A stretch of DNA of 64,000 nucleotides, from NCBI RefSeq assembly GCF_003363265.1, contig NZ_QRBF01000003.1:186001-250000 (forward strand). The letters run 5' to 3'. Position 1 is the stretch's first letter. Every line of letters begins with the position of its first letter. This document shows positions 1-64,000 of this stretch, piece after piece. A model generated the notes under the pieces. That model had not been told where the DNA came from, ran no database searches, and saw only the letters and a list, made by a program, of their open reading frames with translations. The stretch is from Dyella psychrodurans. GTDB taxonomy: Bacteria; Pseudomonadota; Gammaproteobacteria; Xanthomonadales; Rhodanobacteraceae. The translations under genes and the position numbers were made by a program.

Positions 1-67
1 CACGCACGACAAGGCCGATCGAGAACAGGTCCCCGCCCTCGCGTTGTTCCTGCCAGTGAGCGCTCAT
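1..67 (-). CDS. Lipid A-type acyltransferase, N-terminal fragment (runs off the window)
   Basis: Only the first 22 codons are inside the window. The peptide begins MSAHWQEQREGGDLFSIG. A start of this kind (HW, then QREGG) is typical of the LpxL-like acyltransferases found in aryl-polyene/xanthomonadin clusters. The ATG overlaps the TGA of the upstream dehydratase gene (ATGA), so the two are translationally coupled. The family call rests on this short N-terminus and on context (ACP, dehydratase and chorismatase next door). It could be another protein of the same cluster. Confidence 0.45.
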   Translation of the reverse strand, partial: MSAHWQEQREGGDLFSIGLVVR

Positions 68-378
68 GCCGCGCCCTCGATCAGTCCGCGCGCAAGCACA
101 ATGTCCTCGCGACGGATTTCAAAACGAATGCGTCCTGCGGCGTCGCCCAATTCCACCTCGGCATGTTCCCCGGGGTGCAGCGGCGCCAGAAACTTCGCTT
201 CCAGCACGCGCGCAAGACGCTGCGCACGCCAGTCGCGCAATGCCTTGGCCACGTGTTCAAGCAGCAACACGCCGGGCACCAGAGGATGCCCGGGAAAGTG
301 CCCCGGCAGGCAGGGGTGCTCCGGCGGAACGCATATGTCCGCGCGATAACGCTGGGCGCTCGAGTTGCTCTGATCCAC
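64..378 (-). CDS. FabZ/ApeI-like 3-hydroxyacyl-ACP dehydratase (hot-dog fold)
   Basis: The protein has 104 residues. The segment HPCLPGHFPGHPLVPGVLLL near residues 20-40 is the FabA/FabZ active-site signature, with the HFPGHP histidine and the conserved PGVL turn. It is shorter than housekeeping FabZ (about 150 residues) and resembles the small dehydratases of aryl-polyene clusters. These remove water from the 3-hydroxyacyl-ACP during polyene chain growth. It lies 68 bp downstream of an ACP gene and overlaps the following acyltransferase gene, which suggests one operon on the minus strand. The function follows from the motif and neighbours; the substrate is inferred. Confidence 0.72.
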   Translation of the reverse strand: MDQSNSSAQRYRADICVPPEHPCLPGHFPGHPLVPGVLLLEHVAKALRDWRAQRLARVLEAKFLAPLHPGEHAEVELGDAAGRIRFEIRREDIVLARGLIEGAA

Positions 379-446
379 GTGAATTTGCCGCTGGGAATAC
401 CGGACTGATGATGCCGATCCGACCTGTCAGCGGCCTTAACGCACCA

Positions 447-716
447 TCAAGCCGTTCGCTCTCGCTCAATATGTTCGGACAGCGCGTGCAAGCTGCTGAA
501 AATACGCTGGTTGTCGGGGTGGTCCGAACGTAGCTGCATGCCATAGCGCTTGGATACGGCCAGCGCAATCTCCAGGGCGTCGATCGAGTCCAGCCCCAGA
601 TCGCCGCCAAAAAGCGGTGCCTGAGGGTCGATCTGCGCGGGATCGACCGCCTCCAGATTGAGGGCCTCCACGATCAGGATCGCCAGTTCGTGTTCGGCAG
701 CGGTCTGCGTGGGCAT
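447..716 (-). CDS. Acyl carrier protein of the aryl-polyene (xanthomonadin-type) cluster
   Basis: A small acidic protein of 89 residues, counted from the ATG at 716. The motif GDLGLDSIDALEIA carries the serine (Ser44) that receives the phosphopantetheine arm. An upstream in-frame ATG at 779 would add 21 residues unlike an ACP, so 716 is preferred. It is divergent from the XanB2-like chorismatase gene and upstream of a dehydratase, as expected for a carrier protein that holds the 3-hydroxybenzoyl starter or the growing polyene (XanC-like role in Xanthomonas). Housekeeping AcpP is normally encoded between fabG and fabF, so this is a dedicated ACP. Confidence 0.85.
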   Translation of the reverse strand: MPTQTAAEHELAILIVEALNLEAVDPAQIDPQAPLFGGDLGLDSIDALEIALAVSKRYGMQLRSDHPDNQRIFSSLHALSEHIERERTA

Positions 717-810
717 GGGTGTTTCGTGCTCCGGATACGCGGCCAACCCGAGGGCTGGAGCGGCCTGCCAGTGTAACATAGGGGGTCTTTAGTCGTTCCC
801 GGTTGCGAGC

Positions 811-1803
811 ATGGTCCAGGCAAGCGAACACCTGCAGGTCGAACCCGGCCTGCCGCGTACTCCGCGCGTTACCTACCGCATGACGGATCTCAAGGCCGCG
901 CTGGCCGAGCCGGGCGTGCTGGCCGTGTTCGGTTTCGGTGCCGGCGCCCCTGGCAGCGACGATCCGCGCTGGCTGCGCGTGGCGCTGGAGAGTTTCGACG
1001 CACCGGCGCCTTTGGAGCTGTGGCAGGTCGACGGCGAGGTGACCTGCGGTCGCGACGATGTGGTGCGCTGGTCTAGCGGCGGCAGCTGGCTGTTTGCGGT
1101 GATCGAACTCGACGAGCGCGAATGCGGCGGTACCGAGGGTGCTGCGCGAAAAGCGTATGCGGCTTTGCGCCAATTCATGAGCACACGCGGCGAGCGCAAC
1201 GTGTTGCGCATCTGGAACTACATCGGCGACATCAACGAAGGCGATAACGACGCCGAACGCTACAAGCAGTTCTGCGACGGCCGCGCTGCGGGACTGGGCG
1301 ATTTCTTCGCAGAAGGCTTTCCTGCGGCCACCGCCATCGGCCATCACCACCACTCGCGCGTGCTGCAGATTTATCTATTGGCCAGCACGGATGCGGGCAC
1401 CGCCGTGGAGAATCCGCGACAGGTCAGCGCATGGCGGTATCCCCGCCAATACGGCCGCACGTCGCCGGGCTTCGCGCGCGCCATGGTGATGCCCGCGCAG
1501 GATGCGCTGGCGATTTCCGGCACGGCCGCCGTCGTAGGACACGCATCGACGCACGAAGGCGATCTCGAAGCGCAGCTCAACGAAACACTGACCAACCTGG
1601 AAGCCCTGCTCACCACGGCGGGCATGCCGGCCGGTTTCGACACGCATTCGCCACTCAAAGTGTATGTGCGCCTGCCCACGGACGCGCCTCGTGTGCGCGA
1701 CATTCTGCAGCGTCGACTGCCGGGCGTACCCGTGCTTTTGATGCACGGCGATGTCTGCCGCAGCGAGCTGCTGGTGGAAATCGACGGCTGGTGCTTCGCG
1801 TAG
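811..1803 (+). CDS. xanB2: Chorismatase / 3-hydroxybenzoate synthase (XanB2-like)
   Basis: A protein of 330 residues matching the chorismate lyase-like family (XanB2, Hyg5, FkbO). Family landmarks are RIWNYIGDINEGDNDAERYK near residue 135, FPAATAIGHHHHSRVLQIYL near 170, and ENPRQVSAWRYPRQYGRTSP near 200. XanB2 converts chorismate to 3- and 4-hydroxybenzoate, feeding aryl-polyene pigment and ubiquinone synthesis in Xanthomonas. It is transcribed away from the ACP gene across a 94-bp shared upstream region. No strong Shine-Dalgarno sequence precedes ATG 811, but the N-terminus reads naturally from there. Whether it makes the 3- or 4-isomer cannot be told from sequence. Confidence 0.85.
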   Translation: MVQASEHLQVEPGLPRTPRVTYRMTDLKAALAEPGVLAVFGFGAGAPGSDDPRWLRVALESFDAPAPLELWQVDGEVTCGRDDVVRWSSGGSWLFAVIELDERECGGTEGAARKAYAALRQFMSTRGERNVLRIWNYIGDINEGDNDAERYKQFCDGRAAGLGDFFAEGFPAATAIGHHHHSRVLQIYLLASTDAGTAVENPRQVSAWRYPRQYGRTSPGFARAMVMPAQDALAISGTAAVVGHASTHEGDLEAQLNETLTNLEALLTTAGMPAGFDTHSPLKVYVRLPTDAPRVRDILQRRLPGVPVLLMHGDVCRSELLVEIDGWCFA

Positions 1804-1814
1804 CGCGAAGTTGC

Positions 1815-3185
1815 TCAGGCCTTTTTTTCAGGCCGTTTCCAACCTGGCAGTACGGTCTGTCGAGCACGGGCAAGGCTGAGCTCGCCGGCGGGCGCATCGC
1901 GGGTGATCACTGAACCCGCGCCGATGGTCGCCTGCGCACCGATCGTTACGGGCGCCACCAGCGCACTGTTGGATCCGATGAACGCGCCATCCTCGATGGT
2001 GGTCGTGAACTTGTTGATGCCGTCGTAGTTGCAGGTAATCGTGCCCGCGCCGACGTTGACGTGACGACCGATCACGGTATCGCCCAGGTAACTCAGGTGA
2101 TTGGCCTTGCTGCCTTCGCCGATGAGCGTCTTCTTGGTTTCCACGAAATTGCCGACGTGCACGCCCGATGCCAGTTCCGTACCGGGACGCAGGCGCGCGA
2201 ACGGACCGATGATGCACGGGCCATGCGTGACCACGCCTTCCAGATCGCAATGCGCATGCACGATGGTGCCGGCGGCTAGCCGCACGTCTTTCAGCCGTGA
2301 ATAAGGGCCGATACGTACATCGTCGCCCAGGTGCACATCACCTTCGAGGATGACGTCGATGTCGATCTCGACGTCAAGGGCCGCATGGACATTCCCGCGT
2401 ACATCCACCCTGCGTGGATCGGCGACGCGCACACCTTCGGCTGTCAGCGCCCGCACTGCGCGTTCGCGATAAGCATCTTCCAGCTCCGTGAGTTGCCAGG
2501 GCGTGTTTGCGCCGGCCGCTTCGATAGGATCGTCGCATTCGATGCTCTGCGCGGCGCGATTTTCGGCCGCGGCCATCTTGAAGATATCGGTGAGGTAGTA
2601 CTCGCCTTGCGCATTGTTGCGATCGAGGCCCTTGATCCAGCGCTTGAGCGATGCCGCGTCGGCCGCCACGATGCCGGTGTTGATCAGGTTGATCGCGCGC
2701 TGGAACTCGTCGGCATCTTTTTCTTCGATCACCGCGCGCACCAGGCAATTGCCATCACGCAACACCCGACCATAACCGTGAGGATTGGCCACGCGTGTGG
2801 CAAGCATGGTGAAGCCACCTTCGGTGGCGACCAGACGCTGAAGGGTTTCCGGGCGGGTCAGCGGCACGTCGCCATACAACACCAGCACCTGCGCACTGTC
2901 GGGCACATTGCTCAACGCCTGATCGACGGCGTGGCCCGTGCCCAATTGCTCCGCCTGCAGCGTCCAACGCAGATCCGGCTGCCCGTCGAACTCGGCCAAT
3001 ACCTGATCGCCACCGTGCCCATACACGACATGGATCGCTTCCGGCTTGAGCGTGCGCGCCGTCGTCAGCACATGCGCCAGCATGGGTCGACCCGCCAGCG
3101 GCATCAGCACCTTGGCTCGCTTGGACTTCATGCGCTTGCCTTCGCCGGCGGCGAGGACGATGACATGGAGCGGTTGGCTATTCAT
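1815..3185 (-). CDS. glmU: Bifunctional UDP-N-acetylglucosamine pyrophosphorylase / glucosamine-1-phosphate N-acetyltransferase
   Basis: GlmU makes UDP-GlcNAc for peptidoglycan and lipopolysaccharide. The protein has 456 residues from the ATG at 3185; a start 15 bases upstream would add MGSHT. The N-terminal uridyltransferase domain shows [20 protein letters not shown] with its nucleotide-binding Arg and Lys. The C-terminal half is a left-handed beta-helix acetyltransferase with hexapeptide repeats and the segment [20 protein letters not shown]. The length matches the family (about 456). In many proteobacteria glmU directly follows atpC; here a short-chain dehydrogenase gene lies between them, so glmU must use its own promoter in 3186-3430. 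Confidence 0.97.
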
Positions 3186-3430
3186 CGTATGGGAACCCAC
3201 TGATGGAGTCGAACAAGCTTAGCAGCCAAAAGTGGCGTGCAATCTGTCCGTTCGGTCGGCAGGTGGCACCTATGCGGGCCGATTCGGGGCAAAAGCAACG
3301 GCGCGGCTCTGCGCAATGTAGGTCGAACTTGTAGGCTTTGATCGTTCCAACGCGAAGGGCGCACGTAGATGCGCTCCACCCTGCCAGATCACTGGCCACA
3401 ATGGTCGTTCTTTCATAACCAGGGACGATC

Positions 3431-4120
3431 ATGAGCAAGACATGGTTCATCACCGGCGGTACCAGTGGAATCGGCGAAGCAACGGCACGGCTTGCTGTCG
3501 CCGAAGGTCATCGGGTTTACGTCACCGGCCGCAATGCGGAACGGCTGCGCAACTTTCTCGAGTCATTCGACGACCACTCTCGTGACCGGGTAGCAGGTGA
3601 TGTCGTCGACGCCGGCTCGTGGGAGCAGACCGAGCGCGCCGTCGAGGCCTGTCAGGATCGTTTCGGCGAATTGAATGTCGCTTTCGCCAACGCGGGCTTT
3701 TCCTCACGCGGCGATCTTGCCAGCGGCGATCCTGAGAGTTGGCGCGAGATGGTCATGACCAACGTGCTTGGCCCGGTTCTGCTCATCAAGGCCGCCCTGC
3801 CGGCGCTCATGGAATGCCGTGGACATTTCCTGTTTACGGGCAGCACGGCCGCGCGCAAGGTCTATCCAGGCAATCTGTATACCGCCACCAAATGGGCGGT
3901 GACCGGACTCGCCGAAAGCCTGCGACAGCAGGTGGTGGGTACCGGAGTGCGTGTCAGCGTGATCTCCCCTGGGCATGTCGATACGCCACTATGGGCAGCG
4001 AAGGAAACTCACATGATGCCCCCCGAGGACGTGGCTCGCGCCGTGATGTGGATGCTTGCTCAGCCTGAGCATCTCGACATGAGCGAATTGATTATGCGCG
4101 CCCTCGGGCAGGAGTTTTGA
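3431..4120 (+). CDS. Short-chain dehydrogenase/reductase (SDR) of unknown substrate
   Basis: A classical SDR of 229 residues. The N-terminus has the dinucleotide-binding motif TGGTSGIG (residues 8-15). FANAG near residue 87 matches the NNAG motif, a serine lies in FTGSTAA, and YTATK is the catalytic YxxxK. A Shine-Dalgarno-like AGGGA lies 7 bases before the ATG. It is convergent with atpC and divergent from glmU, so it is a single-gene unit. The family fits NAD(P)-dependent oxidoreductases; nothing nearby identifies the substrate. Confidence 0.85.
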   Translation: MSKTWFITGGTSGIGEATARLAVAEGHRVYVTGRNAERLRNFLESFDDHSRDRVAGDVVDAGSWEQTERAVEACQDRFGELNVAFANAGFSSRGDLASGDPESWREMVMTNVLGPVLLIKAALPALMECRGHFLFTGSTAARKVYPGNLYTATKWAVTGLAESLRQQVVGTGVRVSVISPGHVDTPLWAAKETHMMPPEDVARAVMWMLAQPEHLDMSELIMRALGQEF

Positions 4121-4137
4121 TCGTTGCATGCAGGAAC

Positions 4138-4165
4138 AAAAACGCCGGCAATTGCCGGCGTTTTT
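4138..4165. terminator. Bidirectional rho-independent terminator (28-bp perfect palindrome)
   Basis: A run of A, an 11-bp GC-rich half (aacgccggcaa), its exact complement and a run of T form a perfect palindrome. It lies between the convergent SDR and atpC genes and has T-runs on both strands, so it can end both transcripts, including the long ATP synthase operon. Confidence 0.9.
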
Positions 4166-4188
4166 CACCTGCGAAGCAACGTCTCGAC

Positions 4189-4611
4189 TCAGTGCTTGAG
4201 GTTCTTGCGCATGCGTTCGAGCGCCTGTAGCTGGGCCAGGGCCTGGGCAAGCTTGGCCTGTGCTTGGGCGATGTCTTCTGCATCGGTGCGATTGGCCAGC
4301 GCGTCCTCGGCTTCTTTCTTGGCGCGCTGGGCGGCGGCTTCGTCCAGGTCGGCGGCGCGGGCGGCCGTGTCGGCCAGCACGGTGACCACCTGCGGCTGCA
4401 CTTCGAGAATGCCGCCGGAAACGTAAAACTGCTGGCGCTCGCCGCCCTCCAGCACCACGTCGATGTGGCCGGGCTTGAGGCGTGTGATCAGCGGGGCGTG
4501 GCGGGGCGTGATGCCCAGCTCGCCCAGTTCGCCGGTGGCGACGACCATCACCGCTTCGCCGTGAAAGATCTCGGCCTCGGCACTGACGATGTCGCAACGA
4601 ATGGTGCTCAT
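4189..4611 (-). CDS. atpC: ATP synthase F1 epsilon subunit
   Basis: A protein of 140 residues, the usual length. It starts with [20 protein letters not shown] and carries the epsilon signature [19 protein letters not shown]. The C-terminal half is an Ala/Gln-rich helical hairpin (about residues 90-138) that in other bacteria inhibits ATP hydrolysis. It is the last gene of atpIBEFHAGDC and is followed by a strong palindromic terminator. Confidence 0.97.
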
Positions 4612-4703
4612 AACTCTCTCGCTTCGTTCGACGTATCGAACGGAAAGGATGCGGTCTTTCCGGAGTCACCCAACGCGTGGACGACTCCGGACGAAACGGT
4701 GGA

Positions 4704-6158
<1,455 letters not shown>

Positions 6159-6265
6159 TTAAGGTTCGTTTTACTGTGACAGCGCCGCCTGGGCGTCGCT
6201 CTTCAATTTAATAGTGCCGCCATGGATGGCCGCTTTTTGATCTTCGCGATCATGGATGATCGCAC

Positions 6266-7198
6266 TCAGACAGCCGCCGCGCCGCCGACGATTTCCGAGA
6301 TTTCCTGCGTAATCGCGGCCTGGCGCGCCTTGTTGTAGCTCAGCGTCAGCTCGCCGATCACTTTGCTCGCGTTGTCGGAGGCCGACTTCATCGCCACCAT
6401 GCGCGCGGCATGTTCGCTGGCGAGATTTTCCAGCACGGCTTGGTACACCACCGACTCCACGTAGCGGTTGAGCACGTGGTCGAGCACCGTGGCGGCATCG
6501 GGCTCGTAGAGGTAATCCCAATCGTGGGTTTGCTCGAGCTTGAGACCCGCGACCGGCCAGTTCGGCATCTCGGCACCCGTGCGGCCTTCGGTGGCTTCCA
6601 TTTCGGCAGCCACCAGCGGCAGCGGAATGAGCGCATCTATAGTGGGCCGCTGGGTCATGGTGTTGACGAAATCGTTGTACGCCAGGTACACGCGATCCAG
6701 TCCACCCGCCGAATACGTATCCAGCACAACCTTGATGACACCGATGAGCTGCTCGATCTTCGGGCGCTCGCCCAAGTGCGTGGTGCTGCCGATCAGGTTG
6801 ACGCCCTTGATGCGACGGAAGAACTGCACGGCCTTTTGGCCGATCGCCACCACATCGACCTGCACACCCTTGTCCTGCCATTCGCGGATCGCTGGCAACA
6901 GACGGCGGAACAGGTTGGAGTTGAGGCCACCGCACAGACCGCGGTCCGTGGTCACCACGATATAACCTACACGCGCAACATCCTCGCGTTCGGTAAGGAA
7001 CGGATGGTTGAAGTCCGTGCTGGCGTGCGCGACATGCGCAACCACCTTGCGCATCGCACGCGCGTAAGGGCGCGAGGCCTTCATCAGGTCCTGCGCTTTG
7101 CGAATCTTGGAGGCCGAGACCATTTCGAGCGCGCGCGTCACCTTGCGCATGTTCTGCGTGCTCTTGATCTTGGATTTGATTTCGCGTCCGCCTGCCAC
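6266..7198 (-). CDS. atpG: ATP synthase F1 gamma subunit (central shaft)
   Basis: A protein of 310 residues beginning [20 protein letters not shown] and ending [15 protein letters not shown], both highly conserved gamma ends that form the rotating coiled coil. It is about 23 residues longer than the Escherichia coli protein (287). The extra material lies near residues 195-218 ([15 protein letters not shown] and neighbours), just before the WDYLYEPD motif, in the globular part away from the shaft. The function is certain from family and operon position; the insertion may be lineage-specific. Confidence 0.97.
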
Positions 7199-7292
7199 GT
7201 TTACCTCAACTTGTTGGGTCTATGCAGATCCGGTCGGTCGACCGGCGTGCGGTGCAGCCATCCATCTCGGACGACTGCACACCCTTTATTGC

Positions 7293-8843
<1,551 letters not shown>

Positions 8844-8902
8844 GGTCGTTATCCTTGGGTTTGCGCCGCGCTAGCGGCACCCGGTGATTTTTGAAATCTG
8901 TG

Positions 8903-9436
8903 TCAGTGCGTCAGTGCGGTTGCCAGGCGCTGCAGGCGACCGCGCGCGGAGCCGTCGATCACTTCGCTGCCGGCATCGATCACGACGCCGCCCAGCAGCG
9001 ACGGATCGACCTGCGTCTGCAGTTCGATGTCGCGCTTGAAACGGCGCTTGAGCGAAGCCTTCAGCTGCTCGGTTTGCGCGTTGTCCAGAGCCATCGCGCT
9101 GGTGACTTTCACCAGCAGCTGCGACTCGGATTCGCGCTTGTAGGTCTCATACAGCGCACCCACTTCCGGCAGCAACGCCATGCGGCGCTTTTCCGCCAGC
9201 TGGGTGAGGAAGTTGCCGAATGCGCCATCCGCCTTCGAACTGTCGGGCAGATGCAGCGCAACCAGCTGTTCGGGCTGCACGCGTGGATCGTTGCTGAGCG
9301 CAGCGACGCGGGGATCCCTCGCCACTTCCGCGGCGAAAGCCAACGCCTGCGACCAGGCGCCAAGAGCACCGTCCGCCTGCGCCAGCTCGAAAGCGGCGCG
9401 GGCGTAGGGGCGAGCGAGCGTGATTGCCTGGGCCAT
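8903..9436 (-). CDS. atpH: ATP synthase F1 delta subunit (peripheral stalk)
   Basis: A protein of 177 residues starting MAQAITLARPYARAAFELA, the conserved delta/OSCP N-terminus that binds the top of the alpha subunits. The C-terminal part includes DPSLLGGVVIDAGSEVIDGS, the family signature. It begins 3 bases after the end of atpF, consistent with coupled translation of the stalk subunits. Confidence 0.97.
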   Translation of the reverse strand: MAQAITLARPYARAAFELAQADGALGAWSQALAFAAEVARDPRVAALSNDPRVQPEQLVALHLPDSSKADGAFGNFLTQLAEKRRMALLPEVGALYETYKRESESQLLVKVTSAMALDNAQTEQLKASLKRRFKRDIELQTQVDPSLLGGVVIDAGSEVIDGSARGRLQRLATALTH

Positions 9437-9439
9437 CGA

Positions 9440-9910
9440 TTAGATCTCGGCTGCGAGCTGGTCGAGCATTGCCTTGTGCGCCGACGCGTCGATCTCGCGC
9501 TGCACGATCTTGGATGCGCCTTGCACAGCCAGAGCACCCACGCGCTCGCGCAGTTCTTCGCGGGCACGCTGCGCCATCGAGGCGATATCGTCCTGCGCGG
9601 CCGCCTTCAGGCGGTTGATCTCGGCCACGGCATCCGCACGGGCCTTGTCCAGGATCTGGTTGGCCTGTTGCTGGGCACGGTCAATGATTTCGGCAGCCTG
9701 CTGGCGAGCCTGCTTGATCTCGGCAGCCACTTTGCTGTCGGCGTCCTTCAGTTCCGCATGCGCGCGCTCGGCGGCATTGAGGCCCTCAGCGATTTTCAGC
9801 TGGCGCTCTTCGATGGCCTTGGAGATGTGGGGCCAAATGAAGTGGACGCAGAACCAGATCAGGATGGCGAATGCGATCATTTCGCCGACCAAGGTCGCGT
9901 TGAATTCCAT
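9440..9910 (-). CDS. atpF: ATP synthase Fo subunit b
   Basis: A protein of 156 residues, the exact usual length. It has one N-terminal membrane helix ([20 protein letters not shown], residues 7-26) followed by a long Ala/Gln/Glu-rich coiled coil that dimerises to form the peripheral stalk. The gene lies between atpE and atpH in the standard order. Confidence 0.97.
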
Positions 9911-9997
9911 CGCTGCGTTACCTGTACATGTCGATTGCTAAATGGATGCGATCGCAAGCCTGCGACCGCACCCGGGAGTTAAACGCCGGACGGCTGA

Positions 9998-10315
<318 letters not shown>

Positions 10316-10327
10316 TTAGTGAATGAA

Positions 10328-11140
<813 letters not shown>

Positions 11141-11536
11141 TTAACCCTTGAATCTGAACGCCAGCAGATTAACCGCATAGGCCACCACTAGCCCCGTGAT
11201 GGCGGCCAGCGGCGGCAATTTGTATTGACCCATGATTGCGATCAGCCCCCCGACGATCACAACCCATTTCAGGACCAGCCCCGTCAGCAGGCGCGTCAGC
11301 GCAAATCCCGCGCCACCTACCTGACTGAACAACCTCGCCGACAGCAGCGCGTTTCCCAGCGCCACAATCGCCGCTCCCGCCGCCGCCGCTATCGCCCATC
11401 GGAACCCACGCGCCGAAAAAGCGAGGCCCACAATCACCGCCGCGACTAGTTGCCATAGCAGCAATCGCAGGGCGAGACGTCGACCGGAGGCTAAACTGTT
11501 GAGCACGTGAGGTTCCCGCGGTTTCGCACCAGGCAT
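11141..11536 (-). CDS. atpI: ATP synthase assembly protein AtpI
   Basis: A protein of up to 131 residues with four hydrophobic segments, in the AtpI/I-subunit family that helps assemble the c-ring. It is the first gene of the operon. The start at 11536 is the longest. An in-frame GTG at 11506 would drop ten residues, and the conserved part begins after it, so the start is not settled. A TATACT hexamer on the minus strand at 11571-11576 could be the -10 box of the operon promoter, but no good -35 box accompanies it. Confidence 0.85.
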   Translation of the reverse strand: MPGAKPREPHVLNSLASGRRLALRLLLWQLVAAVIVGLAFSARGFRWAIAAAAGAAIVALGNALLSARLFSQVGGAGFALTRLLTGLVLKWVVIVGGLIAIMGQYKLPPLAAITGLVVAYAVNLLAFRFKG

Positions 11537-11646
11537 TCACCACGCCACGGGTCACGATCCAATCCGGAAAAGTATATCAGCGTGACTTTTGGCCCAGCAA
11601 GCCGCGCTCGCTGCGACACGTCGCCCCACGAGGACATTTCGGACAA

Positions 11647-11676
11647 GAAAAAGGCCGGGCGCAGAGGGCCCGGCCT
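11647..11676 (-). terminator. Rho-independent terminator of the phasin gene
   Basis: Arms aggccgggc (11652-11660) and gcccggcct (11668-11676) form a perfect 9-bp stem with a 7-base loop. On the minus strand it is followed by TTTTTC. It lies 40 bp past the phasin stop codon and insulates the phasin from the atp operon promoter. Confidence 0.85.
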
Positions 11677-11716
11677 AAGGACATATCGCAAGGGGAGTCG
11701 CGATACGTGGAAGGTA

Positions 11717-12112
11717 TTACTTGGTGGAAGCAGCAGCCTTCTTGATGGCGGCGACAGGCGCGGCCACGGCTTCGTTGGCGGCCTTCTGCTGTTCCTGCAG
11801 GAGAGCATTGAGGGATTCGGCGGTCTTCTGCGCCACGGCGACCACTTCCTTGGTCACGGAAACGGCGTGCTCGGCCTGCTCACGGCTCACGCTGGTGCCC
11901 TTCTCCCACAGACCGCGCAGGGCGTCGATATCACGCACTTCGGCAGCCTGGGCGATGAAGTCGGCCGTGGCCTGGGCCTGCTTTTCCAGCGCGGCGAGCT
12001 GCAGTTCGGCGACCTGCTCCAGACCCTTGATGGTCAGGGCATGAGCCTTGAAGGCGTTTTCCGACAGCTGCTTGGCATACGAAAAAAGCTGGGAGTTCAG
12101 TTGCTGAGTCAT
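11717..12112 (-). CDS. phaP: Phasin family protein (polyhydroxyalkanoate granule coat)
   Basis: A protein of 131 residues from the ATG at 12112. A longer reading from 12160 adds 16 residues, but a GAGGGG Shine-Dalgarno sequence sits just before 12112. The sequence is alpha-helical with a typical phasin core (SYAKQLSENAFKAHALTIKG and AALEKQAQATADFIAQA) and an Ala/Lys-rich tail. Phasins coat PHA granules or act as general stress-related coiled-coil proteins. No PHA synthase gene is in the window. A promoter with a PhaR-like site precedes it and a strong terminator follows, so it is a single-gene unit. Confidence 0.85.
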   Translation of the reverse strand: MTQQLNSQLFSYAKQLSENAFKAHALTIKGLEQVAELQLAALEKQAQATADFIAQAAEVRDIDALRGLWEKGTSVSREQAEHAVSVTKEVVAVAQKTAESLNALLQEQQKAANEAVAAPVAAIKKAAASTK

Positions 12113-12150
12113 GGCTAAGCCCCTCAAGGGGAAATGGGAGAGTGGAACAA

Positions 12151-12179
12151 ATCCTAGCAAGGCTTTTTGTGCATTGCAA
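12151..12179 (-). promoter_or_regulatory. Sigma-70 promoter of the phasin gene with an overlapping PhaR-like site
   Basis: Read on the minus strand, TTGCAA (12174-12179), a 17-bp spacer and TAGGAT (12151-12156) form a good promoter 38 bp before the phasin start. The -35 box is part of TGCAATGCA (12170-12178), a TGC-N3-GCA palindrome like those bound by the PHA regulator PhaR in other proteobacteria. The promoter is seen directly; control by PhaR is inferred. Confidence 0.55.
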
Positions 12180-12276
12180 TATCTTTTTTGTTAATAATCC
12201 GCTATGTCACGAAATATTCAACAAACACATACTGTTAGTGACAAATCGATTAATTTTGCACCGCGTCAAAATGACG

Positions 12277-12639
12277 TTAAAAGCTGGCTCGGGAGCAACT
12301 GGCCCCCGACGTGCAGGTTTCGTGTACCACCACTTTGTCCAGGCCAGGCAGGGCCGGCTCCAGCCGCTTCCAGATCCAGCGCGCCAGCATCTCGCTGGTG
12401 GGGTTCTCCAGGCCTTCGATGTCGTTGAGGTAGTGGTGATCGAGCTGCTCGAACAGCGGCGCGAAGGCTGTCTTGACGTCGGCGAAGTCCATCACCCAGC
12501 CGAGCTTGGGATCGGGTTCCCCAGCGAGATGGATTTCGACACGGAAGGAATGACCGTGCAGCCGCGCGCATTTGTGCCCTGGCGGCACGTTGGGCAGGCG
12601 ATGCGCGGCTTCGATCTGGAAAACTTTGAAGATATGCAT
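12277..12639 (-). CDS. queD: 6-carboxy-5,6,7,8-tetrahydropterin synthase
   Basis: QueD converts dihydroneopterin triphosphate to 6-carboxytetrahydropterin for queuosine in tRNA. The protein has 120 residues, the family length. Zinc ligands are His13 (AAHRL), His28 and His30 (LHGHSF), and the catalytic cysteine is Cys24 (HKCARLHGH). The C-terminal HETCTSG motif holds the substrate-binding glutamate. It lies 58 bp downstream of zwf on the same strand and may be read from the pentose-phosphate operon; no other queuosine gene is nearby. Confidence 0.93.
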
Positions 12640-12697
12640 GCCGCTATTCTACCCGCCGCGCATCGGCACCGTCGGCGCGAACGCCGAGGTGGCGCGA

Positions 12698-14137
12698 TCA
12701 CGCCTCGCCGTTGCGTGCGATCGATCGCCAGGCATGCCCCGCATCAAGCAACCGCTTCTGCGATGTCGGCCCTTCGGAGCCGGCGGCATAGAAATCCGGC
12801 GTTCCGCTTTGCCATGCATCCAGCACCGGCATCAGCAGACGCCACGCCCACTCCACTTCGTCGAAGCGCAGGAAGTGCGTGCGATCGCCCTCGAAAGCAT
12901 CCATCAGCAACTGTTCGTATGCCGAAAACTCGCGATGATCGGGACTCGCATACGGCGCCGTCAGCACCACAGGGCGACCTGCGAGCTCCAGACCCGGGCG
13001 CTTTGCCGTCACCAGCAAATCCATTTGCTCGACCGGGCGAATGCGAAAGATCATCCAGTTATTGCCCGCGTGCACGGCCTTGGGCAGCGCGCCGGGCACT
13101 TCGCGGAACTGCACGGCTATTTCGGAGTAATTGCTGGCCAAACGTTTGCCGCTGCGCAGATAGAACGGCACGCCGCGCCAGCGCCAGTTGTCGATTTCCA
13201 AACGCAGTGCCGCGAAGGTTTCCGTGCGCGAACCTCGCGCAATACCTGGCTCGCTGCGATAGCCAATAAGCTTCTTTCGCCCCAGCTGTCCCGCGCGATA
13301 CTGCCCGCGCACGGCATGCGAATCGATGGTCGCGGCGGTGATCGGCACCACCGAGCGCAACACTTCCACTTTGTGATTGCGCAACACCTCGGCATCCCAT
13401 TCCGCCAGCGGCGCCATCGCCGTGAGGCTGAAGAGCTGCATGAGATGGTTCTGCAACATGTCGCGCAGCGCACCGGCCTTGTCGTAGTACGCGGCGCGCT
13501 TTTCGACACCAAGCGTTTCCGCATAAGTGATCTGCACCTGCGCGATGTGCTGCGCATTCCAGATCGGCTCGATGAAGCGATTGGCGAAGCGGAACACCAT
13601 CAGGTTCTGCGTCGTTTCCTTGCCGAGGAAATGATCGATACGCAGGATCTGTTCTTCCTCCCAGTGCGCATGCATCTGCGTGCGCAGCGCTTCGGCCGAA
13701 GCGAGGTCCGTACCGAACGGCTTTTCCACCACGAGCCGCCGCCAGCCATTGCGCGGACTTTTGGCGACACCCGCCTCGCCCAGCGCCGTCGCCGCCACAC
13801 CGAACAGCGGCGGCGGCAAGGCGAGGTAGAACAAGGTGGCAGGACTTAGCCTGTCCTTGAGTGCCGACAACTGATCGGCCTTCAGTTCACCGCCCACGTA
13901 ATCGAGCTGGCGACGGAAGCGGTTCCACTGCGACGCGCTGTAGTCGGGCGCGAAGTCCTGCAAGGCCTTCTGGATGTGCCGCTCGAAATGCTCGCGGCTC
14001 CACGATTCCATGGCGTAACCGACAATGCGCAAATCCGGCGTCAGACCCAGCGCATGCAGCCGGTACAGCGCCGGCATCAACAGGCGTTTGGTGAGATCGC
14101 CGCTTGCTCCCAGGATGACAAGCGTCGTCGCGGCCAT
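12698..14137 (-). CDS. zwf: Glucose-6-phosphate 1-dehydrogenase
   Basis: Oxidises glucose-6-phosphate to 6-phosphogluconolactone with NADP(+), the entry to the oxidative pentose phosphate pathway. The protein has 479 residues. The coenzyme loop is ILGASGDLTKRLLMPALYRL near the N-terminus. The catalytic signature RIDHFLGKE is at about residue 171, and VVEKPFGTDL precedes it. It follows gnd by 3 bases and is the fourth gene of tal-pgi-gnd-zwf. No 6-phosphogluconolactonase gene (pgl) is in the operon, so that step is either spontaneous or encoded elsewhere. Confidence 0.96.
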   Translation of the reverse strand: MAATTLVILGASGDLTKRLLMPALYRLHALGLTPDLRIVGYAMESWSREHFERHIQKALQDFAPDYSASQWNRFRRQLDYVGGELKADQLSALKDRLSPATLFYLALPPPLFGVAATALGEAGVAKSPRNGWRRLVVEKPFGTDLASAEALRTQMHAHWEEEQILRIDHFLGKETTQNLMVFRFANRFIEPIWNAQHIAQVQITYAETLGVEKRAAYYDKAGALRDMLQNHLMQLFSLTAMAPLAEWDAEVLRNHKVEVLRSVVPITAATIDSHAVRGQYRAGQLGRKKLIGYRSEPGIARGSRTETFAALRLEIDNWRWRGVPFYLRSGKRLASNYSEIAVQFREVPGALPKAVHAGNNWMIFRIRPVEQMDLLVTAKRPGLELAGRPVVLTAPYASPDHREFSAYEQLLMDAFEGDRTHFLRFDEVEWAWRLLMPVLDAWQSGTPDFYAAGSEGPTSQKRLLDAGHAWRSIARNGEA

Positions 14138-14140
14138 GGC

Positions 14141-15187
14141 TCAGCCTTTGTTGTCGGTTTTGATTTCGTTGTGACCGCCAAACGAGTGGCGCATCGCGGA
14201 CAACACTTTGTTGGCGTACAGCTCGTTGCCTTGCGAGGTGAAGCGTCCGAACAATGCCGCGGTGAGCACCGGCACCGGCACGCCTTCGTCGATGGCGGCC
14301 TGCGCGGTCCAGCGACCTTCGCCGGAATCGGAAACGCGACCGGTGTAATCCTTGAGCGTGGGGTCGCGGCCAAGTTCCGCTGCGGTGAGGTCAAGCAGCC
14401 ATGAACCGATCACGCTGCCGCGCCGCCACAGCTCGGCGATATCGCCGAGGGGGAAGTCGTATTGATAGCGCTCGGGATGTTCCAGCGGCGACGTTTCCGC
14501 ATCGGCGGTGCGTTGCTGTTTACCCGCGTTGGCGTTCTTCAGCACGTTGAGGCCTTCGGCATACGCCGCCATCAAGCCGTACTCGATGCCGTTGTGGACC
14601 ATCTTCACGAAATGCCCCGCACCGTTGGGGCCGCAATACAGATAACCCTTTTCCGCCGCCGACGGCTCGCCCGAACGACCTTCGCTGCGCGGGGCGGCGC
14701 CAACACCCGGCGCAAGCGCGGCAAACACCGGATCCAGCCGCTTAAACGCCGGCTCCGGTCCACCGATCATCTGGCAATAACCACGCTCGCGGCCCCATAC
14801 GCCACCGCTCACGCCCACGTCGACATACATCAGCTTATGCTTGGACAAAGCTTGTGCACGGCGTAGATCTTCCACGTAATGCGAGTTGCCGCCGTCGATC
14901 ACGATGTCGCCCTCAGACAGCAAGGGCGTCAACTGATCGAGCACCACGTCCACCACCGCAGTGGGCAACATCAGCCATACCGCGCGCGGTCCGTCGAGCC
15001 TGGCGACCAGATCCTGGATCGAATCGGCAGCGGTGGCGCCGTGGCTGGCCGCTTCGCGGCGCGCTTCAAGATGCGTATCGAACACCACGCATTCGATGCC
15101 CGCTTCCTGCAATCGCCTCACCATGTTCAGACCCATGCGACCGAGCCCGACAAAGCCCAACTGCATCGCTTCCTTCTGTGCACTCAT
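14141..15187 (-). CDS. gnd: 6-phosphogluconate dehydrogenase, short (GntZ/YqeC-like) decarboxylating form
   Basis: A protein of 348 residues from ATG 15187 ([11 protein letters not shown]). It has the N-terminal NAD(P) fold [16 protein letters not shown], the substrate motif DGGNS, and the catalytic segment [20 protein letters not shown]. At 348 residues it belongs to the short 6PGDH class rather than the 470-residue Gnd. This class is often NAD-preferring, but cofactor choice is not proved here. The segment [20 protein letters not shown] near residue 165 looks like an insertion compared with the usual 300-residue enzymes. Its start overlaps the pgi stop (ATGA), so translation is coupled. Confidence 0.92.
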
Positions 15188-17499
15188 GCCTTGTTCTCCC
15201 AGAGACGGAAGCCGCCCTTGAACGCATTCTTGTTGTCGCCGCGACGCACGCCCTCGGGCAGCTCCGGCAGATGTCGCACGTTGCCGCCGCCGAGCACGAT
15301 GTAATCCGGCTCGAGCGCAGCTTTGAGCTGTTCGATAACGTCGACGACGTGTGCGTGCCACTTCTTCTTGCCGAGATGCTTCATGCCGCGCGTGCCCACA
15401 TAGTCCTCGAACGTCCCTTTCTTGTACGGCAGGTGTGCCAATTCCATCGGCTCGATAATGCCGTCCACGATAAAGGCCGTGCCCAGGCCGGTACCCAGCC
15501 CGAGGAACAGCATGCGGCCGCCCTCGTAACTGCCCAGCGCCTGCATCGCCGCATCGTTGATGACTTTCACCTTGCAACCGAACGCCTTGGCGAAATCGAA
15601 ACCCATCCAACCCTTGCCGAGGTTGTGCGGATCGCGCGCGATACGGTCGTGCAACAACGGGCCGGGGTAACCGATGCTCACCGCATCGTATTTCCAGCTG
15701 CGGATCGCCGGGCGCAAGAGCTTGATCATCGCCTCGGGCGTCAGCGTGCGACCGGATTTGATCTCCACTTCGCGCGGATTGCCGCTCAGCATCGCCTTGA
15801 CGTGACTGCCGCCGATATCGATAGCCAGCACGCGATGTGCCGGCTTTTCTTTTGCAGCGGGTGCAGCCGCTTCGGTCTTGCGTCGTGCCTTGCGATACCA
15901 GGTGATGGCCGCGTTCGTCGCACTGTCGTGATGAAGCGGCTTGCGCGGGGATTCGATTTCGTCCACGACGCGCAGGGCGAGCTGCTTGCCCAGCTCCACA
16001 CCCCACTGGTCGAACGGATTGATGTCCCAGATCGCCGCCTGCGTGAACACCAGATGTTCGTACAAGGCCACGAGACTGCCCAAGGCATGCGGCGTCAGAC
16101 GCTCGGCCAACAACAGGCTGGACGGACGATTGCCTTCGAATACGCGATGCGGCGCCAGCTCGTCGCTGATGCCCTCGTCCTTCACCTGTTGCAGCGTCTT
16201 GCCAAGCGCCAACGCTTCGGCCTGCGCGATCATGTTCGCCAGCAGCAGATCGTGATGACGTCCCGACGGATTCAACGACTGACCGAAACCGACGAAGTCA
16301 CACGGAATCAGCCGCGTGCCCTGATGAATCAGCTGATAAAACGAATGCTGCCCGTTCGTGCCCGGCTCGCCCCAGTAGATGGGACCGGTGGCGTAATCGA
16401 CCGCGCTGCCTTCGATGGTGACGTGCTTGCCGTTCGACTCCATCGTCAGCTGCTGCAGGTACGCAGGAAAACGCTTCAGGTATTGCTCGTACGGCAGCAC
16501 CGCCACCGTTTCGGCACCGAAGAAATCGGTGTACCAGATGCCGAGCAAGCCCATGATCACCGGAAGATTGCGTTCCAGCGGCGCGGTACGGAAATGCTCG
16601 TCCATCGCGTGGAAGCCGGCGAGCATTTCATGGAACGCATCGGGGCCGAGGGCGATCATCGTGGAAAGGCCGATCGCCGAATCCATCGAATAGCGACCGC
16701 CCACCCAATCCCAGAATCCATACATCTGCTGAGTGGATATGCCGAACGCCTCCACCGCTTTTTCGTTGGTCGACAGCGCGACAAAGTGCTTGGCCACCGC
16801 TTTCTCGTCGCCACTCGCCGCAGCCAACAGCCAATCGCGCGCGCTGTGCGCGTTGGTCATGGTCTCCAGCGTGGTGAAGGTTTTAGAGGCGACGATGAAC
16901 AGCGTTTCGTCGGGACGCAGATCGTGCACCGCTTCGGCAAAATCGGTGTAGTCGACATTGGAGACGAAGCGCATCGTCAACGCGCGGTCGCTGAAATGAC
17001 GCAAGGCCTCGAACGCCATCACCGGACCGAGATCGGAACCGCCGATGCCGATATTGACGATATTGCGGATCGGCCGGCCCGAGAAACCCAGCCAGCGTCC
17101 TTCGCGGATCGCGTTGGCGAGTTCCGCCATGCGCTTGAGCACCGCGTGCACGTCCGGCACCACATTGACGCCATCGACCTTGATCGACTTCCGCGACGGC
17201 GTGCGCAGTGCCACATGCAGCGCGGCGCGCTGCTCGGTGGTGTTGACTTTCTCGCCCGCGAACATCGCATCGCGGCGCGCTTCCAATCCACACTCGCGCG
17301 CCAGTGCGAACAGATGCGTCAGCGTTTGATCATCTATGCGATGACGCGCGTAATCCAGCCGCCAGCCCACCGCTTCCGCGCGATAGCGTTCAGCGCGACC
17401 GGGATCCGCGGCAAGCAGATCGCGCAGATGCTGTTGGGCGATGTCGTCTTTGTGCTGCTCCAGCGCGCGCCATGCGGTTTTCTCGCGCAGCGCGCTCAT
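15184..17499 (-). CDS. pgi: Fusion protein: glucose-6-phosphate isomerase + ROK/polyphosphate-glucokinase-like domain
   Basis: One uninterrupted frame of 771 residues. Residues 1 to about 535 are a complete glucose-6-phosphate isomerase: [14 protein letters not shown] (149-162), catalytic Glu354 in TMESNGKH, His385 in [11 protein letters not shown] and Lys505 in WGVELGKQL. An Ala/Lys/Pro linker (about 536-555) leads to residues 556-771, a ROK-type sugar kinase: [11 protein letters not shown] (phosphate loop), [18 protein letters not shown], catalytic Asp649 in VINDAAMQ, and [12 protein letters not shown]. The zinc-binding cysteine cluster of ordinary ROK kinases is absent, as in polyphosphate glucokinases. 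The predicted product phosphorylates glucose and isomerises glucose-6-phosphate. The kinase donor (polyphosphate or ATP) is inferred. Its start overlaps the tal stop and its stop overlaps the gnd start. Confidence 0.9.
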
Positions 17500-18569
17500 G
17501 CAGCCGCCTCCAGGCGCTGGCTCACGGTATCCAGCAGTTCATGCCAGGACTTCACGAACGCATCGGCGCCTTCCTTCTGCAGCACCTTGGCCAGCGGCTC
17601 GACTTCGATGCCCGCCGCCTGGAACTTGGCCAGCACGCTTGCCGTGTCGATGCCGTTCAAGCTCATCAAGCGCTCGGCCTTGCCGTGATCGGCGAAGGCG
17701 AGCAGCGTCTTTTCCGGCATGGTGTTGACGGTGAGCGGCGCAGCCAGGTGTTCGATGTAGAGCACGTCGCTGGCTTTGGGATCCTTGGTGCCGGTGCTGG
17801 CCCACAGCAGGCGCTGCACGCGCGCGCCGTTGTTTTGCAGGCGCTGCAGGCGCGGCGAATCGAGCAGCTTGCGGTAGCTGGCATAGATCTTGTCGCACAC
17901 CGCGAAGCCCAGCGTGTTGTGCAGTTCGGCGGGCACCTTGTCGACCACTTTCACGTCCCAGCGGCTGATGAACACCGACGCCACCGAGGCGACATCCAGC
18001 TCCAACCCCGCCGCGTGACGGCGTTCAAGGCCGCGCAGCCACGATTCGGCAGCGGCTTCGTACTGTTCGGGCGAGAACAACAGCGTGACGTTGATCGGCA
18101 CGCCACGGAAAATCAGTTCCTCGATCGCCCCGATGCCGGCCGGCGTACCCGGCACCTTGATAAAGAGGTTATGCACCGCCGCCTTCTTGTGCAGCGCTAC
18201 GGCCTGCTCGATCGTGCCCTGCGTGTCGTCGGCCAGCAGCGGCGACACTTCCAGCGACACCCAGCCATCCACGCCATGCGTGCGCTGGTACACCGGCTCG
18301 AAGATCGCCGCGGCGCGACGCAGGTCGTCGATGGCCAGGTCGAAGAACACCGCTTCCGGGTCCTTCCGGCCGCCCGCGCGGATCGAGGCGTCGTAGTCCT
18401 TACCGGTCTTGATCGCCTGGGCGAAGATCGTCGGGTTGGAGGTCAGGCCGGTCACCGTCTTCTCGTCGCGGTAACCCAGCAACGTGCCGTCGCCCAGCAT
18501 GCTGCGAGTGATGTTGTCCAGCCACAGGCTCTGGCCAAGTCCGTTCAGCGTGCGGGTCGGATGTTGCAT
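17496..18569 (-). CDS. tal: Transaldolase
   Basis: A protein of 357 residues of the longer bacterial transaldolase group. The Schiff-base lysine is Lys138 in [12 protein letters not shown]. The N-terminal [15 protein letters not shown] motif is also diagnostic. It exchanges three-carbon units between sedoheptulose-7-phosphate and glyceraldehyde-3-phosphate in the non-oxidative pentose phosphate pathway. An AAGGAG Shine-Dalgarno sequence precedes the ATG. It is the first gene of the operon and overlaps pgi by four bases. In some bacteria tal itself is fused to pgi; here they are separate but adjacent. Confidence 0.96.
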
Positions 18570-18669
18570 GGTCTTACTCCTTACATGAAAAGAGGCGGGA
18601 TGGCGCGTCGTCGAGGTGCGTTGCGCACAGAGGCGGGGCGACGGCCTGATGGGGAAAGCTCAACGTTGG

Positions 18670-18697
18670 AATTTAAATCCATTCAGCAGAGTATCAA
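18670..18697 (-). promoter_or_regulatory. Possible promoter of the tal-pgi-gnd-zwf operon
   Basis: On the minus strand TTGATA (18692-18697), a 16-bp spacer and TAAATT (18670-18675) lie about 100 bp before tal. The match is moderate and the spacer is one base short. It lies in the 183-bp gap between tal and the HAD relic, where no other good candidate was seen. Confidence 0.4.
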
Positions 18698-18752
18698 GGG
18701 GCATATCGCGGCCTGATGACCAATGCGACTAAGTCCAGCCGACTGATCGGCC

Positions 18753-18953
18753 TCAGGCCATCTCCTGCCAACAGTAATACCGGCGGTGCGCCCGCTGCAG
18801 CATGCCCAGGTCCTCGTGCGTGTCGCTGCAGGCATAAATCACAGGAAATTCATTCAGATCCAGCACCTCGCAAATGCGTCGCGATTTCTCCGGCCCCACG
18901 CACGGCGCGCCGCGGTAACGCCCGGCGAGCATGCCGCCGCGCGTTCCCGGGCG
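18753..18953 (-). pseudogene. C-terminal relic of a HAD-family (IB) phosphatase
   Basis: The last 66 codons of this frame read GGMLAGRYRGAPCVGPEKSRR, then a segment like LDLNEFPVIYACSDTHEDLG and MLQRAHRRYYCW. This is the C-terminal third of HAD subfamily IB hydrolases (phosphoserine phosphatase-like), with the motif-IV pattern SDTHEDLGML. Upstream of about 18953 the frame no longer resembles the family and the DxD nucleophile motif is missing on this strand. The gene is therefore a 5'-truncated, probably frameshifted remnant. The parent function is unknown. Confidence 0.6.
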
Positions 18954-19284
18954 GGAGCAGAGCAGATCCAGACCGTGATGTCGGCGTCCATGGGGTGAGA
19001 TAACCATCCGCATCGCACAGGTTCGCGATGTGCCGGAACGAGCGAACTGCGATGAGCCGCATCTGGATGAGAGCCGCACGTCAGTCGCCAAAGATTGGCA
19101 CTGATGTCTTGTGAATATCGGGTCGACGCGCTTGCGCGACGGACATGTCAACAAGATGTCATACCCGTCACAGCGGTCGAACTTATAAATTTCGCGTTCG
19201 CCAAAACCGCCACTTGCTTTAACTGGATGCGAACGAACGGATCGATAGCCTGAGCTTCCCATCACAAACAACTGAGGAGTGCAT

Positions 19285-19452
19285 ATGGATCCCACGACCC
19301 TTGTTGCGCTGGTTGCGAGTGCGGAGCCATACGAAGACGGCAAGCGGGTGTCGTTCGAGCCTCTCGACGGCTATGTGCTGAATCCCTGGTCCGGCCTGTA
19401 TCAGGAAACCGACGCGACCTACGTGAATCGCCTGTCCGTGGAGACGGCTTGA
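19285..19452 (+). CDS. Small orphan protein, 55 residues, unknown function
   Basis: An ATG at 19285 is preceded by a clear GAGGAG Shine-Dalgarno sequence five bases away. The frame runs 55 codons to TGA: it starts MDPTTLVALVASAEPYEDGK, includes VSFEPLDGYVLNPWSGLYQE near the middle, and ends VNRLSVETA. There is no signal peptide or membrane helix. The composition is acidic with several Tyr/Trp. I do not recognise the family. The strong ribosome site and the position in a gap between a HAD relic and other small genes support a real gene. Confidence 0.55.
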   Translation: MDPTTLVALVASAEPYEDGKRVSFEPLDGYVLNPWSGLYQETDATYVNRLSVETA

Positions 19453-19534
19453 GGTCACGCGCCGATGCGGGGCGACCGCAAAATCTTCGAAGAAAATGGA
19501 ATGCGCAAGGCGATGCGCCGTCGCGCAGATGTTG

Positions 19535-19756
19535 CTACAGCGCCTGGATCGTAAGGCGATACTTTTTACCTGGCTGGAAGAAATCCAGCATCTTCGGCTG
19601 AGTAACCGTCATTTCCAATTCGCCGGCTGGAAATGGTTCGGCCGACCACGATGTGTTGTCACCCTGTCCGGCATGTACCGCCGACAAACTCACCGTGCGC
19701 GAATTTCCCGCCGAGGCATTGATCTCGTCCACGCCGAACGTCGCTGTGATCGTCAT
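19535..19756 (-). CDS. Small protein, 73 residues, resembles small phage-type proteins
   Basis: The ATG at 19756 is preceded on the minus strand by AGGAAGAGG, a strong Shine-Dalgarno sequence. The protein is beta-rich: TVSLSAVHAG, then SWSAEPFPAGELEMTV and FFQPGKKYRLTI. The pattern 'LSAV...W..P.G.LEMTVT.P....F.PGK.Y' recalls small conserved proteins seen in some tailed phages, but this is from memory of the pattern and not proved. No other phage gene is present. Function unknown. Confidence 0.6.
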   Translation of the reverse strand: MTITATFGVDEINASAGNSRTVSLSAVHAGQGDNTSWSAEPFPAGELEMTVTQPKMLDFFQPGKKYRLTIQAL

Positions 19757-20380
19757 GATCCTCTTCCTGTCTCGTTATGGTTGATGCGCACGATTTTCCT
19801 GCACCCGGGCTCAAGGCATTGTGTTCGACAAAGCGGGCATTCGGGCTTGGCGGTCGAACCATGTATGTCACCAACGCTCATGGACCGGCATGAGGTGATC
19901 TCGCGTTTTTTTGCGAAATCGGCAGATCAACCACGTTGGCATTGGCGATAGTCGCCCATCCAGGGATGCTCTGAATAAGCCTGCGCAGGCGACATGACTA
20001 CCGCTTGATCATGTCCATCTTGTGCTCAGCAAGATGCTCCTTCGACGAAAATTCATCACGAAACTCCCCCGCTTCTACATCATTGCGCCCTTTTTATCTT
20101 GCGCCGCAACAAGGCACCCCATCCCTCTGTTGCACTCCCCTCCTGCCAGTTTTCAAACGTTTTTTTGCGGCAATCGCAAATGAAGAAACGTTAGGCGGAT
20201 CTTGCAATTTCGTAATTGTGCGCACCCGACCGCTCTTATTCACTACACGAACGCTGCGAGTCGGAATGGAAGCCACGACATCGGAACGATTGGGGAGACC
20301 AGATGCCGCATAGGGACGCCTCGCAAGCCATATAGCCATCGCCAATGGCTCTTTAATAAGAATTAACGGGGAAAAATTAG
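19757..20380. other. Long gene-free stretch upstream of the TonB receptor
   Basis: About 620 bp with no credible gene on either strand. The part from about 20040 is richer in A/T than its surroundings and must hold the TonB receptor promoter. An imperfect inverted repeat tgcaatttcgtaattgt (20203-20219) is a candidate operator, possibly for the XylR-type regulator encoded beyond the receptor. No clear -35/-10 pair was found. Confidence 0.4.
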
Positions 20381-23300
20381 ATGACCGATACGACGCACTC
20401 TTTGGGCGTGCAGGGGCGCACGCGCTCACGCCCGGCACCGTCGAGTTCACGATTGGCAACGGCAATCTTGTTGGGGCTGGCGCTCACGTATGCACCGACC
20501 AGCGCATCCGCACAGACCGCGAGTCAGGACGGCAACACCACCGCCACCGCACCTGCACCCGCTAAAACCGCTGCCGGCAAGACGGATAAGAAGCAAGATC
20601 CGAAAAAGGATCAGAAAGACGTCAAGAACCTCGACGGCATGACCGTCACCGGCATCCGCGCCAGCCTTGAGTCGTCGCAGTCGCTCAAACAGAACGCCAC
20701 CCAGATTGTCGACTCCGTTACCGCGACGGATATCAATGCCCTGCCCGACCGCAGCGTGACCGAAACCCTGCAGCGCATCAGCGGCGTGACGGTAGATCAC
20801 TACTTGGCCGATGACGACCCGGATCATCCGTCCGCCGAAGGTAGCGGCGTGCTGATCCGTGGACTTCCCTACGTCGCCAGCCTGCTCAACGGCGCTGAAA
20901 GCTTTTCGGCCAACAACGGCCGCGCGCTGGGCTTCGAGGACGTGCCGGCCGAGCTGATGCAAGGCGTGGATGTGTACAAGAATCCGTCGGCGGAGCTCAT
21001 CGAAGGCGGTATCGGCGGCACCGTGGACCTGCGCACGCGCATGCCATTCGACGCTCCAGATCGGGTGATCGGCTTCTCGACGGGCGTCAATGAAGGCGAC
21101 ATGGCGAAGAAGAGCAAACCGTCCTCGTCATTCCTGTACAGCAATCGCTGGAAGACCGAAAACCTCGGCGAATTCGGCGCGCTGCTCGATGTGTCCTACT
21201 CCGAGCTGGCCTCGCGCACCGACGGCATCCAGGTCAATCCCTACGTCCTCGAACCGGAAAACCATGTCGGCAACTGCCCGTGCGAGCCCACCTCGTCCAT
21301 GGGCAACGTGGCCATTCCGGGCGATATCAACTACTACGAGATGGACATGCAGCGCAGGCGCACCGGTATTTACGGTGCATTCCAGTGGCGTCCGACCGAC
21401 AACCTGGAATTCGACTCGCGCTTCTTCCGCTCCACCTACGACCTGCAGTGGCAGGAGCACGAAGTCCAGGCCAACGAGGGCAACTACTACAACATGATCC
21501 CGGTGCCGGGCACGTCGTTCGGTTACAACAACGGCGTCTTCGAGAGCGGGGACATGGTGTCCGGTTCGTGGCAGGGCGGAGGCACGGGCCCCGCCAAGGC
21601 AACGCTGGACACGGGATGGCCGCCGATCGGCGGTCCGAATTACTACGCCCTCACCCGCGCGCAAACCCAGTTCACCCGCACCACCGACTGGTCCAACACG
21701 TTCAAGTACAACATCAGCGACAACATGATCTGGTCGGGCGAAATACAGTTCGTCAAGTCCACCGCCAATGAAACGGACTTCACGGTGTACAACCAGTTCT
21801 TCATGCCGCCCGCTAACCTGAACATGGGCAGCGGCACACCCAGCCTCACGCTGTTGAACAACACCACGTACGCGTACATCCCGTCGAACACCACCAACCC
21901 GAACAGCCTGACCAACTACGCCAACTACTATCTCGGCGCAGCGCTGGATCACTTGGAATACGACTACGCGATGGAGCGCACCGTACGTACCGACCTCGAA
22001 TACAACTTCGAGGACAGCAACTGGTTGCAGTACTTCCGCGTGGGCGTGCGCGCCACCAACCACGGCACATATAGCAACAACAACAGCAGCAGCTACAACT
22101 GGGGCTATATCAGCCAGGACTGGGCGGGCAGCTACAAAGGCCCCTCCTCGCTGGACTGGGCCAACAACATCCCGGCGTGGATGGAACAACAGTTCACGTT
22201 TGGCGACTTCTTCCGCGGCCAGACGAAGCTGCCCAGCACGCTGGTGTTCCCCAGCATGTCGCTGGTGGGCAATTACTACGGTGCGATCGCCGCGCTGCGT
22301 TCGCTTGAGATGTCTGGTGGCTGGTGTCCGCAGGTTTTCAGCGAAAGCGCGGGCGACGGATGCAACCCGGGCTCGGGCATGAGCGCGGACTATATGCACG
22401 AAACGACCCAGGCTGCCTATGCCTCGCTGTACTTTGGCAACGACACGGCATTGGGCATTCCGTTCGATGGCAACATCGGCCTGCGCTTCGTCCGTACCAG
22501 CGTGAGCGCCAACGGTTCGGTGACCTATCCTTCATCGGGCACCATCCAGAATCCCGCGGGCATCACGCCAGCCCAGATGGCCTTGTTCAACGGCATGACC
22601 ACGCCCATCAATGGCGGGTATGACTACCACAACCTGCTGCCCAGCCTTAACCTGCGCTTCAAGCTGACCGACGACCTGCAGTTGCGTCTGGCCGCCTCCA
22701 AGGCCATTACCCGACCCACCATCAGCCAGCTCAACTCGTACATGGTCATCGGTACGTCGTGGAGCTCGCCAGGGCCGGGCCAGCAGGCACAACTCGCGGG
22801 CTTTAACGCCACTACCGGCGGCAACCCGAACCTGAAGCCGCTGGAAGCCAACCAGTTCGACGCCGCGCTGGAGTGGTACTTCGCGCCCACCAGCGAGCTG
22901 TACACCACGCTGTTCAAGAAGAACATCTCCAACTACACCACCACCGAGGTGCATAGCCAAACCATCGACGGCGTGCCGGTGGCGGTGAGCGGTCCCACCA
23001 ACGCGGGTACGGGCACCGTCAAGGGCGCCGAAGTGGGCTACTCGCAGTTCTTCGACTTCTTGCCGAGCGTCTTCAAGGGCCTGGGCGTGCAGGCCAACTA
23101 CACCTTCCTGCAGAGCAGCAAGATCTACGGCACCACCTCGTGCGACCCGAACCATGGCAACGGCTCGTGCTCGGCCAACGACGTCGTCACCAACCCGGGC
23201 CTGCCCATGCAGGGTCTGTCGCCGCACAACTACAACATCACCGGCATCTATGAATACGGCGACTGGTCGGCTCGCCTGGCCTGGTCGTGGCGCAGTCGCT

Positions 23301-23563
23301 ATCTGATCACGCCGGTCGACTCGGGCGACACATACCTGCCGATGTGGAACGCCGCTTCGGGCCAGCTCGATGCCTCGATCTTCTACCACATCAACAAGAA
23401 CATGCAGGTTGGCCTGCAGATGAATAACCTCACCAACACCGTGCAGAAAGTGTTGATGGGCCCCACCACCTACATCAACGGTTACGTGGACACGAACCTG
23501 TACACGCGTGCGCTGTTCATGACCGACCGTCGTTACGAGCTCGTGTTCCGCGCGAACTTCTGA
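20381..23563 (+). CDS. TonB-dependent outer-membrane receptor (Xanthomonas/Caulobacter carbohydrate type)
   Basis: A protein of 1060 residues. It has a signal peptide (LATAILLGLALTYAPTSASA, cleavage near residue 44), a low-complexity Lys/Ala linker, and a plug domain starting VKNLDGMTVTGIRASLESSQ with LPDRSVTETLQRISGVTVD and VLIRGLPYVASLLNG. A long beta-barrel ends in RRYELVFRANF, with a terminal aromatic residue. The SLESSQSLKQNATQIVDSVT stretch is characteristic of the TonB-Xanth-Caul group, many members of which import plant-derived oligosaccharides. The neighbouring convergent XylR-type regulator supports a sugar substrate. No hydrolase or transporter accompanies it, so the ligand is unknown. 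Confidence 0.92.
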   Translation: MTDTTHSLGVQGRTRSRPAPSSSRLATAILLGLALTYAPTSASAQTASQDGNTTATAPAPAKTAAGKTDKKQDPKKDQKDVKNLDGMTVTGIRASLESSQSLKQNATQIVDSVTATDINALPDRSVTETLQRISGVTVDHYLADDDPDHPSAEGSGVLIRGLPYVASLLNGAESFSANNGRALGFEDVPAELMQGVDVYKNPSAELIEGGIGGTVDLRTRMPFDAPDRVIGFSTGVNEGDMAKKSKPSSSFLYSNRWKTENLGEFGALLDVSYSELASRTDGIQVNPYVLEPENHVGNCPCEPTSSMGNVAIPGDINYYEMDMQRRRTGIYGAFQWRPTDNLEFDSRFFRSTYDLQWQEHEVQANEGNYYNMIPVPGTSFGYNNGVFESGDMVSGSWQGGGTGPAKATLDTGWPPIGGPNYYALTRAQTQFTRTTDWSNTFKYNISDNMIWSGEIQFVKSTANETDFTVYNQFFMPPANLNMGSGTPSLTLLNNTTYAYIPSNTTNPNSLTNYANYYLGAALDHLEYDYAMERTVRTDLEYNFEDSNWLQYFRVGVRATNHGTYSNNNSSSYNWGYISQDWAGSYKGPSSLDWANNIPAWMEQQFTFGDFFRGQTKLPSTLVFPSMSLVGNYYGAIAALRSLEMSGGWCPQVFSESAGDGCNPGSGMSADYMHETTQAAYASLYFGNDTALGIPFDGNIGLRFVRTSVSANGSVTYPSSGTIQNPAGITPAQMALFNGMTTPINGGYDYHNLLPSLNLRFKLTDDLQLRLAASKAITRPTISQLNSYMVIGTSWSSPGPGQQAQLAGFNATTGGNPNLKPLEANQFDAALEWYFAPTSELYTTLFKKNISNYTTTEVHSQTIDGVPVAVSGPTNAGTGTVKGAEVGYSQFFDFLPSVFKGLGVQANYTFLQSSKIYGTTSCDPNHGNGSCSANDVVTNPGLPMQGLSPHNYNITGIYEYGDWSARLAWSWRSRYLITPVDSGDTYLPMWNAASGQLDASIFYHINKNMQVGLQMNNLTNTVQKVLMGPTTYINGYVDTNLYTRALFMTDRRYELVFRANF

Positions 23564-23615
23564 TGAAGGTTCTTGCCAGCAAGGCAAGCCGCTGAATGCT
23601 TGCTTGTTTGTTCAT

Positions 23616-23647
23616 CGTCGCCGGCATGCATGCGCATGCCGGCGACG
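23616..23647. terminator. Strong hairpin between convergent genes (possible terminator)
   Basis: Arms cgtcgccggcatgc and gcatgccggcgacg form a perfect 14-bp stem with an ATGC loop, midway between the ends of the TonB receptor and the xylR-like gene. Neither side has a T-run, so it is not a canonical intrinsic terminator, but its position suggests a role in ending or protecting both transcripts. Confidence 0.55.
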
Positions 23648-23702
23648 TCGTCTCTACCGTGCGGATGTTCCCGTCCAAATAGTGACCACGCAGCAATGAA
23701 CC

Positions 23703-24881
23703 TCAGACGCGCCGCTGCGCCAGAAACTGCTTCGGCGTGCAGTCGTACTCGCGCCGGAAGACGGCATACATGTACTGCAACGACGTAAAGCCGCTGCGCA
23801 CCGCAACTTCGGCCATCGAAGCCTTGGGATCGGCAAGCATCTGCATGGCCACTTCCAGCTTGTGATCGAGAATCGCCTGATGCACAGACTTCTTCAGCTC
23901 ACGCTTGAAGTGCTCTTCCAGCAGCGTGCGTGACACGCCCACGTAACCGGCCACCTGTTCCGACTTGATGCCCGTGCAGGCGTATTGGCGAATGAAATGC
24001 CGGGCCCGCATCACGTACGGGCTGCGTACGTGCTCATGCTGACTGCTGCCCTGCACGTGAATGCCGGACGGCGGCACCAGGATGCGCGTACTGGAACAGT
24101 CGCCGCCGTGCAGCATCTGATGCAGCAACTGTGCAGCGATACGGCCCATTTCCTCCGCCCCCTGGATGACCGACGTGAGCCGAATGCTGCTGAGCGTTTG
24201 CACAATGGGATCATTGTCGATGCCGACCACCGCAACCTCATCGGGAATAGGCACGTCGGCCACCACGCAGGCCTGCAACAGCTGACGCGCTCGCGCGTCG
24301 GTAGCGGCGATGATGCCGATCGGCTTGGGCAAGGCACGCACCCATTCGGCCATTTCTTCTTGCGCGCGTCCCCAGCCGCCGGCGCTGACGGACGAGCCGT
24401 GGTAGACGATGCCTTCCAGCCCATCCGCCGCCGTCATCCGGCGAAACCACATTTCGCGCTCGTGCGCCCAGAGGTGGCCAGGCTCCAGCGGCCTGCCGAA
24501 GAACGCAAAGCGCTGCAGGCCATGATCGATCAAATGGTCGTAGGCCATCCGCACCAATTTCTGGTTGTCGGTAGCCACGTAGGGAATGCCATTCGGATAC
24601 TGCGATTCATCGGCATAGGAGCCGCCTATCGCCACCACCGGAATGGAAAGCGCCGATACCGCTTCGGCCACGACCGGGTCGTCGAAGTCGGCAATGATCC
24701 CATCGCCGCGCCACTGTCGAATGCCGAGGGCGTGGCTGCGGAAATCCTCTTCCATGAACAAGTCCCACTTCACGCGCGTGAAAGTGAGATATCCCCCGAT
24801 GCCGGCAAGCACCTGCCGGTCGTACACCTTGTTGGCATTGAAGAGCAATGCGATGCGATGTGGCGACATGTGTTGCGGCAA
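23703..24881 (-). CDS. xylR: XylR-type regulator: periplasmic-binding-like sensor + AraC DNA-binding domain
   Basis: A protein of 392 residues. Residues 10-280 form a LacI/ribose-binding-protein-like sugar sensor (RIALLFNANKVYDRQVLAGI at the N-terminus, VAVVGIDNDPIVQTLSSIRL near 230). Residues 290-392 are an AraC-type double helix-turn-helix (VSRTLLEEHFKRELKKSVHQ, then MAEVAVRSGFTSLQYMYAVF). This architecture is that of E. coli XylR, an activator of xylose genes. The gene converges on the TonB receptor gene and probably controls it in response to a sugar. The symbol reflects architecture; xylose as ligand is not shown. Confidence 0.85.
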   Translation of the reverse strand: MPQHMSPHRIALLFNANKVYDRQVLAGIGGYLTFTRVKWDLFMEEDFRSHALGIRQWRGDGIIADFDDPVVAEAVSALSIPVVAIGGSYADESQYPNGIPYVATDNQKLVRMAYDHLIDHGLQRFAFFGRPLEPGHLWAHEREMWFRRMTAADGLEGIVYHGSSVSAGGWGRAQEEMAEWVRALPKPIGIIAATDARARQLLQACVVADVPIPDEVAVVGIDNDPIVQTLSSIRLTSVIQGAEEMGRIAAQLLHQMLHGGDCSSTRILVPPSGIHVQGSSQHEHVRSPYVMRARHFIRQYACTGIKSEQVAGYVGVSRTLLEEHFKRELKKSVHQAILDHKLEVAMQMLADPKASMAEVAVRSGFTSLQYMYAVFRREYDCTPKQFLAQRRV

Positions 24882-25032
24882 TGCCTCTTGGTTTTCCCCT
24901 GGGTCAGTCTAAGAAATCCACGCCCTACTTGGACGTAGTGTTCACCCATGACTAACGGCAGGCTTCCAGACAAATCCTAAAAGCGGCCGACGGCTCGAGA
25001 GCGGTGATGACGCGTCTTCCAACCGGCGATAA

Positions 25033-25061
25033 AAAACCCGCGAGGGGGCCCCGCGGGTTTT
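25033..25061 (-). terminator. Intrinsic-terminator hairpin with no gene in front of it
   Basis: Arms aaaacccgcg (25033-25042) and cgcgggtttt (25052-25061) are perfect complements. On the minus strand the stem is followed by TTTTTT, so it best terminates leftward transcription. No intact minus-strand gene lies to its right. It may be the leftover of a lost gene, together with the operator at 25141. Confidence 0.7.
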
Positions 25062-25140
25062 GGGTCATCCGTCTTTACGTTGCTTTGCCGGGAGGGGAGG
25101 CCTGGCTAGGCGATGGGACTGATGTCTCTCGACATGGATT

Positions 25141-25157
25141 AACTATACCGTATAGTT
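25141..25157. promoter_or_regulatory. Perfect 8-1-8 inverted repeat resembling a TetR-family operator
   Basis: The sequence aactatac-c-gtatagtt is exactly palindromic around one base. Its core, ACTATACNGTATAGT, has the size and A/T composition of operators bound by TetR-family repressors, which usually overlap the promoter of a divergent regulator/efflux pair. Here no tetR gene or target gene adjoins it; an IS3 relic begins about 280 bp to the right. The repeat is seen; the regulator class is inferred. Confidence 0.55.
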
Positions 25158-25437
25158 TGTTAATTGGTTGTAACCAGGTTCGAGCCCGATTTCCTGCTTA
25201 GCGCCTGGGGTTGAACTGCGGGGACGGTAATGTCCGCTTCCAGCCCAAAGCAGGCTCTATTCGCCAAGGCTTCTTGACGTAGGCATGGGATTTCACTGAT
25301 ATGCGCATCGCGAGGGGTGCGGACTGACAAACCGATCCCATCGCAAAAAAAAGAAGCGACGTGCGGTGGATAGCTTCTTCAGAAATTAGTACGCGCCGCG
25401 CGTGGAGTTTTCTCGTAATCTGGCTCCATAGGGGGCC

Positions 25438-25566
25438 ATGAAGAAATCGCGGTTCGGCGACAGCTAGACCATCGCAGTGCTCAAGCAGGTGCAGGCCGGC
25501 ACGACTGTGCCGGAGTTCCGCCGAGAACACGGCGTCAGTTCAGCTGCGTTCCGCCCATGGCAAAGG
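25438..25566 (+). pseudogene. Relic of an IS3-family transposase OrfA
   Basis: The frame from ATG 25438 reads MKKSRFGDS, a TAG stop at 25465-25467, then TIAVLKQVQAGTTVPEFRRE and HGVSSAAFRPW. Intact IS3-family OrfA proteins begin MKKSRFTDSQI..L, so the stop replaces the conserved Gln. Similarity ends near the Trp codon at 25558, and neither OrfB nor terminal repeats remain. The relic abuts the start of the GGDEF-EAL gene at 25627, so an insertion and deletion event reshaped the 5' flank of that gene. Confidence 0.75.
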
Positions 25567-25626
25567 GTTCACTCCAATCCCGGCTCAGCTTTGTAGTGCC
25601 GGTCATCAGGATGACGGTGAAGCGCA

Positions 25627-27924
25627 GTGCGAGTCACAAGTTCATTTCTCAAGACACCGGCCCTGTTCATTTTTTCGGGAATCGCCATCACGCTTGCCAC
25701 CACGAGTGTGATGTTCGTGTCGCTGTATCAGATGCGACGGGACGCGATGTCGCAGGCACGCGACGCCACGGAGAATCTTGCCAGTTCACTGGAGAAGGAA
25801 ACCGAACGCAACCTCGACGTCTTCCAGCTTGCGATGCGCGAGGTTGCGACGAGCATCAAGACGCCTACGCTCCTGCGTCTCCCCTTGGATGTCCGGCAGC
25901 TGGTGGCATTCAGCACGATCAGCGACGCCAAAGAACTCGGCACGCTGTCCGCGACCGATGCGGCGGGCAATTTCATTCTCGACTCGCGCTCTCCGGTGCC
26001 GCGCAAGCTCAATGTGAGCGACCAGGATTACTTCCAGGTCCAGCAACAAAGCAGGGATATCGGCCTGTATCTGAGCAAGCCGTTCATACCGAAGACCGGC
26101 GATTCCAGACAGCCGACCATCGCATTGAGCCTGCGACTCGAAAAGGAGGACGGCCAGTTCGCCGGCATTGTCGCCGGTACGCTTCGCCTCAATTACTTCC
26201 ACGACATGTTCAAGGACGCGATCCTGGGTCAGCACGGCACCATCACGCTGCTGCGCACCGACGGGACCGTCCTGATGCGGCAACCGTACCACCCCGGCGA
26301 CGTAGGCAGCACACTCGCTGGCGGCCACTCGTTCCTGCCGCTCGTACAGTCGGATCAGGGTAGCTATGTCGATGTCGCAGTACTCGATCACATCGAGCGG
26401 CAGTACAGCTTCAAACGCATCGGCAAATATCCGCTGATTGTCGTGGTCGGCTTCGCGACCGAGGACATCTACGCAGGGTGGCACAGACGCGCGGTTGCCA
26501 TTGGCGCCGTTACCGTCGTGATCGACGTGCTCTCCATCTGGCTGTCGCTGATGTTCGCCAGTCTGCTGCGCCGAAGGCTTGAAATGGAAAGCCAGCTGCA
26601 ACAACTGGCCTGGTTCGATTCGTTGACCGGCCTACCCAACCGGATACAGCTCCAGCGGGAGGCAGGCCGCATCCTCGCGCACGCGAAGCAGAATGCCTCG
26701 GATTTCGCGACGCTGTTTATCGACCTGGACCGTTTCAAGCGCGTGAACGACACACAAGGTCATGCCGTCGGCGACGAAGTGCTGCGCGAGATCGCAGAGC
26801 GCCTGCGCAAGCATGTCCACACCGGGGATTCGATCAGCCGCCTCGGCGGCGATGAGTTCCTTGCCATTCTGCAAGATTGCGATGTGCTGAAGGCCATGCA
26901 TGTGGCTGAACGCATTCTGCATACGGTCCGCGAGCCCATAGCCTTGGACTCGAAACGCGACACCCGCATCACGATCAGCACCAGCATCGGCATCGCGATG
27001 TACCCCTACGACGGGCTGAACATCGATGTCCTGCTGCGCAACGCGGACATGGCGATGTATCAGGCCAAAAGCGCTGGGCGCAATCGGATCCACTTCTATG
27101 CGCCCGAGTACGAGCGCAAAGCCAGGGAGCACCTCGACCTCGAGATCGCCCTGCAGCGTGACTTCGAAGCAAAGGTGCTCAGCGTCGTCTACCAGCCCAG
27201 GGTCGACGCGACGGGCATGCTGTGCGGAGCCGAAGCGCTGGTGCGCTGGTACAACGACAAGATGGGTTTCATTCCACCGGACTATTTCATCCCTATCGCG
27301 GAAGAAAGCGGGCTGATTGCGGAACTGGATGCCTGGGTGCTCGGCGAGGCCTGCCGCCAGCTTGCCGCGTGGCGGGCCTCGGGTCTGGCGGTGCCGAGCA
27401 TCTCGGTGAACGTCTGCGCCATGGACCTCAAGCGATCGGACTATCCAGGCTTTGTCACACGGACGCTGGAGGCTCATGGTCTCGCACCGGACGACCTGAT
27501 TTTGGAAATGACCGAACGCGTCATGTTCGACGAGGCGGCCGACGATATCCGGACTTCGATCGACGAGATCCACGCCATGGGCGTTACGCTCGCCATTGAC
27601 GATTTCGGCACCGGCTTCTCGTCGCTGAACTACCTGCACCGGTTCCCCATCAAGGAACTCAAGATCGACAAAAGTTTCATCCAAGGCATCGGCGAGAGCA
27701 TGACGTCCGAATCCCTCGCGCAAACCATCATCAACATTGGCAAGACCCTGAAACTGACAGTCGTCGCCGAAGGTATAGAGACGCAAGCGCAGAGAGATTT
27801 TCTGAGTCGGCACGACTGTGACTTGTACCAAGGCCATCTATTCTCCCCGCCATTGCCGCCGGACGACTTTGCGCTCTGGGCGGTAAAGCAGAGTCACGTC
27901 ACCCTTCGCAGACAACTGCCGTGA
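25627..27924 (+). CDS. Membrane-bound cyclic-di-GMP enzyme with GGDEF and EAL domains
   Basis: A protein of 765 residues. A first membrane helix (about 10-32) is followed by a periplasmic dCache-like sensor (about 35-285), then a second helix (about 290-315). The GGDEF domain follows, with an intact GGDEF at 407-411. An EAL domain with EALVRW (536-538 for EAL) and catalytic DDFGTG (Asp658/Asp659) plus VAEGIET completes it. Both active sites look complete, so it could make or break cyclic-di-GMP in response to an external ligand. The start used lies just past an IS3 relic. Its original promoter may have been replaced; no strong Shine-Dalgarno sequence was seen. Confidence 0.9.
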   Translation: MRVTSSFLKTPALFIFSGIAITLATTSVMFVSLYQMRRDAMSQARDATENLASSLEKETERNLDVFQLAMREVATSIKTPTLLRLPLDVRQLVAFSTISDAKELGTLSATDAAGNFILDSRSPVPRKLNVSDQDYFQVQQQSRDIGLYLSKPFIPKTGDSRQPTIALSLRLEKEDGQFAGIVAGTLRLNYFHDMFKDAILGQHGTITLLRTDGTVLMRQPYHPGDVGSTLAGGHSFLPLVQSDQGSYVDVAVLDHIERQYSFKRIGKYPLIVVVGFATEDIYAGWHRRAVAIGAVTVVIDVLSIWLSLMFASLLRRRLEMESQLQQLAWFDSLTGLPNRIQLQREAGRILAHAKQNASDFATLFIDLDRFKRVNDTQGHAVGDEVLREIAERLRKHVHTGDSISRLGGDEFLAILQDCDVLKAMHVAERILHTVREPIALDSKRDTRITISTSIGIAMYPYDGLNIDVLLRNADMAMYQAKSAGRNRIHFYAPEYERKAREHLDLEIALQRDFEAKVLSVVYQPRVDATGMLCGAEALVRWYNDKMGFIPPDYFIPIAEESGLIAELDAWVLGEACRQLAAWRASGLAVPSISVNVCAMDLKRSDYPGFVTRTLEAHGLAPDDLILEMTERVMFDEAADDIRTSIDEIHAMGVTLAIDDFGTGFSSLNYLHRFPIKELKIDKSFIQGIGESMTSESLAQTIINIGKTLKLTVVAEGIETQAQRDFLSRHDCDLYQGHLFSPPLPPDDFALWAVKQSHVTLRRQLP

Positions 27925-28137
27925 CCGTTGATGCTGACTGCAAGGTCAAATAGATAGTAGATATTGCGCTTCCGCTTTCGACCCCGAGCAAACCTTTCAT
28001 GGGAGGGGTGCGTGGGGCAGGAATGACGATGCGCGAAGTGAAGACTTGTCGCCAAAGTTGCAGCACGTCCCGTGGCACTGCGCCAAAACGGTGCGGAAAT
28101 GCTAGAAAACTCGGTCCAGTCAAGGACTCTGGCGAGA

Positions 28138-28214
28138 TGGTGGCTATGGGTGGACTCGAACCACCGACCCCAGCATTATGAGTGCTGTGCTCTAACCGGC
28201 TGAGCTACATAGCC
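28138..28214 (-). tRNA. tRNA-Met (anticodon CAT), elongator type
   Basis: Seventy-seven bases on the minus strand. The acceptor stem is GGCTATG paired with CATAGCC, and CCA is encoded. The D arm has GCTCAGCCGGTTAGAGC, the anticodon stem is CAGCA/TGCTG with loop CTCATAA, and the T arm GGTGGTTCGAGTCCACC is intact. The first base pair is G-C, unlike initiator tRNA, which suggests elongator Met or an Ile-CAU tRNA whose C34 is modified to lysidine. Elongator Met is favoured. Confidence 0.93.
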
Positions 28215-28402
28215 AAAGGGGCGCGCCGTCCGGGAAGTATGCCGGATCGGGCTGGATTCAGGCGGGGCGCGGCAGTTTAATCGCCTCGCCCTTGCGGTTC
28301 AAGTGGTTGGCTTGCTCCGGCTTTGTGGGCTGTGGTTGAATCGATCTCGGGTCAGACGCTCGCGCCAAGGCAGGCCGCGCTGACTTGGCCCGAGGAGGTT
28401 GG

Positions 28403-28945
28403 ATGATCGACGTTGATGGCTACCGTCCGAATGTTGGCATCGTTCTGCTGAATGCGGACGGCCGGCTGTTCTGGGCGCGCCGCGTCCATCGCGACGGTTG
28501 GCAGTTCCCCCAGGGCGGCATGCGCAGCGACGAGACGCCGCTGGAAGCCATGTACCGGGAGTTGCAGGAAGAAACCGGTCTTTCCCCCGAACACGTCCAG
28601 GTGCTGGCCAGCACCCGCGGCTGGCTGCGCTACAAGCTGCCCAGCCGCTATATCCGGCACCACCAGCACCCGACCTGCATCGGCCAGAAGCAGGTGTGGT
28701 TCCTGCTGAAGCTGGTGGGCGGCGAGGATGCGCTGTGCCTGAATGCCTGCGAGAAACCCGAGTTCGACCTGTGGCGCTGGGTGGATTTCTGGTACCCGGC
28801 GGCGCATGTGGTTAATTTCAAACGGGATGTTTATCACAGGGCCCTGCGCCACTTCGCGCCGCTGGTGGAGAACATGCTGAGCATCGAGCTGGGTCCGCAG
28901 CCGCAATCGCGCAGGAATTCACCCCGGAACAAGCGGGCCGCCTGA
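28403..28945 (+). CDS. rppH: RNA pyrophosphohydrolase (Nudix)
   Basis: A protein of 180 residues from ATG 28403, which has a perfect GAGGAGG ribosome site. RppH removes pyrophosphate from the 5' end of mRNA and starts decay. The N-terminus [20 protein letters not shown] and the Nudix box ([20 protein letters not shown], catalytic glutamates in the RELQEETG part) are typical, as are FPQGG and the [20 protein letters not shown] segment. The C-terminal tail is Arg/Asn-rich. Confidence 0.95.
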
Positions 28946-28975
28946 ACCGCCGGGCCGGCGCAAACCGAATGCTTG

Positions 28976-29005
28976 TTGACAATCATTCGCATTCGCGTTG
29001 AAAAT
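28976..29005 (+). promoter_or_regulatory. Promoter of bfd with overlapping Fur-box-like sequence
   Basis: A perfect -35 box TTGACA (28976-28981) is followed, about 17 bp later, by TGAAAAT as a -10 region. The sequence tgacaatcattcgcattcg (28977-28995) overlaps both and resembles the Fur box (GATAATNATTCTCATTAT-like). Iron-replete Fur would block this promoter, as is known for bfd in other gammaproteobacteria. Confidence 0.65.
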
Positions 29006-29012
29006 ACGCGAC

Positions 29013-29213
29013 ATGTACATATGCCTTTGCAACGCCGTCACCGATCACGACATCCGTCGCGCTGCCGCCGACGGTGTGCAGACGTTCGCCGAACTGCAGG
29101 CCCGCACCGGCTGTTCCGATTGTTGCGGCTGCTGCGAAACCGAAGCGCGTGCCACGCTGGATGAGGCGATCGCCAAGATCGCGTTCGATCTGCCTATCCT
29201 CGTCGCGGCCTGA
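29013..29213 (+). CDS. bfd: Bacterioferritin-associated ferredoxin
   Basis: A protein of 66 residues from ATG 29013, with the [2Fe-2S] cysteines in [10 protein letters not shown] (Cys-x-Cys at the N-terminus) and [14 protein letters not shown]. Bfd donates electrons to bacterioferritin so stored ferric iron can be released. It has a Fur-box-like promoter, its own terminator, and a bacterioferritin gene 133 bp downstream. Two extra cysteines (CCGCC) sit beside the second pair. Confidence 0.93.
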
Positions 29214-29233
29214 CATCTTCCGACGCGCTATCG

Positions 29234-29262
29234 ACGCCACCGCCCGGTGCGGTGGCGTTTTT
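29234..29262 (+). terminator. Rho-independent terminator after bfd
   Basis: Arms acgccaccgc (29234-29243) and gcggtggcgt (29249-29258) pair perfectly around a five-base loop and are followed by T residues to 29262. It separates bfd from bfr, so the two can be regulated oppositely by iron. Confidence 0.88.
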
Positions 29263-29346
29263 GCATGCGCGACTTGTTCGCATTACCCCCCACTCGTGCT
29301 CAGAATCCGTATAGTTTCCCGATCAGCCAACGTAGGGAGAGCAGCG

Positions 29347-29817
29347 ATGAAGGGCGACGCCAAGGTCATCGAGTTTCTCAACAAGGTGCTCTTCAATGAG
29401 CTGACCGCGATCAATCAGTACTTTCTGCATTACCGCATGTTCAAGAACTGGGGCTACCAGGAACTTGCGGAGCACGAGTACAAGGAATCGATCGACGAGA
29501 TGAAACATGCCGATCATCTGATCGAGCGCATCCTGTTTCTGGAAGGCCTGCCCAATCTTCAGCATCTGGGCAAATTGCGCATTGGCGAGAACGTGCTGGA
29601 ATGCATTCAGGGCGATCTGGACCTGGAACTCGCCGCCACCAAGGATCTGCGCGCGGCAATCGCATACTGCGAAAGCGTGGCCGACTACGTGAGCCGCGAT
29701 ATGTTCAAGACTATATTGCGCGACGAGGAAGACCACATCGACTGGCTGGAAACGCAGCTCAGCCTGGTCAAGGACATTGGCGCGGAGCGTTATCTGCAGT
29801 CGAAGATGGAAAGCTGA
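29347..29817 (+). CDS. bfr: Bacterioferritin
   Basis: An iron-storage protein of 156 residues. Ferroxidase ligands are all present: Glu18 (FNELTA), Glu51 and His54 (DEMKHADH), Glu94, Glu127 and His130 (RDEEDHIDW). Met52, the haem axial ligand between subunits, is also present. The ATG at 29347 has a GGGAGAG site; a longer frame reaching upstream to 29074 is only the bfd gene read out of frame. A TATAGT hexamer at 29310-29315 may be its -10 box. Confidence 0.95.
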
Positions 29818-29931
29818 ACTACCGCACCGTCGCGGTGCACCAAAGCGACCCCGGACACAAAGCCGGCGACGATTCCTTGACGGTTTCGTCACGACCGGGC
29901 TATATCCATCGTTTTCCCGGAAAGGCCGCGC

Positions 29932-30693
29932 ATGGTTTCCCGCCCACCACCGCGCTACGTCGTACGTCCGCACGACGCTGCCAGTCAGCGTCGGCGCGTC
30001 ATGTGGCTTGCCGCGGCATGGCTTGGCAGCGTGATGCTGGCCGGATTGATCGTGGCGCTTGCGGTAGGCGCATGGAAAGGCGTGGTGCCGCGCATCTCCG
30101 ATCGACGCGCGCTGCGCACGCTGACCGTCGAGAATGAAGATCTGAAACAGCAAGTGGCGAACTTGCAGCGCTCGCAGCAAGTCACCGACGTCGCCACCAA
30201 GGCCTTGCGCCAGACGATCTCGCAACGCGACGAGGAAATCAGCGGACTGCGCGCGGACCTGGGCTTCTATTCGCGACTCGTCGGCGGCGATGCGCAACGC
30301 GAAGGGCTGAAGGTGCAGGAAGTGTCACTGCAAGCTGTACCGCACTCGCAGGCGTGGAATCTCGCCATCAGCCTCACCCAGAACATCAAGCGCGACGACG
30401 ACACCAGCGGCACCACCATCGTGAGCGTGGAAGGCTTGCGCAACAACAAGGTGGATCAACTGGCGTGGTCCACCCTGGGTGACGCCGCCGAGAAAGACGG
30501 CATTCCGTTTCGCTTCCGCTACTTTCAGCAACTTCACACCACGATCGCGCTGCCGGCCGATTTTCGGCCGACGCGATTGCATGTCACAGTCCAGCCGGAA
30601 AATGGTGGCCCCGTCAGCCGCGCCGTGGCATGGAACGACGCCTTATCCACCCCGGTCACCACCACTCAGGGGGAAACTGATGCTCAGCCGTAA
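29932..30693 (+). CDS. Inner-membrane coiled-coil protein (DUF6776-like), linked to bactofilin
   Basis: A protein of 253 residues. A short basic N-terminus (about 1-23) precedes one membrane helix (WLAAAWLGSVMLAGLIVALA, about 25-46). A coiled coil follows (ENEDLKQQVANLQRSQQVTD and QRDEEISGLRADLG, about 65-115), then a C-terminal periplasmic beta-rich domain (about 125-240). It overlaps the bactofilin start by 14 bases. Proteins of this type commonly precede bactofilins in Xanthomonadales and may anchor the bactofilin polymer to the membrane. Function not demonstrated. Confidence 0.75.
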   Translation: MVSRPPPRYVVRPHDAASQRRRVMWLAAAWLGSVMLAGLIVALAVGAWKGVVPRISDRRALRTLTVENEDLKQQVANLQRSQQVTDVATKALRQTISQRDEEISGLRADLGFYSRLVGGDAQREGLKVQEVSLQAVPHSQAWNLAISLTQNIKRDDDTSGTTIVSVEGLRNNKVDQLAWSTLGDAAEKDGIPFRFRYFQQLHTTIALPADFRPTRLHVTVQPENGGPVSRAVAWNDALSTPVTTTQGETDAQP

Positions 30694-31102
30694 ACGCAAC
30701 GACCAACCCAGCCGCAACGCGGAAACCAGCCTCATCTCGCTAGGCACCATCATCCGCGGCGATGTCCGATTTACCGGCACGCTGCACCTCGACGGGCGCA
30801 TCGAAGGCGCCGTGATCGGCGAAGGTTCCAGCGCCTTGTTCACGCTGAGCGAGCACGGCCAGGTGCAGGGCGAAGTACGCGTGCCCCACGCCATGATCAA
30901 CGGCCAGGTGAATGGCGATATCTACGCCAGCGAACGCCTGGAACTGGCGCCGCAGGCGCGCGTGATCGGCGACGTACGCTACAACCAGCTGGAGATGGCC
31001 GCCGGCGCGCAGGTGAACGGGCGCATGGCGCATCAGGGCGAGGACCACGTTCAGCGCGAGCTGCCGGCGCCGGAAGTACGCTCCGAGCCGGTCATCGTCT
31101 GA
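30680..31102 (+). CDS. Bactofilin (polymer-forming cytoskeletal protein)
   Basis: A protein of 140 residues from ATG 30680, inside the end of the previous gene. The core (about residues 17-115) is the bactofilin beta-helix, with repeats such as SLGTIIRGDVRFTGTLHLDG, GRIEGAVIGEG, GEVRVPHAMINGQVNGDIY and ARVIGDVRYNQLEMAAGAQV. The tails are polar. Bactofilins form stable filaments that position cell-wall enzymes, affecting stalks, curvature or motility. Coupling to the membrane coiled-coil protein suggests joint assembly. Confidence 0.9.
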   Translation: MLSRKRNDQPSRNAETSLISLGTIIRGDVRFTGTLHLDGRIEGAVIGEGSSALFTLSEHGQVQGEVRVPHAMINGQVNGDIYASERLELAPQARVIGDVRYNQLEMAAGAQVNGRMAHQGEDHVQRELPAPEVRSEPVIV

Positions 31103-31176
31103 ACCGGGCCCAGGGCTTCGGCTGATGGCTGCCTTGACGGTGCGGTATCCTTGAGTCCGCACCGCCGCAGCCTCAT

Positions 31177-31554
31177 ATGCCCCTTATGGAAACTATCGTC
31201 GCCATCCCCGATTACCGCCAAGCCGGCGCGCCGTTGATCTTTACGGTCGCTGCCGCGCGCAAGGTGCATGAACTCATTCAGGAAGAGGGCAACCTCGAAT
31301 TGAAGCTGCGCGTATATATCACTGGCGGCGGCTGCTCGGGCTTCCAGTACGGCTTCACCTTCGACGAAACGCAGGCGGAAGACGATTTCGCCCTCGACCG
31401 CGAAGGCGTCACCCTGCTGGTCGATCCGCTTTCGCTGCAGTACCTCACCGGCGCCGAGATCGATTACGCCGAGAACCTCAGCGGCTCGCAGTTCGTCATC
31501 CGCAACCCCAACGCCAAGACCACCTGCGGCTGCGGCTCCTCGTTCTCCACCTGA
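31177..31554 (+). CDS. erpA: Iron-sulfur cluster insertion protein (A-type carrier)
   Basis: A protein of 125 residues, or 122 if the second ATG (31186) is used. The three cluster-binding cysteines are Cys53 ([11 protein letters not shown]), Cys117 and Cys119 (TTCGCGSSF). ErpA delivers [4Fe-4S] clusters to enzymes such as those of isoprenoid synthesis. The C-terminal CGCGSSF pattern is that of ErpA/IscA; ErpA is favoured because no isc genes adjoin. Confidence 0.92.
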
Positions 31555-31569
31555 GCGACTGCCGCTCGG

Positions 31570-32535
31570 ATGGCTTCGACGAACTCCAATACCTTCGCCG
31601 GACTCAGCCTGATCCTCGACCGCGTTTCCGAACAGCGCGACGAGAGCGACTGGGTGTCGGCGAAGTCGCAGGCGTCCGACGCCCGTTATCTTTTGCTCGA
31701 TCCGGCCGGCGATGCATTTTTGCATCGCGAGCAGGATGCCCTGCGCTGGCTCAATGCCGAGGAACGCGAGCGCTTGCTGCCGCAGGCGTCGAGCAGCCTG
31801 CTCGGGTTGATCGACGATCGGCCGCATTTCATGTTGCTGCTCGACGAAAGCGACGATGCCGCGGCATTGGAAACTGCGCTGCACGCCCGTCGCAGGGGCC
31901 TGCGCGAAGCGGGGCTGCAACTCGCCGCCGATGAAGCGGGCCTGTTTGCCTATACCAAAGGCCTTGCGCACTGGCAGCGCGAAACCCGCTTCTGCGCACG
32001 CTGCGGCGCGCCGGTGAAGCTGGTCTCGTCCGGCCATCGCGCGCAATGCACCAACCCGGCGTGCGGCCGCTTGCACTTTCCGCGCACCGATGCCGCGATC
32101 ATCGTCATCGTCGAATACGAGGGCGCCTGTCTGCTGGGTCGACAAGCCGGATGGCCGCCAGGACGTTACTCCACACTGGCCGGTTTCATCGAACCGGGCG
32201 AAGCGCTGGAAGACGCAGTTCGCCGCGAAGTCGCCGAAGAATCCGGCGTGATCGTCGGCGATGTGCACTATCACTCCTCGCAACCCTGGCCGATGCCCGC
32301 GTCGCTGATGGTGGGTTTCACCGCCACGGCGGTGTCACCCGCGATCCACCTGCGCGATGGCGAACTGGAAGATGCGCGCTGGTTCACGCCACAGCGGATC
32401 ATCGACGGACTGGCCGATGGCAGCCTCGCCACGCCGCCGAAGCTTTCCGTCTCGTATCAACTGATGTCGCATTGGCTGAGCGAGCGCGCGGGTCTGGACC
32501 TGGACGCACTGATCGCCAAGGGGCGCAGTCGATAA
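31570..32535 (+). CDS. nudC: NADH pyrophosphatase / NAD-capped RNA hydrolase (Nudix)
   Basis: A protein of 321 residues. A Cys4 zinc motif (CARCGAPV and CTNPACGR) sits mid-protein, followed by the Nudix box (AGFIEPGEALEDAVRREVAE, catalytic REVAEESG). The NudC-specific signature SQPWPMPASLM follows, which fixes substrate preference for NAD(H) and NAD-capped RNA. It begins 15 bases after erpA, so the two may be co-transcribed. Confidence 0.94.
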   Translation: MASTNSNTFAGLSLILDRVSEQRDESDWVSAKSQASDARYLLLDPAGDAFLHREQDALRWLNAEERERLLPQASSSLLGLIDDRPHFMLLLDESDDAAALETALHARRRGLREAGLQLAADEAGLFAYTKGLAHWQRETRFCARCGAPVKLVSSGHRAQCTNPACGRLHFPRTDAAIIVIVEYEGACLLGRQAGWPPGRYSTLAGFIEPGEALEDAVRREVAEESGVIVGDVHYHSSQPWPMPASLMVGFTATAVSPAIHLRDGELEDARWFTPQRIIDGLADGSLATPPKLSVSYQLMSHWLSERAGLDLDALIAKGRSR

Positions 32536-32606
32536 CACCCTTGCGGAAACGTTAACGGGCTCCCATCACTCGCATACAATGCGCCCATCCATCGGAGTCC
32601 GTTTTC

Positions 32607-33476
32607 ATGGCTATTCGCCTGCTTGCCGCGCTCATCGCCCTCGGACTGCTGCACGTGCAGCCGCAACTTGCGCATTGGCGCAACGACGGCGGCTTCAGGC
32701 GCTGGGTCAACCAGCTCTCCGACACCTCCGGCGTGGGACGCGTTTTGCTGGCGGTGCTGGTTCCGGTGGCGGTCTGTCTGCTGGTGATGTGGATACTGCA
32801 CAAGCTTCCGCTGGCGGATCTGCTGATGCTCGTCTTTGCGTTGGCCGTGCTGCTGTTTTCCTTCGGCCCGCATGCGTTTGAAGCCGACATCGAAGCCATT
32901 CTCAAGGCGCCCGATCAAAGCAGCCGCGAAGCCGCGGCACAGGCGCTGTGCGACGAGGGCGAAACCGTCGCCTGGACCACGGCCGATCTCGGCGAAGCCA
33001 CGGCCTACGCGGCGCTGCGTCGCCGCTTCGGCGTACTGCTGTGGTTTTTCCTGCTTGGCCCCATGGGCGCCCTGCTTTATCGCCTTGCGCGTCAGCTTGG
33101 CCATGACAATACGCTCGCACTCGACGCCGGTGCGCGCACGGCGGCCCGCCACCTCGCCAACGGGTTGGATTGGCTGCCGGCCCAACTGCTGGTGTTCACG
33201 CTGGCCTTGGTCGGCCACTGGGATGCCGTGATCGGCGCGTGGCGCCGCTGGCATCAGCAAGCCGCACCGAACAGCTGGTATCTGTCCAACCCCGGCTTTC
33301 TCGGTGCCGCCGCACGCGCCGACGTGCTCACCGACATCGAAGGTGGCGAAGGCTATATCGAAGAACGCACCGATCCGCTGCACGAACTTCGCCGCCTGCG
33401 CGATGCGCTGTTGCGCGCCTTGCTCGCATGGCTGAGCGTTGTCGCACTCATCGTGATGGGCAGCTGGATTTCCTAA
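32607..33476 (+). CDS. ampE: AmpE-like inner-membrane protein
   Basis: A protein of 289 residues with an N-terminal helix, then helices near 45-63 and 65-85, and further helices near 145-165, 185-203 and at the C-terminal end. AmpE is described as a membrane modulator of AmpC beta-lactamase signalling in enterobacteria, and it belongs to the CobD-like membrane family. The classical ampD partner is not beside it here. The family call rests on length, topology and patterns such as QLSDTSGVGRVLL and RRRFGVLLWFFLLGP; the physiological role in this organism is unknown. Confidence 0.72.
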   Translation: MAIRLLAALIALGLLHVQPQLAHWRNDGGFRRWVNQLSDTSGVGRVLLAVLVPVAVCLLVMWILHKLPLADLLMLVFALAVLLFSFGPHAFEADIEAILKAPDQSSREAAAQALCDEGETVAWTTADLGEATAYAALRRRFGVLLWFFLLGPMGALLYRLARQLGHDNTLALDAGARTAARHLANGLDWLPAQLLVFTLALVGHWDAVIGAWRRWHQQAAPNSWYLSNPGFLGAAARADVLTDIEGGEGYIEERTDPLHELRRLRDALLRALLAWLSVVALIVMGSWIS

Positions 33477-33485
33477 GCCCTTATC

Positions 33486-33505
33486 CCCTGCCCTGCAAGG
33501 CAGGG
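33486..33505. repeat. GC-rich REP-like hairpin between convergent genes
   Basis: Arms ccctgcc and ggcaggg pair perfectly around a six-base loop. The flank continues agaggccgggggaggcc. This C-rich/G-rich hairpin resembles those at 39131, 41274, 49248 and 63571. It separates the ends of ampE and the MFS-acyltransferase gene. Confidence 0.6.
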
Positions 33506-33524
33506 AGAGGCCGGGGGAGGCCCT

Positions 33525-35399
33525 TCAAGCAAAATCCCCCCGCAACACCTGCACCCGCTGCTCCAACACCGCCGCAGTCACCTCCGCCGCAGGCCTCGGC
33601 GCATCCACCACCAGCTCAACCCGTGCCCGGAAGCGGCGCGGCAGCCGCGTACGCCCCATCATCGAATCGTGTCGACTCCACACGCTGCCCCACAATCCGC
33701 GCAAGGCCATCGGCACCACCGGCACAGGACGACGCTCGAGGATTTTTTCAACACCAGGACGGAACGGCGCGATGTTGCCATCCTTGGTCAAACCACCCTC
33801 CGGGAAAATGCACACCAGTTCGCCGTTCGCCAGCGCCGCATCGACATCCTCGAACGCTTGATGCAGCACAGCCGGATCTTCTTTCTGCCCGGCAATGGGA
33901 ATCGCCTTCGCCGTCTTGAACACGAAGTGCAGCAATGGAACGTTGAAGATCTTGTAATACATCACGAAGCGCGCGGGGCGACGCAGATTCGCCATCAGCA
34001 GCAGCGGATCCATGAAACTCACGTGATTGCAGACAAGCAGCGCAGCGCCCTCTTCCGGCAAGTTCTGCATGCCATCCACTCGAATGCGATAAAGCGTATT
34101 CACCAACACCCAGGTGATGAAGCGCATCAGGAACTCAGGCACCAGCGTGAAGATGTACGCCGCCACCACCACATTGAGCACCGCGGCCAGCAGAAAGATC
34201 TGCGGCGCATTGAAACCCAACATCCCCAAGCCAAGCCCGAAGACGGAGGCAATGACAATCAGCAAGGCGTTGAGGATGTTGTTGCCCGCGATCACGCGCG
34301 ACAGGCGATCGCGTTGCGTGCGTGCCTGCACGAACGCGAACAGCGGCACCACGTAGAAGCCCGCGAACACACCGATCAAGGTCAGATCCAACACGATGCG
34401 CCAGCTGCCCGACGCGGCGAGAAACGCATGCCAATCCAACCCGCGCACCGCCGCCGAGCCGGGTCGCGCAAGGAAAAGATCGATGCCAAACGCGGTGAGC
34501 CCGAATGCACCCAGCGGCACCAGACCGATTTCCACGCGCTTGCCCGACATCTTCTCGCACATCAACGCACCGACACCGGTGCCGATCGAAAAGAGCGTGA
34601 GCACCAAGGTGTTCACCGAGCCATCGCCGCCGAGGTTGATGCGCGTATACAGCGGCAGCTGCGCCACCAGCACCGTGCCGAAAAACCAGAACCAGGAAAT
34701 GCCCAACACCGCGTTGAACACGGCGCGATCTTCGCCCGTGATGCGCAGCACCCGCACCGTTTCCGTCACCGGATTCCAATTGAACCGCAGATCCGGCGCC
34801 GTGGCAGGCGCAGGTGGAATAAAGCGGCTGGCGATGTAGCCGATCACCGCAACGCCAATGGTCAACGCGGCGGAAAAATGCGGGCCGATACCCGTGATCA
34901 GCATCAGTGCGTTACCCGTCATCATGCCGATAAGGATCGCCATCTGCGTCCCCATCTCCACCAGACCGTTGCCGCCCACCAGTTCCGACGGTTGCAACGC
35001 CTGAGGAAGAATCGCGTACTTGATCGGACCGAACACGGTCGAGTGCACGCCCATCATGAAAAGCACCACCAGCAAGAACGCCAGGTGATGCCCGATAAAG
35101 CCATATGCCGCCAGCGCCATGGCGGCGATCTCGAACAGCTTGACGAAACGGATGATCCGCGTCTTCTCGAACTTCTCCGCCAACTGCCCTGCCGTCGCGG
35201 AGAACAGAAAGAACGGAAGGATAAACAGCGCCGGTGCCAGGTTGGTATACAAACCCACCTCACGATCCGACAACCCCATCTGGAACGCCGCCAGCATCAC
35301 CATCGCATTGCGAAACGCACTGTCGTTGAATGCTCCCAGCGCCTGGGTCCAGAAAAACGGCGCAAAGCGACGGCGACCTAACAGGGCGAACTGGCTCAT
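33525..35399 (-). CDS. Fusion of an MFS lysophospholipid transporter and a PlsC-type acyltransferase
   Basis: A protein of 624 residues. Residues 1 to about 400 are a 12-helix major facilitator of the LplT type (FFWTQALGAFNDSAFRNAMV, GPIKYAILPQALQPSELVGG). Residues about 425-624 are a glycerolipid acyltransferase with the HX4D motif NHVSFMD and the substrate motif FPEGG. In E. coli LplT flips lysophospholipids inward and Aas re-acylates them with its PlsC and acyl-ACP-synthetase domains. Here transporter and acyltransferase are one chain and the AMP-binding domain is missing, so the acyl donor must already be acyl-ACP or acyl-CoA. It converges with ampE. Confidence 0.85.
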   Translation of the reverse strand: MSQFALLGRRRFAPFFWTQALGAFNDSAFRNAMVMLAAFQMGLSDREVGLYTNLAPALFILPFFLFSATAGQLAEKFEKTRIIRFVKLFEIAAMALAAYGFIGHHLAFLLVVLFMMGVHSTVFGPIKYAILPQALQPSELVGGNGLVEMGTQMAILIGMMTGNALMLITGIGPHFSAALTIGVAVIGYIASRFIPPAPATAPDLRFNWNPVTETVRVLRITGEDRAVFNAVLGISWFWFFGTVLVAQLPLYTRINLGGDGSVNTLVLTLFSIGTGVGALMCEKMSGKRVEIGLVPLGAFGLTAFGIDLFLARPGSAAVRGLDWHAFLAASGSWRIVLDLTLIGVFAGFYVVPLFAFVQARTQRDRLSRVIAGNNILNALLIVIASVFGLGLGMLGFNAPQIFLLAAVLNVVVAAYIFTLVPEFLMRFITWVLVNTLYRIRVDGMQNLPEEGAALLVCNHVSFMDPLLLMANLRRPARFVMYYKIFNVPLLHFVFKTAKAIPIAGQKEDPAVLHQAFEDVDAALANGELVCIFPEGGLTKDGNIAPFRPGVEKILERRPVPVVPMALRGLWGSVWSRHDSMMGRTRLPRRFRARVELVVDAPRPAAEVTAAVLEQRVQVLRGDFA

Positions 35400-35663
35400 G
35401 CGGGTCCTTGGCGGTGGCGACGGTGCGTAGCCTAGCGCGAAAGGCCTCCCGCCATCGAATCCTCCCTAGTTATCGCTACCGCACTGTGCTGTCATAGGGT
35501 CTCGCGGCAACCGTGATAGTTCATCCGAGCAACTCCATCATTCGCGCGCCGCTCGTTTCACGTATCAAGCATCATCAAACAGGGAGAGACGCACAACGTT
35601 CCACCTCAGCGACTAGGCTTGCACTACTGATGCACTGTTAAACCCATAAGCATCGAGATCCAC

Positions 35664-36095
35664 ATGACAATGATGCATGGCAGCTGCCACTGCGGCGCGT
35701 TGAACATCGAATTCACCACGTCGAAAAGTACCTCGGAATTTCAGCCTCGCGCGTGCGACTGTTCGTTCTGCCGCAAGCACGGCGCGGCTTATATTTCCGA
35801 TCCGAAAGGAAAGCTGTCGATCATTCAGCGAAACGCCGGTGCCTTGCATGAATATCGACAAGGTTCAAATACTGCGCGCTTTTTGCTGTGCAAGGACTGC
35901 GGCGTTTTAGTGGGTGTTGCCCTTGACCACGAGTCGGGCACCTATGCGGCCGTCAATGCCGGGTGCCTGGATGACGTGACGGAACTCGGCGAATCGCTTT
36001 CGGCATCGCCGCAACGGCTCAGCCCGGAGGAAAAGGTGTCGCGCTGGCTGGCGTTATGGGTGCCCGATGTTGTTTTCACCACCGTGCCGCAGTAG
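35664..36095 (+). CDS. GFA-family (Mss4-like) zinc protein, copy 1
   Basis: A protein of 143 residues with the zinc-binding cysteine pairs of the glutathione-dependent formaldehyde-activating (GFA) fold: SCHCGAL near the N-terminus, ACDCSFCRKHG near residue 33, and LLCKDCGVL near 75. Most GFA proteins are uncharacterised, and few truly bind glutathione adducts. It is the first of five small genes on the plus strand and lies 9 bases before the GNAT gene. Confidence 0.82.
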   Translation: MTMMHGSCHCGALNIEFTTSKSTSEFQPRACDCSFCRKHGAAYISDPKGKLSIIQRNAGALHEYRQGSNTARFLLCKDCGVLVGVALDHESGTYAAVNAGCLDDVTELGESLSASPQRLSPEEKVSRWLALWVPDVVFTTVPQ

Positions 36096-36104
36096 GGACC
36101 ACTT

Positions 36105-36647
36105 ATGACGATCCGACTGCTTTCCGGCAAGGATGCATTGGCCTATCAGACACTGCGCCTTCTGGCACTGAAGGAAAACCCCGCTGCGTTTAGCGCCAGC
36201 TATGAGGACGAGGTGAATCGTTCGCTGGACGACGTGGCTGCTCGCATATCGCCTGCGGCAGATGGCTCCGTCTTCATGCTGGGAGCGTTTGATGCGGACA
36301 ACATGGCCGGATTCGTCGCGGTTATTCACCCACAGCGGGCCAAGTTACGCCACTGTACTGAAGTGGCAGGCATGTTTGTCGCGCCCATGTATCGCCGGCG
36401 CGGATATGGGCAGGCCTTATTGCAGGCTGCGATTGACCGTGCCCGATCCATCGCCGGCGTTCGCCAGGTCAAGCTAGGCGTGAATGCCACCAACACTGCT
36501 GCGAAGGCACTGTACGAATCGGCAGGGTTTGAGCGTTTTGGCATCGAGCCCGACGCCCTGTGCGTTAACGGAAAATTCTTCGGCGAGGAGCACTATCTGC
36601 TTCGCCTGACTCCTGCCGATTCGGGAAGCATTACTGCTGGCGATTGA
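36105..36647 (+). CDS. GNAT-family N-acetyltransferase
   Basis: A protein of 180 residues. The acetyl-CoA-binding motif is EVAGMFVAPMYRRRGYGQAL (RRRGYG at about residue 104), followed by the C-terminal NTAAKALYESAGFERFGIEP pattern typical of the fold. The substrate (a protein N-terminus, antibiotic or small amine) cannot be deduced. It is tightly spaced after the first GFA gene. Confidence 0.85.
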   Translation: MTIRLLSGKDALAYQTLRLLALKENPAAFSASYEDEVNRSLDDVAARISPAADGSVFMLGAFDADNMAGFVAVIHPQRAKLRHCTEVAGMFVAPMYRRRGYGQALLQAAIDRARSIAGVRQVKLGVNATNTAAKALYESAGFERFGIEPDALCVNGKFFGEEHYLLRLTPADSGSITAGD

Positions 36648-36688
36648 GGAGACAGGCCGGCCACTCATCGAACGATGACGGTACACAC

Positions 36689-37054
36689 ATGTATTCGCTT
36701 ATCGCCGCCAATACCGTGCTGCTGTTTCACCTGGCATTTATCCTGTTCGCGACGCTCGGGGCACTGCTCGCCTTGAAGTGGCGATGGATTCTTTTCCTGC
36801 AATTGCCCGCTGCGGCCTGGGGATTTTTTGTCGAGTATTCCGGCCGGATCTGCCCGCTTACGGAGCTTGAGAATTATTTTCGCCAGCGTGCCGGAGAGGC
36901 AGGTTATGGCGAAGGCTTTATCGAGCATTACTTGCTGGCAACGATTTATCCGAATGGGCTTACGAGAGAGATTCAATTCGCGCTGGGCGCGTTCGTCGTC
37001 ATCGTCAATTTTTCCATCTATGCCTTGCTGCTTATGCGCCGGCGGGTGCGATAG
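36689..37054 (+). CDS. DUF2784 family membrane protein
   Basis: A protein of 121 residues from ATG 36689. A TTG at 36644 could extend it by 15 polar residues and is less likely. It has three to four hydrophobic segments and the conserved DUF2784 features WGFFVEYSGRICPLTELEN and YGEGFIEHYLL. The function of the family is unknown. It sits in the run of small genes between two GFA genes. Confidence 0.8.
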   Translation: MYSLIAANTVLLFHLAFILFATLGALLALKWRWILFLQLPAAAWGFFVEYSGRICPLTELENYFRQRAGEAGYGEGFIEHYLLATIYPNGLTREIQFALGAFVVIVNFSIYALLLMRRRVR

Positions 37055-37104
37055 AGACGAACCGGGGCTGGGCGTTTTCGCGATGTTAATCAGGAGGTCG
37101 CGCC

Positions 37105-37293
37105 ATGCAACGTAACTATGCACTGATATCGAGCGTCGTATTCGGCCTGGTGACCGTTCTGCAAATCACCCGCGTGCTGGAGCAATGGCCGGTACAGATC
37201 GGGCCGATCCAAATACCCTTATGGTTTTCGTGGATTGCCGCCATCTTCGCCGCAAGCCTTTGCATTTGGGGCTTCCGGTCAGCGCGCGGATAA
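37105..37293 (+). CDS. Small two-helix membrane protein, unknown
   Basis: A protein of 62 residues starting MQRNYALISSVVFGLVTVLQ. The second helix (PLWFSWIAAIFAASLCIWGF) ends in SARG. A strong AGGAGG ribosome site precedes the ATG by eight bases, so translation is likely real. Not recognised as a named family. It lies between the DUF2784 and second GFA genes with short gaps. Confidence 0.72.
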   Translation: MQRNYALISSVVFGLVTVLQITRVLEQWPVQIGPIQIPLWFSWIAAIFAASLCIWGFRSARG

Positions 37294-37329
37294 TATCCGC
37301 CTGAAGCGCACCCATCCTGGAGAGCAACA

Positions 37330-37713
37330 ATGTGGTACCGCGGAGGTTGTCATTGCGGAGCCGTGCAATTCGAAGTGGAAGCGCCTGAAAGAATTGCATG
37401 CGAGGACTGCAATTGCTCGATCTGCGCGAAGTCGGGCTATTTGCACCTGATCGTTTCAAAGTCGCGATTCAAGCTATTGCAGGGCGAGGAAAGCCTTACG
37501 ACTTACTCGTTCAATACAGGCACCGCCAAGCATCTCTTCTGCAAAATCTGCGGGATCAAATCGTTCTACGTTCCCCGATCCAATCCCGATGGCTATGACG
37601 TCAACGTACGCTGCCTGGAACCTCTGCCCGCGAACTTGGACATCAGAACGTTCGATGGGCGCAACTGGGAGCTGCACGGCGCAAAGCTCGCCCATTTGAG
37701 CAGGGATGAATGA
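37330..37713 (+). CDS. GFA-family (Mss4-like) zinc protein, copy 2
   Basis: A protein of 127 residues with GGCHCGAVQFEVEAP at the start, EDCNCSICAKSG and LFCKICGIKSF, the same three zinc-binding pairs as the first copy but with little similarity elsewhere. It is therefore a distant paralogue and not a recent duplication. It closes the run of five small genes and converges on purD. Confidence 0.84.
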   Translation: MWYRGGCHCGAVQFEVEAPERIACEDCNCSICAKSGYLHLIVSKSRFKLLQGEESLTTYSFNTGTAKHLFCKICGIKSFYVPRSNPDGYDVNVRCLEPLPANLDIRTFDGRNWELHGAKLAHLSRDE

Positions 37714-37737
37714 CGCGGCAAGCCGATAACGCGAATC

Positions 37738-39021
37738 TTATCCCCGGCGCAAGGCACGATGTGCGATGTCTCGGCGGCAGAACGCGCCATCGAAGTGGAT
37801 CTTGCTCACCGCGTCATAGGCATGTTCGCGTGCGGCAGCGATGTCCTTGCCGAGTGCGCACACGGTCAACACGCGGCCGCCCGCCGTGATCGGCTGCCCC
37901 TGCGCGTCGAGCCTGGTGCCTGCCTGGAATACTTTGACTTCGGCGCCAAATGCCTGATCCAGGCCTTCGATGACATCGCCACTTCTGACTTTGCCCGGAT
38001 AACCGCCCGCCGCCATCACCACGCCGATGGAAGGGCGCGCATCCCATTGCACGTGCGTGTGATGCAGTTCGCCGTCCAGCGCCGCCTCGATCAATTCGAC
38101 CAGATCGGATTTCAACCGCATCATGATCGGCTGCGTTTCCGGATCGCCGAAGCGCACATTGAATTCGATCACCTTCGGCGCGCCATGCTTGTCGATCATC
38201 AAGCCGGCGTAGAGAAAACCGATGAAGGGCGCGCCTTCGGATGCCATGCCGTGCAGCGTGGGTTCGATCACTTCCTTGAGAATGCGCTTTTCCACCTCGG
38301 GCGTGACGACCGGTGCGGGCGAGTACGCCCCCATGCCGCCGGTGTTGGGGCCGAGATCGTTGTCGTCGCGGCGCTTGTGATCCTGGCTGCTGGCCATGGG
38401 CAGCGCGTGGCTGCCGTCGCTCATGACGATGTAGCTGGCTTCTTCGCCATCGAGGAATTCTTCGATGACGACACGCGCGGAGGCATCGCCGAACGCGTGC
38501 GCGCCGAGCATGTCGTGCAACGCGAGTTCGGCATCGCCCAGCGTCAGTGCCACGACGACACCTTTGCCAGCAGCCAGGCCATCGGCCTTGATCACGATCG
38601 GCGCGCCGTGCTCGCGCACATAGGCGAGCGCTTTGTTGAGTTCGGTGAACACCGCGTAGCGCGCGGTGGGGATGTTGTGGCGAAGCAGGAAGTCCTTGGC
38701 AAAGGCCTTGGAGCCTTCGAGCTGCGCGGCAATGGCGCGCGGCCCGAAGATGCGCATGCCCGCTGCCCGGAATTTGTCGACGACGCCGGCCACCAACGGT
38801 ACTTCGGGCCCAACGACGGTGAGCTCCACCTTTTCGGCTTTGGCCAGTTTCAGCAACCCTTCGATATCGGTCACGGCCACGTCGGCGTTGCGCAGGCCGC
38901 GCTCATGCGCAGTGCCGGCGTTGCCCGGGGCGACGATCACTTCGCTGACGCGCGGGGACTGCTTGAGCTTCCACGCCAGCGCGTGTTCGCGGCCGCCGTT
39001 GCCGATAACCATGACTTTCAT
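37738..39021 (-). CDS. purD: Phosphoribosylamine-glycine ligase
   Basis: The second step of purine synthesis. The protein has 427 residues. The N-terminus is MKVMVIGNGGREHALAWKLK. The ATP-grasp domain shows PIVIKADGLAAGKGVVVA, and the conserved catalytic stretch DHKRRDDNDLGPNTGGMGAY is intact. Its length matches the family. It is often found with purH; here purH is not in the window. Confidence 0.97.
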   Translation of the reverse strand: MKVMVIGNGGREHALAWKLKQSPRVSEVIVAPGNAGTAHERGLRNADVAVTDIEGLLKLAKAEKVELTVVGPEVPLVAGVVDKFRAAGMRIFGPRAIAAQLEGSKAFAKDFLLRHNIPTARYAVFTELNKALAYVREHGAPIVIKADGLAAGKGVVVALTLGDAELALHDMLGAHAFGDASARVVIEEFLDGEEASYIVMSDGSHALPMASSQDHKRRDDNDLGPNTGGMGAYSPAPVVTPEVEKRILKEVIEPTLHGMASEGAPFIGFLYAGLMIDKHGAPKVIEFNVRFGDPETQPIMMRLKSDLVELIEAALDGELHHTHVQWDARPSIGVVMAAGGYPGKVRSGDVIEGLDQAFGAEVKVFQAGTRLDAQGQPITAGGRVLTVCALGKDIAAAREHAYDAVSKIHFDGAFCRRDIAHRALRRG

Positions 39022-39130
39022 GCTGTGGACTCCGTGACTGCGGGCGCCTGGGGTGGGGGCGCGAGCCGGCTATTGTAGCGGGAGGATGGTGGGGCTTTTG
39101 AGGGCTGCGCCGGCGCGTGGCTCCCCCGCA

Positions 39131-39150
39131 CTCCCCTGCGTGCAGGGGAG
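39131..39150. repeat. GC-rich REP-like hairpin
   Basis: Arms ctcccctgc and gcaggggag pair perfectly around two bases. It lies between the end of the AMP-ligase gene and the start of purD and is near-identical in its core (cccctgc/gcagggg) to the hairpin after rpoD at 63571. Confidence 0.7.
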
Positions 39151-39156
39151 GAAGTG

Positions 39157-40542
39157 TCAGGCGGGAATGTGGCGGGCCAGCAGGTCGAGCAAAGCGGCGC
39201 GCGGGAGCTTGCCGGTTTCGTTGCGCGGCAGGGCTTCGACCAGGCGCAAGGGACGCGGCAGGAAAACCGGGTCGATCGAGGCGCGCAGGGCGTCGAGGAT
39301 GATGGATTCGTCCAGCGTGGGCGCCACTGCCAGCGCGGCGATGCGGCGCACGCCGATGGCATCGGCATCGTCGAGCTGGAATATCACGCCATCCTCCACG
39401 CCCGGGATTGCCAGCAGGCGCCGGGTGAGGTCGCCGAGCGAGGCACGCTTGCCGGCGATTTCCAGCAGATCGGCGTGACGGCCGCACAGTTCGAAGCGCC
39501 GGCCTTCATCGTGCAGCGTCACGATATCCGCCAGCGTGGCGGGGGCATCGAGCTGCGGCGCTTCGATTTGCGTGCCGTCGGGTTGCGGATGCAGGTGCAC
39601 GCCGTGATACAGCGACCAGAGGCTATCGGCGGTGACGCGACGCGACGCGAAGGCACAGGTTTCGGTGGAGCCGAACACTTCCAGCAGTGGCGCGTCGAAA
39701 TGTTGTTCGGCCTTCGCCGCGAGTTCCGGTGGCATCGGCGCGGTGGCGGAGAGCATCGCCGCCAAAGACGGCAGGCGCACGCCCGATTCGACCAGCGCGC
39801 GCAGATGCACGGGCGTGGTGACCAGCACGCGTGGCGCCGGCATCGCTTCCAATGCCGTGGCGATATCGGCCGGGAAGAACGGGCGACCGGAATGCACCTG
39901 CACGTCGCCGAGCAACGGCAGCAGCACCGACATTTCGATGCCATAGATGTGCTGCGGGGGCACGGTGGCGACCACCGAGAACCGCTCGCCGACAACGTTG
40001 TGCAGCATGCGCAGGTTCCCGGCCGTGCTCGCTTGCAGACTGCACCAGGACTTGGCGTTAGGACGCGGCGTGCCGGTGGAGCCGGAGGTGTAACCCACGG
40101 CCACGGTCTGCTTCGCGGGAATGGATGGCCATTCGACCGACGCCGGAGCATCGAGCGGCAACGGCGGCAGTGCGTGATAGCGATGCGGTGCGGGGTCCAT
40201 GGGACGGTCACCCACCGCATGACAACCAGGATGGGCAGCCATCACCTCTTCCACGGCATGCGGCGCGCGCGACGGCGGCAGCAGATTGGCCTGCCCGCGC
40301 AAGGCGATGGCGCAGAAGGCGACAAGGAAAGCGTAACGGTCTTCGCACAGGTTCACGGCCGCGGTCGCAGTGGGCAACAGCGCGGCGACGTGCTCGACAT
40401 GCGCGATGAACTGCGCGGCGCTGATCGGCTGCCCGTCATGCACGGCCACCACGCGACGCGGATCGTCCACCTTCAACAAAGGCAGCAGGCGCTCCGCTTC
40501 ATCGCGTTGATAGGTGTCGTAGACGATCGCCACGCCGCGCAC
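39157..40542 (-). CDS. Aryl/acyl-AMP ligase resembling XanA2 (3-hydroxybenzoate:ACP ligase)
   Basis: A protein of 461 residues from a GTG start. The adenylate-forming motif is VGYTSGSTGTPRP (about residue 150), the A5 region is FGSTETCAFASRR, and the catalytic lysine is in PRNETGKLPRAAL near the C-terminus. The N-terminal AAVNLCEDRYAFLVAFCAIA followed by RGQANLLPPSRAP is characteristic of aryl-polyene/xanthomonadin AMP ligases. In Xanthomonas XanA2 loads 3-hydroxybenzoate onto the ACP XanC. Here the gene stands alone, about 38 kb from the XanB2-like and ACP genes. Motif-based call; the substrate is inferred. Confidence 0.75.
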   Translation of the reverse strand: MRGVAIVYDTYQRDEAERLLPLLKVDDPRRVVAVHDGQPISAAQFIAHVEHVAALLPTATAAVNLCEDRYAFLVAFCAIALRGQANLLPPSRAPHAVEEVMAAHPGCHAVGDRPMDPAPHRYHALPPLPLDAPASVEWPSIPAKQTVAVGYTSGSTGTPRPNAKSWCSLQASTAGNLRMLHNVVGERFSVVATVPPQHIYGIEMSVLLPLLGDVQVHSGRPFFPADIATALEAMPAPRVLVTTPVHLRALVESGVRLPSLAAMLSATAPMPPELAAKAEQHFDAPLLEVFGSTETCAFASRRVTADSLWSLYHGVHLHPQPDGTQIEAPQLDAPATLADIVTLHDEGRRFELCGRHADLLEIAGKRASLGDLTRRLLAIPGVEDGVIFQLDDADAIGVRRIAALAVAPTLDESIILDALRASIDPVFLPRPLRLVEALPRNETGKLPRAALLDLLARHIPA

Positions 40543-40690
40543 TCCAGTGTTGTTCTACCGATGCAATAAACCCCACCCCGGCCGAATCGGCCGGTTGCTG
40601 CCCCAAGCAGGATGATCTGCTACGCCCCCATATCCTCATGGTCGCCGCTGAATCGGCACCTACCGTGCCGGCCACCGCGTTCTGCAGGAT

Positions 40691-41263
40691 TCAGGTTCGG
40701 ATGATACCGCCTGTCAGCGCATCCCGGATGGTGGTGGGCGTGGCCGCGCCGCCGAGCGGGGCGTCGAGCACGCCGTCCAGCGCGTCGCCGAAATAACGAG
40801 CCAGGGTCGCCAGATCGCGGGCCGGGGGCTCGCCGTGCGGGTTGGCGCTGGTGGATACCAGGGCGCCTCCGTAGGCGCGGCAGAGCGCTGCCGCAGGGGC
40901 ATGTGCCGTGACGCGCAAGGCGATGCCGGCGTGTGCGCCGGCGACCCAGTCGGGCACCGCATCGCTGCGGGGGAACACCCAGGTGAAGGGTCCCGGCCAG
41001 CTGGCGTGGACCTGAACCATCACTTCCGCGGGCACCTTGGCGGTGTCGATGTAGCGCTCGACCTGCGCGAAGTCCGCTGCGACCAGCAGCACGCCCTGCG
41101 TGGCAGGACGTTGCTTGAGTTCGAAGATGCGCTCGAAGGCCTTGCGGTCGTGCGGATCACAGCCGAGACCGAAGACGGCTTCGGTGGGATAGGCGATGAC
41201 GCCGCCGCGATGCAGCACGTCGGCGGCAGCAGGGAGTTCGGCGGTTGTGTAGTGGTGGGGCAT
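40691..41263 (-). CDS. tsaC: L-threonylcarbamoyladenylate synthase
   Basis: A protein of 190 residues of the YrdC/TsaC type, which makes the threonylcarbamoyl-AMP used for t6A in ANN-decoding tRNAs. Motifs are GGVIAYPTEAVFGLGCDP, the nucleotide-binding FELKQRP, and the STSAN loop. It lies 51 bp downstream of topA in the same orientation, an order common in gammaproteobacteria. Confidence 0.95.
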   Translation of the reverse strand: MPHHYTTAELPAAADVLHRGGVIAYPTEAVFGLGCDPHDRKAFERIFELKQRPATQGVLLVAADFAQVERYIDTAKVPAEVMVQVHASWPGPFTWVFPRSDAVPDWVAGAHAGIALRVTAHAPAAALCRAYGGALVSTSANPHGEPPARDLATLARYFGDALDGVLDAPLGGAATPTTIRDALTGGIIRT

Positions 41264-41273
41264 GCTTTTCTTC

Positions 41274-41291
41274 CTCTCCCCCGCGGGAGAG
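41274..41291. repeat. GC-rich REP-like hairpin
   Basis: Arms ctctccc and gggagag pair around ccgc, flanked by ttcctctccc and gagaggagg. It lies in the short gap between topA and tsaC. Confidence 0.55.
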
Positions 41292-41314
41292 AGGAGGCAG
41301 GTCCTGCGAAATGT

Positions 41315-43786
41315 CTAGACTTCGGCTTTTTTGGCGGCGGTTTTCTTCGTAGCCGTCTTTTTGGTCGCGGTTTTCTTCGCGGCGGTTTTCTTGGTCGCGG
41401 TTTTCTTCGTGGCAGCTTTCCTGGTCGCCGTCTTCTTGGCCGCAGATGCGGCTTTCTTGGCGGCGGCCTTCTTGGCGAAGCGGCCTTTCTTGACCGGTGC
41501 GGCAGCCAGCAACTCCATGCACTGCGCTTCGGTCAGGTCTTTCGGTTCCTGATCCTTCGGAATGCGCGCGTTCTTTTCGCCGTCGGTGATGTACGGACCG
41601 AAGCGACCATTGAGCACCTGCACGCCGTTGCCGAAATCCTTGATGATGCGGTTGGCGATGAGGTCCAGCTTTTCCTGCACGATCTGCAGCGCGCGCGGAA
41701 GTTCGATGGTGTACGGGTCGTCCTCGGCCTTCAGCGACGCATAGGTGCTGCCCTGCTTCACGAAGGGCCCGAAGCGACCGATGCCGACACTGACTTCATC
41801 GCCGTTTTCGGCATGACCCAGCTTGCGCGGCAGCTTGAAGAGCTCGAGTGATTCTTCCAGCGTGATCGTGTGCATGCTCTGGCCGGGACGCAGCGAGGCG
41901 AACTGCAGCTTTTCGTCCGTGTCCTTGTCGCCGATCTGCGCGTACGGTCCATAACGCCCCAGGCGCACGGAGACCGGCTTGCCAGATTTCGGATCGCTGC
42001 CTAGTTCACGAGCACCGGTCGCTTCGCTGCGGTCGACCGATTCGGTCTTCTCTTCCACCTGCTGCTTGAACGGCTGCCAGAAGCGACGCATCAGCGGCAC
42101 CCAGGCCTCTTCGCCGCGGCTCACGGCGTCGAGCTCGTCTTCGAGCTTGGCGGTGAAGTCGTAATCGACGTAGCGCGTGAAATGCTGGGTGAGGAAGTTG
42201 CTGACCGCACGGCCTACGTCCGTCGGTTTGAAGCGGCGGTTATCGAGCAGCACGTATTCGCGGTTCTGCAGCACCTGGATGATGCTGGCGTACGTGGACG
42301 GCCGGCCGATGCCGTATTCCTCCAGCGCCTTCACCAGGCTCGCCTCGGAATAGCGCGGCGGCGGTTCGGTGAAATGCTGGTCGGCGTCGATGTCGTGCAA
42401 CGGCACGTCTTCGCCTTTTTCCAGCTTCGGCAGGCGGCGGCCTTCGTCGTCGTCCTCGGCGCTCTTCTGGTCGCGGCCTTCCTCGTAGACGGCGAGGAAG
42501 CCAGGATCGACCACGGTGGTGCCGGTCGCGCGAAACGCGGCGTCGCCGCCCTTGACGTGCTTGAGATCGAAATCCACCGACACCGTGTTCAAGGTGGCGT
42601 GCATCATCTGGCAGGCGACGGTGCGCTTCCAGATCAGCTCGTAGAGCTTGCGCTGTTCATCGTTGAGGTACGCGGCCACTTCGCGCGGCGTGCGCATCGC
42701 GGAGGTGGGACGGATCGCCTCGTGCGCTTCCTGTGCGTTCTTGGATTTGGTGCGGTAGACCTGCGGATGATCCGGCAGCGACTTGTTGCCGTAGTCGCGT
42801 GCGATCAGCTGGCGCAACTCGCCGACCGCGTCGTCCGACAGCGCCGTGGAGTCGGTACGCATGTAGGTGATCAGACCGACATTGCCTTCGCTGCCAAGGC
42901 CCACGCCTTCATACAGACCCTGCGCGACCTTCATCGTGCGGCTGGTGCCGAAGCCGAGCTTGCGCGCGGCTTCCTGCTGCAACGTGGACGTGGTGAACGG
43001 CGGCGCGGGGCGACGCTTGCGCTCCTTGCTGCCGACTTCGCTGACCGTGAGGCGGCCGTGCGCGGCTTCTTTCAGCGCAGCGCGCGCCGCCATCGCGTCG
43101 GCCTCGTTGGTGAGGTCGAACTGTTCGAACTTTTTGCCGTGCAGCTTGGTGAGACGCGCGCTGAAGTCGCCGGCGGCGTGCTTCAACTGAGCTTCCACGG
43201 TCCAGTATTCGCGCGCGACGAAGGCTTCGATTTCCTCTTCGCGCTCCACGATCATGCGCAGCGCCGGGCTCTGCACGCGACCGGCCGAAAGACCGCGCTG
43301 CACTTTGCGCCACAGCACGGGCGAGAGATTGAAGCCCACCAGGTAGTCGAGCGCACGACGTGCCTGCTGCGCATCGACCAGGTCGTGCGACAACGCGCGC
43401 GGCGCGGCGACGGCAGCCTTGATCGCCTTGGGCGTGATCTCGGAGAACACCACGCGGTGCAGCTGCTTGCCCTTGTCCAGGCCGCGCTCCTTGAGGATCT
43501 CGCTGATGTGCCAGCTGATCGCCTCGCCTTCGCGGTCCAAGTCGGTCGCCAGATAAATGTCGTCGGCGAGTTTGGCGGCCTTCGCGATCGCATCGACGTG
43601 TTTCTCGTTGCGCTCGATCACCTCGTACTTCATGGCGAAGTTGTGCTCGGGGTCGACCGCGCCTTCCTTCGGCCTCAGGTCGCGGACATGGCCGTAGGAG
43701 GCCAGGACCTGAAAGTCCTTGCCGAGGTATTTGTTGATCGTCTTGGCTTTGGCCGGCGACTCAACGATGAGCAGGTTCTTTGCCAT
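41315..43786 (-). CDS. topA: DNA topoisomerase I with a lysine-rich tail
   Basis: A protein of 823 residues. The toprim domain starts MAKNLLIVESPAKAKTINKY. The active tyrosine lies in LITYMRTDSTALS, after the HISEIL and LSAGRVQSPALRMIVEREEE segments. The C-terminal half has the repeats GRYGPYAQIG, GRFGPFVKQG and GRFGPYITDG in place of the zinc fingers of the E. coli enzyme. The last 61 residues (about 763-823) are almost only Lys, Ala and Thr, with six tandem A-(T/A)-K-K-(T/A) pentapeptides. Such basic tails increase DNA affinity. A TATATA on the minus strand just upstream may be its -10 box. Confidence 0.96.
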   Translation of the reverse strand: MAKNLLIVESPAKAKTINKYLGKDFQVLASYGHVRDLRPKEGAVDPEHNFAMKYEVIERNEKHVDAIAKAAKLADDIYLATDLDREGEAISWHISEILKERGLDKGKQLHRVVFSEITPKAIKAAVAAPRALSHDLVDAQQARRALDYLVGFNLSPVLWRKVQRGLSAGRVQSPALRMIVEREEEIEAFVAREYWTVEAQLKHAAGDFSARLTKLHGKKFEQFDLTNEADAMAARAALKEAAHGRLTVSEVGSKERKRRPAPPFTTSTLQQEAARKLGFGTSRTMKVAQGLYEGVGLGSEGNVGLITYMRTDSTALSDDAVGELRQLIARDYGNKSLPDHPQVYRTKSKNAQEAHEAIRPTSAMRTPREVAAYLNDEQRKLYELIWKRTVACQMMHATLNTVSVDFDLKHVKGGDAAFRATGTTVVDPGFLAVYEEGRDQKSAEDDDEGRRLPKLEKGEDVPLHDIDADQHFTEPPPRYSEASLVKALEEYGIGRPSTYASIIQVLQNREYVLLDNRRFKPTDVGRAVSNFLTQHFTRYVDYDFTAKLEDELDAVSRGEEAWVPLMRRFWQPFKQQVEEKTESVDRSEATGARELGSDPKSGKPVSVRLGRYGPYAQIGDKDTDEKLQFASLRPGQSMHTITLEESLELFKLPRKLGHAENGDEVSVGIGRFGPFVKQGSTYASLKAEDDPYTIELPRALQIVQEKLDLIANRIIKDFGNGVQVLNGRFGPYITDGEKNARIPKDQEPKDLTEAQCMELLAAAPVKKGRFAKKAAAKKAASAAKKTATRKAATKKTATKKTAAKKTATKKTATKKTAAKKAEV

Positions 43787-43921
43787 GTGGCTTGGTTATC
43801 CAGGTTCCATCCGCGGTCGTACGGTAGCCGCGCTATATATAGTTGGAAGCACGCCCACTCGACGACTGTCAAGCGCGCTGGTGTGAAATCGCGGCCTGGC
43901 GCCCCTTTTGAGGAACCCGGC

Positions 43922-45067
43922 TCAGGCGTCCGGCAGTCGTTGGTAGCGACCGCCCGGCAAACCCTCGACGCATCCCTCCAGCTCCAGCATGAGTAGCATG
44001 GATGACAGGACGGCGGCGACCTGCCCGGTTCGCGTTACCAGCTCGTCCAGCGCCACGGGATCGTGTCCAAGCACGTCCAGCAGGCGCTGGTAGTCCGGAT
44101 CGGCGCGCCAGCCACCTGACGCCGCGCGAGTGCCTTTCCCGGGCGCCACCGTCGGCTGTTCGAGGCGCTGGGCCAGCTCGGCACCCAGCGCCCGCGCGGC
44201 GGGAACAAGGGATTCGACGATTTCCGAAGCGCTTTCGACCAGCCGCGCACCATCCCTGATCAGGCGGTGGCAGCCACGAGCGAGCGGATTATGGATGGAA
44301 CCGGGCACGGCGAATACCTCCCGCGCATGCTCGGCCGCCAACCGGGCCGTTATAAGGGAGCCCGACTGCAACCCCGCCTCGATCACCAGGGTACCCAGCG
44401 ACAATCCCGCGATGATGCGGTTGCGACGTGGAAAGTGGTCCGCACGCGCCGCGGTGCCGGGAGGAAATTCGCTGACCAGCAGGCCATGGGCCTCCACCCG
44501 CGAGGACAACTCGCGGTTTTTCCGCGGGTAGACCAGATCGGGGCCGGTACCGATCACGGCGATCGTCGGTCGATCGGCATCGAGGGTCGCCTCGTGCGCG
44601 GCGGCGTCGATGCCGTCAGCCAGGCCACTGGTTACCACGAACCCAGCCAGAGCCAGGCTGCGGGCAAACGTGCGTGCGTTGGTTTTTCCGGCCGTGCTCG
44701 CGCTGCGTGCACCAACGATCGCCACCTGCGGATGAAGCAGGAGGCTGGCGTCGCCACTCAGGAACAACGCTGCGGGCGGCTGGGAAATCGTCTCCAGCTG
44801 CGGCGGAAAATCCGCTTCGGTGTAGCGCAACAGTCGATGGCCGGGCGCGGCCAGCCATGCCAGGTCGGCGGCGATTCTTTCTTTATCGGGCTCATCCAGC
44901 CATGCCTGCGCGCTGGCATCGAGCGCGGATGCGTGGCGCCGCATCTGGCTGAGCACCTCTCCGATACAGCCCTGCGCCGCCGCCAACCGTTCGCGCAACC
45001 CCGCCGAACCCAGCCCTGGCGTGCGCAGGGCGACCAACCAATCGCGTAACTCGGCTTCCTCGCTCAT
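43922..45067 (-). CDS. dprA: DNA-processing protein A
   Basis: DprA loads RecA onto incoming single-stranded DNA during natural transformation. The protein has 381 residues. An N-terminal SAM-like region is followed by the Rossmann fold with VAIVGARSAS and TSGLADGIDAAAHEATLDAD, then FPRRNRIIAGLSLGTLVIEA. The C-terminal winged-helix domain (about 315-381) is present. In related genomes a DUF494 (Smg) gene often separates dprA from topA; here the gap is only 135 bp and lacks it. Confidence 0.95.
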   Translation of the reverse strand: MSEEAELRDWLVALRTPGLGSAGLRERLAAAQGCIGEVLSQMRRHASALDASAQAWLDEPDKERIAADLAWLAAPGHRLLRYTEADFPPQLETISQPPAALFLSGDASLLLHPQVAIVGARSASTAGKTNARTFARSLALAGFVVTSGLADGIDAAAHEATLDADRPTIAVIGTGPDLVYPRKNRELSSRVEAHGLLVSEFPPGTAARADHFPRRNRIIAGLSLGTLVIEAGLQSGSLITARLAAEHAREVFAVPGSIHNPLARGCHRLIRDGARLVESASEIVESLVPAARALGAELAQRLEQPTVAPGKGTRAASGGWRADPDYQRLLDVLGHDPVALDELVTRTGQVAAVLSSMLLMLELEGCVEGLPGGRYQRLPDA

Positions 45068-45096
45068 GGCGCGAGTCTACGCGAGGGCCGGAAACA

Positions 45097-45125
45097 ACAA
45101 CGGCGCGGGATGACCGCGCCGTTGT
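45097..45125 (-). terminator. Terminator-like hairpin after the LysM gene
   Basis: Arms acaacggcgcgg and ccgcgccgttgt make a perfect 12-bp stem with a five-base loop. The minus strand continues TGTTTCC, a weak T-tract. It ends the LysM transcript just before dprA. Confidence 0.65.
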
Positions 45126-45146
45126 GTGGGTCGATGACGCCAGGAT

Positions 45147-46295
45147 CTACTCCGGCATCTTCGCGAGGGCACCCATTTTGACGGGCTTGAGACCATCCAT
45201 TACCACGCCGTAGCTGACACGGTCGAAGGTGCGGAAGATCATCACGTGCCCGACGTATTCGTCCGGCAAGGTCACGAACTTGTGGTTGTAGCGGCTCCAG
45301 CTGGAATGCGCCACGTCGTCCGGCACCTGCTCGCCGGGCTGCCACAGCGAGAACGTGGTGCCGTTGTCGACGCCATCTTTCGAGCCGATCGACAACACCA
45401 CGACATCGTTCGGACCGACCTGATTCAGGCGTTCCTGGGCGTAGGCGATCACGCGGCCGTTCGCCGGCAAGGTCTTGGGCGGATGCGGGTAGTAGTACGG
45501 ATCGTACGGCGAATCGTTGACTGGCATCAGCCGATCGCCGGCGCGGATTTCCATGATCGAACTGAGCAGCAACAGGGTGGACGGATCGCCGCCACGCAGC
45601 ACTTCCGCCGTGCCGATCACAGTGACTTCCATCGCGAGCGTCTTGCCACGGAAAGCATGGTTTGGCCGGGAGTTGCCGATGTCGGTCTTCCACTCTTCAT
45701 TCCACGGCGACTTCCCGGTGGCGACGTCGCTCTCCGCGATATTGGCGGCCATCTCGTCGCTTTCCTGCGCTTCGTCGCCGCCGTAGGTACGGAAAACGTG
45801 GGTCGGGCGCACGATGGCCCAGCGCTGGCCGGGCTGCGCGTCAAGGTTGCGGACGTAGATGTTGCGGCCCGAGGTGCCGGTGAGATCACCTTCCTCGAAG
45901 CCCATCACGTAGGGCGCGTTCTTGACCTCGTCCGGATCCACGACGCGGGAATCCTTGAGGTACGCCTTCAGCTGATCGACGGGAATCGCCGGAATGGCCT
46001 CACCTTCGTGGTGAATCGCCGGCTCCAGACGCAGCGACGGTCCGCCGTTGATGAAGGACAGATCGAGCACGTCACCCGGATAGATGAGGTGCGGATTACG
46101 AACTTGCGGATTGGCCTGCCAGATCTCTGGCCAGAGCCAGGGCTTGGACAGGAAACGAGCCGAAATGCCCCAGAGCGTATCGCCGCGATGCACGGTATAG
46201 CTGTCGGGATGGTCGGCGCGAAGTTGCGTACCGGCCGCATAAACGGCCACTGTGACCAGCATGCCAGCCAGCAGCCCGATGGACTTTCTGATCAT
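45147..46295 (-). CDS. Secreted LysM-domain protein upstream of dprA
   Basis: A protein of 382 residues from ATG 46295. Earlier in-frame starts up to 46418 add residues with no signal-peptide character, and a GGAGGGGGG ribosome site favours 46295. A signal peptide (IRKSIGLLAGMLVTVAVYAA) is followed by one LysM domain, YTVHRGDTLWGISARFLSKP (about 30-77), which binds peptidoglycan. The rest, about 300 residues, is a conserved domain of unknown function with SIMEIRAGDRLMPVNDSPYD and SIGSKDGVDNGTTFSLWQPG. The pair LysM-dprA, divergent from def-fmt, is conserved widely in proteobacteria. Confidence 0.88.
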   Translation of the reverse strand: MIRKSIGLLAGMLVTVAVYAAGTQLRADHPDSYTVHRGDTLWGISARFLSKPWLWPEIWQANPQVRNPHLIYPGDVLDLSFINGGPSLRLEPAIHHEGEAIPAIPVDQLKAYLKDSRVVDPDEVKNAPYVMGFEEGDLTGTSGRNIYVRNLDAQPGQRWAIVRPTHVFRTYGGDEAQESDEMAANIAESDVATGKSPWNEEWKTDIGNSRPNHAFRGKTLAMEVTVIGTAEVLRGGDPSTLLLLSSIMEIRAGDRLMPVNDSPYDPYYYPHPPKTLPANGRVIAYAQERLNQVGPNDVVVLSIGSKDGVDNGTTFSLWQPGEQVPDDVAHSSWSRYNHKFVTLPDEYVGHVMIFRTFDRVSYGVVMDGLKPVKMGALAKMPE

Positions 46296-46484
46296 AAACG
46301 GGAATCCCCCCTCCCCCGACGCTCGGGCGAGTGTAACCGAACCATTAACCCAAGCAACACGTTCCAGTTCGCAAATTCTTCTGCCTACAACAGCTTGAAC
46401 CACGTACAATAAGCACATTCTAGACTGCGCTAGGGCTGGTTTTTCACCAATTCGCCCGCACTTTCAGCGCCCGAGGTAAGCGCC

Positions 46485-46994
46485 ATGTCCGTTCTGACCA
46501 TTCTCGAATTCCCCGACCCCCGTCTGCGTACTAAGGCCGCGCCGGTCACCGTCTTCGATGCCGCATTGAAGCAGTTCGTCGATGACATGTTCGAGACGAT
46601 GTACGCCGCCAACGGCGTGGGTCTGGCCGCGACCCAGGTCAACGTGCACAAGCGCGTGCTGGTGGCCGACATGAGCGATGAGCGCAACCAGCCGCTTGCC
46701 CTGATCAATGCCGAGATCCTGGAAAAGGATGGCACGCAGGTCTACCAGGAAGGCTGCCTGTCCTTCCCGGGCATCTATGCCGACGTGACCCGCGCGCTCA
46801 AGGTGAAAGTGCGCGCGCAGGATGTCGAAGGCAAAACCTTCGAGCTGGAAGTGGAAGGCCCGCTCGCCGTGTGCATCCAGCATGAGATGGATCATCTGGC
46901 CGGCAAGGTGTTCGTCGACTATCTGTCGCCGCTCAAACGCTCGATCCTGCTCAAGCGCATGGAGAAGCAGCGCAAGCAGGCGGCCAGCGCTTGA
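46485..46994 (+). CDS. def: Peptide deformylase
   Basis: Removes the formyl group from nascent proteins. A protein of 169 residues with the three metal motifs [18 protein letters not shown] (Cys ligand) and HEMDHL (two His ligands and catalytic Glu). The stop codon overlaps the TTG start of fmt (TTGA). Confidence 0.97.
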
Positions 46995-47923
46995 GTCTGC
47001 GCGTTGTCTTTGCCGGTACGCCGGAGTTTTCCGTCCCTTGTCTCGAAGCGTGCCGCGCCAGCGGCGCCGAAGTCGTGGCCGTCTACACACAACCGGATCG
47101 TCCCGCCGGTCGCGGACGCAAGCTCACGCCAAGCCCCGTGAAGCAGGCCGCGCTTGGCGCAGGCATTCCGGTCGAACAACCCGAAACGCTTAAAACCATC
47201 GAAGCGCGCGAAACGCTTGCGGCTTATCGTCCTGACTTGATGGTGGTGGTGGCGTACGGCCTGATCCTGTCGCGCAAGGTGCTCGCGATACCGCGACTCG
47301 GCTGCTGGAACGTGCACGCAAGCCTGCTGCCGCGCTGGCGCGGCGCCGCGCCGATCCAGCGTGCGATTCTTGCCGGCGATACGGAAAGCGGCGTCGACCT
47401 GATGCAAATGGAGGCCGGCCTCGACACTGGCCCCGTGCTGTTGGAGCGCCGCACACCCATTACGCGCGAAGACACCGGTGGCTCGCTGCACGACCGACTC
47501 TCGCAACTCGGTGCCGAAGCGCTGACCGAAGGCCTGCGTCGAGCGATGGCGGGCGAATCGCTGCGCGCGAAACCGCAACCCGAGGACGGCGTGATCTACG
47601 CGCACAAACTCGAAAAAGCCGAGGCACGGCTCGATTTCTCATGCGCAGCCATCGCACTGGAGCGCCAGGTGCGCGCCTTCGATCCATGGCCGGTCGCCGA
47701 AGGCGACCTCGCCGGGGAAAACGTGCGCATCTGGGCCGCACACGCGCTCGATGAAAACCACCGTGGAACACCTGGCCACGTCATCGCCGCGCAACGCGAC
47801 GGCATCGACATCGCCTGTGGCGAAGGCGTGTTGCGCGTGACCTCGCTGCAACGCGCCGGCGGCAAGCGCATCTCCGCAGCCGACTATCTCAACGCGCGAC
47901 CCGAATTGCGCGGCGCGCGATGA
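46991..47923 (+). CDS. fmt: Methionyl-tRNA formyltransferase
   Basis: A protein of 310 residues that formylates initiator Met-tRNA. The start is TTG at 46991, overlapping the def stop; the conserved [17 protein letters not shown] begins three residues in, leaving no room for a later start. Motifs are [12 protein letters not shown], the catalytic [20 protein letters not shown] and the C-terminal tRNA-binding domain. A TTG start coupled to def may limit its synthesis. Its stop overlaps the rsmB ATG (ATGA). Confidence 0.96.
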
Positions 47924-49215
47924 ACGACACCCGCGCTCTCGCCGCGCAGGCACTGGCGGACGTCGCCTTGCGCGGCATGTCGCTGCGCGAGGCCATGGAG
48001 CAACGCGCGCCGAAGCTGAGCGATCCGCGCGATCGCGCCTTGTTGATGGCCTTGCTGAGCGATGGCGCACGCTGGTGGCTGCGCTTCGACGCCGCACTAG
48101 ACCACCTCCTCGACAAGCCGCTGCGTCGCAAAGAGCCCGAGGTTCACGCACTGCTGGTGCTGGGCCTGGTGCAACTGGAAATACTCGAGCTGCAGGATTA
48201 CGCGGCGGTCGCCGCCACGGTGGAAGCCACACGCGCACTTCATCGTCCGCGACTGTCGGGCCTGGTCAATGCCATCTTGCGTCGCTGGCAGCGCGAACGC
48301 GAAAACCTGCTCGCCCAACTCGACGCCAACGCGGAAACGCGCCATGCAATGCCGCGCTGGCTGGCCGATGTCATCCGCGCCGATTGGCCGCAGCAAGTCG
48401 ACGCCGTACTCGCTGACAGCAACCGCGAACCGCCGCTGATGTTGCGCGCCAATCGCCGCCGCGCAACGCGCGACACCGTGGTCGATGCATTGCGCAACGC
48501 AGGTTACGGCGCCGATGCGCATCCATGGCTGTCGGATGCCATCGTGCTGCCGCACAGCAGCGATGTGACGCGCATGCCGGGATTTACGCAAGGATGGTTC
48601 GCCGTGCAGGACGGTGCCGCGCAAGTTGCCGCCGACCTGGCCGACGTGCGCGACGGGCAGCGTGTACTCGACGCCTGCGCCGCCCCGGGCGGCAAGGCCT
48701 GCCATCTGCTGGAGCGCGCGGACATCGCGCTGACCGCCCTGGAATTCGACGCCGACCGCACCGCACGCATCCGCCAGAACCTGGACCGCCTCGGCCTGCA
48801 CGCCGAGGTATGCGTGGGCGACGCGGGCGATCCGTCCACATGGTGGGACGGCAAACCGTTCGATCGCATCCTGATCGACGCACCCTGCTCAGCCACCGGC
48901 GTGCTGCGCCGGCGGCCGGACGTGCGCCTGCACCGCCGCGCCAGCGATATCGACGCACTGGTGTCGCAACAACAGCGCATTCTCGCCGCACTATGGCCGC
49001 TGCTTGCGCCCGGCGGACGCCTCGTCTACGTGACATGCTCGTTGCTGCGCGCGGAGAACGAGGCGGTGGTCGCCCGTTTCCTGGCCGACCGCAACGACGC
49101 GAACGCGGTGCCCGTGACATTGCCCGTGGGGCAAGCCGCCGCCACGGGCTGGCAGATTCTTCCTGGCGATGGCGATCTCGACGGCATGTACTATGCCGTG
49201 CTCGAACGCCGGTGA
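47920..49215 (+). CDS. rsmB: 16S rRNA (cytosine-967-C5)-methyltransferase
   Basis: A protein of 431 residues, also known as Sun/RrmB. An N-terminal NusB-like RNA-binding domain (about 1-140) is followed by a SAM methyltransferase with [16 protein letters not shown]. The two cysteines of m5C enzymes are in [15 protein letters not shown] (catalytic) and [10 protein letters not shown]. It overlaps fmt by four bases, completing def-fmt-rsmB. Confidence 0.96.
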
Positions 49216-49247
49216 CGTCTGCGCAAATGCGGACCACCCCCTCCAAC

Positions 49248-49271
49248 CTCCTCCGTAAGCAGGTGGAGGAG
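49248..49271. repeat. GC-rich hairpin, degenerate REP-like member
   Basis: Arms ctcctcc (49248-49254) and ggaggag (49265-49271) flank a ten-base loop between rsmB and the first GT39-type gene. The right arm also provides the Shine-Dalgarno-like GGAGGAG before ATG 49283, although the spacing (11 bases) is long. Confidence 0.4.
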
Positions 49272-49282
49272 AACGTAGTCGG

Positions 49283-51013
49283 ATGCCTTTGATGCCAACT
49301 TCCGCCAACGCCACACCGCAGGAACGCCGCCTATTCTGGCTGCTGGCCGCGTTCGCCCTGCTGATGCTCGGCATCGGCATCGGGCTGCGCGATCCCTGGC
49401 CTTCCGACGAACCGCGCTTCACGCTGGCCGCCAAGCAGATGGTGGAAAGCGGCGATTGGCTCTTCCCGCATCGCGGCGTCGAGCTGTATGCCGACAAACC
49501 GCCGATGCTGATGTGGCTGGAAGCCGCGAGCTTCGAAATCGTGCGCAGCTGGCGCATCGCCTTCATGCTGCCGTCGCTGCTGTCCGCGCTGGGCACGCTA
49601 TGGCTGGTCTACGACCTGGGCCGGCGGCTGTGGACGCGCAAGGTGGGCATGTACGCGGCGATGGGCGTGTTGATGTGCGTGCAGTTCATATTTCAGGCCA
49701 AGCGCGCGCAGATCGACCCGCTGGTGGTCTTCTTCATCACCGCGGCCAACTGGGGTTTGCTGCGGCACACCCTGTGCGGTCCGAACTGGCGCGCTTACTG
49801 GTTCGGCTGCTTCTGCGCCGGCCTCGGCGTGATCACCAAGGGCGTGGGATTTCTCGCCCTGTTCATGCTGCTCCCATACGTGTGGGCCAGTCTGCGCAAA
49901 TGGAACGGCGTGGCGACGATGGGCAGCAACGCCTGGTGGCGCTGGCTGCTCGGTTTGGCGGCGACGCTGGCCGCCATCGGCGTGTGGCTGGTGCCGATGC
50001 TGCTTGCCGCGCATGCGCACGCCGACGATCCGCGCTACACGGCGTATGTGAACAACATCCTGTTCCATCAGACCGCGGGCCGCTACGCCCACGCCTGGCA
50101 TCACATCCATTCGGCGTTCTATTACCTGCCGATCATGCTCTACAACTGGCTGCCGCTCTCGCTCACCTATCCCGGCACGCTGCCGCGCTGGTGGCGCGCG
50201 TTGAAAGCGAAGGATGCGCGCATCCTGGTACCGCTGGGCTGGATCGTGCTGGTGCTGCTGTTCTTCAGCGCCTCGGCCGGCAAGCGCGACGTGTACATCC
50301 TGCCGATCCTGCCGATGCTGGCCTTGATCACCGCGCCGTATCTGGACGAACTGCTCGCGACACGTTGGTTGCGCGCGCTCTGCGCGTTGTTCGCCGCGCT
50401 GATAGGCACCGGCATGCTGGCGCTGGGCGTTTACGCATTGATCGCACATCCCGCCTTCGCCACCAAGCTCGCTTTCGATCGCGGCTTCGAAGGGCCGGAA
50501 AACAGCCTGTGGTGGATGTGCATCGTCATCGGCGCCGCGCAATGGATATTGCTCGCCATCTTCCGGTTGCGCCGCGCGCACTGGGCGGTCGCGGGCGGCA
50601 TGCTGGCGTTGTGGATGATGTGGGGCACATGGGCCTATGCGCTGCTCAACGACAGCAGTTCCTCGGTCGGTCTGATGAACGCGGTACGTACACATCTGGG
50701 GCCACAGGATGAAATCGGCCTGGTCGACTGGAAAGAACAGAACAAGCTGATGCTCGACCATCCTTCCACCGATTTCGGCTTTACCGCGCCGACGACGTTG
50801 CAGTTCACGCGCGCCGCGGCATGGCAGGCTGCTGCGCCCGCCACGCGCTGGCTGTTTGCGCAGGATCCCGCCATGGGCGATTGCGTCCAGCGCGACAAGG
50901 CGATCAACATCGGTCATGCCAATCGTCGCAACTGGTGGCTGTTCAAGGCCGATGCGGTCGTGCCCGGCTGCGTGCCGTCGGAACACTCCGATGCGGATGA
51001 CCCCGGCGAATAA
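49283..51013 (+). CDS. GT39/ArnT-like membrane glycosyltransferase, copy 1
   Basis: A protein of 576 residues. About ten membrane helices follow an N-terminal GIGLRDPWPSDEPRFTLAAK, where DEPR is the acidic motif of the first periplasmic loop. YADKPPMLMWLEAASFEI matches the ArnT/PMT substrate-binding region. The C-terminal portion is periplasmic. Such enzymes move a sugar from a polyprenyl-phosphate donor to lipid A or another envelope acceptor. It is followed in 6 bases by the first GT4 gene. A second start at 49292 is possible. The acceptor is unknown. Confidence 0.85.
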   Translation: MPLMPTSANATPQERRLFWLLAAFALLMLGIGIGLRDPWPSDEPRFTLAAKQMVESGDWLFPHRGVELYADKPPMLMWLEAASFEIVRSWRIAFMLPSLLSALGTLWLVYDLGRRLWTRKVGMYAAMGVLMCVQFIFQAKRAQIDPLVVFFITAANWGLLRHTLCGPNWRAYWFGCFCAGLGVITKGVGFLALFMLLPYVWASLRKWNGVATMGSNAWWRWLLGLAATLAAIGVWLVPMLLAAHAHADDPRYTAYVNNILFHQTAGRYAHAWHHIHSAFYYLPIMLYNWLPLSLTYPGTLPRWWRALKAKDARILVPLGWIVLVLLFFSASAGKRDVYILPILPMLALITAPYLDELLATRWLRALCALFAALIGTGMLALGVYALIAHPAFATKLAFDRGFEGPENSLWWMCIVIGAAQWILLAIFRLRRAHWAVAGGMLALWMMWGTWAYALLNDSSSSVGLMNAVRTHLGPQDEIGLVDWKEQNKLMLDHPSTDFGFTAPTTLQFTRAAAWQAAAPATRWLFAQDPAMGDCVQRDKAINIGHANRRNWWLFKADAVVPGCVPSEHSDADDPGE

Positions 51014-51019
51014 TCGATC

Positions 51020-52030
51020 ATGGCCAATATCAACCTCATCGCACGCGACAACGGCGCCGGACTCACCCGGGATATGCATCTGCTCGCGGGCCTGCTCCGC
51101 GAAGGCGGCCACGACGTCACGATCACCGGGCTCGGCCACCGCAGCCGCCTGAGCAATCGCCTGCGCCGTCTCTACGCGCGCCTGCGAAGGCTGTTTCGCG
51201 GGTGGTTCAGCGGCAAGCTCAATGCGCGTTACGACATCAACATCATGCTCGAACACGTGCGTCCGGAATCCTTCGATCAGGCACACGTGAACATCCTGGT
51301 GCCGAATCCGGAATGGTTCCGCGAAGAATGGCTGCGTGAATTGCCGCACATCGACCTGATCTTCGCCAAGACGCGCCATGCCGAGCGCATCTTCAGCGAA
51401 CTCGGCTGCCGCACCATGTTCGTCGGCTTCACCGGCTCGGATTATCTGGACGCCAACGTGACGCGAGCGCCCACGTTCTTCCATGGCCCGGGACGCAGCG
51501 GCAACAAGGGCACGCTGCCGCTGCTGGAGCTGTGGGCGCAGCATCCCGAGTGGCCGCAGCTGACCATCGTGTGGCGGCGCAAGCATCTGGAGTTGCCGCC
51601 GATTCCCGCCAATGTGCAACTGATTCGCGACTATCTGCCCGAAGCCGAACTGCGCCGCTTGCACAACGCCCACACGTTCCATCTCTGCCCGTCGCAAACC
51701 GAAGGTTTCGGTCATTCGCTGATCGAGAGCCTGAGCACGGGCTGCGTCACCATCACCACCGACGCCGAACCGATGAACGAACTGGTCACGACCGAACGCG
51801 GTGTTGTGGTCGGTGCGCACCAGGCCGGCACACAGGAACTGGCCACGCTGTACGACTTCGACCTCGATGCCATGCGCGATACCGTCGAACGCTGCATCGC
51901 CATGACGCAGGACGAACAGGCATCGCTGGGCAAAGCCGCGCGCGAATGGTACGAGGCCAACGACCGCGCGTTCCGACAGCAATTCCTGGAAGCCATCGCC
52001 GCCGCAACACCCCCGGCACCCGAAACCTGA
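51020..52030 (+). CDS. GT4-like glycosyltransferase, tandem paralogue A
   Basis: A protein of 336 residues with a Rossmann N-terminus (MANINLIARDNGAGLTRDMH) and a C-terminal donor domain with CPSQTEGFGHSLIESLSTGC. The last carries the EGFGHSLIE version of the GT-B E-x7-E motif. It shares its plan with the next gene (NPEWF, HPEWPQLT, TTDAEPMNE). It is soluble or peripheral, with no membrane helix. Probably adds a sugar in lipopolysaccharide core or O-chain synthesis. Confidence 0.85.
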   Translation: MANINLIARDNGAGLTRDMHLLAGLLREGGHDVTITGLGHRSRLSNRLRRLYARLRRLFRGWFSGKLNARYDINIMLEHVRPESFDQAHVNILVPNPEWFREEWLRELPHIDLIFAKTRHAERIFSELGCRTMFVGFTGSDYLDANVTRAPTFFHGPGRSGNKGTLPLLELWAQHPEWPQLTIVWRRKHLELPPIPANVQLIRDYLPEAELRRLHNAHTFHLCPSQTEGFGHSLIESLSTGCVTITTDAEPMNELVTTERGVVVGAHQAGTQELATLYDFDLDAMRDTVERCIAMTQDEQASLGKAAREWYEANDRAFRQQFLEAIAAATPPAPET

Positions 52031-52040
52031 GACCGGCGCC

Positions 52041-53057
52041 GTGAACACGCACAAGCCCTTCAACGTCAACTTGGTGGTGCGCGACAACGGCCTGGGCCTG
52101 ACGCGCGACGCGCAGCTTCTCGCCGACGCGCTGAAGGCAAACGGTTGCCACGTGCACGTCACGTCGCTGGGCGAACAGGACGAACAGAACCGCTGGCGTT
52201 ACGGCCGCGGCCGTCGCGTGTTCTACAGTCATGCGCGTCACGCATGGGCACGCATGCGCCATCGTGCGATCTACGATCTCAACATCATGTTCGAGCACGT
52301 GTGGCCGCTGCACCTGCCGCTGGCGCGCCACAACATCGCGCTGCCGAATCCGGAATGGTTCGACACCAAGGATGCCGCGCACCTTCGGCGCATCGACCAT
52401 GTCTGGGCGAAAACCGGTCACGCACAAGCGCTTTTTCAGCGCCTTGGCTGCAAGACGTCCTATGTGGGGTTCGACAGCGACGACCATTACGACCCTCGCA
52501 TTCCGCGCACGCGGCGCTTCTTCCACCTCGCCGGCGGCAGCCGCATCAAAGGCACCGAACGACTGCTTGATCTCTGGCGCAGGCATCCGGAATGGCCGCA
52601 GCTCACGGTGCTGCAGAATCCCGCTTGCGCCAAACCGGGAACTCCGCAGGCAAACATCCGTCACTGCGTCGAATACGTCACCGCAGAATCACTGCGCGAG
52701 CTGCAAAACGCGCATGCCTTCCACGTCTGCCTCTCCGAGGCGGAAGGATGGGGTCACTACATCGTCGAAGCCATGGGTGTCGGCGCCGTCGTCATCACGA
52801 CGGATGCGGTACCGATGAATGAATTCGTCAACACCGATCGCGGCTTGCTGGTCGGTTACGCGAGTACGGGCACGATGGGTCATGCGACCACGTACTTCTT
52901 CGACGAAACCGCCATGGAACAGGCCGTCGCCAAAGCGCTGACGATGAGCGACGAAGCACTGCGCACCACCGGCGAACGTGCGCGCCAGTGGTTCATCCAA
53001 AATCACGATGCCTTCGCCAAACGCGTCGGCGACGCGCTGGCCGAGATCAGGCTGTAA
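52041..53057 (+). CDS. GT4-like glycosyltransferase, tandem paralogue B
   Basis: A protein of 338 residues from a GTG start 10 bases after copy A. The N-terminus VNLVVRDNGLGLTRDAQLLA parallels copy A, as do LPNPEWFDTKDAAHLRRIDH, HPEWPQLTVL and the donor motif CLSEAEGWGHYIVEAMGVGA. The two copies have clearly diverged, so the duplication is old and the acceptors likely differ. Its TAA stop (53055-53057) coincides with the left flank of a 266-bp inverted-repeat element. Confidence 0.85.
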   Translation: MNTHKPFNVNLVVRDNGLGLTRDAQLLADALKANGCHVHVTSLGEQDEQNRWRYGRGRRVFYSHARHAWARMRHRAIYDLNIMFEHVWPLHLPLARHNIALPNPEWFDTKDAAHLRRIDHVWAKTGHAQALFQRLGCKTSYVGFDSDDHYDPRIPRTRRFFHLAGGSRIKGTERLLDLWRRHPEWPQLTVLQNPACAKPGTPQANIRHCVEYVTAESLRELQNAHAFHVCLSEAEGWGHYIVEAMGVGAVVITTDAVPMNEFVNTDRGLLVGYASTGTMGHATTYFFDETAMEQAVAKALTMSDEALRTTGERARQWFIQNHDAFAKRVGDALAEIRL

Positions 53058-53323
53058 GAGCCTGTTCATGATCTCCGCGTAGCCCGCGCCGGGAGCTGTT
53101 TGCCCGCAAGCCAAGGAGGAGCGAGGGCGCGTATGTCGATACGTAACCGAGCGAGGACGCAGGATGGCGGGCAAACAGACCCGGCCCTTCGGGTTGTGTC
53201 GGAGTGGCCGCCATGCGGCAGCGCGCGGCTTGACCAGACAGCCAGTCTGGCGCTGCGCCACACACTACCACCTGACGGCCACTCCGACACAACGCGGGCT
53301 ACGCGGAGATCATGAACAGGCTC
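53058..53323. mobile_element. 266-bp MITE-like element with perfect 31-bp terminal inverted repeats and nested stems
   Basis: Positions 53058-53088 (gagcctgttcatgatctccg...) are the exact reverse complement of 53293-53323. Inside are two more perfect inverted repeats: ctgtttgcccgc/gcgggcaaacag (53096-53107 with 53167-53178) and an 18-bp pair (53193-53210 with 53276-53293). The whole strand could fold into a cloverleaf. The element is flanked by TAA on both sides (53055-53057 and 53324-53326), which may be a 3-bp target duplication or chance. It encodes no protein. Such non-autonomous elements are moved by a transposase elsewhere; the family is not identified. Confidence 0.78.
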
Positions 53324-54170
53324 TAAGCGCCGGATCGTTCACATGCTGATCGATGCCCTTTTCGCAGCGCGTGATGCGCTCGGTAATCGTCGCGCGGTAG
53401 AGCCGATTGTTAGGCAGGCTCATGTCGTTCACATCGATCTGCGCGCGCGTTGCGTGTTCCAGATGCGCCGCCAGCGCGCACCACTTTAGCTGGCGTCGAC
53501 GCAAGCCGGCATTCTCGAGGCGTGCGGCCAGTTCGCGATCTTCCGCACCGTAGCCTTCCATGCGCTCATCGAAACCGTTGACGCGGATCAGGTCGCTGCG
53601 CCAGAAGCTCGTGTTGCAGCTCATCACGCGACCGCCGTTTTTGCCGCGCGCTTTCCAGCGCGCCAGCGCCGGTGCACGGAACGAATAAAGCCGCTTGATA
53701 CCGTCGAAGACACGAAAATCGGCATCCGCCCACGGCGCAAAAACCGGACGGCCGCCCGCCAGCAATCGCGCCGTTTCGCGCGCACGGGTCTTGAAGCGAC
53801 CGCCCTGGAGAAAACAGCCCGGTTCGGCGAGCATCAGGTGATCGGCGATGAAGGACGGATGCAGGATCATGTCGCCGTCGATCAGCACGATGTAGTCGCC
53901 GCGACTCGCAGCGATGCCGAGATTGCGACAGCGCGCCGCGCGGAATCCGAGATCTTCCTGCCAGATATGGCGCACAGGCACCGGAAAAACGGCCGCCATC
54001 GACTTGACCAATTGGCGCGTATCGTCGGTGGAGCCGTCGTCGGCGATGATCACTTCATCGGGCAGCCGTTGCTGCACGGCAACGCTGTGCAACACCTTGT
54101 CCAGCGCAGCCGGCCAGTTATACGTGATGACGATCAACGACACTTTTTGTGGCTTGATCGCATCGCTCAT
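53310..54170 (-). CDS. GT2-family glycosyltransferase with galactosyltransferase-like C-terminus
   Basis: A protein of 286 residues from ATG 54170 (MSDAIKPQKVSLIVITYNWP). It has the nucleotide-sugar motifs ADDGSTDDTR and VLIDGDMIL, a DxD equivalent, and the C-terminal GFDERMEGYGAEDRELAARL motif seen in GT2 enzymes with a galactosyltransferase-type C-domain. Its last codons and TGA lie within the right inverted repeat of the 266-bp element, so the native end was probably cut off and replaced by element sequence. It starts inside the stop of the O-antigen ligase-like gene (ATGA). An upstream frame extension to 54740 is antisense shadow. Confidence 0.86.
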   Translation of the reverse strand: MSDAIKPQKVSLIVITYNWPAALDKVLHSVAVQQRLPDEVIIADDGSTDDTRQLVKSMAAVFPVPVRHIWQEDLGFRAARCRNLGIAASRGDYIVLIDGDMILHPSFIADHLMLAEPGCFLQGGRFKTRARETARLLAGGRPVFAPWADADFRVFDGIKRLYSFRAPALARWKARGKNGGRVMSCNTSFWRSDLIRVNGFDERMEGYGAEDRELAARLENAGLRRRQLKWCALAAHLEHATRAQIDVNDMSLPNNRLYRATITERITRCEKGIDQHVNDPALRACS

Positions 54171-55465
54171 GCGCGAACCTCCGTTCCACGATCTCGCTGA
54201 CTGTCGCGAATGCTCCATGACAAACCCATGCTCATCGCGACGGGCAGCCAACCCAGGAACCACTCCACGCTCGGTTTTTGCATCAGCTCCGGCGCATCGA
54301 ACTGAAACGCGACCGTGGCGAATACCCACAATGCCAGCAAGCAACGTCCCGTGGTGAGGTGCCTGAAAAGCCAGCCGCGCCAGCCGACGACGATCCACAG
54401 CGCCACCCATACGAGCATGCCCGGGATACCTACCATTATCGCGGTGTGCGTGAAGACATTGTGGCTGTGCGTCCAGGTCTGGTCGGCGACCTGGATCGTG
54501 TAATGGCTGCCTTCGCCAAGCCCACGCCAGGGATGTGCGCGGATCCAGGCCTTGGCCTGCTCGAATATCTGCGGCCGGTAGGACATGCCGCGTTCCTCGA
54601 CATATCGCCAGCCACCGAATGCCACGGCCGCCACCGATACCACCAGGATGGCGAAAGCGCGCAGCTTGACGTGTCCGTGCCGCGTAGCGATCAGCATGCA
54701 AGCTTGCGCCACCAGAATCGCCAGCCACGCCGAACGGCAATAGGTCAAGACGACAAACACCGCCATCACGATCAGCGACAGTATTTGCACCACATGTTTC
54801 CAGCGTTCACGCACCGCGCTCTGCGCCAGCCAGACTATCGCCGCGCCATACGCAAACGCCGCGAGGTTGGGATTGTCCAGCGCGCCGAACGCGACCACAC
54901 GGCCTTCTTCCTGCCAACTCAGGGTATGCAGCACACGCGAGGGGAAGATCGTGACCGCGCCCAATGCCACCAAGGCAAGCCCGATCGCCGCCCAGAAAAG
55001 CAACTCGCGGAACCATTGCGGATTGCCGGCCACCACCGCAGCCCAGACGACGACGAACAGGAGGATGTACACAGCGTTGAAAACCATGTCCCCGGCGTGA
55101 CCGTAGTTGGACCAGGTCGCCGACAGGCCAGCCCACGCCAGGAATACCAGCAGCAAGCGTCCGTCGACACCGCTGATGAGCCGACGGCCGAATTCGCCAC
55201 GGCGCTTCCACACCCACCACAACGCCGGCGCCATGAACAGCACGATAAGGCTGTCGTGATACGGCTTGCCCGGATTCCACACCTTGCTGCCCACCGGGCT
55301 CGCCGCCAGGCCGACCAGCAGCCACCACATACCCAGCAGCAGCCAGCCGCCGACCCATCGAGGCAAATCGGTCTGCAGATGGAATCGCTGTCCACGCATC
55401 ACCGACATCTTGGATTCTTCTAACTGCATGCTGGAACGTACTTCCCGGGTTTCATCGCGCTGCAT
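54167..55465 (-). CDS. O-antigen ligase / Wzy-type membrane protein
   Basis: A protein of up to 432 residues with about ten membrane helices. The large periplasmic loop has WIRAHPWRGLGEGSHYTIQV and TWTHSHNVFTHTAIMVGIPG, the H-x-N region of the Wzy_C (O-antigen ligase) family. Members either join O-chain to lipid A-core (WaaL) or polymerise it (Wzy); sequence alone does not separate them. Starts at 55465 or later in-frame ATGs (55429, 55408) are possible. It is coupled to the GT2 gene and faces the WaaE-like gene across 246 bp of shared upstream region, in which I see no clear promoter. Confidence 0.82.
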   Translation of the reverse strand: MQRDETREVRSSMQLEESKMSVMRGQRFHLQTDLPRWVGGWLLLGMWWLLVGLAASPVGSKVWNPGKPYHDSLIVLFMAPALWWVWKRRGEFGRRLISGVDGRLLLVFLAWAGLSATWSNYGHAGDMVFNAVYILLFVVVWAAVVAGNPQWFRELLFWAAIGLALVALGAVTIFPSRVLHTLSWQEEGRVVAFGALDNPNLAAFAYGAAIVWLAQSAVRERWKHVVQILSLIVMAVFVVLTYCRSAWLAILVAQACMLIATRHGHVKLRAFAILVVSVAAVAFGGWRYVEERGMSYRPQIFEQAKAWIRAHPWRGLGEGSHYTIQVADQTWTHSHNVFTHTAIMVGIPGMLVWVALWIVVGWRGWLFRHLTTGRCLLALWVFATVAFQFDAPELMQKPSVEWFLGWLPVAMSMGLSWSIRDSQRDRGTEVRA

Positions 55466-55711
55466 CCATCGCGCCTCACGAGCAGGCGCCCCTTATTCCC
55501 TGCGGCATCCAATGACCGGCTCTAATGCCGAGCATGTTGCCCCAAGTAAGCTGAAACGCAATGGACTGGTAAAAGGCATACACGTACCTGCGTCACGGCA
55601 CCGGAGTTTGCCAGCAGTGCGCTTGTCCGGGCAGACCGTTCGATCCGTGTTACGGGCGTGTGACCCGGTGGCCAATCCAAAGACCTCGCAGCCTTCCGCT
55701 AGAATGCGCGC

Positions 55712-56530
55712 ATGGCTCACCTTCTCCCGCTCACGCTTGTCGTGATGACCCGCAATGAGGCGCAAAAAATCGCACGCTGCCTCGATAGCGTGCCGTTTGC
55801 CGCCGAAAAACTGGTCGTGGACAGTGGCAGCACCGACAACACCGCGGCCATCGCCAGGGCCCATGGTGCGCGCGTCTTGCATCAGGACTGGCTGGGTTTC
55901 GGCCCGCAACGCAACTTCGCCGCCGCGCAGTGCAGCCATCCCTGGATTCTCATGCTGGACGCGGACGAATACCTCACGCCCGCACTGATCGACGAACTGC
56001 AGCAGCGGCTTCCCGCGCTGATGGAAAGCGACGGCGCCGCGGCGGTCCTGCGTCGGCACCTGATCTACATGGGCAGGCCGATGCGCTGGTATCGCCCTGC
56101 CGTCGGCGAGAAGATGGCCCGCTTCTACCATCGCGACCGCGCGCGCTGGAGCGATGCGCGCGTGCACGAATCGCTGCAGTTCAAGGGCTTCCCGGTCACG
56201 ATGAAGGCGCCCTTCCTGCACGACAACAATCCGAGCCTGGTGGAAAAACAGCTCAAGATACTGCTGTACGCCGAGCTGAAGTGCCGCGACTGGCTCGACA
56301 AGAACAAGCCGGCACGCATGTGGCAAACCCCCTTCGTGTTCGCGCTGGCCTTCATCAAGGATTATGTGCTGCGCCTCGGTTTTCTCGACGGCTGGCGCGG
56401 CTACGCGATCTCGCAGACGGCCGCCAGCTACGCTGCATATAAACGCATGCGTTACTACGAAATGCGGCAAAATCCCGCTTCCCGCGATACCGCGACGGCC
56501 GCCTTGACTCGCAGCGGACTTGACCACTGA
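55712..56530 (+). CDS. WaaE/KdtX-like GT2 lipopolysaccharide core glycosyltransferase
   Basis: A protein of 272 residues. The N-terminus LPLTLVVMTRNEAQKIARCL with DSGSTDNT and LMLDADEYLTP is the WaaE/KdtX group of core beta-1,4-glucosyltransferases. AVGEKMARFYHRDRARWSDA with VHESL near residue 150 is also typical. The C-terminal helix (FVFALAFIKDYVLRLGFLDG) is amphipathic and membrane-near. Its stop shares a base with the ATG of the next gene, so the two are coupled. The sugar transferred is inferred from related enzymes. Confidence 0.88.
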   Translation: MAHLLPLTLVVMTRNEAQKIARCLDSVPFAAEKLVVDSGSTDNTAAIARAHGARVLHQDWLGFGPQRNFAAAQCSHPWILMLDADEYLTPALIDELQQRLPALMESDGAAAVLRRHLIYMGRPMRWYRPAVGEKMARFYHRDRARWSDARVHESLQFKGFPVTMKAPFLHDNNPSLVEKQLKILLYAELKCRDWLDKNKPARMWQTPFVFALAFIKDYVLRLGFLDGWRGYAISQTAASYAAYKRMRYYEMRQNPASRDTATAALTRSGLDH

Positions 56531-57570
56531 TGTCCAAGCCTGCCCTTAAAAAGCATTACCTGCTCTACGGTTCCGAACGCTACGCGCTGGCCATCCTGCG
56601 TCCGCTGCAGGCCGCCATTCGCGCGCGTGGCGACGAAGCGGCGTGGTTTTTCGACGGCCCCGGCGCGGAGGATCTGGTGGAAGGCGAACGCCTGCTCACG
56701 GTGGAAGAAGTACGCCGCTGGAATCCGATCGCCGTGGTCACATCCAGCAATCACCTGCCGCATTTCTTTCCTGGCGTGAAAGTGGAAACGTTCCACGGCT
56801 TCAACGCCGGCAAGCCGCGTCATGTGTACATCCGCGGCTTCTTCGACCTGTATTGCACCACCGGGCCGCGCGATACCGCGCAGTTCGGCGCGCTGGCGCA
56901 AAAGCTCGGTCACTTCACCGTGACGGAAACCGGTTGGCCCAAGCTCGATCCTTTCATGAAGGAGATCGCCGGACCCTTGCCGCCCGTGCGCACGCCGCCG
57001 GTGATCCTTTATCACTCCACGTTCTCGCCCTCGTGGAGCGCGGCGGAAATTCTCTACGATGAAGTGAAGCGCCTTTCACGCGACGGGCGCTGGCGCTGGA
57101 TCGTGTCGTTTCATCCCAAAATGGAGCCCGGGACGAGGGCGAAATTCAAGGCGCTGCAAAACGAATACCTGACGTTCGCCGAGAACGACAACATTCTCGA
57201 CCTGTTCCCGCAGGTCGACATGATGTGCTCGGACACCTCCTCCGCGTTGAGCGAATTTCTGCTCACCGGCAAGCCTGTGGTCACGTTCAAGAACCGCGCG
57301 CCGGGCCCCCAGCTGATCGACATCGACGATCCCGCTCAATTCGAGCCCGCGATCAAGCGCGCGCTGTCGCGCCCGCCCGAGCTGATGCAGGCCATCAAGG
57401 CATTCCGCGATGCGATCCACCCCTATCGCGACGGTCATTCCAGCGAGCGCGTGCTGGATGCCATCGACGCCTTCATCGCGGCCGGCGGCCGCAATCGCAA
57501 GTCCAAGCCGTTGAATTTCTGGCGCAAGTTCAAATTGCGGCGCCGCATCGGTTATTGGGGACCGGCTTAG
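56530..57570 (+). CDS. CDP-glycerol glycerophosphotransferase-like protein
   Basis: A protein of 346 residues with a GT-B-like fold. KVETFHGFNAGKPRHVYIRG, VILYHSTFSPSWSAAEILYD and SDTSSALSEFLLTGKPVVTF are the motifs of the TagB/TagF family, which adds glycerol phosphate in Gram-positive teichoic acids. In Gram-negative bacteria related proteins modify LPS or capsule with glycerol or ribitol phosphate. It overlaps the WaaE-like gene by one base. No CDP-glycerol synthase gene is in the window, so the donor is unproved. The C-terminal tail is strongly basic. Confidence 0.8.
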   Translation: MSKPALKKHYLLYGSERYALAILRPLQAAIRARGDEAAWFFDGPGAEDLVEGERLLTVEEVRRWNPIAVVTSSNHLPHFFPGVKVETFHGFNAGKPRHVYIRGFFDLYCTTGPRDTAQFGALAQKLGHFTVTETGWPKLDPFMKEIAGPLPPVRTPPVILYHSTFSPSWSAAEILYDEVKRLSRDGRWRWIVSFHPKMEPGTRAKFKALQNEYLTFAENDNILDLFPQVDMMCSDTSSALSEFLLTGKPVVTFKNRAPGPQLIDIDDPAQFEPAIKRALSRPPELMQAIKAFRDAIHPYRDGHSSERVLDAIDAFIAAGGRNRKSKPLNFWRKFKLRRRIGYWGPA

Positions 57571-57639
57571 GTAACAGCCGGTTCAGCCTTGTACTTCGCT
57601 AAAATCACGATCACCTCATCACGGACGGCCTGACAACTC

Positions 57640-59367
57640 GTGTCGACCAACAGCCTTCGCCGATCCGAATATCTACGCAGCCTTTGGCCCTGGCTTCCTT
57701 TGTGGACCGTGGTCGCCCTGCTCGCGATCTTCTCGCACGGGCCCATGCCGCTTTATTCCACCCGAACCCTCGCCGTTGCCTGGGAGATGTGGCGCGAGCA
57801 CCACTTCCTGGTGCCCTACATCAACGGCGAACCCTATAGCGAAAAGGTGCCGCTGCTCTACTGGCTGATTCACGCGGGCTGGTATGTGTTCGGCGTCAGC
57901 GACATCTGGCCGCGCGTACTGGAAGTGATCTTCGGCGGCGTGCAGTTGGTGCTGCTGTCGGTACTTGCACGGCGACTGTTCCCGATGCGCCCATGGGTCG
58001 CGAAGGCGGCGCCTTGGATGTTGCTGGCCTTGTCGTACGCATTCCTGTTCGGCCTGCAGATCATGTACGAAGTGCTGCTGGCCGACTGCGTACTGGGTGC
58101 GCTGTTGTGCCTCACACCGAAAGCGAATCGCGCCGAGCCACGCTGGCTTCTGTTCGGCCTGTTGATCGGCGCGGGCTTGCTGACCAAGGGGCCGGTGATG
58201 CTGCTGCACATCGCTTTTCCGTGGTTGCTCGGCCCCTTCTGGAACGATTGGGCGCGCGAGCATCGCACGCGCTGGTACGGTCGCGGCGTGCTTGCGGTGT
58301 TGCTGGGTCTGGCGATCTTGCTGGCATGGGCCATCCCGGCTGGTTTCAGCGGTGGCGACGCCTACCGGCATCGTCTGTTCTTCACGCAGACGGCTGCGCG
58401 CGTGGTGGACGGGGTGCAACACGATGAACCACTGCAAAATCACGCACACCCATTCTGGTGGTACGTGCCGTACTTGCTGGTGCTGGCGTTTCCCTTCAGC
58501 GGCTGGCCGCGCGCATGGGTGGCACTGGGTACGCTGCGCAAACCGTTCGATACGGGGTTGCGTTTCGCCCTCTGCTGGCTGGTGCCGGTGTTTGTCCTGT
58601 TCTCGGTGATCAGCGGCAAACAGCTCTATTACCTATTGCCTGAGTATGGCGGCGGCATGTTGCTGTTGGCCGGCGCGATGGCGGTGATGCGCGAGCGCCG
58701 CGTACCCCTCGCTGAAAACTACTGGCTCGGTAGCTGGCCATTGGGTATGGGCGGCATTTTGTTTGCCATCTGCCTGTTCGCCATGCCGAATCTGGTGGCA
58801 CACCACTACCTTCACGGCGAATGGTTCGAAGGTGCCGCGCCTTACAGCCGCACGTTCAGCGTCGCATTCCTGCTGCTGGGCTGCCTGCTCCTGTTGCGCG
58901 GACGCGGTGAAATGCGTCGCGTTGCCGTGGCGGGTTTGCTGGGCGTGCTGGCGCTCAACACCTTGTTCACGCTGACGCTGTGGCACAAGTACGACTTGAG
59001 CCCGACGACGGCGCTCATCGCCTCCGCCCAATCCGGCAAACGCGCGATCGGCATCGATGGCAGCTACGAAGGTCAGTACCACTTCGCGGGAAGACTGAGT
59101 GAAGCGATCATCGAACTGCACGACGGCAAGGCACTGCAGGACTTCGCCCGCAGCCATCCCGATGGGTTGATCATCACCCATCCGGACACGCTCGATGCTG
59201 CCGCCCAGCGCTATGCGTTGATGGCGCAACCGTTCCGTTCCGCGTGGGTCGTGGTGTGGTCGGCACCGACCTTGGCAGACCTGCGCGCGGGCCGTACACC
59301 CATGGAGCCCGCGCAGCCACCGCAGATATTTCCCGGTGCCAAAGTGCAGTACGGCGCGCAGCCATGA
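57640..59367 (+). CDS. GT39/ArnT-like membrane glycosyltransferase, copy 2
   Basis: A protein of 575 residues from a GTG start. Its layout is like copy 1: about eleven membrane helices, first-loop PMPLYSTRTLAVAWEM (a diverged acidic motif, lacking the DE pair of copy 1), YSEKVPLLYWLIHAGWYVFG, and LLTKGPVML. The C-terminal part is periplasmic. It probably transfers a polyprenyl-phosphate-linked sugar to LPS. Loss of the first-loop acidic pair may alter or weaken activity. Its stop overlaps the ATG of the TPR protein. Confidence 0.83.
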   Translation: MSTNSLRRSEYLRSLWPWLPLWTVVALLAIFSHGPMPLYSTRTLAVAWEMWREHHFLVPYINGEPYSEKVPLLYWLIHAGWYVFGVSDIWPRVLEVIFGGVQLVLLSVLARRLFPMRPWVAKAAPWMLLALSYAFLFGLQIMYEVLLADCVLGALLCLTPKANRAEPRWLLFGLLIGAGLLTKGPVMLLHIAFPWLLGPFWNDWAREHRTRWYGRGVLAVLLGLAILLAWAIPAGFSGGDAYRHRLFFTQTAARVVDGVQHDEPLQNHAHPFWWYVPYLLVLAFPFSGWPRAWVALGTLRKPFDTGLRFALCWLVPVFVLFSVISGKQLYYLLPEYGGGMLLLAGAMAVMRERRVPLAENYWLGSWPLGMGGILFAICLFAMPNLVAHHYLHGEWFEGAAPYSRTFSVAFLLLGCLLLLRGRGEMRRVAVAGLLGVLALNTLFTLTLWHKYDLSPTTALIASAQSGKRAIGIDGSYEGQYHFAGRLSEAIIELHDGKALQDFARSHPDGLIITHPDTLDAAAQRYALMAQPFRSAWVVVWSAPTLADLRAGRTPMEPAQPPQIFPGAKVQYGAQP

Positions 59368-59693
59368 ACGCAGCACTGATCGCCGGCTTGCGCGCGCAAT
59401 GCGGCGGCCCGCGCGATGGTGCGCTGTTGCGTTTTTCTCTAGGGAATGCGCTGCTGGAGCAAGGCGATCATGCGGCGGCCGTCGACGAATTTCGTCGCGC
59501 CGTTTCATTCGATGCCACGTACTCCGCTGCGTGGAAACTGCTTGGAAAAGCCTGCCTCGGGAGCGGTGACGCAACCGGCGCAGCGGAAGCGTGGCGGCAG
59601 GGCATCGACGTTGCGCGACAGCGCGGCGACAAGCAGGCGGAAAAAGAGATGGCGGTGTTTTTGCGTAGGATTGAGCAGAAAGACCCAAGCTAA
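59364..59693 (+). CDS. Small TPR-repeat protein
   Basis: A protein of 109 residues from ATG 59364, which overlaps the preceding stop (ATGA). Two to three tetratricopeptide repeats (LRFSLGNALLEQGDHAAAVD, AAWKLLGKACLGSGDATGAA) cover residues 20-100. It has no signal peptide. Coupling to the GT39-type gene suggests it works with that enzyme, perhaps as a scaffold. A longer frame beginning at 59244 is antisense or out-of-frame noise. Confidence 0.8.
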   Translation: MNAALIAGLRAQCGGPRDGALLRFSLGNALLEQGDHAAAVDEFRRAVSFDATYSAAWKLLGKACLGSGDATGAAEAWRQGIDVARQRGDKQAEKEMAVFLRRIEQKDPS

Positions 59694-59751
59694 TTCGCAT
59701 TGCTCGCTTGCGAGTTTAAATCTCCACACACCAGATAACGCGGAATTTTTT

Positions 59752-59880
59752 CCTCACCGTCATTCCGGCGCAGGCCGGAATCCAGTGTCAACACGCGTCC
59801 GAAGGACACGAGATCGATTTCGAGTACTTCGCACGATTTATTGAAACTGGATTCCGGCCTGCGCCGGAATGACAGTGAGG
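59752..59880. repeat. 129-bp element with 35-bp inverted ends (REP/MITE-like)
   Basis: Left arm 59752-59786 and right arm 59846-59880 are inverse complements with one mismatch. The core cattccggcgcaggccggaat is itself a near-palindrome and is a sequence type widespread between genes of many proteobacteria. The 59-bp centre has no gene. It separates the TPR gene from the convergent lpxL-like gene. Confidence 0.75.
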
Positions 59881-59913
59881 TGTGACGACACTCCTTGAGG
59901 TCGCCCCGGGTTC

Positions 59914-60792
59914 TCAATACGGACTCGGCCGGTTATCCGCCGAATACCGCTTGTAGTGCCACTGATACTGCGCAAACGCGATATTCACGCAGCTCTCAAC
60001 ACCACGATTGAGCGCCGCACAGGCGCGCGGCAAATCCGCATCGGCCAATTCGTCCGGCATCGGCAGGAAATGGATGCGATAGCCCTCGCCACGCGGCAAG
60101 CGCTCCGCAAACGCAAACAACACCGTGGACCCCGTGCGCGCCGCAAGCCGCGGCAACAGCACCATCGTCATCGCCTCGCGACCGAAGAATGGCGCAAATT
60201 CGCCCTCGCCCGCACGCGGCTTCTGGTCCGGCAAAATGCCCACCGTGCCGCCCGCTGCCAGGCGCTTGTACAGCGCACGCACGCCCGCGCCTTCGGCGCG
60301 CACCTGCTCCGGCGCCAGCGCACCGCGCACCTTGCGCAACAAGGCTTCCACCGCCGCGATGCGTGGCGGCCGGTAGAGAATCGCCATGGGCGTCTTGCGG
60401 CATAGCCAGTAGTTGAGCAACTCCCAGCAGCCCAGATGCGGCGCCGCGATGATCACGCCCTTGCCGGAGGCCAGCGCCGCATCGAACAGCGCTTCGCCAC
60501 GCACCTCGCGCACCAGGCCGAGCGCCCGTTCGGCACCGGCGCCCCAGATCTTCACGATCTCGGTGATCGACTTGCCGGCCTCGCCCATCACCTCGCGCAA
60601 CAGCGCGGCGCGTGCCTTGTCGTCGAGGTCCGGCCGCACGATGTTCAGATTGACGTCGGTGTAGCGCGCCATGCGCCCACCGCGCCGCAGCGCCAGCTGT
60701 CCGAAACCCACGCCGATCGCCTGCAGCCAACGCAGAGGCAGCAAGCCGAGCAATCGCAGCAGCAGGTAGACGAGATAGATGTCAGGGCGCAT
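59914..60792 (-). CDS. LpxL-family lauroyl/myristoyl acyltransferase
   Basis: A protein of 292 residues from ATG 60792 (MRPDIYLVYLLLRLLG); a start at 60885 would add 31 residues of non-hydrophobic sequence. It has an N-terminal membrane anchor, then the HX4E catalytic motif in IIAAPHLGCWELLNYW (about residue 110) and the GTVGILPDQKPRAGEGEFAP substrate region. Members add the secondary acyl chains to lipid A; the family position suits the neighbouring LPS genes. The region 60793-61050 (258 bp) before dtd holds no gene and no clear promoter. Confidence 0.88.
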   Translation of the reverse strand: MRPDIYLVYLLLRLLGLLPLRWLQAIGVGFGQLALRRGGRMARYTDVNLNIVRPDLDDKARAALLREVMGEAGKSITEIVKIWGAGAERALGLVREVRGEALFDAALASGKGVIIAAPHLGCWELLNYWLCRKTPMAILYRPPRIAAVEALLRKVRGALAPEQVRAEGAGVRALYKRLAAGGTVGILPDQKPRAGEGEFAPFFGREAMTMVLLPRLAARTGSTVLFAFAERLPRGEGYRIHFLPMPDELADADLPRACAALNRGVESCVNIAFAQYQWHYKRYSADNRPSPY

Positions 60793-61050
60793 GAGTGAAG
60801 GGGTAACGTCGCGAAGCGGACGCGTAAGGGTAAAGGCACGAAGCATCGGGAGCGAGGGGTAAGCCACTGCGACGCGGGCATGCACTCAAGCTTTGGCCGC
60901 CGCTGCCGCTGAATACCAAGACACGCCTGTCGGCCGCAGCCTTCCTACGCCATCGGAACATGCGCTCCCGCCACCGACGCCTCGCCCCTTTACCGCCCAG
61001 CCGTTCCCCTGCAAAGTTGCCGTACTCGTCCTTCTTCCAGCCCGCCATCC

Positions 61051-61491
61051 ATGATCGCACTCATCCAGCGCGTCCTTTCCGCGCGCGTCGATGTCGACAA
61101 CGAAACCGTGGGTGCCATCGGCCCGGGCCTGCTGGCCCTGGTCGCGGTCCAGCCGGAGGATGGCGAGGCCCAGGCCAGGCGGATGCTGGAACGCCTGCTC
61201 GGCTATCGCGTGTTCTCGGACGAGGCCGGCAAGATGAACCGTTCCCTGTCGGACACCGGCGGCGGCCTGCTGCTGGTCAGCCAGTTCACGCTGGCCGCCG
61301 ACACCCGCTCCGGCATGCGCCCCAGCTTCACCAGCGCCGCCGCACCGGAACATGGACGCCGCTGGTTCGAGCGACTGGTGGAACTCGCAAAATCAGCGCA
61401 CCCGGCAGTGGAAATCGGACGCTTCGGCGCCCATATGCAGGTACACCTGGTGAACGATGGTCCCGTAACGTTCTGGCTCGACGTGCGTTAG
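61051..61491 (+). CDS. dtd: D-aminoacyl-tRNA deacylase
   Basis: A protein of 146 residues that removes D-amino acids (and Gly from tRNA-Ala) from mischarged tRNA. The family signatures are [12 protein letters not shown] (SQFTL motif with the catalytic Thr) and [11 protein letters not shown] (cross-subunit GP motif). The start [13 protein letters not shown] is canonical. Confidence 0.96.
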
Positions 61492-61599
61492 CCGAACGGC
61501 ATGCAAACGAATCGCTCGGACATGACGAAAAAAGCGCCGAAGATCGTGTTCTGGCGCGATTTTTGCGTGTGCGAGTTACTGAATTTTTCAACTTGAAAC

Positions 61600-61628
61600 T
61601 GGTCAAAAAAGCAGCATATCGCTATACT
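61600..61628 (+). promoter_or_regulatory. Likely sigma-70 promoter of rpoD
   Basis: TGGTCA (61600-61605), a 17-bp spacer and TATACT (61623-61628) lie 28 bp before the rpoD ATG. The -10 box is strong and the -35 box matches four of six positions. An A-rich tract sits in the spacer. Confidence 0.55.
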
Positions 61629-61656
61629 GGTCAGTTCCACTCCCGCGGCGGTCGGT

Positions 61657-63513
<1,857 letters not shown>

Positions 63514-63533
63514 GCACATCGCTTAGCAGTCAC

Positions 63534-63563
63534 AAAAAAGCCCCGCAAACGCGGGGCTTTTTT
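63534..63563 (+). terminator. Rho-independent terminator of rpoD
   Basis: A stem of aaaaaagccccgc with gcggggctttttt around the loop aaac, followed by T. The match is perfect over 13 bp. It lies 20 bp after the rpoD stop and can also act for leftward transcripts. Confidence 0.93.
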
Positions 63564-63570
63564 CTTTACC

Positions 63571-63594
63571 CCCTCCCCTGCCTGCAGGGGAGGG
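63571..63594. repeat. GC-rich REP-like hairpin, first of two
   Basis: Arms ccctcccctgc and gcaggggaggg make an 11-bp stem with a two-base loop. A second, imperfect hairpin of the same kind lies at about 63648-63676 (tcccttccctac paired with gtaagggaggga). The pair sits between rpoD and the NTF2-like gene. Confidence 0.65.
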
Positions 63595-63732
63595 CTGGGG
63601 AGGGGTAGCACGAGCTTGCCGCAAGCTTCAGGGTCTACACCCACCCCGTCCCTTCCCTACTGCACGTAAGGGAGGGAGCTTGTTTCAACAGACGTGAGTC
63701 GCGATTCCAAAGTACGAAACTTCTCGACGCGC

Positions 63733-64000
63733 TCAATGCACGTCATAAAAAAACTGCTCCTGCACAATCTTGTCGTTCTTCACGTGATAAACGCAGATCT
63801 CGCGCATATCCGCGCGTCCGCGCCCTTTCATCGTGGCGTCCACATGCATGGCGACGCTGAACCAGCCATCCGCCACCACCGGATCGCTGATCTCGTTGTT
63901 GTGAACCGCCTCGACACTTTCCGCCCAATGCTGGCCCTTCTCCAGTATCGCCTTCAGCCCCTTCACATTTCCCATCGGGCCATTGGACATCTCCTGCGGT
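63733..64000 (-). CDS. NTF2/SnoaL-like small protein, C-terminal part (start beyond the window)
   Basis: The frame is open to the window edge; an internal Met at 63990 is not necessarily the start. The sequence SDPVVADGWFSVAMHVDATM followed by MREICVYHVKNDKIVQEQFF is typical of the SnoaL/NTF2-like fold of small (about 120 residue) proteins. It ends in FYDVH. The function is unknown; family members include polyketide cyclases and many uncharacterised proteins. Confidence 0.68.
   Translation of the reverse strand, partial: PQEMSNGPMGNVKGLKAILEKGQHWAESVEAVHNNEISDPVVADGWFSVAMHVDATMKGRGRADMREICVYHVKNDKIVQEQFFYDVH

Follow-up and report, generated by a model that had tools for sequence, protein, structure and literature searches.

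Gene organization of the locus

The window analysed here, a stretch of 64,000 nucleotides from Dyella psychrodurans, carries a close-packed run of four genes, tal, pgi::kinase, gnd and zwf, the second of which joins a glucose-6-phosphate isomerase (Pgi) to a compact kinase of the ROK family (Table 1). The tal stop overlaps the ATG of the fusion gene by 4 bases, the ATG of gnd overlaps the fusion stop to the same extent, and the four genes may well be co-transcribed and translationally coupled. A large TonB-dependent receptor with plug and barrel domains (20381-23563, plus strand) is divergent from this run. Antisense to the fusion gene, a 944-codon frame is open on the plus strand (14854-17688), which we take as a by-product of high GC.

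Table 1. Coordinates of the fusion gene, its parts and the other genes of the run
Feature	Position	Strand	Evidence
pgi::kinase fusion gene	15184..17499	-	single 771-codon frame plus stop (TGA 15184-15186); two Pfam domains
Pgi domain, residues 1-535	15895..17499	-	PF00342, 700.6 bits; NF001211, 815 bits vs cut-off 492
Linker, residues 536-556, Ala/Lys-rich	15832..15894	-	variable length and sequence; pN/pS
Compact ROK kinase domain, residues 557-771	15187..15831	-	PF00480; 38-member alignment; AlphaFold; Foldseek
tal, transaldolase, 357 aa	17496..18569	-	PF00923, 242.1 bits; NF002881, 423.9 vs 367
gnd, decarboxylating 6-phosphogluconate dehydrogenase, 348 aa	14141..15187	-	NF007161, 435.4 vs 271; TIGR00872, 396.5 vs 297.2 (protein scanned without its first Met)
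zwf, glucose-6-phosphate dehydrogenase, 479 aa	12698..14137	-	TIGR00871, 509.8 vs 400.6

An earlier note on this DNA had described a single frame that links a complete Pgi to a ROK kinase domain, and had proposed a search for its domain architecture and spread. The frame, which is on the minus strand, is borne out, and Pfam returns the expected PGI and ROK pair. The isomerase match (residues 49-532) runs over profile positions 1-486 of 486, its full length, and the Pgi is indeed complete. The ROK match (PF00480, residues 558-681) scores 33.5 bits against a cut-off of 22.9 and covers profile positions 2-143 of 294 only. The same Pfam scan finds no DNA-binding domain in the fusion protein. Since the sole NCBIfam model above its cut-off names Pgi alone (NF001211), the second domain may be hidden from automatic annotation and the fusion overlooked by it. 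Where members of the kinase family are annotated, among the rows listed, they are called 'ROK family protein'.

The genome holds one PGI match, the fusion's own domain, together with two PP_kinase (ppk) matches. A single lactonase of family PF01182 lies outside the run, and so no missing lactonase has to be explained. Four matches to Glk-type glucokinases (PF02685; C10:112606-113556, C10:466023-466964, C1:576402-577349 and C1:582081-583016) seem a high number for a genome of 4.5 Mb, and with two further ROK proteins they make the fused kinase dispensable on paper. They rule out the fusion as a remedy for a missing glucokinase, and such redundancy makes a different donor or role for the fused kinase plausible.

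Conservation of the fusion

The kinase was found in all 16 Dyella genomes searched, and every one of them has kept the fusion. Across the Rhodanobacteraceae, 38 of 197 genomes have a kinase match (E <= 0.001) and 159 have none; 31 of these matches, from five genera, reach at least 54% identity, the other seven being weaker. In the loci compared, Pgi lies upstream and in the same register in 30 of the 31 genomes with a close kinase, two loci being cut by contig ends (L012, L082), and the thirty-first genome (G099) has an open frame of 775 aa. The register was read from open frames, with an additional scripted frame check for the rows kept in the tree set. The fusion is thus found in Dyella and four other genera of the family, although one genome (G036) gave no match despite belonging to a genus with four fused genomes. 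A class-level sample of 369 genomes yielded 15 with a match, which is weak in nine; outside the Rhodanobacteraceae, one gammaproteobacterium of another family (G259, locus L094) is fused in the same order. None of the 193 matching plasmid records holds a single match covering at least 80% of the fusion. All Dyella genomes searched thus have the Pgi-kinase order, whose distribution is patchy in the Rhodanobacteraceae and which is rare beyond.

Eight Dyella comparisons gave dN/dS values of 0.064-0.141 for Pgi, 0.059-0.180 for the kinase and 0.164-0.437 for the linker, with pN/pS of 0.43-0.61 in the linker versus 0.11-0.25 in the kinase domain. Low dN/dS in both domains, which indicates purifying selection, and a higher value in the linker argue against a chance read-through. 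Against two Rhodanobacter, dN/dS is 0.20-0.21 for Pgi and 0.33-0.38 for the kinase, values that carry little weight, as a simple counting method was applied to sequences in which roughly half of the synonymous positions are different.

Residues, fold and family of the kinase domain

Glu354, His385 and Lys505, which we take to be the catalytic Glu, His and Lys of Pgi, and Asp649 of the kinase all stand where the earlier note had placed them. They are invariant in an alignment of 20 fused proteins, nine rows of which start only within Pgi, their loci being short. A second alignment of 38 hand-chosen kinases (34 closer, four more distant) shows invariant Gly563-Gly564, Asn648-Asp649, GTGxG at 669-673, Glu686, Trp714 and Gly737-739; among the 34 closer kinases, Lys568 and Glu698 are invariant too, and position 689 is His in 33. 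Typical ROK kinases bear a zinc-binding cysteine cluster that is absent in polyphosphate glucokinases. With Cys642 as its only cysteine, the kinase domain lacks this cluster, as the note had said.

The AlphaFold model of the kinase alone has a mean pLDDT of 94.4; that of the full-length protein (61.2) is poor over Pgi, and too poor for domain geometry. With Foldseek, the kinase is closest to 3lm2 (TM 0.96, 55% identity), followed by 1woq (TM 0.82, 21%) and other ROK kinases. A profile search returned the same order, with E-values of 4.3e-97 and 1.2e-24, the others starting from 5.2e-11. The first structure, a 'putative kinase' of Agrobacterium tumefaciens C58, belongs to the same family and fold with a near full-length alignment; it is a stand-alone protein of 226 residues, whereas the Dyella kinase is fused. 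We know of no activity for it, and its code led to no related paper in the open-licence literature. The second structure, a polyphosphate/ATP-glucomannokinase, has the ROK fold, the Asn-Asp and E-x-x-H motifs and the phosphate loops in common with the Dyella kinase, which is however some 40-50 residues shorter and only about 21% identical.

The polyphosphate glucokinase model is hit by all 38 aligned relatives (E <= 0.001), in agreement with the nearest named family that had been suggested for this domain. Scores of 63.8 and 68.2 bits, far below the 250-bit cut-off of NF045942, rule out membership in the polyphosphate glucokinases (PPGK) proper. An excerpt of one study assigns the catalytic Asp, the phosphate-1 and phosphate-2 motifs and a conserved Trp to PPGK function (PMC4252912). 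Asp649, Gly563-Gly564 and GTGxG are invariant here, as is Trp714, a candidate counterpart of the mycobacterial Trp; the Asp and the phosphate loops are found also in ATP-using ROK kinases. A count of basic residues favours neither ATP nor polyphosphate. Sequence and fold together tentatively point towards the polyphosphate branch.

A distant branch of ROK kinases (L022-L024, L099, L100, L124-L127, L133) is about 32-40% identical and slightly longer, with no pgi in its loci. This branch may fall between the compact kinase family and the polyphosphate glucokinases, of which the tree contains none.

Stand-alone kinases and their neighbours

Among 50 named loci, 13 are fused, ten in the Pgi-kinase and three in the kinase-Pgi order. 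The pgi gene occurs in 23 of the 50, gnd in 27, zwf in 27 and tal in 20, and at least one of these partners is present in 38 of all loci and in 25 of the 37 unfused ones. By a rough, uncontrolled estimate, chance alone would put four given genes no more than about 12 kb from a gene picked at random in a 4 Mb genome in only some 1% of loci. An unfused pgi follows the kinase in nine loci (L041, L044, L050-L053, L056, L058, L067), and many kinases lie with zwf and gnd but without pgi. Twelve of the 50 have no partner gene, some of them on short contigs, and such absences are not firm because many loci are shortened by contig ends.

The partnerless stand-alone kinases have mixed neighbours (20 chosen, from ten loci), for instance a HAD hydrolase, an ABC transporter, an SBF transporter, a lipoyl ligase, an alcohol dehydrogenase and a protein of metallo-beta-lactamase fold. 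One such kinase stands beside a GH15 gene and acetate kinase (L043), another beside glycogen phosphorylase, PFK and phosphotransacetylase (L070). In two Planctomycetaceae MAGs (L061, L066), a gene for an SBF-type transporter directly precedes the stand-alone kinase.

A GH15 glucoamylase is encoded in six of the 50 named loci, including two fused Rhodanobacter loci (L032, L033). All three plasmid regions examined, chosen among those listed of 57 matching records, have a GH15 or glucan 1,4-alpha-glucosidase gene near the kinase: in Deinococcus gobiensis the order is zwf-kinase-GH15, with GH15 adjoining the kinase, while gnd and zwf lie between the two in Martelella and Allorhizobium. Glucoamylases release glucose. 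These neighbours therefore favour glucose as the substrate, and the gene context backs the glucose that the earlier note had assumed.

Another fusion of Pgi was also seen near the family. In Nitrospira sp. UBA5699 (L047, 2-2545), a single open frame of the Tal-Pgi type contains a match to Tal and a distant one to Pgi and lies a few kb away from the kinase, suggesting that the Pgi near this family may have another fusion partner; in an acidobacterial locus (L046, 3060-5117), Tal and Pgi matches lie in one register. The bifunctional transaldolase/phosphoglucose isomerase (PRK09533, NF007080) resembles the Dyella fusion in attaching Pgi to an enzyme of the same pathway, and differs in its partner, which in Dyella is the kinase. 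Assignment of the Dyella genes to this type is ruled out: tal and the fusion are separate genes that score 66.0 and 364.7 bits (the latter for Tal of the window) against 712.

Reverse order and origin of the fusions

The opposite order, kinase-Pgi, was met in one open frame in two Rokubacteria MAGs, AR27 and AR15, with 776 and 779 aa (L048, L057); a third contig, also from AR27 (L049), is cut after 63 residues of Pgi. This reverse order is known from MAGs only. The reverse fusion is the sole PGI match of AR27, and AR15 has a second, weak one. Across the phylum 12 of 95 genomes match, and among the loci that could be checked only AR27 and AR15 have the fused frame. In G660 and G652 the frames are 478 and 544 aa long, and loci L122 and L133 hold no pgi match of at least 200 residues.

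In a tree of 90 kinases, the three reverse fusions form one clade (support 100/100) outside the Pgi-kinase rows, with a separating branch supported at 86/94. On the best tree the Pgi-kinase label itself requires two changes, one of them forced by well-supported branches. The opposite order and the separate position of the reverse fusions suggest at least two fusion events, which would have joined the domains in opposite orders in distant bacteria.

Alternative explanations

We considered several other readings of the kinase domain. In the first, it acts on another hexose, turning fructose into fructose-6-phosphate (F6P) or phosphorylating mannose, and Pgi then converts F6P into glucose-6-phosphate (G6P) for Zwf. 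Models of fructokinase, allose kinase and N-acetylmannosamine kinase do match weakly in part of the family, and the nearest named structure, 1woq, is a glucomannokinase. We nevertheless hold this unlikely in view of the glucose-releasing GH15 neighbours and of the many kinases that adjoin zwf and gnd without pgi, for which G6P made directly is the simpler input.

Slightly less probable still, the kinase could be made also or mainly as a separate protein, by a start at the in-frame GTG that opens its domain (Val557) or by cleavage of the variable linker, and its linkage to Pgi would have no catalytic meaning. The junction of the Rokubacteria frame, with several Met before Pgi, points the same way. 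Against this, no clear ribosome-binding site precedes the GTG by eye, and the fusion is kept throughout Dyella and in other genera.

ROK repressors bind sugars without phosphorylating them, and the kinase domain could likewise be inactive, serving as a sensor of glucose (or G6P) or as a structural partner of Pgi. The four Glk-type glucokinase matches of the genome would fit such a role, as does the kinase fold shared with ROK repressors (e.g. 5f7q); yet the 34 closer relatives show no substitution at Asp649, Lys568 or Trp714 or in the phosphate loops, Pfam detects no DNA-binding domain, and the kinase is linked to metabolic genes, which leaves this reading improbable.

An artefact of assembly or sequencing, for which no support was found, is ruled out by the same fused frame in many separate genome records. 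The fusion of Pgi with a compact ROK kinase is real.

Proposed function

We regard the Dyella fusion as a likely bifunctional enzyme, in which Pgi is combined with a compact ROK kinase whose most likely reaction is the conversion of glucose to G6P. That both domains are catalytically active is highly probable, and glucose is probably the substrate of the kinase. Polyphosphate may serve as a donor, a prospect that we place just short of even, and kinetic channelling between the two sites appears rather unlikely.

The kinase domain would phosphorylate glucose to G6P, the shared intermediate that Pgi would equilibrate with F6P. As the fusion gene sits with tal, gnd and zwf, G6P could enter the pentose phosphate pathway as well: it would be oxidised by Zwf and Gnd, encoded in the same run, and Tal would return pentose carbon as F6P. 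The fusion would fix a 1:1 ratio of kinase and isomerase, with both sites on one chain, and the fused chain is probably dimeric through its Pgi part.

The isomerase and the kinase very likely work together, since their fusion seems to have occurred at least twice and in opposite orders; comparative support for a functional coupling is good. Tentatively, the whole, broadly distributed family might be dedicated to bringing glucose, with polyphosphate as donor, into a glucoamylase/Pgi/oxidative pentose phosphate module, and the two fusion orders might each have independently created a natural ATP-independent glucose-to-F6P enzyme.

The joining of consecutive sugar enzymes has precedents. An excerpt on diatoms describes fusions of TIM with GAPDH, UGP with PGM and G6PDH with 6PGDH through a short spacer (PMC2173943); like the Dyella protein they place two consecutive enzymes on one chain, though they are eukaryotic and involve other enzyme pairs. 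In the open-licence literature, the titles and abstract openings among the matches listed describe no Pgi-glucokinase fusion, and the excerpts among the matches listed for PPGK and 1woq mention no form fused to Pgi. The parts are of known kinds; for their combination, its two orders and the coherent gene neighbourhood, there seems to be no earlier description.

The two fusion orders, together with the linkage of the genes in several phyla, strongly suggest that the kinase family works on the metabolite common to Pgi and Zwf. If its donor is polyphosphate, the fusion would be a naturally occurring single-chain catalyst that takes glucose to F6P, of use in enzyme cascades free of ATP. As an assay target, the kinase could give a name to its family and to the orphan structure 3lm2.
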